This document shows positions 1-45,815 of a stretch of 45,815 bases of DNA, piece by piece. A program made the position numbers and the translations under genes. The DNA is from Candidatus Omnitrophota bacterium (GTDB taxonomy: Bacteria > Omnitrophota > Gorgyraeia > 1-14-0-20-64-10). The stretch covers positions 1 through 45,815 of the forward strand of contig JAHFFE010000010.1 in the NCBI GenBank assembly GCA_023248155.1, written 5' to 3'. The notes below the pieces were generated by a model. It worked only from the letters and a program-made list of their open reading frames with translations. It had not been told where the DNA came from and did not search any database. How positions within the stretch are numbered: the first letter of the stretch is position 1; each line of letters begins with the position of its first letter.

Positions 1-1944
1 CAGGGGCTGACTTGATTGCCCCTCGGCCGGAGAAACGGGAGGAACCGGCTCGTCGGCCATGACGAGCCGCTTGGCTTCGTCGCCGTCGAGCACTTCTTTT
101 TCGAGCAGCGTGTCGGCCAGCCGTTTCAGGCGGGGCTTATGCTCGGTCAATATGGAACGGGCGCGGTCGTGTGCCTCTTCGACGAGACGGCGGACTTCCT
201 GATCAATGGCCTGCGCGGTTTCTTCGGAGTAGTTGCGGTCTTCCATCGGGCTGTGGCCCAAGAACGCCATGCTCTCGCGCTTGCCATAAGTCGGCGTGCC
301 CAGGCGGTCGCTCATGCCATATTCACAAACCATTCGCCGCGCCAGATCGGTGGCAACCTGCAAATCGTTCTGCGCGCCGGTGGTAATTTCAGAGAAGGTT
401 AATTCTTCAGCGGTACGCCCACCCAGTAAAACGGTCAACCGGCCCAGCAGTTCTTTGCGGGTCATTAAATAGCGGTCTTCCGTCGGCGTCTGCAATGTGT
501 AGCCGAGTGCGGCCACGCCGCGCGGAATGATGGAAACTTTCTGCAAAGGATCGGAACCGGGGACCATCATGGAAACCAGCGCGTGCCCCGCTTCGTGGCA
601 AGCCACCACCGATTTCTCATACGGAGAAATGACGCGCGACTTGCGCTCGGGACCGGCCATCACGCGCTCGATCGCTTCTTCCATTTCGATCATCGTCACG
701 GAATTCTTACCGCGCCGGGCCGCCAGAAGCGCCGCTTCGTTACAAAGATTGGCTAAATCAGCGCCGGAGAAACCAGGCGTCTGCCGGGCAATCGCCCGCA
801 AATCAACGGCCGGATCAAGTTTCAGTTTGCGAATATGGACTTTTAAGATTTGTTCGCGGCCGACCAGATCGGGACGATCGACGACGATCTGCCGGTCAAA
901 ACGACCGGGGCGCAGCAACGCCGGATCAAGCACGTCGGGCCGGTTGGTGGCGGCCATCAAGATGATTGCTTCCTGTGTATCGAAACCATCCATCTCGACG
1001 AGCAGCGCATTGAGCGTTTGTTCGCGCTCATCGTGCCCGCCGCCGATGCCGGCGAACCGCTGACGGCCGACGGCGTCAATTTCATCGATGAAGATAATGG
1101 CGCCGCGGCCGGAAACTTTGGATGTTTTCTTGGCCTGCTCAAACAAGTCGCGTACGCGGCTGGCGCCTACGCCGACGAACATCTCGACGAAATCGGAACC
1201 GCTGATCGAAAAGAACGGAACATCGGCTTCGCCCGCGACGGCCTTGGCCAGCAGAGTCTTGCCGCAACCGGGGGGACCGAGCAACAGAACGCCTTTCGGA
1301 ATCCGCCCGCCGAGGCGCTGGAACCGGCCGGGATCTTTGAGGAACTCGACGACTTCCTGCAATTCTTCTTTGGCCTCGTTAACGCCGGCCACATCGTCAA
1401 ACGTGACTTTTTTAGCGTCGGGGTCGGCCTGCTTCGCCCGGCTCCGGCCGAACGACAAAATGCGCCCGCCGCCCTGCCCGCCGGCGCCGCGCATCATCAA
1501 AAACCAGAATACGCCCAGCAATAAAAACGGACCCAGAATATTCAGCAGGAAGTTCCAGAAAAATGTGCGCGGAATGTCGATACGGAAATCGGCAACTTTT
1601 TCGCGCATCAGCTTGGTAAGGTCCGGATCGTTTTCCGAAATATTGACGATGAATTTTTTGCCGTCTTCGGTTTCGCCGCGGATTACATTCTCGGTCTGAA
1701 CGGCCTTCACGATTTTGGGACCCTGTTCAGCGGTGACCCATTGCGAGAGCTGGCTGTAGGAAATCTCCTGCGGACCCGACTCAACCGGGGAGGTAGTCGC
1801 CCCGACCTTATAGAGGTAGAACAAGGTCATGCCAATAATACCCCAGACGAATATCCGGAACCAAAAACTATCCGGAGGGGGTGTTCGGCGGCCGCCTGCG
1901 CCAATAGGAGCGGATGACTTCTTGGGTTGCGTTATTCTGGGCAT
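1..1944 (-). CDS. ftsH: FtsH membrane AAA+ zinc protease (C-terminus cut by window edge)
   Basis: ATP-dependent metalloprotease of the inner membrane that degrades misfolded or short-lived membrane and cytosolic proteins. The frame is open from an ATG at 1944 to the window edge (648 codons, no stop), so the C-terminal tail is missing. Two membrane segments are visible (about residues 27-45 and 126-152) around a short periplasmic domain. They are followed by the Walker A GPPGCGKT (about residue 221), Walker B IIFIDEID, the second region of homology [20 protein letters not shown] and the zinc motif HEAGH near residue 448. The start lies 4 bp after the tilS stop, so the two are probably co-transcribed, a common bacterial arrangement. 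All key residues appear intact. Confidence 0.97.
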
Positions 1945-1948
1945 AAAT

Positions 1949-2941
1949 CTATCTTACCAAAAAGCGGGCCGAATCGCCACGAATCTCGGCGTGGATGGAA
2001 TGCGGCAGATCGACCCGAACCAGCTTGGATTCCATGACTGCCTGTGCGAGAAAATCCCAATGTTGTTTGCGAAAACCCTGCGTATCATCCTGAAGCGTTT
2101 CGAGCGCAATACGTAAAACACCGTGGCGCAAAGACGGATGCAGTTTCCGGAACGCGCCGCGGCGAATGACCACCTGCCCTTTTTGAACACGCGCGATCTT
2201 CTTGAAATGGCGCTGTGATTCCTGCCGCAGAAATTCAATATCGGGCTGGACTGTTTCGGCCAGCTCCGCAAGTTTCCGGCGCAGCTGCGGATTGTACTCT
2301 TTCTCAAGCATCGGCAGAAGGCGGCGGCGGATTTTATTGCGCAGAAATTGATCGGACAGGTTCGACAGATCGCGGCAGGCAGAAATTTTGGACGCTTTAA
2401 GAAATGATTCCACCTCGGCGCGAGTGCTGGATAACAGCGGACGGATAAACCGGATTCCGGACTGTTCGCGCAACGGCACGATGCCGCCCAGCCCCGCTGT
2501 TCCGGCGCCGCGCAAAAGACGGATTAAAACGGTTTCGGCCTGATCGTCGGCGGTATGCGCCATGGCCAGCACTTTGCAGCGCCGCTGTTTGGCCAGACGA
2601 ATCAGCGCTTCATAGCGCAATCGGCGCGCGGCCGTCTCGAGTGATTCTTCTTTTTTACGGCGGATGGTAATGACACGCAGATGCACCGGCAATTCCAACT
2701 GCCGCGCGATTTTGGAAACAAACAGTTTTTCTTTTTTAACAGCGGCCGGGCGCAGGCCATGGTCGAGATAGACCGCTTCAAGATGACATTTCAAACGCGG
2801 CTGTAATAATGCCAGCGCCACCAACAACGCCGTGGAGTCGGGCCCGCCGGAAAATGCAACGAGGACGCGGTCACGCGGGTTAATTAACGCGTTGCGCCGG
2901 ATAAACTGGAAAATCGGTTGGGTAAAAGACTGGGTATTCAT
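1949..2941 (-). CDS. tilS: tRNA(Ile)-lysidine synthase TilS
   Basis: Converts C34 of the CAU-anticodon isoleucine tRNA to lysidine, so that it reads AUA instead of AUG. The 330-residue product has the N-type PP-loop ATP motif SGGPDST at about residues 30-36, the LDHGLRP segment and HTADDQAET, all hallmarks of TilS. The length fits the family core plus part of the C-terminal substrate-binding domains. The gene sits between a tRNA with a CAU anticodon (14 bp upstream) and ftsH (4 bp downstream). No clear Shine-Dalgarno sequence is visible in the 14-bp gap to the tRNA. Confidence 0.95.
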
Positions 2942-2954
2942 GGATTGGAAAAAA

Positions 2955-3027
2955 TGACGGCGAGTGGAATTGAACCACTGACCTAGGGCTTATGAGTCCC
3001 TTGCTCTACCAACTGAGCTACGCCGTC
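2955..3027 (-). tRNA. tRNA with CAU anticodon, probably elongator tRNA-Met
   Basis: Reading the minus strand gives a full cloverleaf: acceptor stem GACGGCG/CGCCGUC (7 of 7 pairs), D stem GCUC/GAGC, anticodon loop CUCAUAA, T stem AGUGG/CCACU with UUCAAUU loop, and discriminator A73. The CCA end is not encoded (next bases are UUUU). Pair 31-39 is an A-G mismatch. CAU may be elongator Met or the tRNA-Ile2 substrate of TilS. Pairs 4-69 and 5-68 are G-C rather than the C-G pairs that I recall favouring TilS, so Met is preferred. A TAAAAT box about 27 bp upstream may be its -10. Confidence 0.93.
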
Positions 3028-3063
3028 AACGAGCTGCAAAAACGTTTTCCTATTTTATCAAAT

Positions 3064-4182
3064 TTAGCCGAGAACTTGCTTGAGATTGAGCTGGCGGTCA
3101 TTCTTGGCAATCCAGCCGCCGCCCAGCACGCAGTCGCCCTGATAAAAAACGGCGGCCTGCCCCGGGCTGACCCCGCCGAGAACCGGCTGATGAAACCGGA
3201 CCTCCACCCCTTCGGCCGTCGGCGTTAACCGGGCCGGAACGCGCGCGGTGCGATAGCGGATTTTTACATCAGCATCCACCGGCGCCGTTAAATCCGGAAT
3301 AGACATCCATCGGACTTCGCGAACGAAACAGGTTTCGGATTTAAGTTCATCTTCTTCGCCGACGATCACACGGTTGGAGGCCGGATCGACTTCCAGCACA
3401 TAGAGCGGTTTCGGATGCGCGATGCCCAGCCCTTTGCGCTGGCCGACCGTGTAGGCGGCAATTCCTTGATGCTGGCCCAGCACGCGGCCGGACTGATCGA
3501 CAATGTCGCCCGGCACGAACGCTTCCGGAACGCGCGCGCGCAAAAAACCCTGCGTATCGCCGTCGGGAATAAAACAGAGTTCCATTGATTCCGGTTTATC
3601 GGCCACTGCCAGGCCGGCTTCCTGCGCGATTTTGCGAACTTCCGATTTGGAGAGATCGCCCATCGGCATCATCAACCGGCCGAGCTGATCCTGCGTCAAC
3701 TGGAACAACACATACGATTGATCTTTGTCAGGATCAACGGCCTGCCGGACCGCGTGCCGGCTGGTGTTCTTGTCCCAGACGATGCTGGCGTAATGCCCGG
3801 TGGCAAATTTCTCGATGCCGAGTTTCGCCGCTTTCTCGAGCAGAAGACCGCTTTTAATTTTTCGGTTACAGACTACGCACGGATTAGGCGTCATGCCATG
3901 CGCATAAGTCTCGACAAAATAATCGACGACATTTTCACGAAACGGCACCGACGCCTCAATCAAATAATGCGGAATGCCGAGTTGATCGGCCACGCGGCGC
4001 GCATCGTCGACATCTTTGGCCGAACAGCAGGTCTGCCCTTTCGGAGTGGTATCGCACAGCTCTTTGGGCCAGGTTTTCAGTGTCATGCCGACCACGTCAT
4101 ACCCCGCCTTTACGAGCAGATAGGCGGCGACCGATGAATCAACGCCGCCGCTCATCGCGACGACTACTTTTTCTTTGACCAT
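3064..4182 (-). CDS. mnmA: tRNA-specific 2-thiouridylase MnmA
   Basis: Adds sulfur to U34 of Lys, Glu and Gln tRNAs, receiving it from a cysteine desulfurase relay. The 372-residue protein has the PP-loop SGGVDS at residues 11-16, the catalytic cysteine region NPCVVCNRKIK (C102, C105) and the second catalytic Cys in MELCFIPDGD (C203), followed by the C-terminal beta-barrel (AYTVGQRKGLGI). An extra TCCSAKDVDDARR segment near residue 51 is seen in many diderm MnmA proteins. Its ATG lies inside the end of panB (19-bp overlap), so the two are likely translationally coupled. It is one of several tRNA-modification genes in the window (tilS, trmD, tsaD). Confidence 0.96.
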   Translation of the reverse strand: MVKEKVVVAMSGGVDSSVAAYLLVKAGYDVVGMTLKTWPKELCDTTPKGQTCCSAKDVDDARRVADQLGIPHYLIEASVPFRENVVDYFVETYAHGMTPNPCVVCNRKIKSGLLLEKAAKLGIEKFATGHYASIVWDKNTSRHAVRQAVDPDKDQSYVLFQLTQDQLGRLMMPMGDLSKSEVRKIAQEAGLAVADKPESMELCFIPDGDTQGFLRARVPEAFVPGDIVDQSGRVLGQHQGIAAYTVGQRKGLGIAHPKPLYVLEVDPASNRVIVGEEDELKSETCFVREVRWMSIPDLTAPVDADVKIRYRTARVPARLTPTAEGVEVRFHQPVLGGVSPGQAAVFYQGDCVLGGGWIAKNDRQLNLKQVLG

Positions 4183-5033
4183 TTTTTCTTCCAGAGAGCC
4201 AATTGCTTGGGATCCATCGCGTACGATTCGCGATCCGACGGGAATGTTCCCTTTTCGACTTCAGCGCGGAACTGCTGAACCGCTTTGATGATCGTACGAT
4301 CAAGCTGTGCGAACGGCCGTGCGAACCGCGGATGAAAATCACCTTTTAATCCGAGCAGGTCGTTAATTACGAGAACTTGCCCGTCGCAACCGCTGCCGGC
4401 GCCAATGCCGATCGTCGGGATTTTAAGACGGCGCGTTACTTCAGCGGCCACCGGGGCCGGAACACATTCCAGCACCAGACCGAAGCAGCCGGCTTTTTCA
4501 AGACGCAGCGCGGCGGAAAGCAGTTGATCGGCGGCCTGCGCATCTTTGGCCTGAAGTTTGAATCCGCCGACGCGCGCGGCTGTTTGCGGCGTTAGCCCCA
4601 AATGGCCGAGCACCGGAATACCGGCGCCGGCGATGGCGCGCACCGCTGCTTCGGAATCATCGGAACCCTGCCCGCCCTCGACCTTTACCGCGTCACAGCC
4701 GGCTTCCTGCAAAAAACGGCCGGCGTTGCGGATGGTCTGCTCGCGTGAACAGTTAAATGACATAAACGGCATATCGCCCACAACCAGCGCGCGCGACACA
4801 GCGCGGCGCACCGCCTTGCAGTGATGCAGCATTTCATCCATCGTTACAGAAACGGTGGACGAATAACCGAGCGCCACCATGCCGACGGAATCGCCGACTA
4901 AAACCAGATCAATGCCGGCCTGATCGACGAGGCTTGCAATCGCGTAATCGTACGCGGTCAGCATCGTGATTTTGCGGCCGGAATTTTTTTTCTCAAGAAG
5001 CGACGGGAGTGTGACTTTTTCGGGAAGCGCCAT
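4164..5033 (-). CDS. panB: 3-methyl-2-oxobutanoate hydroxymethyltransferase PanB
   Basis: First committed step of pantothenate and CoA synthesis: it moves a hydroxymethyl group from 5,10-methylene-THF to 2-oxoisovalerate. The 289 residues show the PanB barrel with TAYDY, VGDSVGM (metal ligand D48), GDMPF (D87), KVEGG (E119) and the catalytic glutamate in LVLECVP (E189). The gene follows folD by 8 bp and thus sits directly downstream of the genes that make its folate co-substrate. No other pantothenate gene is present here, but coaE, the last CoA gene, lies further up at 15446. Confidence 0.96.
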   Translation of the reverse strand: MALPEKVTLPSLLEKKNSGRKITMLTAYDYAIASLVDQAGIDLVLVGDSVGMVALGYSSTVSVTMDEMLHHCKAVRRAVSRALVVGDMPFMSFNCSREQTIRNAGRFLQEAGCDAVKVEGGQGSDDSEAAVRAIAGAGIPVLGHLGLTPQTAARVGGFKLQAKDAQAADQLLSAALRLEKAGCFGLVLECVPAPVAAEVTRRLKIPTIGIGAGSGCDGQVLVINDLLGLKGDFHPRFARPFAQLDRTIIKAVQQFRAEVEKGTFPSDRESYAMDPKQLALWKKKWSKKK

Positions 5034-5041
5034 CGGGAAGC

Positions 5042-5905
5042 TTACGCTCCTGCCTGAAGTTTAAATGTTTCGACGGTGTTGCGCATCAGCGTGGCCACCA
5101 CCACCGGTCCGACGCCGCCGGGAACCGGCGTAATGTAATCGGCTACTTTGCGGGCCTCTTCAAATTCAACATCGCCGGTCAAATGCCCGTCGACATAGCT
5201 GGTGCCGACATCAATGACAATCGCGCCGGGGCGAATCCAGGAACCTTTGATCAGGTGCGGTTTTCCGACGGCGACCACCAGAATTTCTGCGCGCTGAACA
5301 TGCTCGCGCAGACGGCCGCGGTCGGCCGTACCCAGATGGCAGATCGTCGTGGTGCAAAAATTATCGAGCAGCATCAGACTGACCGGCTTGCCGATTAACT
5401 CGCTGTTGCCGACGATGACCGCTTCTTTTCCGTAGAGGCTGGCGCCCGTCGCCTTGATTAATTCCATGATGGCCAGCGAGGTGCAGGTGCCGATGCGCGA
5501 CCATCCGAACATCGCCTGGCCGATATGCTGGGGGTGGACCCCTTCGACATCTTTTTTCGGATCGACGGCCGCCGAAAGTTCGCGCGCGTCAATCGATTTG
5601 GGTAAAGGCAGTTGAATCGTGATGCCGGTGTAATGGGGATCGTGATTCCATTCCTGAATTTTGCGGATCAATTCGGCCTGCGTGATCGTTTCGGGCAACC
5701 GTTCCAGATGATAAGTAATGCCGACCTTCTCGGCCGCTTTCATCTGCGAACGGACATACAGATCGGAGGCCGACTGCATGCCGACCTGAACGGTCAGCAG
5801 CGACGGGCCGCGGCCATGCTTGGCCTTGAGCCGCTCGACTTCCAGGCGCAGCGCATCGGTGATGCGGCCGGCGATCGCTTTTCCATCGAGAGTTTGTTTG
5901 AGCAT
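5042..5905 (-). CDS. folD: FolD-family methylene-THF dehydrogenase, cyclohydrolase lysine replaced
   Basis: FolD interconverts 5,10-methylene-THF and 5,10-methenyl-THF with NAD(P), and normally also hydrolyses methenyl-THF to 10-formyl-THF. The 287-residue protein has the full fold: YVRSQMKA (50-57), TIQLPLPKSI, DVEGVHP, the nucleotide loop VGNSELIGKP and PGGVGP. In the usual motif YVxSKxK the first lysine (4 residues after Tyr) is essential for cyclohydrolase activity; here it is Gln54 (codon at 5744-5746, CAG). The usual GRS of the cofactor loop is GNS and DVDGF is DVEGV. Since fchA ends in its start codon (one shared base), this protein probably acts as a dehydrogenase only. That functional reading is an inference. 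Confidence 0.9.
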   Translation of the reverse strand: MLKQTLDGKAIAGRITDALRLEVERLKAKHGRGPSLLTVQVGMQSASDLYVRSQMKAAEKVGITYHLERLPETITQAELIRKIQEWNHDPHYTGITIQLPLPKSIDARELSAAVDPKKDVEGVHPQHIGQAMFGWSRIGTCTSLAIMELIKATGASLYGKEAVIVGNSELIGKPVSLMLLDNFCTTTICHLGTADRGRLREHVQRAEILVVAVGKPHLIKGSWIRPGAIVIDVGTSYVDGHLTGDVEFEEARKVADYITPVPGGVGPVVVATLMRNTVETFKLQAGA

Positions 5906-6483
5906 TAGTTGACCGCGTTTTTTAATTGTTGAACCTGCGCGCGCAAACGGCGCGTGGCCGGACCAAAATCGGAACCGCGAAAATTAACTTCAACCATCCA
6001 AAGCGAAGCACGGAAAGCACCCGTCAACAGCGCGCGGCCGGCCTTCACGTCGGAACCAAGGTACGGCCCCGTCGAACGCTCCAGAACGGCCATTGATTGA
6101 ATCGCCTTCGCGCAGGCCGCACAAATCGCGATCGGACATTCGATCGCGCGCAAATGAACACGCGAGAGCAGAGCGCGGCCCGCCTTCTTGTTGCGGTTGG
6201 CTTCAATCAGCGCCAAATAAGCCAGCGCGTCTTCGCGAATCAACCGCTGAAGATCACGTTGAGCGCTCTGCAATTTGGCCGCCAATACTTTCAGTTTTTT
6301 CCGCTCGGAAAGGCGAATCTTCGGCCGCGACAATAAAATAGAAGCAACCATCACGCCCAGCGCGGTGCCCAATGCGCCCGAGAGCGCGGCCGCCGAGCCG
6401 CCGCCGGGAGCCGGTTCGGTTGAAGACAATTTATCCAGAAATTTCCGGACCGGCCAATTTACGGATAGATCAGATTTTTTCAT
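5905..6483 (-). CDS. fchA: Methenyl-THF cyclohydrolase, FchA/FTCD C-terminal family
   Basis: A small (192 residues) helical protein of the cyclodeaminase/cyclohydrolase family that interconverts 10-formyl-THF and 5,10-methenyl-THF. The family signature is near the N-terminus: FLDKLSSTEPAPGGGSAAAL, followed by the glycine- and alanine-rich ALGTALGVMVASI helix. It lies exactly between fhs and folD with no spacer on the fhs side (fhs stop at 6484) and a TAATG overlap with folD, so the order is fhs-fchA-folD as in clostridial one-carbon clusters. Its presence explains how the cell can tolerate loss of the cyclohydrolase lysine in FolD. Cyclodeaminase activity is possible but less likely in this setting. 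Confidence 0.88.
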   Translation of the reverse strand: MKKSDLSVNWPVRKFLDKLSSTEPAPGGGSAAALSGALGTALGVMVASILLSRPKIRLSERKKLKVLAAKLQSAQRDLQRLIREDALAYLALIEANRNKKAGRALLSRVHLRAIECPIAICAACAKAIQSMAVLERSTGPYLGSDVKAGRALLTGAFRASLWMVEVNFRGSDFGPATRRLRAQVQQLKNAVN

Positions 6484-8181
6484 TTAAAAGAGTCCGGAAA
6501 CCCGGCCTTTGTCGTCGACATCCAGTTTTTCGGCCAACGGCTGTTTCGGCAGGCCGGGCATCGTCAACAGATTGCCGGTGAGCACCACGATGAAACCGGC
6601 GCCGGCCGCCACGCGCAGTTCACGCACGCGCAGCTTCCATCCGGACGGAGCGCCCTTGCGCGCCGGATCGTCGGAAAGCGACAGCTGCGTTTTCGCCATG
6701 TTGATCGGAAGGCCGGCGAATCCGTTTTTCGTCAGCCATTCGATGTCGGCGTGGGCCGACCCTTCATAAATAACGCCGTCGGCGCCGTAAATTTCGCGCG
6801 CGATTGCTTCGATCTTTTCGGGAATTGACTGCGCCGCATCATACAGCGGTTTATACTGCGCGCTCTTTTCCTGCAATGCAGCGGCTACTTCCTGCGCCAG
6901 TTTCAAACCGCCCTCGCCGCCCTGCTCGCTGACCGTCGATACGGCCGCGCGCACATTCAAGCTGATGCAATGTTCCTGAATGAGCCGCAGTTCAGCGTCG
7001 GTATCGGCACGGAAACGGTTGATCGCCACGACGGGCGTTAATCCAAACCGCTTCACAATTTGCAGATGTTTTTCGAGGTTCGCGAAGCCCTGCTGAATCG
7101 CGCGGATGTTTTCGCCGTCCATCGCCTGCGCGCTGGTCAACCCGCCGTGCACTTTCAACGCGCGGGCAGTCACCACGACGACAGCCACCTCCGGTTTGAA
7201 TCCGGCCGACGGCGCGACGATGTCGCAGAATTTTTCAAAACCCAGGTCGGTGGCAAAACCGCACTCGGTCACGCAATAATCGGCCATATGCAGCGCCATC
7301 CGGTGCGCCAGCACCGACGCGGTGCCGTGCGCGATGTTGGCGAACGGACCGGTATGAATAAAAGTGGGCTGGCCTTCGAGCGTCTGCACCAGGTTCGGGC
7401 AGATCGCCTCGCGCAGCAGCAGCGCCATCGCGCCGACGGCGTTGATCTCGCCGGCCGTAACCGGTTTGCCGTCCTTCGTTTTCCCGATGACGATGCGGCC
7501 CAAGCGGCGCTTTAAATCGGCGAAATCGGACGCCAGCGCCAGAATCGCCATCACCTCGCTGGCGACCGTGATATCAAACCCGGTTTCACGCGACAAATAA
7601 CCGTGACCGCCCAGCCCCGTCTGAACATGGCGCAGATTGCGATCCGGAATTTCCGACACACGCCGCCATAAAATGTGATCCGGATCGATGCCCAGCGCGT
7701 TGTCATGCTGAATATGATTTTCAACGAGCGCGGTCAGCAGGTTATGCGCGGTACCGACGGCATGGATATCGCCGGTGAAATGGAGGTTGATATCTTCCAT
7801 CGGCAAAATCTGCGCGTAACCCGAACCGCAGGCGCCGCCCTTCACACCGAAGATCGGGCCGATCGACGGTTCGCGCAGGCAGAGCATTACGCGCTTGCGC
7901 TGGCTGCCCATCGCCTCGGTCAAGCCGATCGCCGTGGAGGTTTTTCCTTCGCCGAACTCGGTCGGCGTCATTGCCGTCACGAGAATCAGCCGGCCTTGCG
8001 GACGGACCTGAACCCGTTCAAGGCCGCGCAAAAGCACCTTCGCTTTATAGGAGCCGTACATCTCGATTTCCTCGAGACGCAACCCGGCCCGCCGCGCGAT
8101 CTCAATGATCTGCAGCGGCTTGGCCGCCTGGGAAATTTCCAGATTGCTCAGTTGTTTGGTTATTGGGCGATGTGGAAGCAT
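6484..8181 (-). CDS. fhs: Formate-tetrahydrofolate ligase
   Basis: Forms 10-formyl-THF from formate, THF and ATP, the entry step of the methyl branch of the Wood-Ljungdahl pathway and a general source of one-carbon units. The 565-residue product has the expected length, the P-loop-like PTEFGEGKTST at residues 73-83, GVKGGACG, and NRFRADTDAE in the C-terminal part. It is the first gene of fhs-fchA-folD-panB and has its own extended -10 promoter (TGATATAAT) 9 bp before the ATG. No other acetyl-CoA pathway genes are seen here, so acetogenesis cannot be claimed from this window. Confidence 0.96.
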   Translation of the reverse strand: MLPHRPITKQLSNLEISQAAKPLQIIEIARRAGLRLEEIEMYGSYKAKVLLRGLERVQVRPQGRLILVTAMTPTEFGEGKTSTAIGLTEAMGSQRKRVMLCLREPSIGPIFGVKGGACGSGYAQILPMEDINLHFTGDIHAVGTAHNLLTALVENHIQHDNALGIDPDHILWRRVSEIPDRNLRHVQTGLGGHGYLSRETGFDITVASEVMAILALASDFADLKRRLGRIVIGKTKDGKPVTAGEINAVGAMALLLREAICPNLVQTLEGQPTFIHTGPFANIAHGTASVLAHRMALHMADYCVTECGFATDLGFEKFCDIVAPSAGFKPEVAVVVVTARALKVHGGLTSAQAMDGENIRAIQQGFANLEKHLQIVKRFGLTPVVAINRFRADTDAELRLIQEHCISLNVRAAVSTVSEQGGEGGLKLAQEVAAALQEKSAQYKPLYDAAQSIPEKIEAIAREIYGADGVIYEGSAHADIEWLTKNGFAGLPINMAKTQLSLSDDPARKGAPSGWKLRVRELRVAAGAGFIVVLTGNLLTMPGLPKQPLAEKLDVDDKGRVSGLF

Positions 8182-8190
8182 AGAACCTTT

Positions 8191-8199
8191 ATTATATCA
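8191..8199 (-). promoter_or_regulatory. Extended -10 promoter of fhs-fchA-folD-panB
   Basis: The minus strand reads TGATATAAT, a consensus extended -10 element whose TGA is also the stop codon of the yraN-like gene. No good -35 box lies 16 to 18 bp upstream, as usual for extended -10 promoters. The -10 ends 9 bp before the fhs ATG, so the predicted leader is only about 2-3 bases. Confidence 0.55.
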
Positions 8200-8571
8200 A
8201 CTGTCGGCCTGAAAAGCGTTCGGAATGAGACGGGTGCGCAGCGGCTTGCCCTGCCCGTCCACCACCAGAGAAACCACATCGAAACGAACCGCCTCGGCGC
8301 GCAAATTCGGATGGGCCTGCAAATACCATTGCGCCAGCCGGATCAGCGTGCGGCGTTTGAAAAAATTGACCGCCTCTTCCGGCAAACCGAACCGTTCCGA
8401 CGAGCGGGCTTTTACCTCGATGAAGCAGATTGTTTTTCCGTGCCAGGCAACCAGATCGATCTCGCCGAAACGGGCGCGGACATTGCGCCCGATAATCCGG
8501 TACCCTTTGCCCTGCAAAAAAGAGGCGGCTTGATCTTCGCCGCGTTTGCCGGTGGCAATTTTACTCGCCAA
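8197..8571 (-). CDS. YraN-like (UPF0102) endonuclease-fold protein
   Basis: A 124-residue protein of the UPF0102/YraN family with a restriction-endonuclease-like core. The signature is GKRGEDQAA near residue 8, then RFGEIDLVAW and FIEVKAR (about residues 36-56), giving the D...ExK nuclease residues. The function of the family is not settled; a Holliday-junction or DNA-processing role is often proposed. The frame is open further upstream inside rnhB, but homology begins at ASKIATGKRGEDQ, so I chose the TTG at 8571, which overlaps the rnhB end by 11 bp. The order rplS-rnhB-yraN is widely conserved. Confidence 0.82.
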   Translation of the reverse strand: MASKIATGKRGEDQAASFLQGKGYRIIGRNVRARFGEIDLVAWHGKTICFIEVKARSSERFGLPEEAVNFFKRRTLIRLAQWYLQAHPNLRAEAVRFDVVSLVVDGQGKPLRTRLIPNAFQADS

Positions 8572-9232
8572 CGTAAACCCACGGATCGGCAATGCCGGCC
8601 GATTCACGGACCGGCTGAAAACTGTACCGGTGAAACGGTCCCGGTCCGAAATGGCGCAGCGCTTCAAGATGATCGGCGGTACCATACCCTTTATGCTGTT
8701 CAAATTGATATTCGGGAGAGATCGCGTGAATCAGCCCCATCCATTGATCACGGACTACTTTGGCCACAATTGACGCGGCGGCGATGGAGAGACTTTGCGC
8801 GTCACCGTCCACCACGGCCAGTGCATCGATTTTTAAACCGGCCGGAATCACATTACCGTCGACAAGAATAAAATCGGGAACTGTTTCTAGTTTAGCAAGC
8901 GCGCGCCGCATCGAAAGATAGGTCGCTTTATGGATGCCGATCCGGTCGATCTCGACGGCGCTGCAGGCCCCCACGCCGATTAGCGCATCGGAACGCAGCA
9001 GCGCGCAATAGGCCTGTTCGCGGGCCGCCGCCGTCATCTGCTTGGAATCGTTGACCGGAACTTTAAAGGAGGAATTCGGGAGAATGACTGCCGCAGAAAC
9101 AACGGGGCCGGCCAATGGTCCTCGGCCGGCCTCGTCAATGCCTGCGATTAACGCGGAGCTATTAAGTTTTTGCCGGCGCCGCAGATTCTGGTCGAACCGC
9201 AGCAGCTGCCGCTGGAGACTGGACTTCATCAA
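8561..9232 (-). CDS. rnhB: Ribonuclease HII
   Basis: Cuts the RNA strand of RNA-DNA hybrids, including single ribonucleotides embedded in DNA. The 223-residue protein carries AGIDEAGRGPLAGPV (metal ligands D33, E34) and ILVDGN (D125). The only ATG codons (9232, 9229) lie 63-71 bp inside rplS, giving an unusually long overlap and an N-terminal extension of about 28 residues before the RNase H fold. No in-frame GTG or TTG was seen closer to the conserved core, so the overlap seems real. Confidence 0.94.
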   Translation of the reverse strand: MMKSSLQRQLLRFDQNLRRRQKLNSSALIAGIDEAGRGPLAGPVVSAAVILPNSSFKVPVNDSKQMTAAAREQAYCALLRSDALIGVGACSAVEIDRIGIHKATYLSMRRALAKLETVPDFILVDGNVIPAGLKIDALAVVDGDAQSLSIAAASIVAKVVRDQWMGLIHAISPEYQFEQHKGYGTADHLEALRHFGPGPFHRYSFQPVRESAGIADPWVYVGE

Positions 9233-9572
9233 AGCGCTCCTCGATACGGCCAGACTTGCCTAACTTCTTGCGAAGGTAATACAATTTGGCGCGGCGAACC
9301 GATCCGCGCTTGACCACCATCAATTTCTCGATAAACGGAGAATGCAGAAAGAAGGTTCTCTCGACGCCTTCGCCATAGCTGATGCGGCGCACCGAGAACA
9401 TCTCGCGGCTGGATCCATTCTTGCGGGAGATCACGATGCCTTCGTACGGCTGGATGCGGCTCTTGTCATCTTCCTGAATACGGATGAAAACCCGGACCGT
9501 GTCGCCGACGCGAAACTCGGGGCGATCGGTTTTTAACTGCGCTTTTTCAATTTCCTGAATTCGATTGTTCAT
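9162..9572 (-). CDS. rplS: Ribosomal protein bL19
   Basis: Large-subunit protein at the 30S-50S interface. The 136 residues contain the full L19 core: FRVGDTVRVFIRIQE, QPYEGIVISRKNG, SFRR-like FSVRRISYGEGVERTF, and SVRRAKLYYLRKKLGKS. Typical L19 is about 115 residues; this one has an Ala/Pro-rich tail of about 20 residues after EERFDEVQS whose DNA doubles as the 5' end of rnhB. It is the third gene of the rpsP-trmD-rplS operon, 12 bp after trmD. Confidence 0.97.
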   Translation of the reverse strand: MNNRIQEIEKAQLKTDRPEFRVGDTVRVFIRIQEDDKSRIQPYEGIVISRKNGSSREMFSVRRISYGEGVERTFFLHSPFIEKLMVVKRGSVRRAKLYYLRKKLGKSGRIEERFDEVQSPAAAAAVRPESAAPAKT

Positions 9573-9584
9573 CGGTTCACCTAT

Positions 9585-10268
9585 CTACTCAATTAAGTCG
9601 GGCCGCTGCGATTTCGTTTTTCTCAACGACTGCAGCTTGCGCCACTGTGCGATTTTTCCCTCGTCCCCCGACAGTAAAACATCCGGCACGCGCATTCCGC
9701 GATAGTCCGCCGGACGGGTATACTGGGGATATTCGAGGAGATTCAAACTAAAAGATTCATCCCGCGCCGACTGATCATCCCCCAAACTGCCTGGAATCAG
9801 CCGGACTACGGAATCGATTAATACCATAGCAGGAAGCTCACCGCAGGTCAATACATAATCGCCTATGGACAGCTCTTCATCGGCCAAACTCTGCCGGACC
9901 CGCTCGTCGATCCCTTCATAATGTCCACAGAGCAAAACCAGCCACGGACGGGCTGAAAGTTCACGAACTTTTTCCTGCGTCAGTTTCCGGCCGCCCGGTG
10001 AAAGCAACACCACCCACGGCTTGCCCTGACTACCCTCTTTCGTAAGCGCGTCAACCGCATCAAAAAAAGGATCGGGCTTCATCACCATGCCGGGCCCGCC
10101 GCCGTACGGACGGTCGTCGACCTTGCGGTGTTTCGGATCGCCCGACCAGTCGCGCAAATCATGCACGCCCACCTTGACCACACCCTTTTCAGCGGCCCGC
10201 CCGATAATGGAACTGGCCAGCACCGGGGGAAAAAGTTCAGGGAAAATGGTCAGGACATCAATACGCAT
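9585..10268 (-). CDS. trmD: tRNA (guanine37-N1)-methyltransferase TrmD
   Basis: Knotted SPOUT methyltransferase that forms m1G37 next to the anticodon and prevents +1 frameshifting. The 227-residue protein has MRIDVLTIFPELF at its start, DDRPYGGGPGMVM, LLCGHYEGIDERV and SIGDYVLTCGELPAMVLID, which form the AdoMet knot and active site. It follows rpsP by 8 bp. In most bacteria rimM lies between these two genes; here it is absent. Confidence 0.97.
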   Translation of the reverse strand: MRIDVLTIFPELFPPVLASSIIGRAAEKGVVKVGVHDLRDWSGDPKHRKVDDRPYGGGPGMVMKPDPFFDAVDALTKEGSQGKPWVVLLSPGGRKLTQEKVRELSARPWLVLLCGHYEGIDERVRQSLADEELSIGDYVLTCGELPAMVLIDSVVRLIPGSLGDDQSARDESFSLNLLEYPQYTRPADYRGMRVPDVLLSGDEGKIAQWRKLQSLRKTKSQRPDLIE

Positions 10269-10276
10269 GATGCCCT

Positions 10277-10540
10277 TTACGAAGCGGGAACGACGCTCTG
10301 CTTGCCTGCTCTTTTGATTATGGCTTTGACGGTGCTCGTCGGGATCGCGCCATTCTTAATCCAGTACTGGGTCCGTTCCATATTGAGCTTGATGTTGGCC
10401 GGATTGGTCTTCGGATCATAAAATCCGAGCTCTTCAATGGCACGGCCGTTGCGGGCGCGCGTCTTCGAGATCACGATAATACGGCTGTGGGACCACTTCT
10501 TGCCCCCCAACCGCTTCAAACGAATCATAACTTCTGCCAT
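10277..10540 (-). CDS. rpsP: Ribosomal protein bS16
   Basis: Small-subunit assembly protein. The 87 residues include MAEVMIRLKRLGGKKW, the RIIV stretch followed by ARNGRAIEELGFYDP, and the C-terminal WIKNGAIPTSTVKAII, all diagnostic for S16. A strong Shine-Dalgarno sequence (GGAGG) lies 7 bp before the ATG. It heads the operon rpsP-trmD-rplS-rnhB-yraN, and the upstream 79-bp gap holds a likely promoter. Confidence 0.97.
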   Translation of the reverse strand: MAEVMIRLKRLGGKKWSHSRIIVISKTRARNGRAIEELGFYDPKTNPANIKLNMERTQYWIKNGAIPTSTVKAIIKRAGKQSVVPAS

Positions 10541-10571
10541 CCAAAATCCTCCGTTTCAGTGGAAAGGTGTT

Positions 10572-10600
10572 ATTATCCCGCCTGAGCGGGCGAAAAGCAA
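10572..10600 (-). promoter_or_regulatory. Candidate promoter of the rpsP operon
   Basis: On the minus strand TTGCTT and GATAAT are 17 bp apart, 31 bp before the rpsP ATG, leaving room for a leader with the GGAGG site. A CCCGC-TCAG-GCGGG hairpin falls in the spacer (10577-10590). It could act on read-through from murA but has no U-tract. Confidence 0.4.
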
Positions 10601-10619
10601 GGTTTTTGAGAGACCGGTT

Positions 10620-11891
10620 CTAGTCTGTCTTTTCGCGGTGGACAGAGGCGCCGAGCGCGACCAGCTTCTGATCGACGCGGTCGTAGCCGCGATCCAGATG
10701 ATAGAGACGGTGAACCTCGGTAGTCCCTTTCGAAGCCAAACCGGCCAATACCAGCGCGGCCGACGCGCGCAGATCGGAAGCCATTACAGGAGCCCCTTTC
10801 AGGCGGTCAACGCCTTGAATAATGGCACAGGCCCCTTCCATCTTGATCTGGGCTCCCATGCGGCCCAGTTCGGCCACATGCATATAGCGGTCGGGATAAA
10901 TTTTCTCGGTAATAATACTGATGCCGGGCGTGCGGCACAACAGCGCCATCATCTGCGCCTGCATGTCGGTTGGGAATCCGGGGTACGGCAGCGTCACCAC
11001 ATCGACCGAGCGGTATTTGCTTGGATTGCCTTTGCGAACAATCATCGTGGTGTCGCGCACCTGAACCTGCACGCCGACCTCGCGCAATTTATCAAGCACA
11101 GCGCCCATATGATCAGGCCGCGCACCGGTGATCGTCAATTCACTGTTGGTAATGGCAGCAGCCAGCAAGAAAGTTCCTGCTTCAATGCGGTCCGGAATGA
11201 CGCGGTGCTTGAATCCACCCAGTTTGCGCACGCCGTCGACGATCAACATCGGCGTGCCATGCCCCTGAATCTTGGCGCCCATTTTCAGTAACACATGGGC
11301 CAAGTCGACCAGCTCCGGTTCGCAGGCGGCATTCTCAATCACCGTGCGGCCTTTGGCCAGCACAGCGGCCATTAATACATTGGCGGTGCCCAATACCGAC
11401 GAGCCGAACGAGCCGCCCAGATAAATGGAAGTACCGCGCAGTCCGCGCGTTTTGGCCAGCACATACCCGCCCTCCACATCAATCTTGGCACCCAGCGCGC
11501 GCAAACCTTTCAAATGCAAATCGACAGGGCGCGGTCCGATCACGCAGCCGCCTGGCAATGAAACTTTGGCCTTCTTATGTTTTCCAAGCAGCGGTCCCAG
11601 CACGCAGAACGAGGCGCGCATCGTGGAAACCAGTTTGTACGGCGCTTCAGTGCTGGTGTATTTGCACGGATCGATCGAAACGCGATGGCCGTCCTGAATT
11701 ACTTTCATGCCGAAGTTGCGCAGAATGCGGATCATCGTGGTGATGTCGCGCAGGTTCGGGACCCCCTCGATAACGCATTTCTCGTCGGTCAACAACGCGG
11801 CCGTTAAAATCGGCAGTGACGCGTTCTTCGATCCGGAAACGGCTACCTTCCCCTTCAGCGGCTTGCCGCCGTAAACAACCAATTTCTCCAT
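10620..11891 (-). CDS. murA: UDP-N-acetylglucosamine 1-carboxyvinyltransferase MurA
   Basis: First committed step of peptidoglycan synthesis: transfers enolpyruvate from PEP to UDP-GlcNAc. The 423-residue length is typical. Visible motifs are SGSKNASLPIL near the N-terminus (substrate Lys and Asn) and PGGCVIGPRPVDLH with the catalytic cysteine C116 in place, so the enzyme should be fosfomycin-sensitive in type rather than a Cys-to-Asp variant. The gene follows prmC by only 3 bp, linking release-factor methylation and cell wall genes on one transcript. Confidence 0.97.
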   Translation of the reverse strand: MEKLVVYGGKPLKGKVAVSGSKNASLPILTAALLTDEKCVIEGVPNLRDITTMIRILRNFGMKVIQDGHRVSIDPCKYTSTEAPYKLVSTMRASFCVLGPLLGKHKKAKVSLPGGCVIGPRPVDLHLKGLRALGAKIDVEGGYVLAKTRGLRGTSIYLGGSFGSSVLGTANVLMAAVLAKGRTVIENAACEPELVDLAHVLLKMGAKIQGHGTPMLIVDGVRKLGGFKHRVIPDRIEAGTFLLAAAITNSELTITGARPDHMGAVLDKLREVGVQVQVRDTTMIVRKGNPSKYRSVDVVTLPYPGFPTDMQAQMMALLCRTPGISIITEKIYPDRYMHVAELGRMGAQIKMEGACAIIQGVDRLKGAPVMASDLRASAALVLAGLASKGTTEVHRLYHLDRGYDRVDQKLVALGASVHREKTD

Positions 11892-11894
11892 CGG

Positions 11895-12760
11895 TCAGCC
11901 TCTCCTCATCGAAATGATGCGGTCCATACCGGCCAGATCAGCCGTGATTTGAATATCGATAAATGATTTCTGCGCGGCCAGCGCGGAAACTTGGGCTGCC
12001 TGCCCCGCGCCGATTTCCAACACAACGATTCCGCCGGAACGAACCGCGCGCCGCGCCTGATCCAGAAAACCAGTGAAAAGATCGAGACCATCCTTGCCGC
12101 CATCTAAAGCGAGCCACGGTTCCCACGCCAATTCGCGCGGACCGTTGAGAATATCGGACGGATCGAGATACGGCAGATTCGCGATTAATAGATCGATTGA
12201 TTCATTTTCAAACGGCTCGGCCAGATCGCCCTCAAAAAACGAAACTTGCGCCGAGAGATTCCGCGCGTTGCGCTGCGCGAACGATAAGGCCACCGGCGAT
12301 TTCTCCGACGCCAGTACGCGCAGCTGCGGCACTTCCAGCGCCAAGGTAACAGCGATAGCGCCCGACCCGGTGCCGGCATCGGCGACGGTACGAAAAGAAT
12401 TATTTTCCGAAAGGATCTTCAGCGTTTTCTGGACGAGCTGTTCCGTTTCGGGGCGCGGACACAAAACGCCGGGGCCAACCTGGAACTCGCGCCCGTAAAA
12501 CGCAGCGGTGCCGAGTATATAAGGCAGCGGCATTCCGCCGCAACGGGCGGCCACATCCCAGAAGAATTCTATTTCCTGTTCTTTGGAAACAATGGGGTCG
12601 GTGGTATATAAATCAACAGGACGGCAATTCAAACGATGAGAGAGTAAAATTTCGGCGGTCCGACGGCTGTTCTCGATGCCGGCTTTTTCAAATATTTGGA
12701 TTCCGGAATCAAGCAAAAAAACAAGATTGCTTCGCTCTGCTCGCAATGACAAAGAAGCGT

Positions 12761-12764
<4 letters not shown>
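11895..12764 (-). CDS. prmC: Release factor glutamine methyltransferase PrmC
   Basis: Methylates the Gln of the GGQ motif in release factors using AdoMet. The 289-residue protein has the helical N-terminal domain, the AdoMet loop ADAGTGSGAIAV (129-140) and the catalytic motif at 196-199. This motif reads NLPY instead of the usual NPPY. Its start overlaps the prfA stop by 4 bp (ATGA), so enzyme and substrate are coupled. Residues about 5-14 (LSLRAERSNL) are encoded by a dispersed GTCAT-type hairpin repeat (12724-12750), so the N-terminus seems to have been extended by repeat capture. Confidence 0.93.
12724..12750 (-). repeat. GTCAT-family hairpin repeat inside prmC
   Basis: On the minus strand the element reads GTC-ATTGC-(GAG...)-GCAAT-CT: a 5-bp ATTGC/GCAAT stem flanked by GTC and CT. 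The same layout with different stem bases is found at 21693-21757 and 31161-31264. It lies in the first 14 codons of prmC and is translated there. Confidence 0.75.
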
Positions 12765-13829
<1,065 letters not shown>

Positions 13830-13837
<8 letters not shown>

Positions 13838-14042
13838 TCTTTTTCTTGGCGTATTTCTTCTGGAATTTCTCGACGCGGCCGGCCGTGTCGACGAACTTCT
13901 GTTTTCCGGTGTAGAACGGATGGCAGGCCGAGCAGATGTCAACCTTGATGTCACCCTTCGTCGAGCGGGTCTTGAAGACCGCTCCGCACGCGCAGGTCAC
14001 AACCGTCATTTTATAATTCGGATGGATATCCTTCTTCATCAC
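13830..14042 (-). CDS. rpmE: Ribosomal protein bL31, zinc-binding type
   Basis: A 70-residue large-subunit protein. It has the zinc-binding form with CACG near residue 17 and [12 protein letters not shown] further on. This C+ form is the one normally replaced under zinc shortage; no C-minus paralogue is visible in the window. It lies between rho (24 bp upstream) and prfA. A clear AGGAG site precedes its ATG. Confidence 0.97.
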
Positions 14043-14066
14043 TAATTCTCCTGTTTAACGGTTAAA

Positions 14067-15443
14067 TTATTCGCGCTCTTTTTTATCCGGGTTCAAGCCG
14101 ATCAAAAATTCGGCGTTGGTCTTGGTCTTGCCAAGCCGGTCAATCAGCAGCTCCATCGCTTCATCGGTGCTGAGCTCGCGCAGTACTTTGCGCAGAAGCC
14201 AGATCCGCTTGAGTTCTTCCGGATCGAGCAGTAATTCTTCGCGCCGCGTATTACAGCGCTGGATATCGAGCGCCGGATAGATCCGCTTCTGGAACAGCGT
14301 ACGGTCCAGCGTGATTTCCATGTTGCCGGTCCCTTTAAACTCTTCAAAAATCACTTCGTCCATGCGGCTGCCGGTATCGATCAGCGCCGTGGCGATGATC
14401 GTGAGGCTGCCGCCCTCTTCGATGCCGCGGGCCGCGCCGAAAAACCGCTTTGGCTTTTGCAGCGCCGTGGCATCCACGCCGCCGGTCAAAATGCGGCCGC
14501 TGTGCGGCGCGACCGTGTTATAGGCGCGCGCCAGACGCGTAATCGAGTCCAGCAGGATCACCACATCCTTCTTATGCTCTACCAGACGCTTCGCTTTTTC
14601 CAGAACAATTTCAGCGACCTGGATATGCCGCTCGGCCGGCTCGTCGAAAGTCGAGGCGATCACCTCGCCTTTGACGGAGCGCTGCATGTCGGTCACCTCT
14701 TCGGGACGCTCATCAATCAGCAGAACCAGCAGAACCGCCTCGGGGTAGTTCTGCGTCAGCGAATTGGCGACTTTCTGCAGCAGGATTGTTTTACCGCTGT
14801 ACGGCGGCGCGACGATCAAACCGCGCTGGCCCTTGCCGATCGGCGCGAGCAGATCCAGGATGCGCATCGAGATCTCTTTCGGATCGGCAGTCTCCATGCG
14901 GAAGCGCTGGTTCGCGTAAATCGGCGTCAGGTTGTCGAACAATATTTTTACCTTGGCCGCGTCGGGGTTTTCCATATTGACCGCTTCAACCTTCAGCAGC
15001 GCGAAATAGCGTTCGCCTTCCTTGGGCGGACGGATCTGGCCGCTGACGGTGTCTCCGGTGCGCAGATCAAACCGGCGAATCTGGCTGGGCGACACATAGA
15101 TATCGTCGGGACCCGGCAGATAATTGTAGTTGGGGCTGCGCAGAAATCCGAAACCTTCCTGCAGAATTTCAAGCACGCCCTCGCCGAACATGTTGCCTTC
15201 GCGCTCGGCCTGCGCCTGCAGCACCTTGAAAATAAGGTCTTGTTTCTTCAAGCCGGAGATTCCCTCGATGGCCATCTCTTTCGTGAGCTTGGTCAGCTCG
15301 AGAATGGTCATCCGCTTCAGCACCGCGATGTCGAGGTTTTTCGGCGGTTTGCCGTCGGCGCCGACCGCCGCGCGCGGTTCCGGCTTTTCGGCCCGTTCCG
15401 GGCGTTCTTTTTTTTCTTTTTCTTCCGATATCCGTTCTGCCAT
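14067..15443 (-). CDS. rho: Transcription termination factor Rho
   Basis: Hexameric RNA helicase that ends untranslated transcripts. With the ATG at 15443 (AGGAG 7 bp before it) the protein has 458 residues: a charged Lys/Glu/Arg-rich start (1-35), the Rho N and cold-shock RNA-binding domains ([20 protein letters not shown]), the P-loop APPYSGKT (212-219), [13 protein letters not shown], and the RNA-contacting [22 protein letters not shown]. The family P-loop usually reads APPKAGKT or APPRTGKT; Tyr-Ser is a departure, but the catalytic GKT is kept. It starts 3 bp after the coaE stop. Confidence 0.97.
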
Positions 15444-15445
15444 TT

Positions 15446-16072
15446 TTATTCTCCTGTAATACGTTTCCAAATAGATGAAACCTGTTTGCCCGTTTGCCGC
15501 AAAGATCCTGCGGTATTCACAATAAAATCAGCCCGTTTTTTCTTCTCGCTCAGCGGCATCTGAAACGACGCGCGCCGGCGGATTTCGGCAACCGGCAAAC
15601 CGGACCGAGCCCGGACGCGCCGGACCACGGTATTCCAGGGAGCGGCTGCCACCACCACCGCGTCGACGCGGTAGGACGGCCGTGACTCCAACAAGAGCGG
15701 AACATCCAGAACCACCGCCTTCAGCCCCGCACGGCGGCGCAACCGCGCCACCGACTGCAAGATCGTGCGATGAACAGCCGGATGAATGATTGTCGTGAGC
15801 GCTTTCAGCTTTTTTGGATCGGAAAAAACAATTTTTCCAAGCGCGCGGCGATTGATCGTTCCATCGCGCGAAAAAATCTCCGGACCGAACCGGGCTTTGA
15901 TTTTTTTTGAAACAGCGGTGCCCGGCTTCATTAACGCATGCGTCACCGCATCGGCATCAAGCACCACGGCACCGAGGCGGCCGAACAGACGGGCCACCGT
16001 TGATTTGCCGGTGCCGATGCTGCCGGTGATGCCGATCAACTTTATACGCGGTTTAGTCGTGCGACGCTTCAT
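15446..16072 (-). CDS. coaE: Dephospho-CoA kinase
   Basis: Last step of CoA synthesis: phosphorylates the ribose 3'-OH of dephospho-CoA. The 208-residue P-loop kinase has [14 protein letters not shown] (about 14-27), the LDADAVTH substrate segment, IHPAVH and LDVPLLLES. It overlaps the end of polA by 20 bp, and its own end contains the rho Shine-Dalgarno site. The neighbourhood polA-coaE-rho is a known conserved string in several phyla. Confidence 0.95.
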
Positions 16073-18671
16073 ACCAGTTACGTCCTGATTTTAAATTCAC
16101 TTCGAGCGGAACGGAGAGCCGGAACGGTTTTCCGTCGAACTCCGGCGCTTCCATAACACTTTTGACCACTGCGCTGGTTTTTTCTTTTTCGCCGGCCGGC
16201 AGATCGAAAATCAGTTCATCGTGCACCTGGCAAACCATGCGGGCCGAAAGCCCCTGCTTTTCAATTTCACGGTCGATCGCGACCATTGCCACCTTGATCA
16301 AGTCGGCCGAAGAGCCCTGCACCGGCGCGTTGATGGCCATCCGTTCGGCGAACTGGCGCACCGTGATCACGCGCGCACTCAATTCCGGAATGTAGCGCCG
16401 GCGGTTGAACAGCGTGACGCAGTAACCGCGCTTCTTGGTGTCATCGAGCGACCGGTCGAGATACCGTTTGACGGCCGGATAACGCTCAAAATAACGGTCG
16501 ATGAACTCCTGCGCCTGCCCCACCGGAACGCCCAGTTCGCGGGAAAGGCCGAACGATGTCATGCCGTATAAAATTCCAAAATTGATTGTTTTGGCCGACG
16601 CGCGCTGATCGCCGGTTACCGCTTCGGGCTCAATGTGAAAAATATCGGCTGCCGTCACGCGGTGAATGTCCTGGTGCTGGCGAAACGCCTCGGCCAGCGC
16701 CGGATCCTGCGACAGATGCGCAAAAATCCGAAGTTCAATTTGCGAGTAGTCGGCCGCCAGAAATATGCCGTCCTTCGAACGCGGCACGAATCCGCGCCGA
16801 ATCTGCCGCCCCAGCTCGTTGCGGATCGGAATATTCTGCAGGTTCGGAGCCGACGACGACAACCGGCCCGTGGTGGTGACCGCCTGATTGAACGACGCGT
16901 GCACGCAACCGGTCGATTCATTCACCAGCGCCGGGATCGCCTCGACATAAGTGGAGCTTAATTTCGCCAGTTCCCGGTATTCCAAAATCTTTTTCGGCAG
17001 CGGATGTTTGTCGCTGAGCTTTCGCAGCACCTCTTCGTCAGTGGATACGCCGGTCTTTGTTTTCTTGATCACCGGAAGCTGCAGTTTTTCAAACAGGATT
17101 TGCCCGAGCTGTTTTGGCGAATTGATATTGAACGAGCCTCCGGCCAGCGTTTCGATTTCAACGGTCAGCAGTTTCAATTTGCCGTCGATCTCTTTTTTCA
17201 GAACCGCGAACTCTTTTTTATCGACGCCGATGCCATGCTCTTCCATTCTCGCCAGCACACCGGCCAGAGGAATTTCGACCTCGCGAAAAAGCGTTTCGAG
17301 TTCTTTCTCGCGCAGTTCTTTTTCCAGGTCGCCATACAGCGTCAGCGCCCCTTCGGCCTGAATGGCGCGCCAGCGCGTTTCATCGGCGCGGTCATCCGAC
17401 GAAAAACGGTCGGCCAGCCAGTCTTCCAACTGGTGAGACGGCTTGGCCGGATCGCACAGATACGATGCCAGGGACAAGTCGGAGCAAAAACCGTTGAGCG
17501 AAATCTTTTCGCGGCGCGCCAGACCGGTTAACACTTTCAAGTCGGGCGAAATCTTTATAACCGATGAATCCTCCAGCAGTGGGCGAACGGCATCCAGCGA
17601 AGTTCCCTCTCCGACAACGGCACTGCCCGGTTCCCATGACAGCGCGATGCCGGTGATCTGCGCAACCGACCAATGGCCGCCGGACAAACCGAGCACAACC
17701 GAAGCGCGGCCCGTTTTTCGGATCGCATCGAGATTTTTCTTTAAACTGCCTGCGGTAAATGGTTCCTGTTTAATTGCCGATGACGACGGCTGAGAACCGG
17801 CATCCTGAAACTCGCGCGAGAGCGTGCGGAATTCCAGTTCCTGAAATAACGGCGCCAGCAGCGCCGGATCAGGCTCGCGGCGCCGCAATGATTCCAGATC
17901 AAACGGCACTTTCATCTGCGTATCGAGCGCGGCCAGTTCGCGGCTTATTTTCAGCTGGTCCTTGTTCTCGCGTAATGATTTCAAGACGGCCGGTTTGATC
18001 CCCTCGGGTTTATCGGACTCGGTCTCTTTAATCAACCGGTCGAGTGATTCGAATTTATGGATCAAATTGAGCGCGGTTTTTTCGCCGACGCCGGGCACGC
18101 CCGGAATCGCGTCGACATCGTCGCCCATCAGCGCCATCAGATCGACGACCTGATTCGGACGGACATTCCATCGTTCACGCAGCAGCGCCTCATCAAAAAT
18201 CTCATGACCCTCTTTCGTATTACGGTAAACGCTGACCTGGTCGTTGATCAGCTGAAATGCGTCTTTATCACCGGTCACCACGACTACCTGTACGCCGGCC
18301 TTGGCACCCTGCACAGCCAGCGTTCCCAATAAATCATCGGCCTCGAAGCCCTCAACGCCGTAAATCGGGATCCGATAGCCTTCCATCACCTGTTGAATCC
18401 AGGGAAGCTGGTCGACCAATTCCTGCGGCATCGGCTTGCGGTGTTCCTTGTACCGCTCATATTTTTCATGGCGAAAAGTCGGCTTGTGCATATCCATCGC
18501 CACGGCCCAATAATCGGGTTTTTCCTCTTCGATCAGCCGCCGCAGCATCGCCACCACGCCGTACACCGCGTTGGTCGGCTGTCCTTTGGCCGTGGACAGG
18601 TTCCGGATCGCGTAAAAAGCGCGGTAGAACATTGAGGAGCCGTCGATTAAAAAAAGTTTTTGCTTGTGCAA
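16053..18671 (-). CDS. polA: DNA polymerase I
   Basis: Repair and Okazaki-fragment polymerase. The 872 residues contain an N-terminal 5'-nuclease domain (LIDGSSMFYRAFYAI; GDDVDAIPGVPGVGEKTA), a degenerate 3'-5' exonuclease-like middle (about 300-470) and the polymerase domain with motif A DYSQIELR (D641) and motif C QVHDELIF (D818). The proofreading DxE is not recognisable (sequence VVLGLSGGHWS at the expected place), as in Taq and many Bacillus-type enzymes. The start codon is TTG at 18671, 26 bp after a perfect TATAAT. Confidence 0.95.
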   Translation of the reverse strand: MHKQKLFLIDGSSMFYRAFYAIRNLSTAKGQPTNAVYGVVAMLRRLIEEEKPDYWAVAMDMHKPTFRHEKYERYKEHRKPMPQELVDQLPWIQQVMEGYRIPIYGVEGFEADDLLGTLAVQGAKAGVQVVVVTGDKDAFQLINDQVSVYRNTKEGHEIFDEALLRERWNVRPNQVVDLMALMGDDVDAIPGVPGVGEKTALNLIHKFESLDRLIKETESDKPEGIKPAVLKSLRENKDQLKISRELAALDTQMKVPFDLESLRRREPDPALLAPLFQELEFRTLSREFQDAGSQPSSSAIKQEPFTAGSLKKNLDAIRKTGRASVVLGLSGGHWSVAQITGIALSWEPGSAVVGEGTSLDAVRPLLEDSSVIKISPDLKVLTGLARREKISLNGFCSDLSLASYLCDPAKPSHQLEDWLADRFSSDDRADETRWRAIQAEGALTLYGDLEKELREKELETLFREVEIPLAGVLARMEEHGIGVDKKEFAVLKKEIDGKLKLLTVEIETLAGGSFNINSPKQLGQILFEKLQLPVIKKTKTGVSTDEEVLRKLSDKHPLPKKILEYRELAKLSSTYVEAIPALVNESTGCVHASFNQAVTTTGRLSSSAPNLQNIPIRNELGRQIRRGFVPRSKDGIFLAADYSQIELRIFAHLSQDPALAEAFRQHQDIHRVTAADIFHIEPEAVTGDQRASAKTINFGILYGMTSFGLSRELGVPVGQAQEFIDRYFERYPAVKRYLDRSLDDTKKRGYCVTLFNRRRYIPELSARVITVRQFAERMAINAPVQGSSADLIKVAMVAIDREIEKQGLSARMVCQVHDELIFDLPAGEKEKTSAVVKSVMEAPEFDGKPFRLSVPLEVNLKSGRNWYEASHD

Positions 18672-18697
18672 GTTGTTCCGGGATTTGTTGTTCCGAG

Positions 18698-18703
18698 ATT
18701 ATA
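18698..18703 (-). promoter_or_regulatory. Candidate -10 box of polA-coaE-rho
   Basis: A perfect TATAAT on the minus strand in the 79-bp gap upstream of polA. No convincing -35 or TGn extension was found, so the call rests on the -10 and its position. Confidence 0.4.
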
Positions 18704-18750
18704 AGGGAAGAGCGTGATGATTCCTGGGATTGAATTTTGAAACGAACTAA

Positions 18751-20175
18751 CTAACGGCCCTTATCCGCTTTTGACTGTGCCTTCTGGGCGCGCTGCAGAC
18801 CTTGCTTGGCTTCCCGGCTATCGGGATCCAACAGAAGAATCTGCTTGTAAAGATCAGCCGCCTCCGCGTAGCGGGATTCACGCATCGCCTGAGTCGCACG
18901 CTGCGACAACTCGCGGAAAGATTTCTGCCTTACCTGCTCTTTCTGATTCGCAAGCTCTTTTGCCAAAGAAATGGCGTCCGACGGAACTTTGTCGGCCGTT
19001 TGAACAACCACGACCGACGCTTTCGGAGCGGCAACGACGACGGAGACCGGCTGTTTCTCCGGAACAACCGCCACAACAACCGGTTTCATTTTTTTAACAG
19101 GAACCGGTTTCACATCGGACTGCGCCCGAATCAACGCTTCTTCCATCGCCTGATCGGCCGTTTTCTTTACCTTCACCTTGGGCGCCCGAGGAGGTTTTGC
19201 AGCCGGAGAACCGACAACTTTTCTGAGGGGCTGAACATTGGTAGTGGTCTTTGGCTGCTTTTTTATCACGGCCGGAACCGGGGCCGATGTTCTGGGCTTA
19301 GGAACCACCACGTTGGAACCCGGCAGCAGCGACGGCTCGGTCGGAGCATGCTCTTCCTGTTTCTGAATTCCTTTTAATTCGTCACGAACGCCGCGGTGGG
19401 CATCATCGTACTTCTTGCTTTCCTTAACCTCATGGGCGTAGGCCTGCTGTTCAGCTTCACGCAGCCAGCGGATCGCCTGAGGATTGGTCGGATCCAGCGC
19501 CAGCGCATTCTGAAACTCCTGAATGGCCAGCTTGTACCGCTTGGCTTCGAGATGATCCTGTCCGGCCTGAAGCGCGCGGCGCACTGCCTGAACGCGGTCA
19601 CCCTGAAAAGTTACCGGCTCGGGAGGAAGGGTTCTCGACGCAACGAAAGGAGGAGGCGCCGGAGGAGACTTTATCAAGCCATGCTGAACCATCTTTTCAT
19701 GGGCTTTAATAACCCAGGGATCTTCCGGCGGACCGATTTGAATACGCATGCTCCAATGTTCGCCCGCTTGCTTAATATCTCCGGCATCTTCGTACAGTAA
19801 AGCCAGGTTCATATGGGCATCGCCCAATTCAGGGTTTAAATGGAGTGCCGTCTCATAGGCTTGGATTGCTTTTTCGCGATCACCCATGCTTTCCCAAACG
19901 ACGCCCAGGTCATTATAGGCTTCGGCATAGCTTGGATTGGTGATAACCGATTTCTGATAGGCCGCGGCGGCGCTGACTAAATCGCCGGCCTCCTGAAAAC
20001 GGCGTCCCTCCATGCGATATCCAACGCCATCCGGATCCAGGATCTCACCCGGCAAAGGTTCCCGTGAGGAAAAAGCGCTGGAAACCGGCAGCAAAAGAAG
20101 TCCGGAAAAAATGACGATTAACAGGGGCTGATTTAGAACCGAAGTAACTTTGTGGGATTTAGTCATAAGTTTCAA
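18751..20175 (-). CDS. Exported TPR-repeat protein
   Basis: I do not recognise a named family. The 474-residue product starts with a signal-type segment (about residues 15-36, PLLIVIFSGLLLLPVSSAF), then two to three TPR units (AEAYNDLGVVWESMGDREKAI; GDAHMNLALLYEDAGDIKQA), a further TPR (KRYKLAIQEFQNALALDPTN), a long Pro/Lys/Val-rich low-complexity stretch (about 270-400) and a last TPR (SRYAEAADLYKQILLLDPDS). This suits a periplasmic scaffold. The start is uncertain: TTG at 20175 has AGGGG at good spacing, ATG at 20166 fits the promoter position better. Family and partners are unknown. Confidence 0.85.
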   Translation of the reverse strand: MKLMTKSHKVTSVLNQPLLIVIFSGLLLLPVSSAFSSREPLPGEILDPDGVGYRMEGRRFQEAGDLVSAAAAYQKSVITNPSYAEAYNDLGVVWESMGDREKAIQAYETALHLNPELGDAHMNLALLYEDAGDIKQAGEHWSMRIQIGPPEDPWVIKAHEKMVQHGLIKSPPAPPPFVASRTLPPEPVTFQGDRVQAVRRALQAGQDHLEAKRYKLAIQEFQNALALDPTNPQAIRWLREAEQQAYAHEVKESKKYDDAHRGVRDELKGIQKQEEHAPTEPSLLPGSNVVVPKPRTSAPVPAVIKKQPKTTTNVQPLRKVVGSPAAKPPRAPKVKVKKTADQAMEEALIRAQSDVKPVPVKKMKPVVVAVVPEKQPVSVVVAAPKASVVVVQTADKVPSDAISLAKELANQKEQVRQKSFRELSQRATQAMRESRYAEAADLYKQILLLDPDSREAKQGLQRAQKAQSKADKGR

Positions 20176-20185
20176 GGTTTCCCCT

Positions 20186-20213
20186 ATTGTATCGTGTTTC
20201 CGGAGGTTGTCAA
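20186..20213 (-). promoter_or_regulatory. Sigma70-type promoter of the TPR gene
   Basis: TTGACA and TACAAT, 16 bp apart, on the minus strand immediately after the mgtC-like stop codon. The -10 ends 10 bp before the TTG and 19 bp before the ATG, so the transcript would have a leader of about 3 or 12 bases and the AGGGG site would be mostly upstream of the start of transcription. Confidence 0.65.
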
Positions 20214-20639
20214 TTATTTCCGCACCGGCTGTTCAAAATCATGGAACAGAAAGAGCACCACCAGCGCCACCAGCGTCGTGACGACCGCACCCGAATAAAA
20301 CCCCGCCCCGGCCGCGATGCCGATGCCGCAGGAAACCCACACACTGGCCGCCGTGGTCAGGCCGCGGATCGAATCGGGCGTTTGCAGGATCGTTCCGGCG
20401 CCGATGAAACCGATGCCGGTCACCACCTGCGCGGCGATGCGCGTCGGATCAATATCGCCCATGCCGGTCTGCCGCTCCCTTAAATAAAGGCCGGTCAGCA
20501 TCATCAGCGCCGAACCGACGCAAACGAGAATCTGCGTGCGGAACCCGGCCGCGCGGCCCTTAATCTCACGCTCGAGTCCTACTAAACCACCCAACACCAG
20601 TGCCAATAGAAGCCGCATCAGCATTTCTTTCTGACTCAT
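20214..20639 (-). CDS. MgtC/SapB family membrane protein
   Basis: A 141-residue integral membrane protein with about four hydrophobic segments. The family signature is clear: LGGLVGLEREIKGRAAGFRT near the N-terminus (written here within 20 residues), LVCVGSALMML, and GIGFIGAGTIL. Members include the virulence-related MgtC and uncharacterised housekeeping homologues; a specific transport role should not be assumed. The open frame runs further upstream, but the ATG at 20639 overlaps the tsaD stop by 4 bp and gives the homologous start. Confidence 0.88.
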   Translation of the reverse strand: MSQKEMLMRLLLALVLGGLVGLEREIKGRAAGFRTQILVCVGSALMMLTGLYLRERQTGMGDIDPTRIAAQVVTGIGFIGAGTILQTPDSIRGLTTAASVWVSCGIGIAAGAGFYSGAVVTTLVALVVLFLFHDFEQPVRK

Positions 20640-21664
20640 TTTATTTCCTCCTCTACGCGAAGATCCGGAATAGAATTCAACTCCATCGAAGAAAGCGGCG
20701 GCAAATAACAGCCCAGCCCGGCCACCATCGTTCCATTGTCGGTGCACAAACTCAACGGCGGAACCGCCAGCGCGATTTTTTCTTCCCGGCAAACTTCGGT
20801 CAGCCGCTCGCGCAAGCGGCGGTTGGCCACTACGCCCCCGCCCACCGCCAGCCGGCGGATACCGGTCTCGGCGCAGGCCAATACTGTTTTTTGGACCACC
20901 TCTTCCACCACCGATTCCTGAAAACTGGCCGCCATGTCTGAAGTAAAACTTGCGTCGAGCGGACCGGCATTCGTTTTCTGGTGATCGCGCACTTTGTACA
21001 ATACCGCGGTTTTAACGCCGCTCAACGAAAAATCGTAAGGCGAGCCGGTCTTGATTTTTGGCGGAAGAAACCGGAACGCCCTGCGGTTGCCGCCCTCTGC
21101 CACGCGCTGAATCTCCGGCCCGCCCGGAAACCCAAGGCCCATCAATTTCGCGACCTTATCGAACGCCTCGCCGACGGCATCATCGCGCGTCTGGCCCATT
21201 AAATGAAACGCGCGGATTCCCTCGGCGCGGACGATCGCCGTGTGCCCGCCGGAAATAATCAATCCGACCATCGGATCCTCGACGCTCCAGGGCATCTGCT
21301 CCATCAGCGCCGCGTACAAATGCGCATGCAGATGATTGACGGCCACCAGAGGTTTTTTCCAGGCCAGCGCCAGCGCCTTGGCGGCAGCCACGCCGATCAC
21401 CAGCGACCCGGGAAGACCGGGACCGTGCGTAACGGCGATACGGTCAATCTGTGACGGGGTGATTCCTGCGCCCTGCAAAAGATTTTCAAGCTCGGCCGTC
21501 ATCACTTCGACGTGCGCGCGGCTGGCGATTTCAGGGACAACGCCGCCATACCGCTGATGCTCTTTTAAACTGGTGGCCAGCTGCGCGCCTAAAATTTTCC
21601 GGCCGTCTTCAACCAGCGCCAGTCCCGTTTCATCGCAGGAGGTCTCAATCCCTAAGACTAACAT
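20636..21664 (-). CDS. tsaD: tRNA N6-adenosine threonylcarbamoyltransferase TsaD
   Basis: Transfers the threonylcarbamoyl group to A37 of ANN-decoding tRNAs together with TsaB and TsaE, which are not in this window. The 342-residue protein has LGIETSCDETGLA at the start, the metal-binding HLHAH (H111, H115), THGPGLPGSL and the C-terminal TDNGTMVAGLG. The ATG at 21664 has AGGAG 5 bp upstream, so the 11 residues that an earlier in-frame start would add are rejected. A GTCAT-type repeat pair fills the gap upstream. Confidence 0.96.
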   Translation of the reverse strand: MLVLGIETSCDETGLALVEDGRKILGAQLATSLKEHQRYGGVVPEIASRAHVEVMTAELENLLQGAGITPSQIDRIAVTHGPGLPGSLVIGVAAAKALALAWKKPLVAVNHLHAHLYAALMEQMPWSVEDPMVGLIISGGHTAIVRAEGIRAFHLMGQTRDDAVGEAFDKVAKLMGLGFPGGPEIQRVAEGGNRRAFRFLPPKIKTGSPYDFSLSGVKTAVLYKVRDHQKTNAGPLDASFTSDMAASFQESVVEEVVQKTVLACAETGIRRLAVGGGVVANRRLRERLTEVCREEKIALAVPPLSLCTDNGTMVAGLGCYLPPLSSMELNSIPDLRVEEEIK

Positions 21665-21692
21665 TGATTCTCCTGTTCTTTTTTTCTTTATT

Positions 21693-21757
21693 GTCATTCC
21701 GAGATCGACCTTGCTCGGAATCTTTCAAGATGCTGAGCAAAAACTTCTCAGCATGAC
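21693..21757. repeat. Inward-facing pair of GTCAT-family hairpin repeats
   Basis: Two copies face each other between tsaD and the deacetylase gene. The left copy (plus strand) is GTC-ATTCCGAG...CTCGGAAT-CTT; the right copy (minus strand) is GTC-ATGCTGAG...CTCAGCAT-CTT (8-bp stem at 21730-21737/21747-21754). Stem bases differ between copies but pair within each, as expected of a REP-like element. The hairpins could also slow or end transcription between the two genes. Confidence 0.8.
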
Positions 21758-21773
21758 AGATCCATCTCATTAG

Positions 21774-22913
21774 TCAGGATTGCTCCAGCAGTTCAGAAAC
21801 CGGCACAAAGCGGTACCCTTTTTTCTCAAGTTCCGGAACCGTTTTTTTGAGCAGCTGCATCGTGGCCGGACGGTCGTGCCCAATCGCAATCGCAGAGCCG
21901 TGCTCACGCGCCAACCGCGTCAGTTGATCCAGCTGGGCCTGGATATCTTTCGATGAAGCCGTATTATCGAGGAAAACAGCGCGCCGCGCGAACGGAACCT
22001 TCAACTGCCGCGCCAAATCCGGACCCACTGAATGATGGGCCGTCTGGCTGTCGAGAAAATAAAGATGGCGGCGCTTAAGTTCTTCCAGAACCGTCCGCAT
22101 TAAAACTGGATCGGCCGTGGCTTTCGATCCTTGATGGTTATTAACCCCTTTGATGCCGGGAACGGATCGGATCGCTTCATCCATCGTTGCAAGAATTTGC
22201 GCGCGCGGCGTTCCCACCAGCAGAGTCCCTTGTTCGCGCGGCACGTTCGGATTTTCTGCCTCCATCGGCAAATGCAAAATCGGCTCATGACCGTGGGCTT
22301 GCGCGATGCGGGAAACTTCAGCCGAATGCGGCAGGTTCGGTAAAATGGCCACCGTCATCGGCTGGCGGATCGATTCCAAGACCGGAACATTTTTAAGCGT
22401 ATAGCCCCAGTCGTCGAGCACAATCGCGATAGTGCCCTTGCCGCCGGACGGCACCGGTACAGGCGTTAATGCCGGTTCTCTTTCAAGAATCAGACGGTAA
22501 AGAACCTGTTTTTTGGAAAGCAGCGGTGAACCGATATCAAAGCGGCAATTCCAGCTACCCGGCAGGCTGGGCCCTGAGAATTTCACCAGCAGCAGTTTTT
22601 TCTGCGCAAGTCCGTTCTGGAGCGCATTATGGTAACGGACCACATCAAACCCGGCCGGCACCTGATAGCGCTGTTCCCAAAATTTCCATTCTCTTTTTTC
22701 TTCGTGCCGCAGTTCAGAGCGCTGATCCTGCAGCGCGCGGCCGGGAACAACGCCCTGCTGTTTCAACAACGCAACGGAAATTCCCTGCGCCTGGGAAACC
22801 TGGGCATTGAGATCGGACGGTTTCTGGAAAAATACGATGCCGGCCAGAACCGCTCCGGCGATCAGCAGGATCAGCCATCCGGCAGGAGAAGAACTTTTTT
22901 TTGATTTTGCCAT
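21774..22913 (-). CDS. Divergent polysaccharide deacetylase family protein (YibQ-like)
   Basis: A 379-residue protein with one N-terminal membrane anchor (about 12-30, WLILLIAGAVLAGIVFF) and, after a linker, the NodB-like fold of the divergent polysaccharide deacetylase family: IAIVLDDWGY (about 160), VAILPNLPHSAEV, LHLPMEAENPN, GVNNHQGSKATAD and AIGHDRPAT. In proteobacteria this family sits next to envC and an S41 protease. Here the S41 protease is immediately upstream (22914), supporting a shared envelope role. Substrate and activity are not established for the family. Confidence 0.88.
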   Translation of the reverse strand: MAKSKKSSSPAGWLILLIAGAVLAGIVFFQKPSDLNAQVSQAQGISVALLKQQGVVPGRALQDQRSELRHEEKREWKFWEQRYQVPAGFDVVRYHNALQNGLAQKKLLLVKFSGPSLPGSWNCRFDIGSPLLSKKQVLYRLILEREPALTPVPVPSGGKGTIAIVLDDWGYTLKNVPVLESIRQPMTVAILPNLPHSAEVSRIAQAHGHEPILHLPMEAENPNVPREQGTLLVGTPRAQILATMDEAIRSVPGIKGVNNHQGSKATADPVLMRTVLEELKRRHLYFLDSQTAHHSVGPDLARQLKVPFARRAVFLDNTASSKDIQAQLDQLTRLAREHGSAIAIGHDRPATMQLLKKTVPELEKKGYRFVPVSELLEQS

Positions 22914-24119
22914 CTATTTCTTACCGGCCTTCAAAAAATCGATCGCGCGCAGCACGACCGGATCTTTCGCCAGAGCCGCAGAACCGGATCCGTGCGATTC
23001 CTCTTCCAGGGAAACTGCATCGGCCTGATCAACGACGACATCCGGCTCTATGCCTTTGCCGTGGATCATGCGGCCCGACGGAGTGTAGTAAAGACTGGTC
23101 GTCAGACGAATGGCCGATCCGTCGCGCAACGGAATCAGCGTCTGCACCGAACCCTTGCCGAATGTTTTCATGCCCAGTAAAACAGCGCGCTGATAATCGC
23201 GCAAAGCGCCGGCCAAAATCTCGGCGGAGGAAGCGGACCCTCCATTAACCAGCACGACGACCGGAAGTGTCAGGCGGGCATCTTTCCGCCGCGCGAAAAA
23301 CTGCTGAGTCTGCCCCGGCGCGCGGCCCTTCGTCGAAAGAACCAGTTTCCCCTCCGGCAAGAAGAACCCGGCCAACCCGACAGCCGATTCGAGCAAACCG
23401 CCGGGATTATTGCGCAAATCAAGGATCAGTCCCTCGAGCCGAATTTTATTTTCAAGGCCTGTGAGCGCTTTCTCGAAATCTTTTTCGGTATTTTCCTGAA
23501 ATTCGCTGATCCGAATATAGCCGATGCCGGGGGCCGGAACCGCATCGCGCACGGAACGGATGCGAATCATCGAACGGATCAACGTCACATCGATTGCTTT
23601 GTTTTCCGGATCGCGGAACAGCGTCAATAACACTTTACTGCCGGAACGGCCGCGCAGCTGGTTGACCGCTTCCTGCAGCGCAATGCCGCGCGTCGATTCT
23701 CCATCGATCTTCACGATTTTATCGCCGGGCCGTATTCCGGCGCGGGCCGCCGGAGAATCGTCCATCGGCGTGATCACTGCGAGCATGCCGTCTTTGCCAA
23801 GCGCAATCTCCAGCCCCAATCCGGCGAATTCACCGTGCGTTTCAATCTGCATTTCGGAAAAAGACTGAGGATCCATAAACTGGCTGTGGCGGTCCATTGA
23901 CTCGACTAAACCTTTGAGCGCGCCATAAATCATTTTCCGGGGATCAACCGGTTCAACATACTCGGCCTGAATCACGGTGATTGCTTCGGCCAGCAGTTCC
24001 ACCTGCTGATACAACGGTTCAACCGCTGAAGGCATTTTTGGCGCCGCAACGGCAAGCGCTGCCCAACTGCCGAGCGCGAGAAAAATCGCCGCGAAAACAA
24101 TTTTCATCCTGTTCATCAT
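22914..24119 (-). CDS. C-terminal processing peptidase, S41 family
   Basis: An exported serine protease of the CtpA/Prc type. The 401 residues show a signal peptide (1-26, ending VAA), a PDZ domain (about 95-185, EFAGLGLEI...GIRPGDKIVKIDG) and the S41 catalytic region: DLRNNPGGLL, VNGGSASSAE (291-300, nucleophile serine) and the general-base lysine in TFGKGS (K322). It starts 4 bp inside the end of gatB (ATGA) and runs directly into the deacetylase gene. It may trim envelope proteins or peptidoglycan hydrolases. Confidence 0.93.
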   Translation of the reverse strand: MMNRMKIVFAAIFLALGSWAALAVAAPKMPSAVEPLYQQVELLAEAITVIQAEYVEPVDPRKMIYGALKGLVESMDRHSQFMDPQSFSEMQIETHGEFAGLGLEIALGKDGMLAVITPMDDSPAARAGIRPGDKIVKIDGESTRGIALQEAVNQLRGRSGSKVLLTLFRDPENKAIDVTLIRSMIRIRSVRDAVPAPGIGYIRISEFQENTEKDFEKALTGLENKIRLEGLILDLRNNPGGLLESAVGLAGFFLPEGKLVLSTKGRAPGQTQQFFARRKDARLTLPVVVLVNGGSASSAEILAGALRDYQRAVLLGMKTFGKGSVQTLIPLRDGSAIRLTTSLYYTPSGRMIHGKGIEPDVVVDQADAVSLEEESHGSGSAALAKDPVVLRAIDFLKAGKK

Positions 24120-25555
24120 TTATCCAGCAGCTCCTTGAAAACCGCCTGCGCGACCGGCGGACTGGCCGCCCCTTTCATCCGCTTCATCAACTGCCCAACC
24201 AGAAACATCAGCGCCGACGGTTTGCCCTGCTTGTAATCGGCCACCGCTTTGGGGTTTTCCTGAATGACCGTTTCGGCGGCCGCGCGGATCGCGCCCGGAT
24301 CGGTCACCTGCGAAAGCCCTTTGGCTTGAACAACGGCCGACGGGCTCTGCCCGTTTTTCAGCGCTTCAACAAAAACATCTTTGGCCATCTTGCCGCTGAT
24401 TTTTCCGGAGTCGATCAGCGCGACCAGCTCTACCAGATTTTCCGGCGGAAAATTGATCGCCGTGATTGAATCAATGTTTCGTTCGTTCATTTCGCGCGCC
24501 AGGTCGCTTAAAATCCAGTTCGAGAGCGGTTTCTGAAACAACGCCCGCTTGTCCGGCACCGTTTTTAAGACGCAGTCTTCATAATAATCGGCCGTCGCCC
24601 GTGCCGCTGTAATCACAGCGGCATCCACCGGCGGCAGCGCGTACTGTTCAACAAACCGCTGCGCGCGCTGGGCCGGAAGTTCCGGCAGCAGTTTGCGCGC
24701 CTTCTCGATTTCAGCAACGGACACGGAAAACGGAACCAGGTCCGGCTCCGGAAAATAACGGTAATCGTGTGCGTCTTCCTTGCTGCGCATCGGCTGCGTC
24801 TGGCCGGCCAGATCATCCCAGAGGCGGGTTTCCTGCGTGATTGTTTCACCGGCATCAAGCAAACGGCCCTGCCGCTGAATTTCATACGTCAGCGCGTGCG
24901 AGACGCCTTTGAATGAGTTGAGATTCTTGATTTCCACTTTTTTGCCCCACTTGCCGTCGGGCCCGGTCAGCGATACATTCGCGTCGCAGCGCAGTGATCC
25001 TTTTTCCATGTCGCAATCGGAGACATCAAGGTATTCCAGAATATTTTTAAGCGTCTTCAAATAATGATGCGCCTGCTCGGGCGATTTCAAATCGGCCTCG
25101 GAAACAATCTCCAGCAGCGGAACACCGCCGCGGTTGAAATCAACCAGCGACGCGGACTCTTCCGGCTTATGGACCAGTTTGCCGGCATCTTCCTCTAAAT
25201 GGGCGCGCATAATCCGTATTTTCTCGCCGGGAGCGATTTCGATGGCGCCGCCGGTTCCCAGCGGCAGATCGTACTGTGAGATTTGATAGCCCTTCGGCAG
25301 GTCCGGATAGAAATAGTTTTTGCGGTGGAAAACAATCTTTTCCTGAATCGAACAGCCCAGCGCCAGCGCGACGCGGATGCCGTAGTCGAGCACCTTCTTG
25401 TTGAGCACCGGCAAAACACCCGGAAACCCGAGGCAGACGACGCAGACCTGGCTGTTCGGCCCGGCCCCGAACTGCGTGGAACATCCGCAAAAAATCTTGG
25501 TGGCGGTTTTTAGCTGAAGGTGGACTTCAAGCCCGATGACCGGCTGGCGGCTCAT
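24116..25555 (-). CDS. gatB: Asp/Glu-tRNA amidotransferase subunit B
   Basis: Subunit that binds misacylated Glu-tRNA(Gln) or Asp-tRNA(Asn) and activates it with ATP. The 479-residue length is usual. Motifs include VIGLEVHLQL at the start, CVVCLGFPGVLPVLN, the zinc-type cysteines around CGCSTQFGAG, KNYFYPDLPKGYQISQYD, and the C-terminal YqeY-like tail (SALMFLVGQLMKRMKG). It overlaps gatA by 4 bp and the protease gene by 4 bp. Confidence 0.96.
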   Translation of the reverse strand: MSRQPVIGLEVHLQLKTATKIFCGCSTQFGAGPNSQVCVVCLGFPGVLPVLNKKVLDYGIRVALALGCSIQEKIVFHRKNYFYPDLPKGYQISQYDLPLGTGGAIEIAPGEKIRIMRAHLEEDAGKLVHKPEESASLVDFNRGGVPLLEIVSEADLKSPEQAHHYLKTLKNILEYLDVSDCDMEKGSLRCDANVSLTGPDGKWGKKVEIKNLNSFKGVSHALTYEIQRQGRLLDAGETITQETRLWDDLAGQTQPMRSKEDAHDYRYFPEPDLVPFSVSVAEIEKARKLLPELPAQRAQRFVEQYALPPVDAAVITAARATADYYEDCVLKTVPDKRALFQKPLSNWILSDLAREMNERNIDSITAINFPPENLVELVALIDSGKISGKMAKDVFVEALKNGQSPSAVVQAKGLSQVTDPGAIRAAAETVIQENPKAVADYKQGKPSALMFLVGQLMKRMKGAASPPVAQAVFKELLDK

Positions 25556-26943
25556 AGCGCCGGCTCCTTTTTGTTCCAGTCATGCGCGCGCTCATAAGCG
25601 CCGCCGGCCTGGAACAGCGTCTCTTCGCCGAACGGACGGGCCATCAACTGCATGCCGATCGGCAGACCGCTCTTCGTGAAACCGCACGGCATCGAGAGCG
25701 CCGGTACGCCGGCCAGGTTCGCCGAGATCGTCATGATGTCCGACAAATACATCGTCAACGGGTCGTCGGTTTTCTCGCCGATCTTAAACGGCGCCGTCGG
25801 TGTCGTCGGCGTCAACAAGCAATCGACCTGCTCGAACGCTTTGTCGAAATCATTCTTGATCAGCGTGCGCACTTTCAGCGCGTTGCCGTAATAAGCATCG
25901 TAATAACCGGAGGACAACACATAGGTGCCGAGAATAATGCGCCGCTTGGCTTCGGAGCCAAACCCTTCCCCGCGGCTTTTCTTGAACATGTCCAGCACGG
26001 TACCGGCATCTTCGGCGCGATGGCCGAAACGGACGCCGTCGAACCGCGCCAGGTTCGAGCTGGCCTCGGCGGTGGCGACAATGTAATAAACCGGAACCGC
26101 ATATTCGGTATTCGGCATCGACAGTTCATGGATGGAAGCGCCGGCGCTGCGGTACCAGGCAATCGCGGCATCAATCGCTGTTTTAATTTCAGCATCAAGA
26201 CCGTCCGCGAAATATTCTTTTGGAATTCCGATCCGCAGCCCTTTTACTTCTTTGGCCGCGGCGGCACGATAAGCGCCTACCGGCACCTCTGCCGAAGTGG
26301 AATCGTTCGGATCGAATCCGGCGATCGTCTCTAACAGTGCGGCGGCATCGGAAACAGTGCGCGCGAACGGACCGATCTGATCGAGTGATGAGGCGAATGC
26401 GATTAATCCGTAACGCGACACGCGGCCATAAGTCGGCTTCAAACCGACCACGCCGCAAAATGCGGCCGGCTGGCGGATTGATCCGCCGGTATCGGAGCCG
26501 AGCGCCAGAGCCGAGAGCCCCGCCGCGACGGCCGCGGCCGAGCCGCCGCTGGATCCGCCCGGAACGCGCTGCAAATCCCACGGATTGTGCGTCGGACCAT
26601 AACAGGAATGTTCGCACGAAGAACCGAATGCAAATTCATCCATGTTCGCCATTCCGACCAATATAGCGCCCGCCTGTTTGAGCCGCGTGATTACCGTCGC
26701 GTCGTACGGCGGCGTAAACCCTTTCAGGATTTTTGAAGCGCAAGTAGCCGGAACACCGTTGACGCAGATGTTGTCCTTAATCAGAACGGGAACGCCCCAG
26801 AGCGGACCGCGCGCGCCGGATAACTGCTCTATCGCTTTGGCCTGACGACGGACTGAATCGGCAGAAAACCAGATCAGCGCGTTCAGTTTTGGATTGAGCT
26901 GCTCAATTCGCTTAATCAGCGCTTCGACTTGGAGAGGACTCAC
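25552..26943 (-). CDS. gatA: Asp/Glu-tRNA amidotransferase subunit A
   Basis: Glutaminase subunit that releases ammonia for transamidation. The amidase-signature triad is intact: K56 in VPVLIKDN, S131 in PGGSSGGS, and S155 in [13 protein letters not shown]. The 463 residues are slightly shorter than average because the N-terminal helix is short. It lies between gatC and gatB with 4-bp overlaps on both sides. A gatCAB set implies that the cell forms Gln-tRNA and/or Asn-tRNA indirectly. Confidence 0.97.
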
Positions 26944-27227
26944 GAAGCCGGATCGATGATGCGGGGCACTTTAAAATAAGGCCCGTCTTTGTCGGGAGCA
27001 TTAGCCAGCGCCGCGTCATTGGAGAGCGACGGACGCAGTTGATCTTCACGGTAAACATTCGCCAGCGGCAGCACATGCGTGGTCGGCTCAACGCCTTCGG
27101 TATGAGCCGATTTCAGTTTCTCCACATGATGAAGAATCTGTTCGAGCTGGCCGGCAAACCGGGTTTTCTCATCGGAAGAAAGTTCAATGCGCGCTAAGGA
27201 AGCGAGGGTCTCAACATTCATAGCCAT
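26940..27227 (-). CDS. gatC: Asp/Glu-tRNA amidotransferase subunit C
   Basis: Small subunit that stabilises GatA on GatB. The 95-residue product contains LASLARIELSSDEKTRFAGQ and the C-terminal LRPSLSNDAALANAPDKDGP and YFKVPRIID. An earlier in-frame start would run into the giant gene and is not supported. Two ATG codons are possible, 27227 and 27221. The first fits a promoter ending 6 bp before it; the second has AGG nine bases upstream. It stands 33 bp after the end of the giant exported-protein gene. Confidence 0.92.
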   Translation of the reverse strand: MAMNVETLASLARIELSSDEKTRFAGQLEQILHHVEKLKSAHTEGVEPTTHVLPLANVYREDQLRPSLSNDAALANAPDKDGPYFKVPRIIDPAS

Positions 27228-27233
27228 GAACCT

Positions 27234-27262
27234 ATCGTAGCAAATGACGGGTTTACTGTCTA
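27234..27262 (-). promoter_or_regulatory. Candidate promoter of gatCAB
   Basis: TAGACA and TACGAT, 17 bp apart on the minus strand, with the -35 overlapping the stop codon of the giant gene. The -10 ends 6 bp before the ATG at 27227, which would make the transcript leaderless. The -10 match is mediocre. Confidence 0.4.
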
Positions 27263-30200
27263 CGCGGCTGTATCGGTGGCGACGGCCTGTACCCACTCCT
27301 GATAAGTTCGTTCATCTACCGGCGCAATGCCGAGGAATTTGCCCAAACCCTCCAAATCGCTCGGCATCTGAATCACATAGGTGCCTATTTCTCTCTGCCA
27401 GGCAGAAAGCTGAATATCAACCACCACATCTTGCCACTTTTTATCAGAGGTTTCCGACAAAATAGTCCATTGGGCGGTTACTGTATTAGGCAACAACGAT
27501 TCTATGGCTTGTTTTTGTTCCAGATCATCCACGATAATCGCCACCGGGATTTTTTCTCCCTGGTACGGCTTAAACAGATGTAGTACGCGGGCTGACTCTA
27601 CCGCCATATCCGGCGTAAGAATCAATAGTCTCTGTTGGCTGGCAATTACGCCAACCGGTTTAAACAACCGCTGCCCTTCTTCCAAACCACTGGTAGCGGG
27701 CTGGCGGGCTCCCAACGAAACGGGCTGTCGCTTCACGGCCTTTTCCAGCATGGCAATCCGATCAGTCTCGGTCAGGAAGTTTTCATCATGAAACCCCTGG
27801 ATTAATGCCAGCGCATTTTTCCCCGGGGTTAGAGCGCTCTGACCGTCAGCCGTACTCCGCAAATAAACATGAACCTGATTCATGTCCTGACCGGCGGTCT
27901 TCCGCACATAATTCAACACCCACTCGGCCGCGGTCCGGTCACGGCCCGGCGTAGCCTTTCCGGGCTGCAAACCGGTTTCTCGGAATTTTTCAAACAGATA
28001 GAACCAAAAGAATGCCTCGGCAAAATCGTCGCGCTGTTCCTGTACTAACCGGCTCATTAAATCAACCGCTCCCTGCGTTTGGCCTGAAATTTCCACCAAA
28101 TCATTCATACTCCTGGGTTCATTACGAACCTTCTCGGGGTTCCAAACCGTCTGATCCAACGGCGAATTCGGGCGAATGACCGCCTCGGTGACAAAATGCT
28201 TCTGAAAAGCATCCAGCTCCGGCCGACTAAAAACATCGCTAAAAAAATAGGCGGCCCAGAGATAATCCCGGGCATGGTTAAGCTCCTCATCCCGCGATAC
28301 CTGCTCCCCAAAATAATTCAGAAAAAGTTCCGTTTGCCCCTCATACAAAGACCGGACCAAAGCAATCGCTTCCAGTGGAATCCCATAACTTTTCGCCTGC
28401 GCAAGAAATTCCCTGTAGTCAAATTCAACTTGTGATCGAGCTTGTCCCGGATCATATGCGCTGATGTTTCTAAAAGCCCACCCGCGCACAAAACCCGACG
28501 GTTCCTTTTGTTTCAACTGGGTTTGCAACCGGGTCTCCCAGGTAAATGCCCGGCCATCCAAGTAAGGAACTTGCTTCCAGGGACGTTCTATCGTGGCGTA
28601 GGTAATCAAATTTACCACTGGAGCAAAAATGAATTCAGCCCCCGCCCTCTGATATAACTGATAGTGAAGCATCTCTACTAAGGCGGTAAATTTTTTCAGG
28701 TCCAAAAGACCGCGGTAAGAATCCAGGCCGGGAATACCCGGATAAACCTGCGCGATCCGATCGACAATATTGGAATCTGCTGTCTGTAACGAGTACCCTT
28801 TCGCTAGGGTCTCCTTATATTTCTCAAACAAAAACTCCGCCAAGGATCTTAACTCGGATTCCGGAACTTGAATCGCCCAGGGAGGATTGTTCGGAGCAAT
28901 CATCTGTTGGGGAGCAGACGGTATTAGAGGAACCCATGAAGTACTTGTTTCTTTAATAAGAATCATGTCGTTTACCGCGGGGTCGAACCGGAGCGCGCGC
29001 CGTTCTTCCAAACCGGCGGAGGTAACCTGCTTAAACCATTTTTGGATGGAATCGGCCGCCTCCAGAGAAGGCTTTAGCAATGCCGAATCAAATTGTTTAA
29101 CTTCTGCTGCCTCCGGCAAAATAATCTCACGAAACGGCAGAGCCATAAACTGGTTAAAGAATCCCCTAGACCAGGATTTCCATTCCGTATGATTCCCGAA
29201 AATCAGATCCCAGTTGCGCGTCTGTTGTAAATGTTCCTGATTGTTCAGCCAAACCACCGCTTCCAACGGAACAAACCCTGGCCGTTCCTGCAATTGAGTT
29301 TCATAACGGATCGCTCCGCCCGAATCTTCGTCTTCAACACGAACCGCATTCGACAACGGAAGGCGGGTCTTTAAGGAAGAAAGTTTGTTCACATTTTCCG
29401 GCGGCAATCCGGCGTAAAAACGGCTTCCGATTTTAACGACCAAAACCCAGTCATCGACGCGATACTCCCACGCGGCAGAGTCTCCAGGGCTGGAATATCC
29501 CCGTTCTGGATCTCCGGCAGCGACCGCGCTCAATAATGACTTGCCGGTGCCGGGAGCGCCCAGCACAACGATCGCTTTTCCGCTCTGTTTATGGACCAGT
29601 AAATCGGCATGCATTCGATAAGCGCTCATTCCGCGCGGACGCTTGGGAAGCTGGTCCAGCTTGGCATAAACATTCTCTTTGTCGGCAATTGCACCGTCTT
29701 CATCGTCGCTGACCGCCTGCAAGAAATTCGCCCAGGTTCCGCCGCGTGAAAAAGTGCCCTGCCTGTTGCCAAAATAGGTCCGAAATAAATCCGGCGCTGC
29801 GTACAACGCGTTGAGCCCGTCAATAATGGGATCACCCGACTCTTCCAAACCGCCTGCTTTTTCAGACGACTTTGGAGCGGCGGTAGGTTTCGGGATATAC
29901 TCGTCGGCCCAGTTTCGAATGTAGGCCATTCGACCATCTCCCGTTAATATTCCCCATATCTGAGCAAAATCCCAACCACGGTAATAGTTGATTAGCGTTC
30001 CTATTCTTACCGTTGTTTCATGCCATGTCGCGTTCTCATCGTTCTTGAATTTTCCCAATTGGCTCTTTAAACCCTTGTCCAGCAAAGCGACATTGACCTG
30101 CCACTCCCCGTGATCGGCAGCCCATGTCCAAACACGCTCCGGGCGCCTCTCGATCGTAACCCCCAAAATCGAGAATAAATCCGGTATCTGATTCGGACCT

Positions 30201-33200
30201 TGCTGAACCGCCTCGGCCACAAACAACTCATCCAGACGCCCGGCAGACGACAACTCCCCCATTAGCTGAGATTCTTTACGGTTTGGATAAACCGTCCGAT
30301 AGAGCGTTAGCAACGACCGGCGTGTCAGGATCATCTCAACAACGAAAACTCTGACCCGCGGCTCTCGAATCTCTCTGGCCGCTTTTGTGCTGGATCCTCC
30401 ATTGGTAGAACGTTTTACCCCTTTTTCTACGGTCTCTTTGGCTTTTTTAATTGCCTTTTGAATATCAGTAGCAACGTCTGCCGACCTCCCTACTAAATCT
30501 GCCAGACTGGAAATCTGCACGACTGGAAGAATTGACGTTCGCAAAACCCCTTCAATAATGTCACGAATCTGCGCATCTGTTGCGCCCAACGCAATGGTAT
30601 CGCTTGGACCAAGACCTTGGTCATGCGCTTGAATCGCGGCAACCAACGCGTTAACCAAATCCTCTTGTGAAACGGATGCCGGAATAGAAGCTCTTGGGCC
30701 AGTGGCGCCTTCCATAAAATCATTATCCCGATGCAGTTGTTCCAGGTGGGTAATAAAAGAAGCATCGCCCAGCAACCGAATTAATTGGTCTCGATCCACC
30801 GATCTCAAAAGCAAAGAGAGCAAACTCGCGCGATAAGAACCGGGATAGTCCTCTTCGGCCAACGACCGATGAAGCGCTTTCCACGGAATAGAAGCCCGCG
30901 CCTGTGAAATCACCCATTGCTCAAGATCCCATCGAATGAGCCCGTTCAAAAGATCGGCCAACAAACGGCTGCCTTCCTGCTGTTCCCTATCTCTCTCTGT
31001 CAAAGTCGTAGCGGCCAATGCATCCGGATCCGCCAATTCTAAGAAGGTTCCCCAATCCGAAATAGATTCAATGTTTCCTTGCGCGTGAATCCGGTCCGGT
31101 AGCGAAACGTCGGCATGTTTCCAAACCGGAGGAGATGGCTCATCCACTGCCGAGTCTGTCGTCATTTCGAGGCCATCCGGCTGAGAAATCTTGCCTCCCA
31201 GAACGAGATCTCTCGCGGTTTCACCGCTCGAGATGACAGAAGTAGCTGTCGAGCTCGAGATGACATCGTTCGCCGATTGCCCGGAAGAATCGGTCGCCGA
31301 GTCATCCGATGTTAACGTCTTGGAATCATCCACGCCGGTTTCCGCTTCCTTACGTGCAAGATCCAGTCTTGCCTGTGCATCTGCAAGACTGCCTTTTTTT
31401 ATTTTTGTTACAGGAGTCGAGGCAATTCTGTTTCCCAACTCCCAGAACCATCGGCCATGCTTAGCCAATGCAGGGCTCTGCGCATAATAACCAAACGAAA
31501 TCCAAACATCTTCATTCTTAAGAAAAGCAATCAGGGCTTGAGGTGTCCACCCCTTCGGAACTACGATGACGGAGTCTCGAATCTCCGGATGGTCCGCGGC
31601 ATGTACATGCCACCACTGATTCGCCAGATAAAACATCAGGAATTTAGCCCCGTATTGAGTCCTTTGATCGTTTGCCGCCCTTTGAAAATATTTGGCAATA
31701 AAAGCCTGCAGATTTTCTCTCGCTTCAAGCGTTGCGAGAATCGTCCGAGTAAATGCCCGGTGACGGCCACTCGTAAACAGCTCCGGAGACTCTTCGAAAA
31801 GAGTGGGACCGGATTCTGGTTTCTCCATGAGATCCAAATCCTTATCGGTAACCTGTTTCAAATCTATTTCAACCACCCGCACAGGAGCATTTAAATTCAC
31901 CGGAGGTTTTTGGAGCACAGAATACAACGGAAAACCAGAATGACCGGTGGTAAAAAACATGGGGGCAGCTCTTTTGGATGGAGGATGTTGCTCTTTCATG
32001 GAAGAAACCGGCGTGGCGCAGCACCGTACTGCCAGCAAGAACGCCCTTCGATTTTCAGAGAGAGAGTCCCATGTTTGTTCAGGATATTTCTCCCAATGAG
32101 TGCGGAAATGCTGCTGCATAGAGCCAACATCAACCCCTTCCGGAAAATAGAGTCGATCCATTTTTGAGGAATCGGAGACGCCACGCGCGATATAATAAGC
32201 CGAATTGGCGCCGAGTATGACCAGTATCTGCAGAACAGCGCGCGCGTTGTCGTCGCCATTAATCCAATTGGGCGACGTCTCTACTACTTTAAGCAATCTG
32301 TTATATTCCCCGCCGATCTCACCTACGCCCGGAAGAAACCGAATAATGGTCAATGGCAGCGCCTTGGGATTAACCGAAGGAACGGTTTCTACCATTTTTT
32401 TTGTCGGCGTAACCGCCAGCCGCATTGAAACCTCGTAACTACCGGCCGATTTTGAAGCTCCCGCTTCAGAAAGTACCTCAGTCAATCCGGGTTCCGATGC
32501 TATTTGTTCACGCAAAATTTTCTGAAGATCCACCAGATCCATTCCTTCCGGAAGATTGAGCTCGTTTATGGCAAGAGGGTCCAACCCGGATTTTCCAGCT
32601 GCGTTAAGTCCAATAACAATACCCATCTCCACCCTGTTACTTGCTTTTGAATCCGAACGAAGGGTTGGGGTCACTCGAAGCGCTATTTCCTTAGAGGCTT
32701 GATGCCATGTTCCTAGGGGACTTTCCCCAATTCGATAGCGCCGAATGAGCAGAATGGGCGCATCCGTGTTAATGGGCGGAACCAATGCTGCGGCTTCCAC
32801 CATTTTACCCACCGGCGTAGTGGCCAAACGGATTACAAATGGAAGAACTTCCGGTTTTCCAGGAATTGTAGAGGCATCGAGAAATTCAGGGGTCGATTGC
32901 ATATATGAACGCAACTGGTCCTGAAAAACCGTCTTATTCATTCCTTCCGGAAAATAGACTTCTCTTATTTCAAGAGGTTCTATTCTCCCTTCGACAGACA
33001 TCGAGTTAATCCCCAGCAATACACTGATTTGGGCCAGCTGTCTTAATTCTGCATCCGTGATGTCCGGACCATGGATCACCTGCTTTGCCAGTTTCAGAGT
33101 CCGATCAAATTGCTGTTGATATTGCTGCCCTATTTTCCCTTCTCCCGGTTTAAAGCGGCGGATCACTAGCCGCCGTGCATCCACGTTAATCGGCGGAACC

Positions 33201-34636
33201 GAGGCTCCCACCATTTTTTCAACGGGTGTAGAAATAACCCGCGTAAAAAATGCCACGGAATACGCGGTAGTTGGACCTCTCTTTTGAGGGCTCCTAGCCC
33301 ACTCGAACCGGAAGGAGTCCTGGAGAGCCTGCAAAATAACGCCCTCGGGCAGATAGATCCATTGAATCTGCTCCGCATCCGTAACATCTCCCAGATATTG
33401 TTTGTTGAAAACAGCCAATAAAACAACCTGGGCAAGTCTTGGCGATTCAACCGCTGTTTCGAGAGAATTTCCCAGTACAGAGGCGATCGTGTTATAGGTT
33501 TCCCCTACGGGGCCTACTCCGGGCGTAAAACGGCGAATGACCAGTTCCTGAGCACCCGGATTAATCTCTGGAACCCTGAGAAATTCCGAATCAGCATCTG
33601 CATCAGCATTAATCGGTGGAAGAGGAACCGTTTGCGCAGAACTTGATCCTACAATGGTAGTTTCCCCTGACCCCACGATGGCTGTTTCCGCCGGCGGCTG
33701 GCGGATAAGACCGGGGTTTTCATCCAGCGTGATTTTTTCCACCGGTGTCCGGGCAACCTGGTCAAATAACGCGAAAAACCATGGATGCTCATCTACGGCA
33801 GCCATTCCCCATTCCTGCCGAACGAATCTTTTCAAGTCGGCCGGACTAAAACCGGACGGAACATAGACCACATTTGGCCCGGGGTTGGAGTCGGCCCAGA
33901 GCGAACCTTCGGGGCCATGCCGATACCAACCGTTGAGAGCGAGCAAACTTCGGTATGGGGTCAATGCGCTCAATGAGATTTTTGGCGATCTGACCAGATG
34001 CCGCACAGCTGTATTGAAATGATGATGATTGCCGGAAATTAATGCGGCGAAAGCTCTTCGAAGAGGATCTCTTTTTTCCGGAGTGGAAGTTGGGTCAATG
34101 ACTCCAAGCCATTCACGCTCATTAATATAGCGCAAAGAGTCTTCCCTCATCCGGTCCAATTCTGCGTCGGTGAGCTTTTCGGAATCCAAAACCACCAATC
34201 GAATCGGCACACGGTCAGGGTTTTCTGGCGGAATCGGCTGAACTTCAACCCGAGCGATCCTAGTGATAATCGCCTTACCGCCTTTCTCTGTCCAGCGCGG
34301 AACAATAACCCAAAAAGGAACCACGACATGCTCAAGATATTTACTCAACTTGTCCGGATCGGGGGCTTCGATCACGCCGTTTTTGGTTTCCAATCCATAT
34401 AAAGCCGGAGAAGGATTCTCTAATGCGGCAGGTTTCTCTTCCAGACTGGAAGAAGCGGAATTTTGGCGAAGCCGGTTGCTTAACTCATCCTTGGCCGCCG
34501 GTGATTCTTCCAAACCAGTCGGACGCAAAGCGTGGGCATACGAAGGCGAAAACACCATGCTAACGATCAGCAAAGCGCTTAAAATTCTGGAAAATAAAAA
34601 CCGCCTCTCGACGGTAATCTTATTGTGGCTTCTCAT
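27260..34636 (-). CDS. Giant exported GLEE-motif protein with tandem modules and an HprK-like P-loop
   Basis: No named family recognised. With the ATG at 34636 the protein has 2458 residues. It opens with a signal peptide (1-36, ending YAHA) and LRPTGLEES. Six related modules follow, each about 105-170 residues: an IRRF-type strand (near 150, 364, 487, 627, 761, 918), a YFPEG/YVPSG turn in most, and a closing TPV(E/G/T)KM-type motif (near 296, 469, 606, 742, 874, 1071). Residues about 1125-1159 come from a hairpin repeat. A helical part leads to an HPr-kinase-like nucleotide site (GAPGTGKS 1693-1700, VDDW 1727-1730). Exact GLEE tetrapeptides start at 41, 1596, 1875 and 2317, near apparent domain borders. 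The start was chosen by alignment with the paralogue at 38426-40069. An ATP site in an exported protein is odd. Confidence 0.85.
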   Translation of the reverse strand: MRSHNKITVERRFLFSRILSALLIVSMVFSPSYAHALRPTGLEESPAAKDELSNRLRQNSASSSLEEKPAALENPSPALYGLETKNGVIEAPDPDKLSKYLEHVVVPFWVIVPRWTEKGGKAIITRIARVEVQPIPPENPDRVPIRLVVLDSEKLTDAELDRMREDSLRYINEREWLGVIDPTSTPEKRDPLRRAFAALISGNHHHFNTAVRHLVRSPKISLSALTPYRSLLALNGWYRHGPEGSLWADSNPGPNVVYVPSGFSPADLKRFVRQEWGMAAVDEHPWFFALFDQVARTPVEKITLDENPGLIRQPPAETAIVGSGETTIVGSSSAQTVPLPPINADADADSEFLRVPEINPGAQELVIRRFTPGVGPVGETYNTIASVLGNSLETAVESPRLAQVVLLAVFNKQYLGDVTDAEQIQWIYLPEGVILQALQDSFRFEWARSPQKRGPTTAYSVAFFTRVISTPVEKMVGASVPPINVDARRLVIRRFKPGEGKIGQQYQQQFDRTLKLAKQVIHGPDITDAELRQLAQISVLLGINSMSVEGRIEPLEIREVYFPEGMNKTVFQDQLRSYMQSTPEFLDASTIPGKPEVLPFVIRLATTPVGKMVEAAALVPPINTDAPILLIRRYRIGESPLGTWHQASKEIALRVTPTLRSDSKASNRVEMGIVIGLNAAGKSGLDPLAINELNLPEGMDLVDLQKILREQIASEPGLTEVLSEAGASKSAGSYEVSMRLAVTPTKKMVETVPSVNPKALPLTIIRFLPGVGEIGGEYNRLLKVVETSPNWINGDDNARAVLQILVILGANSAYYIARGVSDSSKMDRLYFPEGVDVGSMQQHFRTHWEKYPEQTWDSLSENRRAFLLAVRCCATPVSSMKEQHPPSKRAAPMFFTTGHSGFPLYSVLQKPPVNLNAPVRVVEIDLKQVTDKDLDLMEKPESGPTLFEESPELFTSGRHRAFTRTILATLEARENLQAFIAKYFQRAANDQRTQYGAKFLMFYLANQWWHVHAADHPEIRDSVIVVPKGWTPQALIAFLKNEDVWISFGYYAQSPALAKHGRWFWELGNRIASTPVTKIKKGSLADAQARLDLARKEAETGVDDSKTLTSDDSATDSSGQSANDVISSSTATSVISSGETARDLVLGGKISQPDGLEMTTDSAVDEPSPPVWKHADVSLPDRIHAQGNIESISDWGTFLELADPDALAATTLTERDREQQEGSRLLADLLNGLIRWDLEQWVISQARASIPWKALHRSLAEEDYPGSYRASLLSLLLRSVDRDQLIRLLGDASFITHLEQLHRDNDFMEGATGPRASIPASVSQEDLVNALVAAIQAHDQGLGPSDTIALGATDAQIRDIIEGVLRTSILPVVQISSLADLVGRSADVATDIQKAIKKAKETVEKGVKRSTNGGSSTKAAREIREPRVRVFVVEMILTRRSLLTLYRTVYPNRKESQLMGELSSAGRLDELFVAEAVQQGPNQIPDLFSILGVTIERRPERVWTWAADHGEWQVNVALLDKGLKSQLGKFKNDENATWHETTVRIGTLINYYRGWDFAQIWGILTGDGRMAYIRNWADEYIPKPTAAPKSSEKAGGLEESGDPIIDGLNALYAAPDLFRTYFGNRQGTFSRGGTWANFLQAVSDDEDGAIADKENVYAKLDQLPKRPRGMSAYRMHADLLVHKQSGKAIVVLGAPGTGKSLLSAVAAGDPERGYSSPGDSAAWEYRVDDWVLVVKIGSRFYAGLPPENVNKLSSLKTRLPLSNAVRVEDEDSGGAIRYETQLQERPGFVPLEAVVWLNNQEHLQQTRNWDLIFGNHTEWKSWSRGFFNQFMALPFREIILPEAAEVKQFDSALLKPSLEAADSIQKWFKQVTSAGLEERRALRFDPAVNDMILIKETSTSWVPLIPSAPQQMIAPNNPPWAIQVPESELRSLAEFLFEKYKETLAKGYSLQTADSNIVDRIAQVYPGIPGLDSYRGLLDLKKFTALVEMLHYQLYQRAGAEFIFAPVVNLITYATIERPWKQVPYLDGRAFTWETRLQTQLKQKEPSGFVRGWAFRNISAYDPGQARSQVEFDYREFLAQAKSYGIPLEAIALVRSLYEGQTELFLNYFGEQVSRDEELNHARDYLWAAYFFSDVFSRPELDAFQKHFVTEAVIRPNSPLDQTVWNPEKVRNEPRSMNDLVEISGQTQGAVDLMSRLVQEQRDDFAEAFFWFYLFEKFRETGLQPGKATPGRDRTAAEWVLNYVRKTAGQDMNQVHVYLRSTADGQSALTPGKNALALIQGFHDENFLTETDRIAMLEKAVKRQPVSLGARQPATSGLEEGQRLFKPVGVIASQQRLLILTPDMAVESARVLHLFKPYQGEKIPVAIIVDDLEQKQAIESLLPNTVTAQWTILSETSDKKWQDVVVDIQLSAWQREIGTYVIQMPSDLEGLGKFLGIAPVDERTYQEWVQAVATDTAA
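31161..31264. repeat. GTCAT-family hairpin repeats inside the giant gene
   Basis: One plus-strand copy GTC-ATTTC...GAAAT-CTT (from 31161) faces a minus-strand copy GTC-ATCTC...GAGAT-CT (ending 31237), and a half copy, GTCATCTCGAG on the minus strand, follows at 31254-31264. The stems ATTTC/GAAAT and ATCTC/GAGAT covary. The whole block is translated without a stop codon (about residues 1125-1159), between the module array and the helical region. Confidence 0.8.
34591..34614 (-). terminator. Terminator-like hairpin within the giant gene's signal-peptide codons
   Basis: The minus strand reads CCGUC-GAGA-GGCGG followed by UUUUUAUUUU: a 5-bp stem (one G-U pair), tetraloop and U-tract at +23 to +46 from the ATG. 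The paralogue at 40024-40047 has the same structure at the same offset. It encodes V-E-R-R-F-L-F. An attenuator role is an inference. Confidence 0.55.
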
Positions 34637-34650
34637 CGGGTTATAAACAA

Positions 34651-34679
34651 AGTATCTCACGCCGGATTAAGAATATCAA
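34651..34679 (-). promoter_or_regulatory. Promoter of the giant GLEE gene
   Basis: TTGATA and GATACT, 17 bp apart on the minus strand. The -10 ends 14 bp before the ATG, so the leader should be about 8 bases; no Shine-Dalgarno sequence is present. Spacing and -10 equal those of the paralogue's promoter (40078-40106). Confidence 0.7.
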
Positions 34680-34707
34680 TGCTAAATAATGTAGATTTTT
34701 ATTTCTA

Positions 34708-35553
34708 TTAATACTTCAGCGCGCGGGACAAACCGACGAATTCTTCGAGAGAGAGCGTTTCGCAGCGGCGGATCGGATCAATCTTCAGCGCGGCCAGCGC
34801 GGCAACCACTTGTTCTTTTTCAAAACCGAGATCGCTCATCAGCAGCGAGTTCTGCAGCGTTTTGCGCCGGTGCATGAAGACGCGGCGCACCAGCCGGATA
34901 ATTCTTTCTTCTTCTTCCAAAGGAACTGCCGGCTTGGCCAGCGGCTCCAAACGGATTACCGCCGATGTCACTTTTGGTTTTGGGTAAAAAGAAGTGGGAG
35001 GAATCAAAAAAGCAATCGACGGCGTGAACGCCAGCCGCGTCGTGATCGAAAGACTGGAGCATTCTTTTCCGCCCGGCCCGGCCACCATCCGCTCGGCGAC
35101 TTCTTTCTGGATCATCAGAACCGCGCGCCGGACCCACCGGCGGTTGGCCAGTAAAAATTCGAGGATCGGACCGGTCAGCGAATAAGGCAGATTGCCGACA
35201 ACCCAGAGCGATTTTTCCTCACCCATCGCGTAGGAACCCATATCCATTTTAAGAATGTCGGAGCGAACCAGCTGCAGATTGTCGCGGCTCTTAAAACGAT
35301 CCGTCAACACTTCCAAGAATTTCGAATCGCGTTCGACGGCGTAGACCGTAGCGCCCGTATCGAGCAGCGGCTCGGTCAAGGAACCGAGACCTGCACCGAT
35401 CTCAAAGATTTTGTCCGTGGGGCCCGCAGGAACTTCGGCGGCGATGCGCGAAAGCGATGGGCCATCGACCAGAAAATGCTGGCCCAGCCGCTGGCGGGAA
35501 AGCGCCAGACGGTACTGGCGCATCAGACCTTTAATATCAAATGTTTTCAGCAT
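34708..35553 (-). CDS. ksgA: 16S rRNA adenine dimethyltransferase KsgA (RsmA)
   Basis: Dimethylates two adjacent adenines near the 3' end of 16S rRNA late in 30S assembly. The 281 residues contain RLGQHFLVD, the AdoMet loop IFEIGAGLGSLT (49-60), the catalytic NLPYSLTGPIL (121-131) and FYPKPKVTSAVIRL. Its start overlaps the pdxA stop by 7 bp. The order surA-pdxA-ksgA matches the well-known Escherichia coli arrangement. The giant GLEE gene begins 71 bp downstream with its own promoter. Confidence 0.96.
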   Translation of the reverse strand: MLKTFDIKGLMRQYRLALSRQRLGQHFLVDGPSLSRIAAEVPAGPTDKIFEIGAGLGSLTEPLLDTGATVYAVERDSKFLEVLTDRFKSRDNLQLVRSDILKMDMGSYAMGEEKSLWVVGNLPYSLTGPILEFLLANRRWVRRAVLMIQKEVAERMVAGPGGKECSSLSITTRLAFTPSIAFLIPPTSFYPKPKVTSAVIRLEPLAKPAVPLEEEERIIRLVRRVFMHRRKTLQNSLLMSDLGFEKEQVVAALAALKIDPIRRCETLSLEEFVGLSRALKY

Positions 35554-36482
35554 TGTTTTCGGTTCCCTGCCAGTTGAAGCGCCAATGCGACCGCCGCGCG
35601 CATTGATCGGGGATCGGCTTTCCCTTTTCCGGCGATATCAAACGCGGTGCCATGCACCGGCGACGTCCGCACAAACGGAAGCCCCAGCGTCACATTGACC
35701 GCCTGATCCCATCCCAGCAGTTTAACCGGAATCAGCGCCTGATCGTGATAAACAGCGACCACGGCGTCGTACAATCCGGCAGCGGCCTGCTTCATCAGCG
35801 TATCAACCGGCAACGGCCCGGCCGCTTTCTTAAACGCGCGGACAGCCGGCAAAAGAATTTTCTTTTCTTCATCGCCAAACATTCCATTCTCGCCGGCGTG
35901 CGGATTCAATGAAGCGAGCGCCAGCCGGGGCCGGGCAATGCCCAGATCGCGCCGGACAAATTCAAATGTGTCGTTAAGAACGCGAACCGTTTCGGCTTTG
36001 CTTAAATGGCGCGCAATGTTGCGAATTGAGTGGTGCGTCGTCAAAAGACTAACCCGGAATTTTCCGGTGACGAACATCATTGTGGTTTTTCGATGAAACT
36101 TCTCAGCCAGAAATTCGGTATGCCCGATAAATGAAACTCCGGTACGCGCAATTGCCTCCTTGGAAACCGGCGCCGTCACCAGCGCATCGGCTTCGCCTGC
36201 TCTGATCCGCCGGACCGCTTCCATGAGATATGCGAATGCAGCCCTGCCGGAAGTCAATGGGCCCATATCGATCCATTGGAAACGATCCCAGCGAATGGAA
36301 ATATGCAGCGACCGGGCGAGATTACGCAAAAGAGTCAGGTCACCGATCACGGCAACAGGATTAGTCCCGCGGAAAACAGCAAGCGTTTTGAGGGTGACTT
36401 CGGGGCCGATACCGGCAGGATCGCCGATCGTCACCAGCAAACGGGGAGAACCCCCGCGTTTACTTGATTGTGATGTAGGCAT
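35547..36482 (-). CDS. pdxA: 4-hydroxythreonine-4-phosphate dehydrogenase PdxA
   Basis: NAD-dependent oxidation of 4-phosphohydroxy-L-threonine in the DXP-dependent route to pyridoxal 5'-phosphate. Motifs are LLVTIGDPAGIGPEVTLK at the N-terminus, GHTEFLAEKF (metal histidine), TTHHSIRNIARHL, NPHAGENGMFG and YHDQALIPVKLL. The start is uncertain: ATG at 36482 is given. A TTG at 36500 with AGGA 5 bp upstream would add six residues. Either start lies inside the end of the surA-like gene. Confidence 0.94.
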   Translation of the reverse strand: MPTSQSSKRGGSPRLLVTIGDPAGIGPEVTLKTLAVFRGTNPVAVIGDLTLLRNLARSLHISIRWDRFQWIDMGPLTSGRAAFAYLMEAVRRIRAGEADALVTAPVSKEAIARTGVSFIGHTEFLAEKFHRKTTMMFVTGKFRVSLLTTHHSIRNIARHLSKAETVRVLNDTFEFVRRDLGIARPRLALASLNPHAGENGMFGDEEKKILLPAVRAFKKAAGPLPVDTLMKQAAAGLYDAVVAVYHDQALIPVKLLGWDQAVNVTLGLPFVRTSPVHGTAFDIAGKGKADPRSMRAAVALALQLAGNRKQC

Positions 36483-37476
36483 CGGCGCGCAGGCGGGCAA
36501 TCCATTCCTTGTAGCGCGCCATCGTCTTTTCCTGATACAGATGACTTTGAATGTCGTTCTGGGCCTCGGTCAATGACGCCTGCTGGGCCGGACGGACGGC
36601 CTCGACCAGAAAAATCTGAAAACCGGCCGGCGTCTTAATGACCGGCGAAATTTTCCCGGCTTTCAGCGTGAATAGAACCTGCTCGATTTCTTTGCGTGTT
36701 CTTCCGCGCTCGATGAATCCGATGCGGCCGCCCATCTGCGCGTTGAACCCGTCGGAATATTTGCGCGCCGACTCGTAAAAATCAGCGCCCTTGCCCAGCT
36801 CTTTGTACAAATCCTGCGCCTGTGAATAAGCGCGCCCATAATCGGCATCATCTTTCGGGCGGATTAAAATGGTGGCTACCTGCAGCGCTTCGGGCGTTAT
36901 GAATTCATCTTTGTGGGCTTCGTAATAAGCGGTCACTTCAGTTGGAGAAACCGTGATGCGCGAACGGATATCCCGCCCGATTAATTTCTGAATCGTGAGC
37001 TGGTCTTTAAACCGCGCTTTTAAGTCTTCTTCGGTGAGCCCTTGCTGGCTGAGCAGTTCGCGGAACTCTTCCGGTTTTTCAAAACGGGATTTGGTGTCAT
37101 TCAGCATTTCCTGCACATCGGCGTCGGACACCGTAATCACCGGCGGCGTTCCGATTTTACCCTTGGACACTTCAATCGGCTGCGGATCACGCGCCAGCTG
37201 CAGCATGATATGTTCATCGATGATCTGTCCGAGAATTGATTTCCTGAGCTTCTCCATCTCTTTGGATAATTCTTCAGGGGCCAGCGTGGCCTGCATCTGG
37301 AAATAGGCCGGGACCAGCGCGCGGTTGAGTTCGGCCTGCGTGATCACTTCGTTATTCACAACAGCGACAATCCGGTTTTCATCTTCTTCGGAAGCGGCCG
37401 CAACCGGATGTGCTAACGCCAAAAAAACAAAAACCGCCCATAGACGCTGTATCGGCAATCCACGGACGGTTTTCAT
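36460..37476 (-). CDS. surA: SurA-like periplasmic peptidyl-prolyl isomerase
   Basis: A 338-residue exported foldase. It has a signal peptide (1-28, ending PVAAA), a SurA-type N-terminal chaperone domain (NRIVAVVNNEVITQAELNRA onward), and one parvulin domain (about 200-305, LQVATILIRPKDDADYGRA...). E. coli SurA has two parvulin domains, so this is a shorter form. The open frame runs upstream, but MKTVRGLPIQRL at 37476 gives a proper signal peptide. Position directly before pdxA-ksgA supports the SurA assignment. It probably serves outer-membrane protein transport. Confidence 0.85.
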   Translation of the reverse strand: MKTVRGLPIQRLWAVFVFLALAHPVAAASEEDENRIVAVVNNEVITQAELNRALVPAYFQMQATLAPEELSKEMEKLRKSILGQIIDEHIMLQLARDPQPIEVSKGKIGTPPVITVSDADVQEMLNDTKSRFEKPEEFRELLSQQGLTEEDLKARFKDQLTIQKLIGRDIRSRITVSPTEVTAYYEAHKDEFITPEALQVATILIRPKDDADYGRAYSQAQDLYKELGKGADFYESARKYSDGFNAQMGGRIGFIERGRTRKEIEQVLFTLKAGKISPVIKTPAGFQIFLVEAVRPAQQASLTEAQNDIQSHLYQEKTMARYKEWIARLRADAYITIK

Positions 37477-37495
37477 CGGAACAGAAATCCTGTTT

Positions 37496-38356
37496 TTACT
37501 TGCTGGACGCAGTAGCGGAAGCCGGGGCCGCATAGGGTCCCATCCGCTTGATCTGCGCCTTGGAACGAAGCTGCTGAACATAGCTCTCGGCAAACTTCTG
37601 GCTCTGCTGGGAAAGAATCGCCTGGCGGATCTGTTCTCTCACTTCATCCAGGGATTTCTCGCGCGCTTCGCGCCGCTCGGTCAAAAGAATCAGATGGTAA
37701 CCGAGCTGCGTTTTCACGATCTTGCTGACCTCGCCGACTTTCATCGACTGGCAGGCCTGCTCGAATTCGGGAATAACCTGCCCCTTCGAGAAATAACCGA
37801 TATCGCCGCCGCGCTGCTTGGACGGATCGGTCGACATTTCCTCGGCGACCTTCGCGAACGGCTCTCCCGACTTCAGGCGAGCCTGGGCCTGCTGAGCGGT
37901 TGCTTCGTCCGCCAGAAGAATATGGCTGGCGCGCAAGCTGGCCGGCACCGCGAAACTGGATCTGTTTTTTTCGTAAAACTGCGCGATTTGTTCATCGGGA
38001 ATAGAGGTTTTATCTTCCTTGCGCAACAGCTCGAACAGGCGGCCGAACAGGATCTGCTTGCGCGCGTCGTGCATTAAGCGGACCACTTCGGCATCGGATT
38101 CGAGCCGGCGCTTGCGGGCTTCCTGCATCAGCAGCGTTTCCATCACCAGCTGATCGAGCACCCTCGCCTTGTCATTGCCGATGGAATCGCGCACAGCCGG
38201 AGAAAGCGCGCTGAACCGATCGTCGATTTCCTTAACCGTGATCGTTTCACCGTTCACGATCGCGGCCGGTTTGGAACCGGCGCCGCAAGCGGAAAGAGCT
38301 GCACCCAGCACGGAAACTCCGAACAAAGCCATTACCAACCAAACTGTTTTCTTCAC
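37496..38356 (-). CDS. Lipoprotein parvulin-type peptidyl-prolyl isomerase
   Basis: A 286-residue foldase with a lipoprotein signal (lipobox LSAC, Cys24), a SurA/PrsA-type N-terminal helical domain (AAIVNGETITVKEIDDRF) and a parvulin domain (about 135-230, RASHILLADEAT...GGDIGYFSKGQVIPEFE). The start is the GTG at 38356, with AGGAG 8 bp upstream; the longer frame is not supported. It is 19 bp upstream of the SurA-like gene, so two parvulin foldases are made from one transcript. Confidence 0.92.
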   Translation of the reverse strand: MKKTVWLVMALFGVSVLGAALSACGAGSKPAAIVNGETITVKEIDDRFSALSPAVRDSIGNDKARVLDQLVMETLLMQEARKRRLESDAEVVRLMHDARKQILFGRLFELLRKEDKTSIPDEQIAQFYEKNRSSFAVPASLRASHILLADEATAQQAQARLKSGEPFAKVAEEMSTDPSKQRGGDIGYFSKGQVIPEFEQACQSMKVGEVSKIVKTQLGYHLILLTERREAREKSLDEVREQIRQAILSQQSQKFAESYVQQLRSKAQIKRMGPYAAPASATASSK

Positions 38357-38384
38357 GGATTCTTCTCCTCTGATGTATTTTCCT

Positions 38385-38413
38385 AGTTTAGCACGGAGAA
38401 AGAATCCCCTCAA
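38385..38413 (-). promoter_or_regulatory. Promoter of the foldase-pdxA-ksgA operon
   Basis: TTGAGG and TAAACT, 17 bp apart on the minus strand, between the second GLEE gene's stop and the GTG start. The leader would be about 22 bases and contains the AGGAG site. Confidence 0.6.
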
Positions 38414-38425
38414 GATGAGAAAATT

Positions 38426-40069
38426 TTATGCGGAGGTAATAACAGCGTAGAGTTTGTCGTTCAATTGAACGAACGTAATGGAGTTGATGTCCATGTCCGG
38501 CACGTTGCGATTGGCCAGCGACAATTCTGCCATGGCCCTTAGATTCTGCGCAACACGAGCTGCATCTCCTGAGAATAGCTGTTTGGCTTTTTCAGGGCTG
38601 ATGCGCACCGCAGCCCGCGGACTCACCTGCGGCAACCACAAACCAGGACTCTCTATAATTCCCGAAACTTCGTTGTTCAGAACCACCAGAACCTTTTCGG
38701 GATGCTTAGGACCTTGCTCTGACCAATAGGTCGAAACAGCTTCTAGATTATCGCTCAAGATATCAAAGCGGGTGTCCGGGGGCTGATTTTCGGGAGGAAG
38801 AATTCCAACCTGGAAGTAGGTCGTCGGCAATTCAGATTTCAGATTTACTTCCACAACCGCCACCGATGTTCCGTCAACTTGAGGAACAAACTCTCCAAGC
38901 TGATCAACCGCAATGGCCTGCTCCACCACCGTTCTCTCATCCGTCTTAGCAGTAACCGGATTGGCAGGCACAGTGAGTGTACGGCGTTCTTTAGCGAAAG
39001 AGGCGAGTTTTTCAGCGCGCGTAACGATTTGGTCTGCTAGCACGGGAGATTGAGCCCCTTCTGATATAATCTCTTCGATGACCGCGTCTCGCTGATGGGG
39101 TGCTGGATTCTCAAGTTGACCCCGCAGAAGCGCCATTGCCTTATAAGAAAGACCAAATTCCGCAGTAACACGACCCGCAGCAAAAAAAGCTTCTGCGGCT
39201 GTGAAACGCTTATCCCAAGAAGCCCACCTGAGAAGATCATTGACTAACTGGGCAATGGTATCAGCAGGCATTTCCAAATACCGTTGAAGAATTCCCGTTT
39301 CAAACTCTGGATGATGATAATTAGGAGACTCCCTTAGAAGCCGAATTGTTCTTTGAATAGCTGTTCCATCGACAATCTCAGGAACCACGAGCTCCTCCAA
39401 ACCGGATTGCTTGGCACCAACTAATGGTTTTACACTCTGAACAAAAGCCCACGCTGTTAAAAACGTTGAGTGCTTAAATCGATCTCCCATCTGCCGATGA
39501 GCTTCCTCCATCTCAGAAACCAAAGAGGGCTTCCGTAAAATATCTACACTATTTTTCGAAAGCCCCTCATCCGTGTAATGAAGAATCAGTAGCTCAGACA
39601 AAACTGTTGGCGCAATGCGGACAAAAAATTCCTGCTCGTCTGTTGGTAAATTCGCATCCTGTTGAATCTCATAAAGATCCCGCAGTCCATCCAGCGTCAG
39701 TCCGGCTTCTGCAAGCTTAAGACGATCCGAATGTTTCTCATAGACCATTTGAAGTCGCGCCATAGACGAAGCGGCTTGATCTCCGAACCATGCTGCTCGA
39801 AGAGCAGACGCAATGGAAACTAGAACTTGTAATCGACGCTCTATAACAGCAAACGATTGTTCTTCCAGACCACTGCCAATCATCTCTGGTTTACTTCGAA
39901 GCTTCTGGACGAGATCGGCTTTAGTAGCATTCGAGGATTCTTCTAGACCTGTGGAGCGCAACGCATAGACATGATGAGCTGGAAACGCGATGCTAATGAT
40001 CAGCAAAGCACTTAAGATGCGCATAAATAAAAACCGCCCTTGGGCGGAAACTAACTTATTGTTTTTCAT
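38426..40069 (-). CDS. Exported GLEE-motif protein, 547 residues, paralogue of the giant
   Basis: No named family recognised. The N-terminus MKNNKLVSAQGRFLF, ILSALLIIS core and YALRSTGLEES align without gaps with the giant protein's first 45 residues, and the 5' DNA is also very similar. GLEE tetrapeptides start at 41, 67 and 223. Between and after them lie mostly helical segments (about 75-210 and 230-380) and a C-terminal beta/alpha part (SVAVVEVNLKS onward) that resembles the VRVVEIDLK strand of the giant's last module. A cleaved signal peptide implies export. It stands upstream of the foldase operon, so together with the giant gene it brackets surA-pdxA-ksgA. Confidence 0.82.
   Translation of the reverse strand: MKNNKLVSAQGRFLFMRILSALLIISIAFPAHHVYALRSTGLEESSNATKADLVQKLRSKPEMIGSGLEEQSFAVIERRLQVLVSIASALRAAWFGDQAASSMARLQMVYEKHSDRLKLAEAGLTLDGLRDLYEIQQDANLPTDEQEFFVRIAPTVLSELLILHYTDEGLSKNSVDILRKPSLVSEMEEAHRQMGDRFKHSTFLTAWAFVQSVKPLVGAKQSGLEELVVPEIVDGTAIQRTIRLLRESPNYHHPEFETGILQRYLEMPADTIAQLVNDLLRWASWDKRFTAAEAFFAAGRVTAEFGLSYKAMALLRGQLENPAPHQRDAVIEEIISEGAQSPVLADQIVTRAEKLASFAKERRTLTVPANPVTAKTDERTVVEQAIAVDQLGEFVPQVDGTSVAVVEVNLKSELPTTYFQVGILPPENQPPDTRFDILSDNLEAVSTYWSEQGPKHPEKVLVVLNNEVSGIIESPGLWLPQVSPRAAVRISPEKAKQLFSGDAARVAQNLRAMAELSLANRNVPDMDINSITFVQLNDKLYAVITSA
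40024..40047 (-). terminator. Terminator-like hairpin within the second GLEE gene's signal-peptide codons
   Basis: The minus strand reads CCGCC-CAAG-GGCGG then UUUUUAUUUA: a 5-bp GC stem, tetraloop and U-tract at +23 to +46 from the ATG, the same offset as in the giant gene. By form it is a good intrinsic terminator, yet it lies in codons 8-16 of the reading frame. Confidence 0.6.
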
Positions 40070-40077
40070 TACAATAG

Positions 40078-40106
40078 AGTATCGCTTATAGAATGACTTT
40101 TGACAA
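40078..40106 (-). promoter_or_regulatory. Promoter of the second GLEE gene
   Basis: TTGTCA and GATACT, 17 bp apart on the minus strand. The -10 ends 8 bp before the ATG, so the transcript should be leaderless or nearly so. No Shine-Dalgarno sequence is seen. Confidence 0.7.
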
Positions 40107-40137
40107 GGGGTATGCGAAATTTTTGAGATTGACGGCC

Positions 40138-40413
40138 TTAAGCCACGGCAAGGCTTCCTGAAACATACTTATGAATGAGACTTGCCACCAAAGTCTGGTA
40201 AGGAATACCCTCTTCGGCAGCTTTGGCTTTAATGCCGCTTAAATCGGTCTTTGAAATCCGGATGTTCATTCGTTGGTCTTTGCGGAGCGTGTTTCGCGCG
40301 ATCTCGGCATAATGCCTAAGCTCCGCCATCTTGGGTTTTACAAGCGCCCACTCACCCCCTTCAATCGCATTAAGAATTTCTGTTTCTTCCTTATCTAGGC
40401 GCTGTTTACTCAT
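40138..40413 (-). CDS. BrnA/CopG-like ribbon-helix-helix antitoxin
   Basis: A 91-residue protein with an acidic, helical N-terminal half and a C-terminal RHH-like part (MNIRISKTDLSGIKAKAAEEGIPYQTL region), as in CopG-type antitoxins of BrnT/BrnA systems. It would bind and neutralise the upstream toxin and repress the pair's promoter. The ATG overlaps the toxin end by 8 bp, with GGAGG nearby, indicating translational coupling. It is the only toxin-antitoxin unit in the window. Confidence 0.8.
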   Translation of the reverse strand: MSKQRLDKEETEILNAIEGGEWALVKPKMAELRHYAEIARNTLRKDQRMNIRISKTDLSGIKAKAAEEGIPYQTLVASLIHKYVSGSLAVA

Positions 40414-40690
40414 GGAATCCTCCTTCCGATAAATACCGTTTTGTCATTTTACGGCTTGGAATAATCGTTTTTAAAAATATCTTCTCGCTATCTTCGACAT
40501 AGGGAACGATGTAAAGATAATTACCCACGACCACGATGAGTTGTTTTTGGTGCTGAAATTTGCCCTTTCCTTCTACCGTGGCAACGACGCTGCCCTCTTC
40601 GATATGGGCAACAATTACTTCAAAAGAGATATGCCTTTCCTTGATTAACTTCTTGTTCTTTTCCTTGTCCCACTGAAATATCTTTTGCAC
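40406..40690 (-). CDS. BrnT-family-like toxin
   Basis: A 94-residue protein resembling BrnT ribonuclease toxins: FQWDKEKNKKLIKERHISFE at the N-terminus matches the F-x-W-D-x-x-K-N...SFE family pattern, and the end (TIIPSRKMTKRYL) fits the family's closing strand. The family contains RelE-fold endoribonucleases that cut mRNA. The start codon is GTG at 40690 and lies 6 bp after a strong -10, so it is probably read from a leaderless mRNA. The order toxin-antitoxin is that of brnTA. Confidence 0.78.
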   Translation of the reverse strand: MQKIFQWDKEKNKKLIKERHISFEVIVAHIEEGSVVATVEGKGKFQHQKQLIVVVGNYLYIVPYVEDSEKIFLKTIIPSRKMTKRYLSEGGFHE

Positions 40691-40724
40691 ACTGTAAGTA
40701 TACCATATGTGTGCCTTTTGTCAA
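40687..40724 (-). promoter_or_regulatory. Toxin-antitoxin promoter with inverted-repeat operator
   Basis: TTGACA and TATACT, 16 bp apart on the minus strand (40719-40724 and 40697-40702). A perfect inverted repeat GCACAC/GTGTGC (40687-40692 and 40709-40714) flanks the -10, placed as an autoregulatory operator for the RHH antitoxin. The -10 ends 6 bp before the GTG. Confidence 0.7.
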
Positions 40725-40749
40725 TACATCAAGAATGGCTTATGACCCA

Positions 40750-42660
40750 TTACCCGGTTTTGAGGCGGTCAATTTCCACCTTGAGCAGGCGGCAATAGAG
40801 ATCAAAGCCGACGGCTGCGATATGGCCATGCTGTTCGGTGCCCAGCAAGTTCCCGGCGCCGCGCAGCTGAAGATCCTGCAGTGCCACCTGAAACCCGGCG
40901 CCCAGACTGGAAAATTCCTCGACGGCACGCAATCGTTTTTTGGCGTCGCCGGTTAATGGCTGGCCGCGCAGCGTCAGGAAAAGCGCGTGCGCCTGCCGCG
41001 TGAAGCGGCCAACCCGCCCTCGCAGTTGGTAAAGATCGGCCAAGCCGAAATGGTCGGCGCGGAAAACCAGTATTGTATTGGCGTTGGGGATATCAATGCC
41101 CGATTCGATGATCGCCGTGGAAATTAACACATCGACCTCGCGGTGCATAAATGCCAGCATCGCTTTTTCGAGCGCTTTCGCCGGCATCTGTCCATGCGCG
41201 ATGGCAATGCGCGCGTTTGGAAGCAATCCGGTAATCGTGCGGTGCAATTTTGGAATTCCCTCGATCCAGGGATAAACCACAAACACCTGCCCCTGCCGTT
41301 TGATTTCCCGCTCAATAAAGTGGCGGATGAGTGCGGGCTCTTCTTCGGAAACGATCGTTTCGACCGGCAGCCGTTCATACGGCGGCGTATCGATGATCGA
41401 CATTGATTTGGCGCCCATCAGCGCCAGGTAAAGCGTGCGCGGAATTGGCGTGGCCGTCATCGTTAAAATATCGACCTCGGCGCGCATTTTCTTAAGTTTT
41501 TCTTTGTGCCGCACGCCGAACCGCTGTTCCTCATCGACGATCACCAGTCCGACATCTTTGAACCGGACATCTTTCGAAAAAAGGCGGTGCGTGCCGATGA
41601 CTAGATCCACCTGTCCGTTGGCGAGCCCCTCGACGATCCGCTTCTGTTCGGCATCGGTCTGAAAACGGGACAACATGCCGATTGAAACCGGAAACTCTTT
41701 CATGCGGGCCGTGAATGTATCGAAGTGCTGTTCGGCCAAAATGGTGGTGGGGCAAAGCAGAGCCACCTGCTTGTTGTTCATGATCGCCTTGAACGCCGCG
41801 CGCAGCGCCACTTCGGTTTTTCCGTAGCCGACATCGCCGCAGAGCAGGCGATCCATGCAGATGGGCGATTCCATGTCGGTTTTTATTTCTTTGATCGCGC
41901 GAACCTGCCCCGCTGTTTCCTTATAAGGAAACGCCGCTTCCAATTTTTTCTGCCAGTCGGTATCCGGTTTGAATGCGTGGCCGACCGAATGAAGCCGCTT
42001 GGCCTGAATGGCCAGCAGTTCCTTCGCCACCGACGAGGCGCCGGCACGAGCCTGCTCTTTTAAGCGCGCCCAATATTTTGCGCCGAGCCTGGACAATTTC
42101 GGCGGCGCGCCTTCGAACCCGATATATTTCTGGATTAAATGGAGTTCTTCCTGCGGCAGATAAAGCCGGTCGCCGCCTTCGTACTCAATCACCAGCTGTT
42201 TGCCAACGCCGTGTGACGACCGGACTGTTTTAAGGCCGAGATATTTTCCGATACCGTGCGTGACATGGACCACCCAGTCGCCCGCGCGGATATCGACGAA
42301 TGGATCAAGCGGGGTCTGCTCACCCATGAACAGATGCGCGACTGAGGAACGGACCGCCCTGCGGTGGAGTGAAACGGTCGGCAGAAGAATTAATACTTCG
42401 TGATTTAGAAACGGCTGGCCCGTATGCGGATGGATGCTTTGGATGGAAAGGATCGTGTTGCCGTCAAATACGACGCGGACCGGCGCTTCGAATCCTTCGG
42501 GAAAAATATCAAGCGTGCCGCCGCGTACCGCGACATCGCCGGGATCGCTGACTTTCGGACGGCGCTGGTAGCCCTGCGCCAATAAATCGTTTAAGACCGA
42601 ATGCGGATCGGCGGTTTGGCTTTTATGGAGTTTAAGAGAGTCGGTAATTTCCATTTCCAT
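40750..42660 (-). CDS. mfd: Minimal transcription-repair coupling factor Mfd (N- and C-truncated)
   Basis: Mfd removes stalled RNA polymerase and recruits UvrA. The normal protein has about 1100 residues; this has 636. Residues 1-95 match only the last part of the UvrB-like module (VRGGTLDIFPEGFEAPVRVVF). They are joined directly to the polymerase-interacting domain (about 125-180, RAGDWVVHVTHGIGKYLG) and the translocase with GDVGYGKT (275-282), DEEQ (376-379) and the TRG-like end (LLGTEQHGHIAAVGFDLY). Most of the UvrA-binding region and the whole C-terminal autoinhibitory domain are missing. A TAG immediately before the ATG rules out a longer frame. The motor looks intact. Confidence 0.9.
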   Translation of the reverse strand: MEMEITDSLKLHKSQTADPHSVLNDLLAQGYQRRPKVSDPGDVAVRGGTLDIFPEGFEAPVRVVFDGNTILSIQSIHPHTGQPFLNHEVLILLPTVSLHRRAVRSSVAHLFMGEQTPLDPFVDIRAGDWVVHVTHGIGKYLGLKTVRSSHGVGKQLVIEYEGGDRLYLPQEELHLIQKYIGFEGAPPKLSRLGAKYWARLKEQARAGASSVAKELLAIQAKRLHSVGHAFKPDTDWQKKLEAAFPYKETAGQVRAIKEIKTDMESPICMDRLLCGDVGYGKTEVALRAAFKAIMNNKQVALLCPTTILAEQHFDTFTARMKEFPVSIGMLSRFQTDAEQKRIVEGLANGQVDLVIGTHRLFSKDVRFKDVGLVIVDEEQRFGVRHKEKLKKMRAEVDILTMTATPIPRTLYLALMGAKSMSIIDTPPYERLPVETIVSEEEPALIRHFIEREIKRQGQVFVVYPWIEGIPKLHRTITGLLPNARIAIAHGQMPAKALEKAMLAFMHREVDVLISTAIIESGIDIPNANTILVFRADHFGLADLYQLRGRVGRFTRQAHALFLTLRGQPLTGDAKKRLRAVEEFSSLGAGFQVALQDLQLRGAGNLLGTEQHGHIAAVGFDLYCRLLKVEIDRLKTG

Positions 42661-42692
42661 CTAGTTTACACCTAGCAGCAGCTATTAGAGCC

Positions 42693-43036
42693 GGCCCGGG
42701 ATACGGGAGCCGTGGACACGCTCGGAATTGACTACCAATTCCGTCGCTCTGTCTGCGGCCTTGCCGAAAGACAATTCGATTCGGCCTCCGCCAAGGTCCA
42801 CTTGCCCCATATCCCGGCCCGACTCTTTCGACGCTTCAAGCGCTTTCGTGCAGGATAAGGCTGAGCAGGCACTGGAAACCCTGAGCGGGCATGGTTCCCC
42901 GCTTTTTTTAGCGGGGAGAGCGAAGGGTTTCCCGTAGTGCAGTCAGACTCGCAGGGGCTGACCAACGGCCTGGGAACGCCTTGCCTGACGGAAGTGTGAA
43001 GAAGCGTAATGTGTTCACGGCTCCCATGCCCGGACC
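42693..43036. other. Structured non-coding region, possible ncRNA or small inverted-repeat element
   Basis: The 404-bp gap between mfd and argS holds no convincing gene. Its ends (42693-42719 and 43011-43036) pair over about 22 bp including GGGAGCCGTG/CACGGCTCCC. The left end can alternatively pair with 42796-42817 (GTCCAC...CCCGG). Inside are GGAATTG/CAATTCC, GCCGAA/TTCGGC, a long GCACTGGAAACCCT/AGGGTTTCC-AGTGC stem and CCCCGC-T7/A-GCGGGG (42897-42917). I could not match RNase P, tmRNA, SRP or 6S RNA with confidence. A MITE-like element is the main alternative. Confidence 0.5.
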
Positions 43037-43064
43037 GACTTGAAAAAGCGGCTTGCGGGAAGAG

Positions 43065-44741
43065 TTACATTTTTTCGGGAGCGGAGACACCAAGCAGGCG
43101 CAGGCCGTTGCCCAGCACCGTTTTGACGCCGACGCACAACTGCAGCCGCGCGGCCGCCACGGCAGGTTCCGATCCAATGATCCGGTGCGCGTCATAAAAT
43201 TTATGGAACGCCGCGGCCAATTCCTGCAGATAGGCGACCACCGCGTAGGTTTCAAGCGTGCGCGCCGTCAGTTCAATGATGTTCGGGAAATTGCGCATCA
43301 GCTCCAGCAGCAGCCGTTCTTCGGGCGATTTCAACAGCGCCGGGTCGGCCTGATCGGCGCTGATTTTTTCCTGCGCGGCGTTCTCGGCGATGCGCGAGAT
43401 GCGCGCGTGCGCGTATTGAATGTAATAAACCGGATTGTCCAGCGTATGTTTCTTGGCCAGCTCAAGGTCAAATTCAAGGTGCGCATCGATCTTGCGCAGC
43501 AGAAAGAAAAAGCGGGCCGCGTCAACGCCGACTTCATCCATCAGTTCGGTCAGCGTCGTAAACTTTCCTTCCCGCGTCGACATCGGGATCAACTCAGAGC
43601 CGCGTTTGAGCGTACACAATTGCACGATCAGCACATTTAGCCACGAGGCATCAAACCCCATCGCCTGTACCGAGGCCTTAAGCCGAACAATGTACCCATG
43701 ATGATCGGGACCCAGCAAGTTAACCAGCCGCTGATAGCCGCGCTCGTATTTGGTGCGATGATAAGCGATGTCGGCGGCAATATAGGTAAGCCGGCCGTCG
43801 GAACGGATCACGACGCGGTCTTTATCGTCGCCGTAGGCAGTAGAGCGAAGCCACCAGGCCCCTTCCTGTTCGAAGAGATCGCCCCGCTTCTTGAGCAGTT
43901 CCAGTGTTTCTTTTAAATATTCTTTTTCATCGAGCGAACTTTGCGGATACCAGCGGTTAAAGCGGACACCGAACCGTTCGAGTTCGCCGCGGATCACTTC
44001 AATCAGTTCTTTGACGATGAACGCTTTGGCTTTTTTCTGGGCATCCGGATCATCGGCGATCGCTTCCCCGTTCTGCTCCAGCCATTTTTTGGCCGCAACG
44101 ATCAGGTAATCGCCTTTATATCCGTTCTCCGGAATTTCAGCGGAGCGGCCCAGCTGCTGCTGCGCGCGCACCAGCAGCGAACTGCCCAACAGTTCAATCT
44201 GCGTGCCTTCATCGTTCAGATAATATTCGCGGTCGACCTTGTATCCGGCGAAATCAAGAATGCTGGCCAGCGCGTCGCCGACGGCCGCCTGCCGCCCATG
44301 CGCGACCGAGAGCGGCCCGGTCGGATTGGCGCTGACGAATTCGACCATCGCTTTTTTGCCCTGCCCATACTGGATCCGTCCGTAATCGGATCCGCGCTTT
44401 AAAACTTCCTGCAAAACAGAGGCGAGGAATTCCTGGCTTAAGAAAAAGTTGATGAACCCCGGCGGTTTGACTTCAACGGAAGCAATCGCGCCTGCCAGCG
44501 CCGAAGCGGGCAGCAGCGCCTGGATTTGCGCGGCGATCTGCTGGGCAATCTGCACAGGCGGTTTGCGCAAACGTGAAGCCAACTGCATCGCCGAAGAACA
44601 GGCCATATCGCCATGCGCGCGGCTGCGCGGCGATTCCAGAGCAACCACAGGCGGCTCCGCAGAATCGATGCCCGGCAATGCCATGACAATGCCGGTAATG
44701 AACTGGCGGAGCGTCGATTCAAATTCGGACGGAGCAATCAT
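43065..44741 (-). CDS. argS: Arginyl-tRNA synthetase
   Basis: Class I synthetase that charges tRNA-Arg. The 558-residue protein has the N-terminal additional domain (about 1-110), SANPTGPLSVAHGRQAAVGD with the HIGH-type motif HGRQ (listed within 20 residues), the KMSK-region equivalent MSTREGKFTTL and the DALR anticodon-binding domain ending in LGVSAPEKM, close to the usual LxxxPERM ending. It is 17 bp after rsfS. The non-coding structured region follows it. Confidence 0.96.
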   Translation of the reverse strand: MIAPSEFESTLRQFITGIVMALPGIDSAEPPVVALESPRSRAHGDMACSSAMQLASRLRKPPVQIAQQIAAQIQALLPASALAGAIASVEVKPPGFINFFLSQEFLASVLQEVLKRGSDYGRIQYGQGKKAMVEFVSANPTGPLSVAHGRQAAVGDALASILDFAGYKVDREYYLNDEGTQIELLGSSLLVRAQQQLGRSAEIPENGYKGDYLIVAAKKWLEQNGEAIADDPDAQKKAKAFIVKELIEVIRGELERFGVRFNRWYPQSSLDEKEYLKETLELLKKRGDLFEQEGAWWLRSTAYGDDKDRVVIRSDGRLTYIAADIAYHRTKYERGYQRLVNLLGPDHHGYIVRLKASVQAMGFDASWLNVLIVQLCTLKRGSELIPMSTREGKFTTLTELMDEVGVDAARFFFLLRKIDAHLEFDLELAKKHTLDNPVYYIQYAHARISRIAENAAQEKISADQADPALLKSPEERLLLELMRNFPNIIELTARTLETYAVVAYLQELAAAFHKFYDAHRIIGSEPAVAAARLQLCVGVKTVLGNGLRLLGVSAPEKM

Positions 44742-44758
44742 TACGCAGAGTCTCTAAA

Positions 44759-45079
44759 TTATTTCTTCGGGATTTTCAGACGCGGAGCGTCGGCCCACAT
44801 CCGTTCCAGGTCGTAAAACTGGCGCGCCTCCGGCAAAAAAGCGTGCGCCACGACCGCACCGCAATCAAGTAGAAGCCAGCCGCTCTCGGGCTTTCCTTCC
44901 CGATGCAGCGGCTGGACCCCTTCTTCAGACAACGCTTCGTCAATTGCTTCAATCACCGTTTTAAGCATCCGGTCGGACGAAGCGGTACAAATGAGGAAAA
45001 AATCGAAGCTGTATGAAATTTTGCGCAGATCGAGCACCACGACCGACTCGGCCTTGACCTCCAAAGCCGCACTTGCCAT
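44759..45079 (-). CDS. rsfS: Ribosome silencing factor RsfS
   Basis: Binds uL14 on the large subunit and blocks subunit joining under starvation. The Iojap/RsfS domain is clear: LEVKAESVVVLDLRKIS, DFFLICTASSDRMLKTVIEAI (21 residues in part), GWLLLDCGAVVAHAF and FYDLERMWADAP. Homology seems to begin at TTRQIALTMAS, upstream of the ATG at 45079, but no ATG, GTG or TTG lies there before the zinc-ribbon gene. So either the ATG given (106 residues) or a rare start codon near 45100 is used. The longer frame overlapping the zinc ribbon is rejected. Confidence 0.85.
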   Translation of the reverse strand: MASAALEVKAESVVVLDLRKISYSFDFFLICTASSDRMLKTVIEAIDEALSEEGVQPLHREGKPESGWLLLDCGAVVAHAFLPEARQFYDLERMWADAPRLKIPKK

Positions 45080-45111
45080 GGTTAACGCGATCTGACGAGT
45101 AGTGAGCGGTG

Positions 45112-45252
45112 CTATGGCTTCATAATCCGGTACATACCGGTACCGCAGTCGGGGCACTTGCCTTTCATCGCGGGACGGCCATTCTTCATCTTCACTTGCT
45201 TGGCGTCTTTCATCTCTTTCTTCGCTTTGCACTTCACGCAGTATGCATCCAT
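45112..45252 (-). CDS. Small zinc-ribbon protein (DUF5679-like), 46 residues
   Basis: A 46-residue protein beginning MDAYCVKCKAKKEMKDA and containing MKNGRPAMKGKCPDCGTGMY before the stop. Two CxxC knuckles form a zinc ribbon. The YCVKC...KNGRPA...G.CP.CGT layout matches the DUF5679 family, of unknown function, common in Chloroflexi and candidate phyla. The ATG at 45252 has GGAGG 7 bp upstream and an extended -10 promoter 25 bp upstream. It is followed closely by rsfS, so a translation-related role is possible but unproven. Confidence 0.88.
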   Translation of the reverse strand: MDAYCVKCKAKKEMKDAKQVKMKNGRPAMKGKCPDCGTGMYRIMKP

Positions 45253-45277
45253 CAGTTACCCTCCTTCGGTTTCGCAC

Positions 45278-45286
45278 ATTATATCA
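45278..45286 (-). promoter_or_regulatory. Extended -10 promoter of the zinc-ribbon/rsfS/argS unit
   Basis: TGATATAAT on the minus strand, identical to the element before fhs. No -35 match at usual spacing. It leaves a leader of about 19 bases containing GGAGG. Confidence 0.55.
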
Positions 45287-45298
45287 CAGCCCACCGCC

Positions 45299-45815
45299 CT
45301 ACCCTTCAAGCTCGCCGACAATTTCCTCGATCAAATCTTCCAGCGTCACCAGCCCCATCGCTTTTTTCTGAGAATCGACGACGATGGCCATTTGCTGATG
45401 CCGTTTCTGGAATTCGCGCAACAGATCGCTGACGCGCCGGTCGGGGTCAACTTCAAACGGCGGATGCAGCAAATCTTTCAGAACAACCAATTCCCCCTCG
45501 TGCCAGAGATGCAGCATATCCTTCGAATACAGTACGCCGATAATCCGGTCTTTCGAATCCGAATAGACCGGAATACGGGAATAACCTTCTTCGGTGGCCA
45601 CGGCCAACACCTGTTCGTGCGTTGCCGTTTCGGGAACCGTAGCCATTTCGGCCAGCGGCCGCATCACATCGACCACGCGCAGATCGCCGAATTCAAAAAT
45701 CCGGTGCAGCAATGTTCGCTCATCTTCGGCCAAAAGACCCTGTTCGCGCCCGACCTCGATCATCAATTTGATCTCTTCTTCGGTCACCAGCGGATCGCGC
45801 GGCATCGGGCGAACG
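45299..45815 (-). CDS. CBS-domain protein, hemolysin C/CorC type (N-terminus outside window)
   Basis: C-terminal 171 codons of a membrane CBS protein. Visible are TEEEIKLMIEVGREQGLL (the linker following the DUF21 membrane domain), the first CBS repeat (VVDVMRPLAEMATV...YSRIPVYSD) and the second ending VTLEDLIEEIVGELEG. The frame is open across the internal ATG at 45803-45805 to the window edge, so the membrane domain lies outside. The usual CorC/HlyC C-terminal domain is absent. Proposed roles of the family are divalent-ion efflux, not proven here. It ends 46 bp before the zinc-ribbon gene. Confidence 0.88.
   Translation of the reverse strand, partial: VRPMPRDPLVTEEEIKLMIEVGREQGLLAEDERTLLHRIFEFGDLRVVDVMRPLAEMATVPETATHEQVLAVATEEGYSRIPVYSDSKDRIIGVLYSKDMLHLWHEGELVVLKDLLHPPFEVDPDRRVSDLLREFQKRHQQMAIVVDSQKKAMGLVTLEDLIEEIVGELEG

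Follow-up and report, generated by a model that had tools for sequence, protein, structure and literature searches.

The question raised by this locus is why two exported proteins, P0001 and P0002, carry the same short peptide, GLEE, several times along their chains. Both are encoded in the window, the whole stretch of 45,815 nucleotides analysed here, which belongs to an Omnitrophota genome (G000; G001-G009 etc. denote the related genomes compared). An earlier note had placed seven copies, at residues 41, 1596, 1875 and 2317 of P0001 and residues 41, 67 and 223 of P0002, and all seven were found there (P0001 is numbered from the ATG at codon 9, the same sites being codons 49, 1604, 1883 and 2325 of the GTG frame). 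No other G[LAQMF]EE peptide occurs in the window, whichever frame is read. The N-termini of the two proteins are related as had been proposed (48% identity over 72 amino acids), and this N-terminal family is present elsewhere in the genome: the same arrangement, a signal peptide followed by LR and a GxEE leader, with the first motif site coming after the signal peptide, was read on 48 ORFs of two genomes. Signal peptides and leaders were called by reading the sequences. The features of the two genes are listed in Table 1.

Table 1. Location in the window of the features of P0001 and P0002
Feature	Position	Strand	Remark
P0001 gene	27260..34660	-	2466-aa exported putative polyprotein, four border motifs
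P0001 predicted signal peptide	34529..34636	-	residues 9-44, ends SPSYAHA; read directly from the sequence
P0001 N-terminal module	34433..34528	-	LRPTGLEESPAAKDELSNRLRQNSASSSLEEK
P0001 GxEE site 1	34505..34516	-	T-GLEE-S
P0001 GxEE site 2	29840..29851	-	G-GLEE-S
P0001 GxEE site 3	29003..29014	-	A-GLEE-R; same border kept in four paralogues
P0001 GxEE site 4	27677..27688	-	S-GLEE-G
P0001 module D1	29015..29839	-	residues 1608-1882, Walker-A-like GAPGTGKS; G001 holds a homologous module
P0001 module D2	27689..29002	-	~440 aa; found in four G000 polyproteins, motif at either end
P0001 C-terminal module D3	27263..27676	-	~140 aa
P0002 gene	38426..40069	-	547-aa exported protein, three border motifs
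P0002 predicted signal peptide	39962..40069	-	residues 1-36
P0002 N-terminal module	39857..39961	-	LRSTGLEES...GSGLEE, short peptide flanked by two motifs
P0002 GxEE site	39938..39949	-	T-GLEE-S
P0002 GxEE site	39860..39871	-	S-GLEE-Q
P0002 GxEE site	39392..39403	-	S-GLEE-L
P0002 C-terminal module	38429..38959	-	residues 371-547, ends YAVITSA; 54% identity to the C-terminus of G000:C20, another polyprotein of G000

Neither protein gave a significant match in Pfam, NCBIfam or PDB. Taken separately, D2 and D3 gave nothing significant in Pfam and PDB, and the PDB match of D1 was not significant either. A pattern scan of GTDB r220 contigs returned no homologue of P0002, and BLAST detected no internal repeats within residues 1-1200 of P0001. 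Two single-sequence AlphaFold2 predictions were uninformative (mean pLDDT 41 and 34). The P0001/P0002 pair has two genes for SurA-like PPIases as neighbours.

The tetrapeptide is strongly enriched, with 60 copies where its other anagrams average 1.1, but it is only part of the signal, which in full reads [A/S/T]-G-[L/Q/A/M/F]-E-E. In 31 exported ORFs from the fetched stretches, [ASTG]G[LAQMF]EE was counted 130 times, and the reversed motif once. Exact motifs amount to 143 in 33 polyproteins of G000 and 112 in 22 polyproteins of G001, while outside the exported class, large proteins of the same genome included, the motif is at background. The G is preceded by A, S or T, more rarely by another G, and the context reads [P/A/S]-[AST]-G-x-E-E-[S/K/R/N], with little information beyond; the motif is a short peptide within a variable linker rich in proline and alanine. 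Use of the third letter differs by genus, L being nearly exclusive in G001 whereas L, Q, A, M and F all occur in G000. Near-misses (E to D, E to Q, G to A) do not exceed chance, apart from two G to A forms in G001 where 0.7 were expected. The peptides SSLEEK and YGLETK, once taken for degenerate sites, are not established members, since such near-misses are no commoner than chance predicts.

The motif is restricted to a single order. Within it, G003 (95% complete) is rich in motifs, with 92 compared to 26 in the control, and G004 shows hardly any enrichment (21 versus 19). Judging from the sequences, the order appears to export dozens of giant multi-module chains bearing the border motif.

That the motif lies between domain-like stretches was confirmed, and the borders proved to be those of modules in a lineage-specific exported family. 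None of the 71 internal sites was found within a Pfam domain (9.0 expected, P ~ 4e-5), border position being judgeable for only part of the sites since many modules have no known fold. Homology blocks started at most 10 amino acids from a site in 31% of cases, compared to 4% in the control (control maximum 12.7%), i.e. an enrichment of about 8 fold. D2, at 22-44% identity, is flanked by the motif on either side in each of its four contexts, and D3 was found in 10 of the 11 genomes of the order, mostly with a motif before it. Some GLEE copies of G001, G002 and G003 are located inside D3, which counts against the processing reading given below. The modules are mobile and shuffled among polyproteins, and nearly every module of these giant chains seems to begin with the pentapeptide. 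Their content suggests self-contained enzymes: a KDPG aldolase module keeps the conserved Glu and Lys segments (catalytic residues), one chain combines PP2C, an alpha/beta-hydrolase and GNAT, and other modules belong to ROK, GHMP, HATPase, ARMT1 and PIG-L, kinases included.

What could such a motif be for? The earlier note had offered a processing site or a docking tag, and these stand as the leading pair of explanations, the motif being strict enough for a recognition site; cleavage itself we infer. None of the outcomes that the note had named as refuting its idea (no enrichment of GLEE, sites within folded domains, no shared N-terminal family elsewhere in the genome) was borne out, as far as recognised domains go. 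In our estimation the chances are about even that this is a system of secreted polyproteins processed at [AST]-G-[LQAMF]-E-E. P0001 and P0002 would then be two among dozens of secreted polyproteins of this order, each starting with a Sec-type signal peptide and a short leader (LR...GxEE...GxEE), continuing with folded, often enzyme-like modules and ending in a C-terminal module drawn from a small set. The motif would be recognised by a dedicated, highly specific protease, whether in the periplasm, outside the cell or inside a target cell. Cutting within the linker, perhaps at the bond that joins the small residue to the G, would free the modules, possibly into the target cell.

The best candidate protease found is a secreted S8 protease (subtilase), which has a prodomain and a complete catalytic triad, and is 44-49% identical between genera. 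In G000, G001 and G005 its gene lies immediately downstream of that of a motif-bearing giant, and in G008 it follows D3 (four genera); no other protease was noticed among the same-strand neighbours that recur in the compared stretches. The candidate is absent from G003, G007 and G009, and reduced to its prodomain in G006. A [AST]-G-x-E-E specificity is not known among subtilisins. As sole general protease of the order, S8 is not supported, being missing from motif-rich relatives. D2 was rejected for the same role, as G001 has more than 100 motifs and yet no D2. Caspase-like C14 proteases were found in none of 25 genomes, with a control match in Synechococcus.

Strictness, and repetition at each border, would suit an uncleaved binding peptide just as well. 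An exported or surface protein (a chaperone for export, a scaffold, a hub at the surface) would bind [AST]GxEE in every linker and thereby keep the giant chains unfolded, order them or anchor them. The LR and GxEE leader behind the signal peptide, common to the 48 ORFs, does resemble a sorting tag, and the PPIase genes adjoining the window's pair would fit a chaperone role. However, these PPIases do not recur next to other polyproteins in the stretches compared, no partner family was found, and binding to so short a motif would need avidity. We consider docking unlikely, if still worth keeping in view.

It is improbable that the pentapeptide is no more than a preferred border structure, such as a helix start, complete in itself and working with no partner. 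Its border position and P/A/S-rich flanks are those expected of a linker or cap, but such a structure would tolerate E/D and G/S/N-like swaps, and near-misses are at chance level. Moreover, multi-domain proteins are universal, yet the motif is limited to one order, and within the same genome, large proteins that do not belong to the class carry it at background frequency. Equally little credence goes to the internal motifs being scars, i.e. relics of LR...GxEE N-termini left by the fusion of exported proteins. D2 would be the example, as it comes right after the leader in L053 and is internal in three other proteins, at an equal distance from the motif. Relics would decay, however, whereas an exact G.EE is kept at 22-44% module identity while the flanks diverge; near-miss forms are absent, and the LR part is missing at internal sites.

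Finally, a recombination seam, in which conserved coding DNA of the motif would be used to shuffle modules, deserves next to no belief: GGTTTGGAAGA is indeed present in all four P0001 copies (exactly four in the window, every one in P0001, 0.05 expected) and modules do shuffle, but the 155 motif sites of G000 have 84 DNA spellings, which refutes the strict form, and DNA likeness is 0.805 within a protein versus 0.785 between proteins, a difference that is not significant (35 of 500 shuffles reach the within value). This means that the four identical P0001 copies are a local coincidence combined with codon preference.

The processing reading can be extended to an order-wide secreted polyprotein economy, which we advance more tentatively, at somewhat less than an even chance. 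Giant precursors of enzyme-like modules would share one strict five-residue code, read differently by genus, and a dedicated secreted protease would free the modules outside the cell or in a prey or host cell. The border code suggests a way for a small-genome bacterium, suspected to be host-dependent, to deliver many enzymes from few genes. It also predicts cut ends that can be checked by metaproteomics. If cleavage is real, the outcome would be a polyprotein system spanning a whole bacterial genome, with a protease specificity that is new.

Giant Omnitrophota proteins are known yet unexplained, and the border code allows them to be parsed into modules. One report (PMC10066038) describes a giant ORF of the phylum, a 39,678-aa protein of Velamenicoccus archaeovorus. 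Such ORFs resemble ours in phylum, very large size, few annotated domains and lack of a known function, but the relevant passages of that report mention neither a repeated border motif nor polyproteins made of enzyme modules. No paper combining Omnitrophota and polyprotein was found in the literature collection searched. Among the closest known designs are the MARTX toxins, secreted polyproteins whose several effectors are separated by cuts in the linkers between them (PMC2900308): in both, a very large secreted chain carries separate effector or enzyme modules, with (here putative) processing sites in the unstructured segments between them. They differ in that a simple Leu cut is made in MARTX, whereas the GxEE consensus is strict, and here dozens of genes with signal peptides are involved and the proposed cut is in trans. 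No C80 cysteine protease domain (PF11713) was matched in 20 genomes, the control genomes giving none either, and the polyproteins put through general Pfam scans had no RTX-type match. Viral and eukaryotic polyproteins also have one short consensus between folded products, conserved at the protein level, and a protease in trans or cis; ours are bacterial and secreted, with many precursors per genome and a cleavage that we infer from sequence. LPXTG/sortase, PEP-CTERM/exosortase and the T9SS CTD are likewise lineage-specific short motifs on many exported proteins per genome. The polyprotein C-termini do not show an LPXTG/PEP-CTERM-type motif with TM and basic tail, and NCBIfam models had no match in the five polyproteins scanned. 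Those three are single C-terminal signals, whereas the motif described here is repeated at borders and follows the signal peptide in one or two copies.

The window is contig 36 of the Omnitrophota genome G000 (1.9 Mb, 98.5% complete). Neither of its two exported proteins, the polyprotein P0001 and the shorter P0002, belongs to a recognisable family in Pfam, NCBIfam or PDB. Between their ORFs lie genes for KsgA, PdxA and two SurA-like PPIases; beyond lies an Mfd/helicase-type gene. All seven GLEE copies that the earlier note had read in P0001 and P0002 were found. Genome-wide in G000, GGNYTNGARGAR gave 114 matches, versus 28 with the pattern reversed. The motif was also counted in 20 stretches picked for GLEE plus the window, and in 20 stretches not so picked. 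The former contained 130 copies of [ASTG]G[LAQMF]EE in 31 exported ORFs (500 aa or longer), against a single reversed copy; the latter had 7 in 3 exported ORFs and 3 in 229 other ORFs (124 kaa).

The motif logo reads [P/A/S]-[A/S/T]-G-[L/Q/A/M]-E-E-[S/K/R/N], with little information outside it. The letter after the G of the motif (hereafter GxEE) varies between L, Q, A, M and F in G000, and is L at 113 of 117 sites in G001, a genome of the same family. Near-miss forms occur at about chance level or below: next to 143 exact sites in G000, no E to D change was found at either Glu, and no G to A change. Such intolerance, we infer, is typical of a recognition peptide and not of a loose linker.

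Where Pfam domains could be placed (13 polyproteins), 0 of 71 internal motif sites fell within one, for 9.0 expected (P about 4e-5), domain coverage being a lower estimate as only the best Pfam stretches were used. Of the homology blocks between polyproteins of G000 and G001, 31% begin within 10 residues of a motif site, versus 4% (maximum 12.7%) at random positions, in a comparison whose protein pairs are not independent. The module D2 is present in four G000 proteins, second-to-last in P0001, near the C-terminus in L113, internal in L041 and right after the leader in L053. Its alignment keeps G, E and E invariant at both ends, for an overall identity to P0001 of 22-44%. Invariant polar residues in D2 (EE..HA.D..WA and RP.S..D) suggest a metal site or an enzyme of unknown kind. 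The module formed by the last 140 aa of P0001, D3, is present in 10 of the 11 genomes of the order, usually with the motif just before it.

A common leader was recognised in 48 ORFs of G000 and G001: a hydrophobic signal peptide, LR, 1-28 residues and GxEE, often followed by 10-30 residues and a second GxEE before the first module. Most leaders have LR immediately after the Ala at the signal-peptidase site; as LR is kept even where it lies further downstream, it appears to be conserved for its own sake. The L046 frame runs through GGTGAGCCTGTCGAACC between signal peptide and LR, giving VHGEPVEP, and the L039 leader has an insert of similar look (VSLSNH); both resemble an insertion of a short repeat element into the leader. 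Similar tails, short and strand-like, close many polyproteins (YAVITSA, YAVLRSA, YLVLLSA, YLLIAA; in the window and at C-termini in L039, L040, L042, L052 and L053), possibly a second C-terminal signal besides D3.

Pfam matches within modules comprise KDPG aldolase, transaldolase-like, PALP, HATPase, ARMT1-like, NAGPA, PP2C, alpha/beta-hydrolase, GNAT, ROK, WD40, FHA, M48, HEAT, GHMP kinase, NTP-transferase and PIG-L. In L040, the KDPG aldolase module is flanked by SAGLEE and AGAEE; it can be aligned to solved aldolases and has the conserved EITFR and LKFFP segments. In L057, motif residues of PP2C (DGH), hydrolase (GHSYGG) and GNAT (QGNGLG) were recognisable by eye. The cosubstrates required by several of these enzymes are usually intracellular, which suggests that the enzymes are delivered into another cell or have a function not yet understood.

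Coordinates of the features discussed
Feature	Location	Strand
P0001 ORF, 2466 aa	window 27260-34660	minus
P0002 ORF, 547 aa	window 38426-40069	minus
Module D2	P0001 residues 1883-2325; window 27689-29002	
Strand-like tail	window 38429-38600	
Leader insert	L046:6836-6852	
Secreted subtilase genes, conserved, behind a D3-bearing giant (3 genera) or a D3 end (fourth)	L049:15177-17141, L124:3250-5139, L169:5420-7297, L170:328-2181	
Prodomain-only ORF, G006	L172:4301-4798	
Subtilase-operon giants	L049:2-11380, L124:5160-20000	
Cluster of large S8 ORFs	G000:C13:60001-82000 (L183)	
Long open frame	L043:2-19999 (G000:C25)	

The distribution was measured per genome as the count of [AST]GLEE-coding DNA versus a control; in 28 genomes of other families it was near the control. 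Across 285 genomes of the phylum, the leader LRP[TA]GLEE turned up in 4, of which 3 belong to the family of G000 and G001. ALRPTGLEE matched 16 stretches in GTDB r220, and among the loci read, only two, both from Omnitrophota, had further motifs in the same ORF.

[AST]GLEE-coding DNA in genomes of the order
Genome	Count	Control	Remark
G000	72	10	misses the Q and A forms
G001	203	15	
G002	192	19	
G003	92	26	
G004	21	19	
G005	56	15	
G006	21	8	
G007	82	19	
G008	79	25	
G009	45	7	
G010	67	9	

We favour, at about even chances, a reading in which the polyproteins would be processed in trans at GxEE by a putative protease, because strictness, border position, a site after the signal peptide and a small residue preceding the G together resemble a protease site. 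A docking tag would explain strictness and borders nearly as well, and we consider it rather unlikely. A structural cap or a fusion scar fits the strictness poorly. The earlier note had also raised a DNA recombination seam, remarking that GGTTTGGAAGA is well kept; the remark holds in the window, and the seam is refuted by the 84 DNA spellings among the 155 G000 sites, which mean that selection acts at the protein level.

For processing in trans, a candidate protease is an S8 subtilase (PF00082). Its gene lies immediately downstream of a giant with the motif in G000 (contig C23), G001 (C11) and G005 (C91), with gaps of about 10-45 bases; in G008 (C55) it lies downstream of a D3 end. In all four proteins, a hydrophobic N-terminal stretch and a prodomain of the fervidolysin type are present, along with the triad segments of Asp, His and Ser; the other three are 44-49% identical to that of G000. 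With a profile built from these same four, they scored above 1030 bits, versus 278 for the next-best S8 protein in 39 genomes. At the same place, G006 has an ORF with the subtilase prodomain only. Searches with PF00082 and the subtilase profile found no S8 protein in G003, G004, G007 and G009; the subtilase is therefore a candidate in only some genomes of the order, or has a different role within the giant's operon. Two of the subtilase-operon giants, from two genera, share 50% identity across about 2000 residues, and these giants are far more conserved than other polyproteins. Elsewhere in G000, L183 has a cluster of four S8 subtilase ORFs, all of them large (1331-2176 aa), with GxEE absent from the three read, and the whole 20-kb stretch L043 is one open frame (6666 codons or more) with a single DGLEE.

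Giant ORFs of Omnitrophota are known and still lack an explanation (PMC10066038). The GxEE polyproteins are not assigned to any named family, and no earlier description of the motif was found in the literature searched. Viral polyproteins are cut in inter-module linkers. So is the MARTX polyprotein (PMC2900308), and the GxEE polyproteins would be like both in having inter-module linkers as cut sites, cleavage being putative in their case.

Follow-up and report, generated by a model that had tools for sequence, protein, structure and literature searches.

A short hairpin (H1) running directly into an invariant U-tract recurs at the 5' ends of a handful of genes, within the codons for the signal peptide; the large proteins that they encode are mostly unrelated. 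Its stems exceed what synonymous codon choice yields, and together with the invariance of the tract this makes selection on nucleotides at H1 and the U-tract likely. We tentatively favour, at a confidence that stops somewhat short of probable, the reading that H1 with its U-tract acts as a pause or partial terminator close to the promoter and is maintained by such selection. Two of the genes lie in the window, by which we mean the whole stretch of 45,815 nucleotides analysed:

27260–34636, minus strand: gene 1, encoding a giant mosaic protein; ATG at 34636; signal peptide MRSHNKITVERRFLFSRILSALL..., with ALRPTGLEES
34651–34656, minus strand: -10-like box GATACT of gene 1, 14 nt 5' of the ATG
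34591–34614, minus strand: H1 of gene 1, with stem arm CCGTC (34614–34610), loop GAGA, stem arm GGCGG (34605–34601) and U-tract TTTTTATTTT (34600–34591)
38426–40069, minus strand: gene 2, encoding 547 aa; ATG at 40069; signal peptide MKNNKLVSAQGRFLFMRILSALL..., with ALRSTGLEES
40078–40083, minus strand: -10-like box GATACT of gene 2, 8 nt 5' of the ATG
40024–40047, minus strand: H1 of gene 2, with stem arm CCGCC (40047–40043), loop CAAG, stem arm GGCGG (40038–40034) and U-tract TTTTTATTTA (40033–40024)

A Pfam search gave no match for either protein. In both, the GLEE motif is repeated internally (AGLEES, AGLEER, SGLEEG), like joints between blocks; residues 1872–2328 of gene 1 share 44% identity with a block in another gene of the set (C24:104828), and there are partial matches to two neighbouring genes in G002:C21.

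The sequence-only reading had described a hairpin with a U-tract at +23 to +46 in both genes, and direct inspection bears this out (CCGUC-GAGA-GGCGG-UUUUUAUUUU in gene 1, CCGCC-CAAG-GGCGG-UUUUUAUUUA in gene 2); an extra A-U pair is possible in gene 1 (ACCGUC/GGCGGU, using the first T of the tract). The likeness to an intrinsic terminator, also proposed there, is sound, as the stem abuts an exact U-tract on the sense strand just 3' of a -10-like box, and the view of the mRNA as leaderless is likewise supported, the leader probably being short or absent and lacking a Shine-Dalgarno sequence. The equal distance from the ATG holds for genes 1 and 2 but not for their sisters, in which the U-tract starts anywhere from +31 to +49. 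The 24-mers fold with an MFE of -7.0 (gene 1) and -9.7 kcal/mol (gene 2), at z -2.6 and -2.3 relative to dinucleotide shuffles. Compared with synonymous codons the two stems reach per-gene P-values of 0.06 and 0.10, and a consensus scan of the surrounding 19 kb returned 25 terminator-like sites where 27 were expected, hence no excess. By themselves, the H1 hairpins of genes 1 and 2 are not unusual; the significance comes from sister genes.

Searching the same genome with the N-terminus RRFLFSRILSALL...ALRPTGLEES, we found 13 further genes besides the two in the window. In the nine genomes of the family, a profile built from 20 such N-termini matched 203 times at E ≤ 1, and the sample analysed comprises 123 genes that were fetched and located. 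No relatives outside the taxonomic family were found at E 0.001 among 384 genomes of the phylum, while a pattern scan of named genomes produced 11 matches in other groups. Beyond these N-termini, most of the encoded proteins are unrelated to one another (histidine-kinase ATPase, FHA, GNAT or M48 domains, or no Pfam domain), with some blocks in common, so whole-gene duplication does not account for the common 5' segment.

The peptide FLF is encoded as TTTTTATTY (TTTTTATTT or TTTTTATTC) in 8 of the 123 genes: the window pair (L023, L025), five more in the same genome (L024, L014, L084, L012 and L011/L026) and one in another genus (L085). A stem touches the U-tract in seven of these eight FLF genes, that is, in five of the six sisters of the window genes. 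The stems are ACCGTC-GAGA-GGCGGT, CCGCC-CAAG-GGCGG, AACCGCCT-AACA-GGGCGATT (one mismatch), ATGGGG-CCGCGAA-CCCCAT, TCCTACCCG-GAAG-CGGGCGGGA (one mismatch), GCGCAT-TTGG-GTGCGT and GGGGC-AAA-GCCCC. Their sequences are mostly unrelated, apart from the right arm that genes 1 and 2 and L024 have in common by descent. Loss of the stem from a gene that keeps the FLF peptide had been named beforehand as an observation that would speak against the idea; it is seen in one gene of the eight, L012, which has both FLF and the U-tract, while the other seven retain a stem. In all cases the frame is open from the ATG across stem and U-tract, which places the terminator-like form inside a translated stretch.

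When the protein and the U-tract were held fixed and the upstream codons redrawn synonymously 2000 times, the stem-score sum of the eight FLF genes (116, versus 78 ± 10 for resampled sequences) was never reached (P ≤ 0.0005), nor was their MFE sum (-67 versus -37 ± 7). Without the two discovery genes the stem sum remains significant (P = 0.002 with body codon usage, 0.0005 with N-region usage), as it does for L014, L084, L011 and L085 alone, whose stems are unrelated in sequence (P = 0.001). At other TTTTTATT sites in 345 kb of sample stretches from the same genome, a comparable stem occurs in 6 of 34 cases versus 7 of 8 FLF genes (P = 0.0004). Moreover, in five of the eight FLF genes the U-tract is where the region's strongest hairpin ends, a count that codon-order shuffles never reach. 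The remaining ~115 genes of the family show little or no stem excess over synonymous resampling, and T-tracts in other N-termini are mostly without stems. The proposed comparison of stem with codon constraint across relatives thus comes out in favour of the stem within the FLF set, where it is kept with altered sequence, but not family-wide. We set aside a terminator common to the whole family: some site is present in 24 of the 123 genes and position controls suggest enrichment, yet synonymous resampling nearly equals it. One family gene outside the FLF set, L165 (G008:C74, minus strand), carries in its first codons a 12-bp hairpin, GCAGCGAAGCTT-TCGAA-AAGTTTCGCTGC, followed by TTCTTATCC, that no synonymous resample reaches.

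Codon usage around the tract is uneven. TTT TTA TTT is identical in all six own-genome copies that align there, and the seventh copy, L011/L026, has the same codons at the FLF before its insertion; TTA makes up 7% of Leu codons. In this copy (G000:C27, ~21500–21760) the signal peptide is interrupted after FLFGRIRS and before ALSALLI by an in-frame insertion of ~50 codons, perhaps a mobile repeat that is translated. Among the own-genome copies, the Arg, Ile/Phe and Leu codons right after FLF show variation at, or close to, the random rate, and further on the ALR peptide is invariant, yet its Ala codon is random. Between the codons flanking FLF and ALR there is a largely fixed stretch, AGC GCT TTG .. 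.. ATT AGC .. GCG, which forms a second hairpin, H2, not described in the sequence-only reading:

34551–34579, minus strand: H2 of gene 1, AGCGCTTTGCTGATCGTTAGCATGGTGTT, +58 to +86
39984–40012, minus strand: H2 of gene 2, AGTGCTTTGCTGATCATTAGCATCGCGTT, +58 to +86

The same hairpin is found in L024, L014, L084, L012 and L026 as a near-invariant AGCGC-TT-TGCTGA-TCA-TTAGCA-TG-GCGCT in the hydrophobic-core codons. Pair cells are standard in 97% across the seven own-genome sequences; most of the changes are G-C/G-U or A-U/G-U exchanges and none is double-sided, so the pairing fits an RNA structure but is not proved by covariation. Within the genome the H2 core is confined to the seven genes, apart from a weaker match in one further family gene. 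As a fixed helix of the whole family H2 was rejected, since covariation scans of 115 and 72 genes give no consistent helix, and it stands only for the seven own-genome genes. Position-specific codon preference is visible at columns 11, 13, 19, 23 and 26–27 of the signal-peptide profile (123 genes), and the preferred Leu codon differs by column over nine genera (CTT at 11, CTA/CTG at 13, CTG at 19). In neither scan (115 or 72 genes) does a fixed covarying helix match these preferences, so codon conservation has other causes too. In the other 115 genes, the hydrophobic-core codons have a slightly greater tendency to fold than their synonymous counterparts (z -0.5 ± 0.09).

Upstream, a -10-like box ends 7–14 nt 5' of the ATG in six of the seven own-genome FLF genes, with no Shine-Dalgarno sequence. 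In the N-terminus family, 63 of 113 genes have such a box within 35 nt of the ATG, versus 20 ± 4 in shuffles. From the closeness of box and ATG, transcripts of the FLF genes probably start at the ATG or a few bases 5' of it, and by the end of the U-tract the polymerase would have made some 40–56 nt of RNA. H1 could alternatively terminate the transcript of a gene lying upstream, the true start then being further downstream; we rejected this, as the -10-like box lies 5' of H1, the ATG-FLF frame is open throughout and no common start follows the tract. A terminator for the opposite strand is rejected because no U-tract follows the stem there, and a -1 frameshift at UUUUUA because a canonical heptamer is absent and the hairpin lies upstream, not downstream. 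Searches against Rfam returned only chance-level matches far below gathering scores.

We infer pausing or termination, the start site and ribosome coupling at H1 from these sequence features. On the favoured reading, a short hairpin would form behind a polymerase sitting on a weak U-rich hybrid once those first ~40–56 nt had been made; the polymerase would pause, and some of the complexes would probably end there with release of a short RNA. Such a site would likely serve to control costly genes close to their promoters, with a pause that gives a first ribosome time to load, and abortive release otherwise. H2 probably belongs to the same 5' RNA element, and its role as a regulator site or second pause is a guess. 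The stems of H1 (5–9 pairs) are about half as long as those of clear gene-end terminators in the same genome (10–13 pairs), one of which carries the tract TTTTTATTTG as in the FLF genes; given its shortness, H1 looks like a weak terminator or pause rather than a strong one. Counting against the pause or partial terminator are the short stems, the stemless L012, the ~115 genes without excess, the family-wide codon preferences that no helix matches, and H2, which sits past the U-tract, where a terminator has no need of it.

The sequence-only reading had put forward a translation-gated attenuator, in which the hairpin terminates by default and an early ribosome on the leaderless mRNA prevents its formation, so that full-length mRNA is made only if translated. 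The terminator form within translated codons, the -10-like box close to the ATG in six of seven own-genome genes and the selection on the stem all agree with such gating, which we nevertheless consider unlikely. A ribosome on the start codon covers the RNA up to about +15 to +19. Most stems start at +22 to +29, past such a ribosome, so a gating ribosome would have to load and elongate before the polymerase moves ~50 nt, unless the polymerase pauses first. Alternative stems across the U-tract were found singly in L024 and L012, and no antiterminator pairing common to the FLF genes was seen. In addition, the genome has Rho (gene in the window at 14067–15470, minus strand, PF07497 match at 14961–15182), which already couples untranslated RNA to termination.

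The main alternative to the pause or partial terminator is a translational or RNA-binding element, in which H1, U-tract and H2 would slow the ribosome while it makes the signal peptide, or would be the binding site of a protein or small RNA, the likeness to a terminator being incidental; we think it no more probable than gating. Its best argument is H2, conserved in sequence and pairing and confined to seven genes plus one weaker match. Both hairpins lie within signal-peptide codons, and the weak folding excess in the hydrophobic-core codons of the other 115 genes points the same way. A brake on the ribosome, however, needs no stem ending at an invariant U-tract, the arrangement seen in five of eight genes and in none of the codon-order shuffles; nor is there an Rfam family match or a fixed helix covarying in other genes. 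Chance combined with shared ancestry, whereby GC-rich Arg, Gly and Pro codons beside FLF form small stems that related genes inherit, seems to us the least likely account. It would fit the right arm inherited in genes 1, 2 and L024, the comparable stem that synonymous resampling alone yields in ~2 of 8 genes, the near-null counts for the whole family and the small size of the FLF set. It fits poorly with the unrelated stems of L014, L084, L011 and L085, with a test that stays at P ≤ 0.002 without the discovery genes, and with an invariant tract beside freely varying codons.

Pauses of the his leader type have no U-tract terminator, and H1 differs from them in abutting its U-tract. Specialised NusG paralogs of the RfaH/LoaP type act where very long transcription units begin, with a hairpin or pause at the 5' end; the genome studied here is 98.5% complete and yields a single NusG-domain protein (one PF02357 match) with no evident paralog, and H1 has no shared sequence to recognise, so recruitment of such an antiterminator was rejected. 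A close form is that of E. coli ispU (uppS), whose 5' UTR has a 6-bp stem and eight U at the RNA 3' end (PMC7815308). As in this type of intrinsic terminator or attenuator, a short stem (6 bp there, 5–9 here) leads straight into a U-run close to the transcript's 5' end; H1, unlike it, is placed within signal-peptide codons that are translated, in genes that look leaderless, and recurs in paralogous 5' ends. Coupling between a 30S initiation complex and a polymerase paused near the promoter has been described, for a gene that has a leader and a spacer of >70 nt (PMC12820379). The position of H1 would suit a polymerase held, as at hairpin-stabilised ribosome-loading pauses, within the first tens of codons until the first ribosome arrives, although the FLF genes look leaderless and thus differ from the gene in that complex.

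A broader proposal, which we regard as doubtful, is that at least seven genes of one genome, encoding mostly unrelated large proteins, form a regulon governed by a coding-embedded cis-acting RNA. Its shared 5' element would combine a leaderless start, an H1 free in sequence, the invariant U-tract and the sequence-conserved H2, with the FLF and SALL motifs partly by-products of the RNA. If this is true, the signal-peptide codons would serve both as an export signal and as a transcription or RNA-control signal common to otherwise unrelated large-protein genes, and conserved signal-peptide residues such as FLF may reflect a constraint on RNA, not on protein. These genes would then offer a test case for how cells decide, within the first ~50 nt, to complete a very long mRNA.
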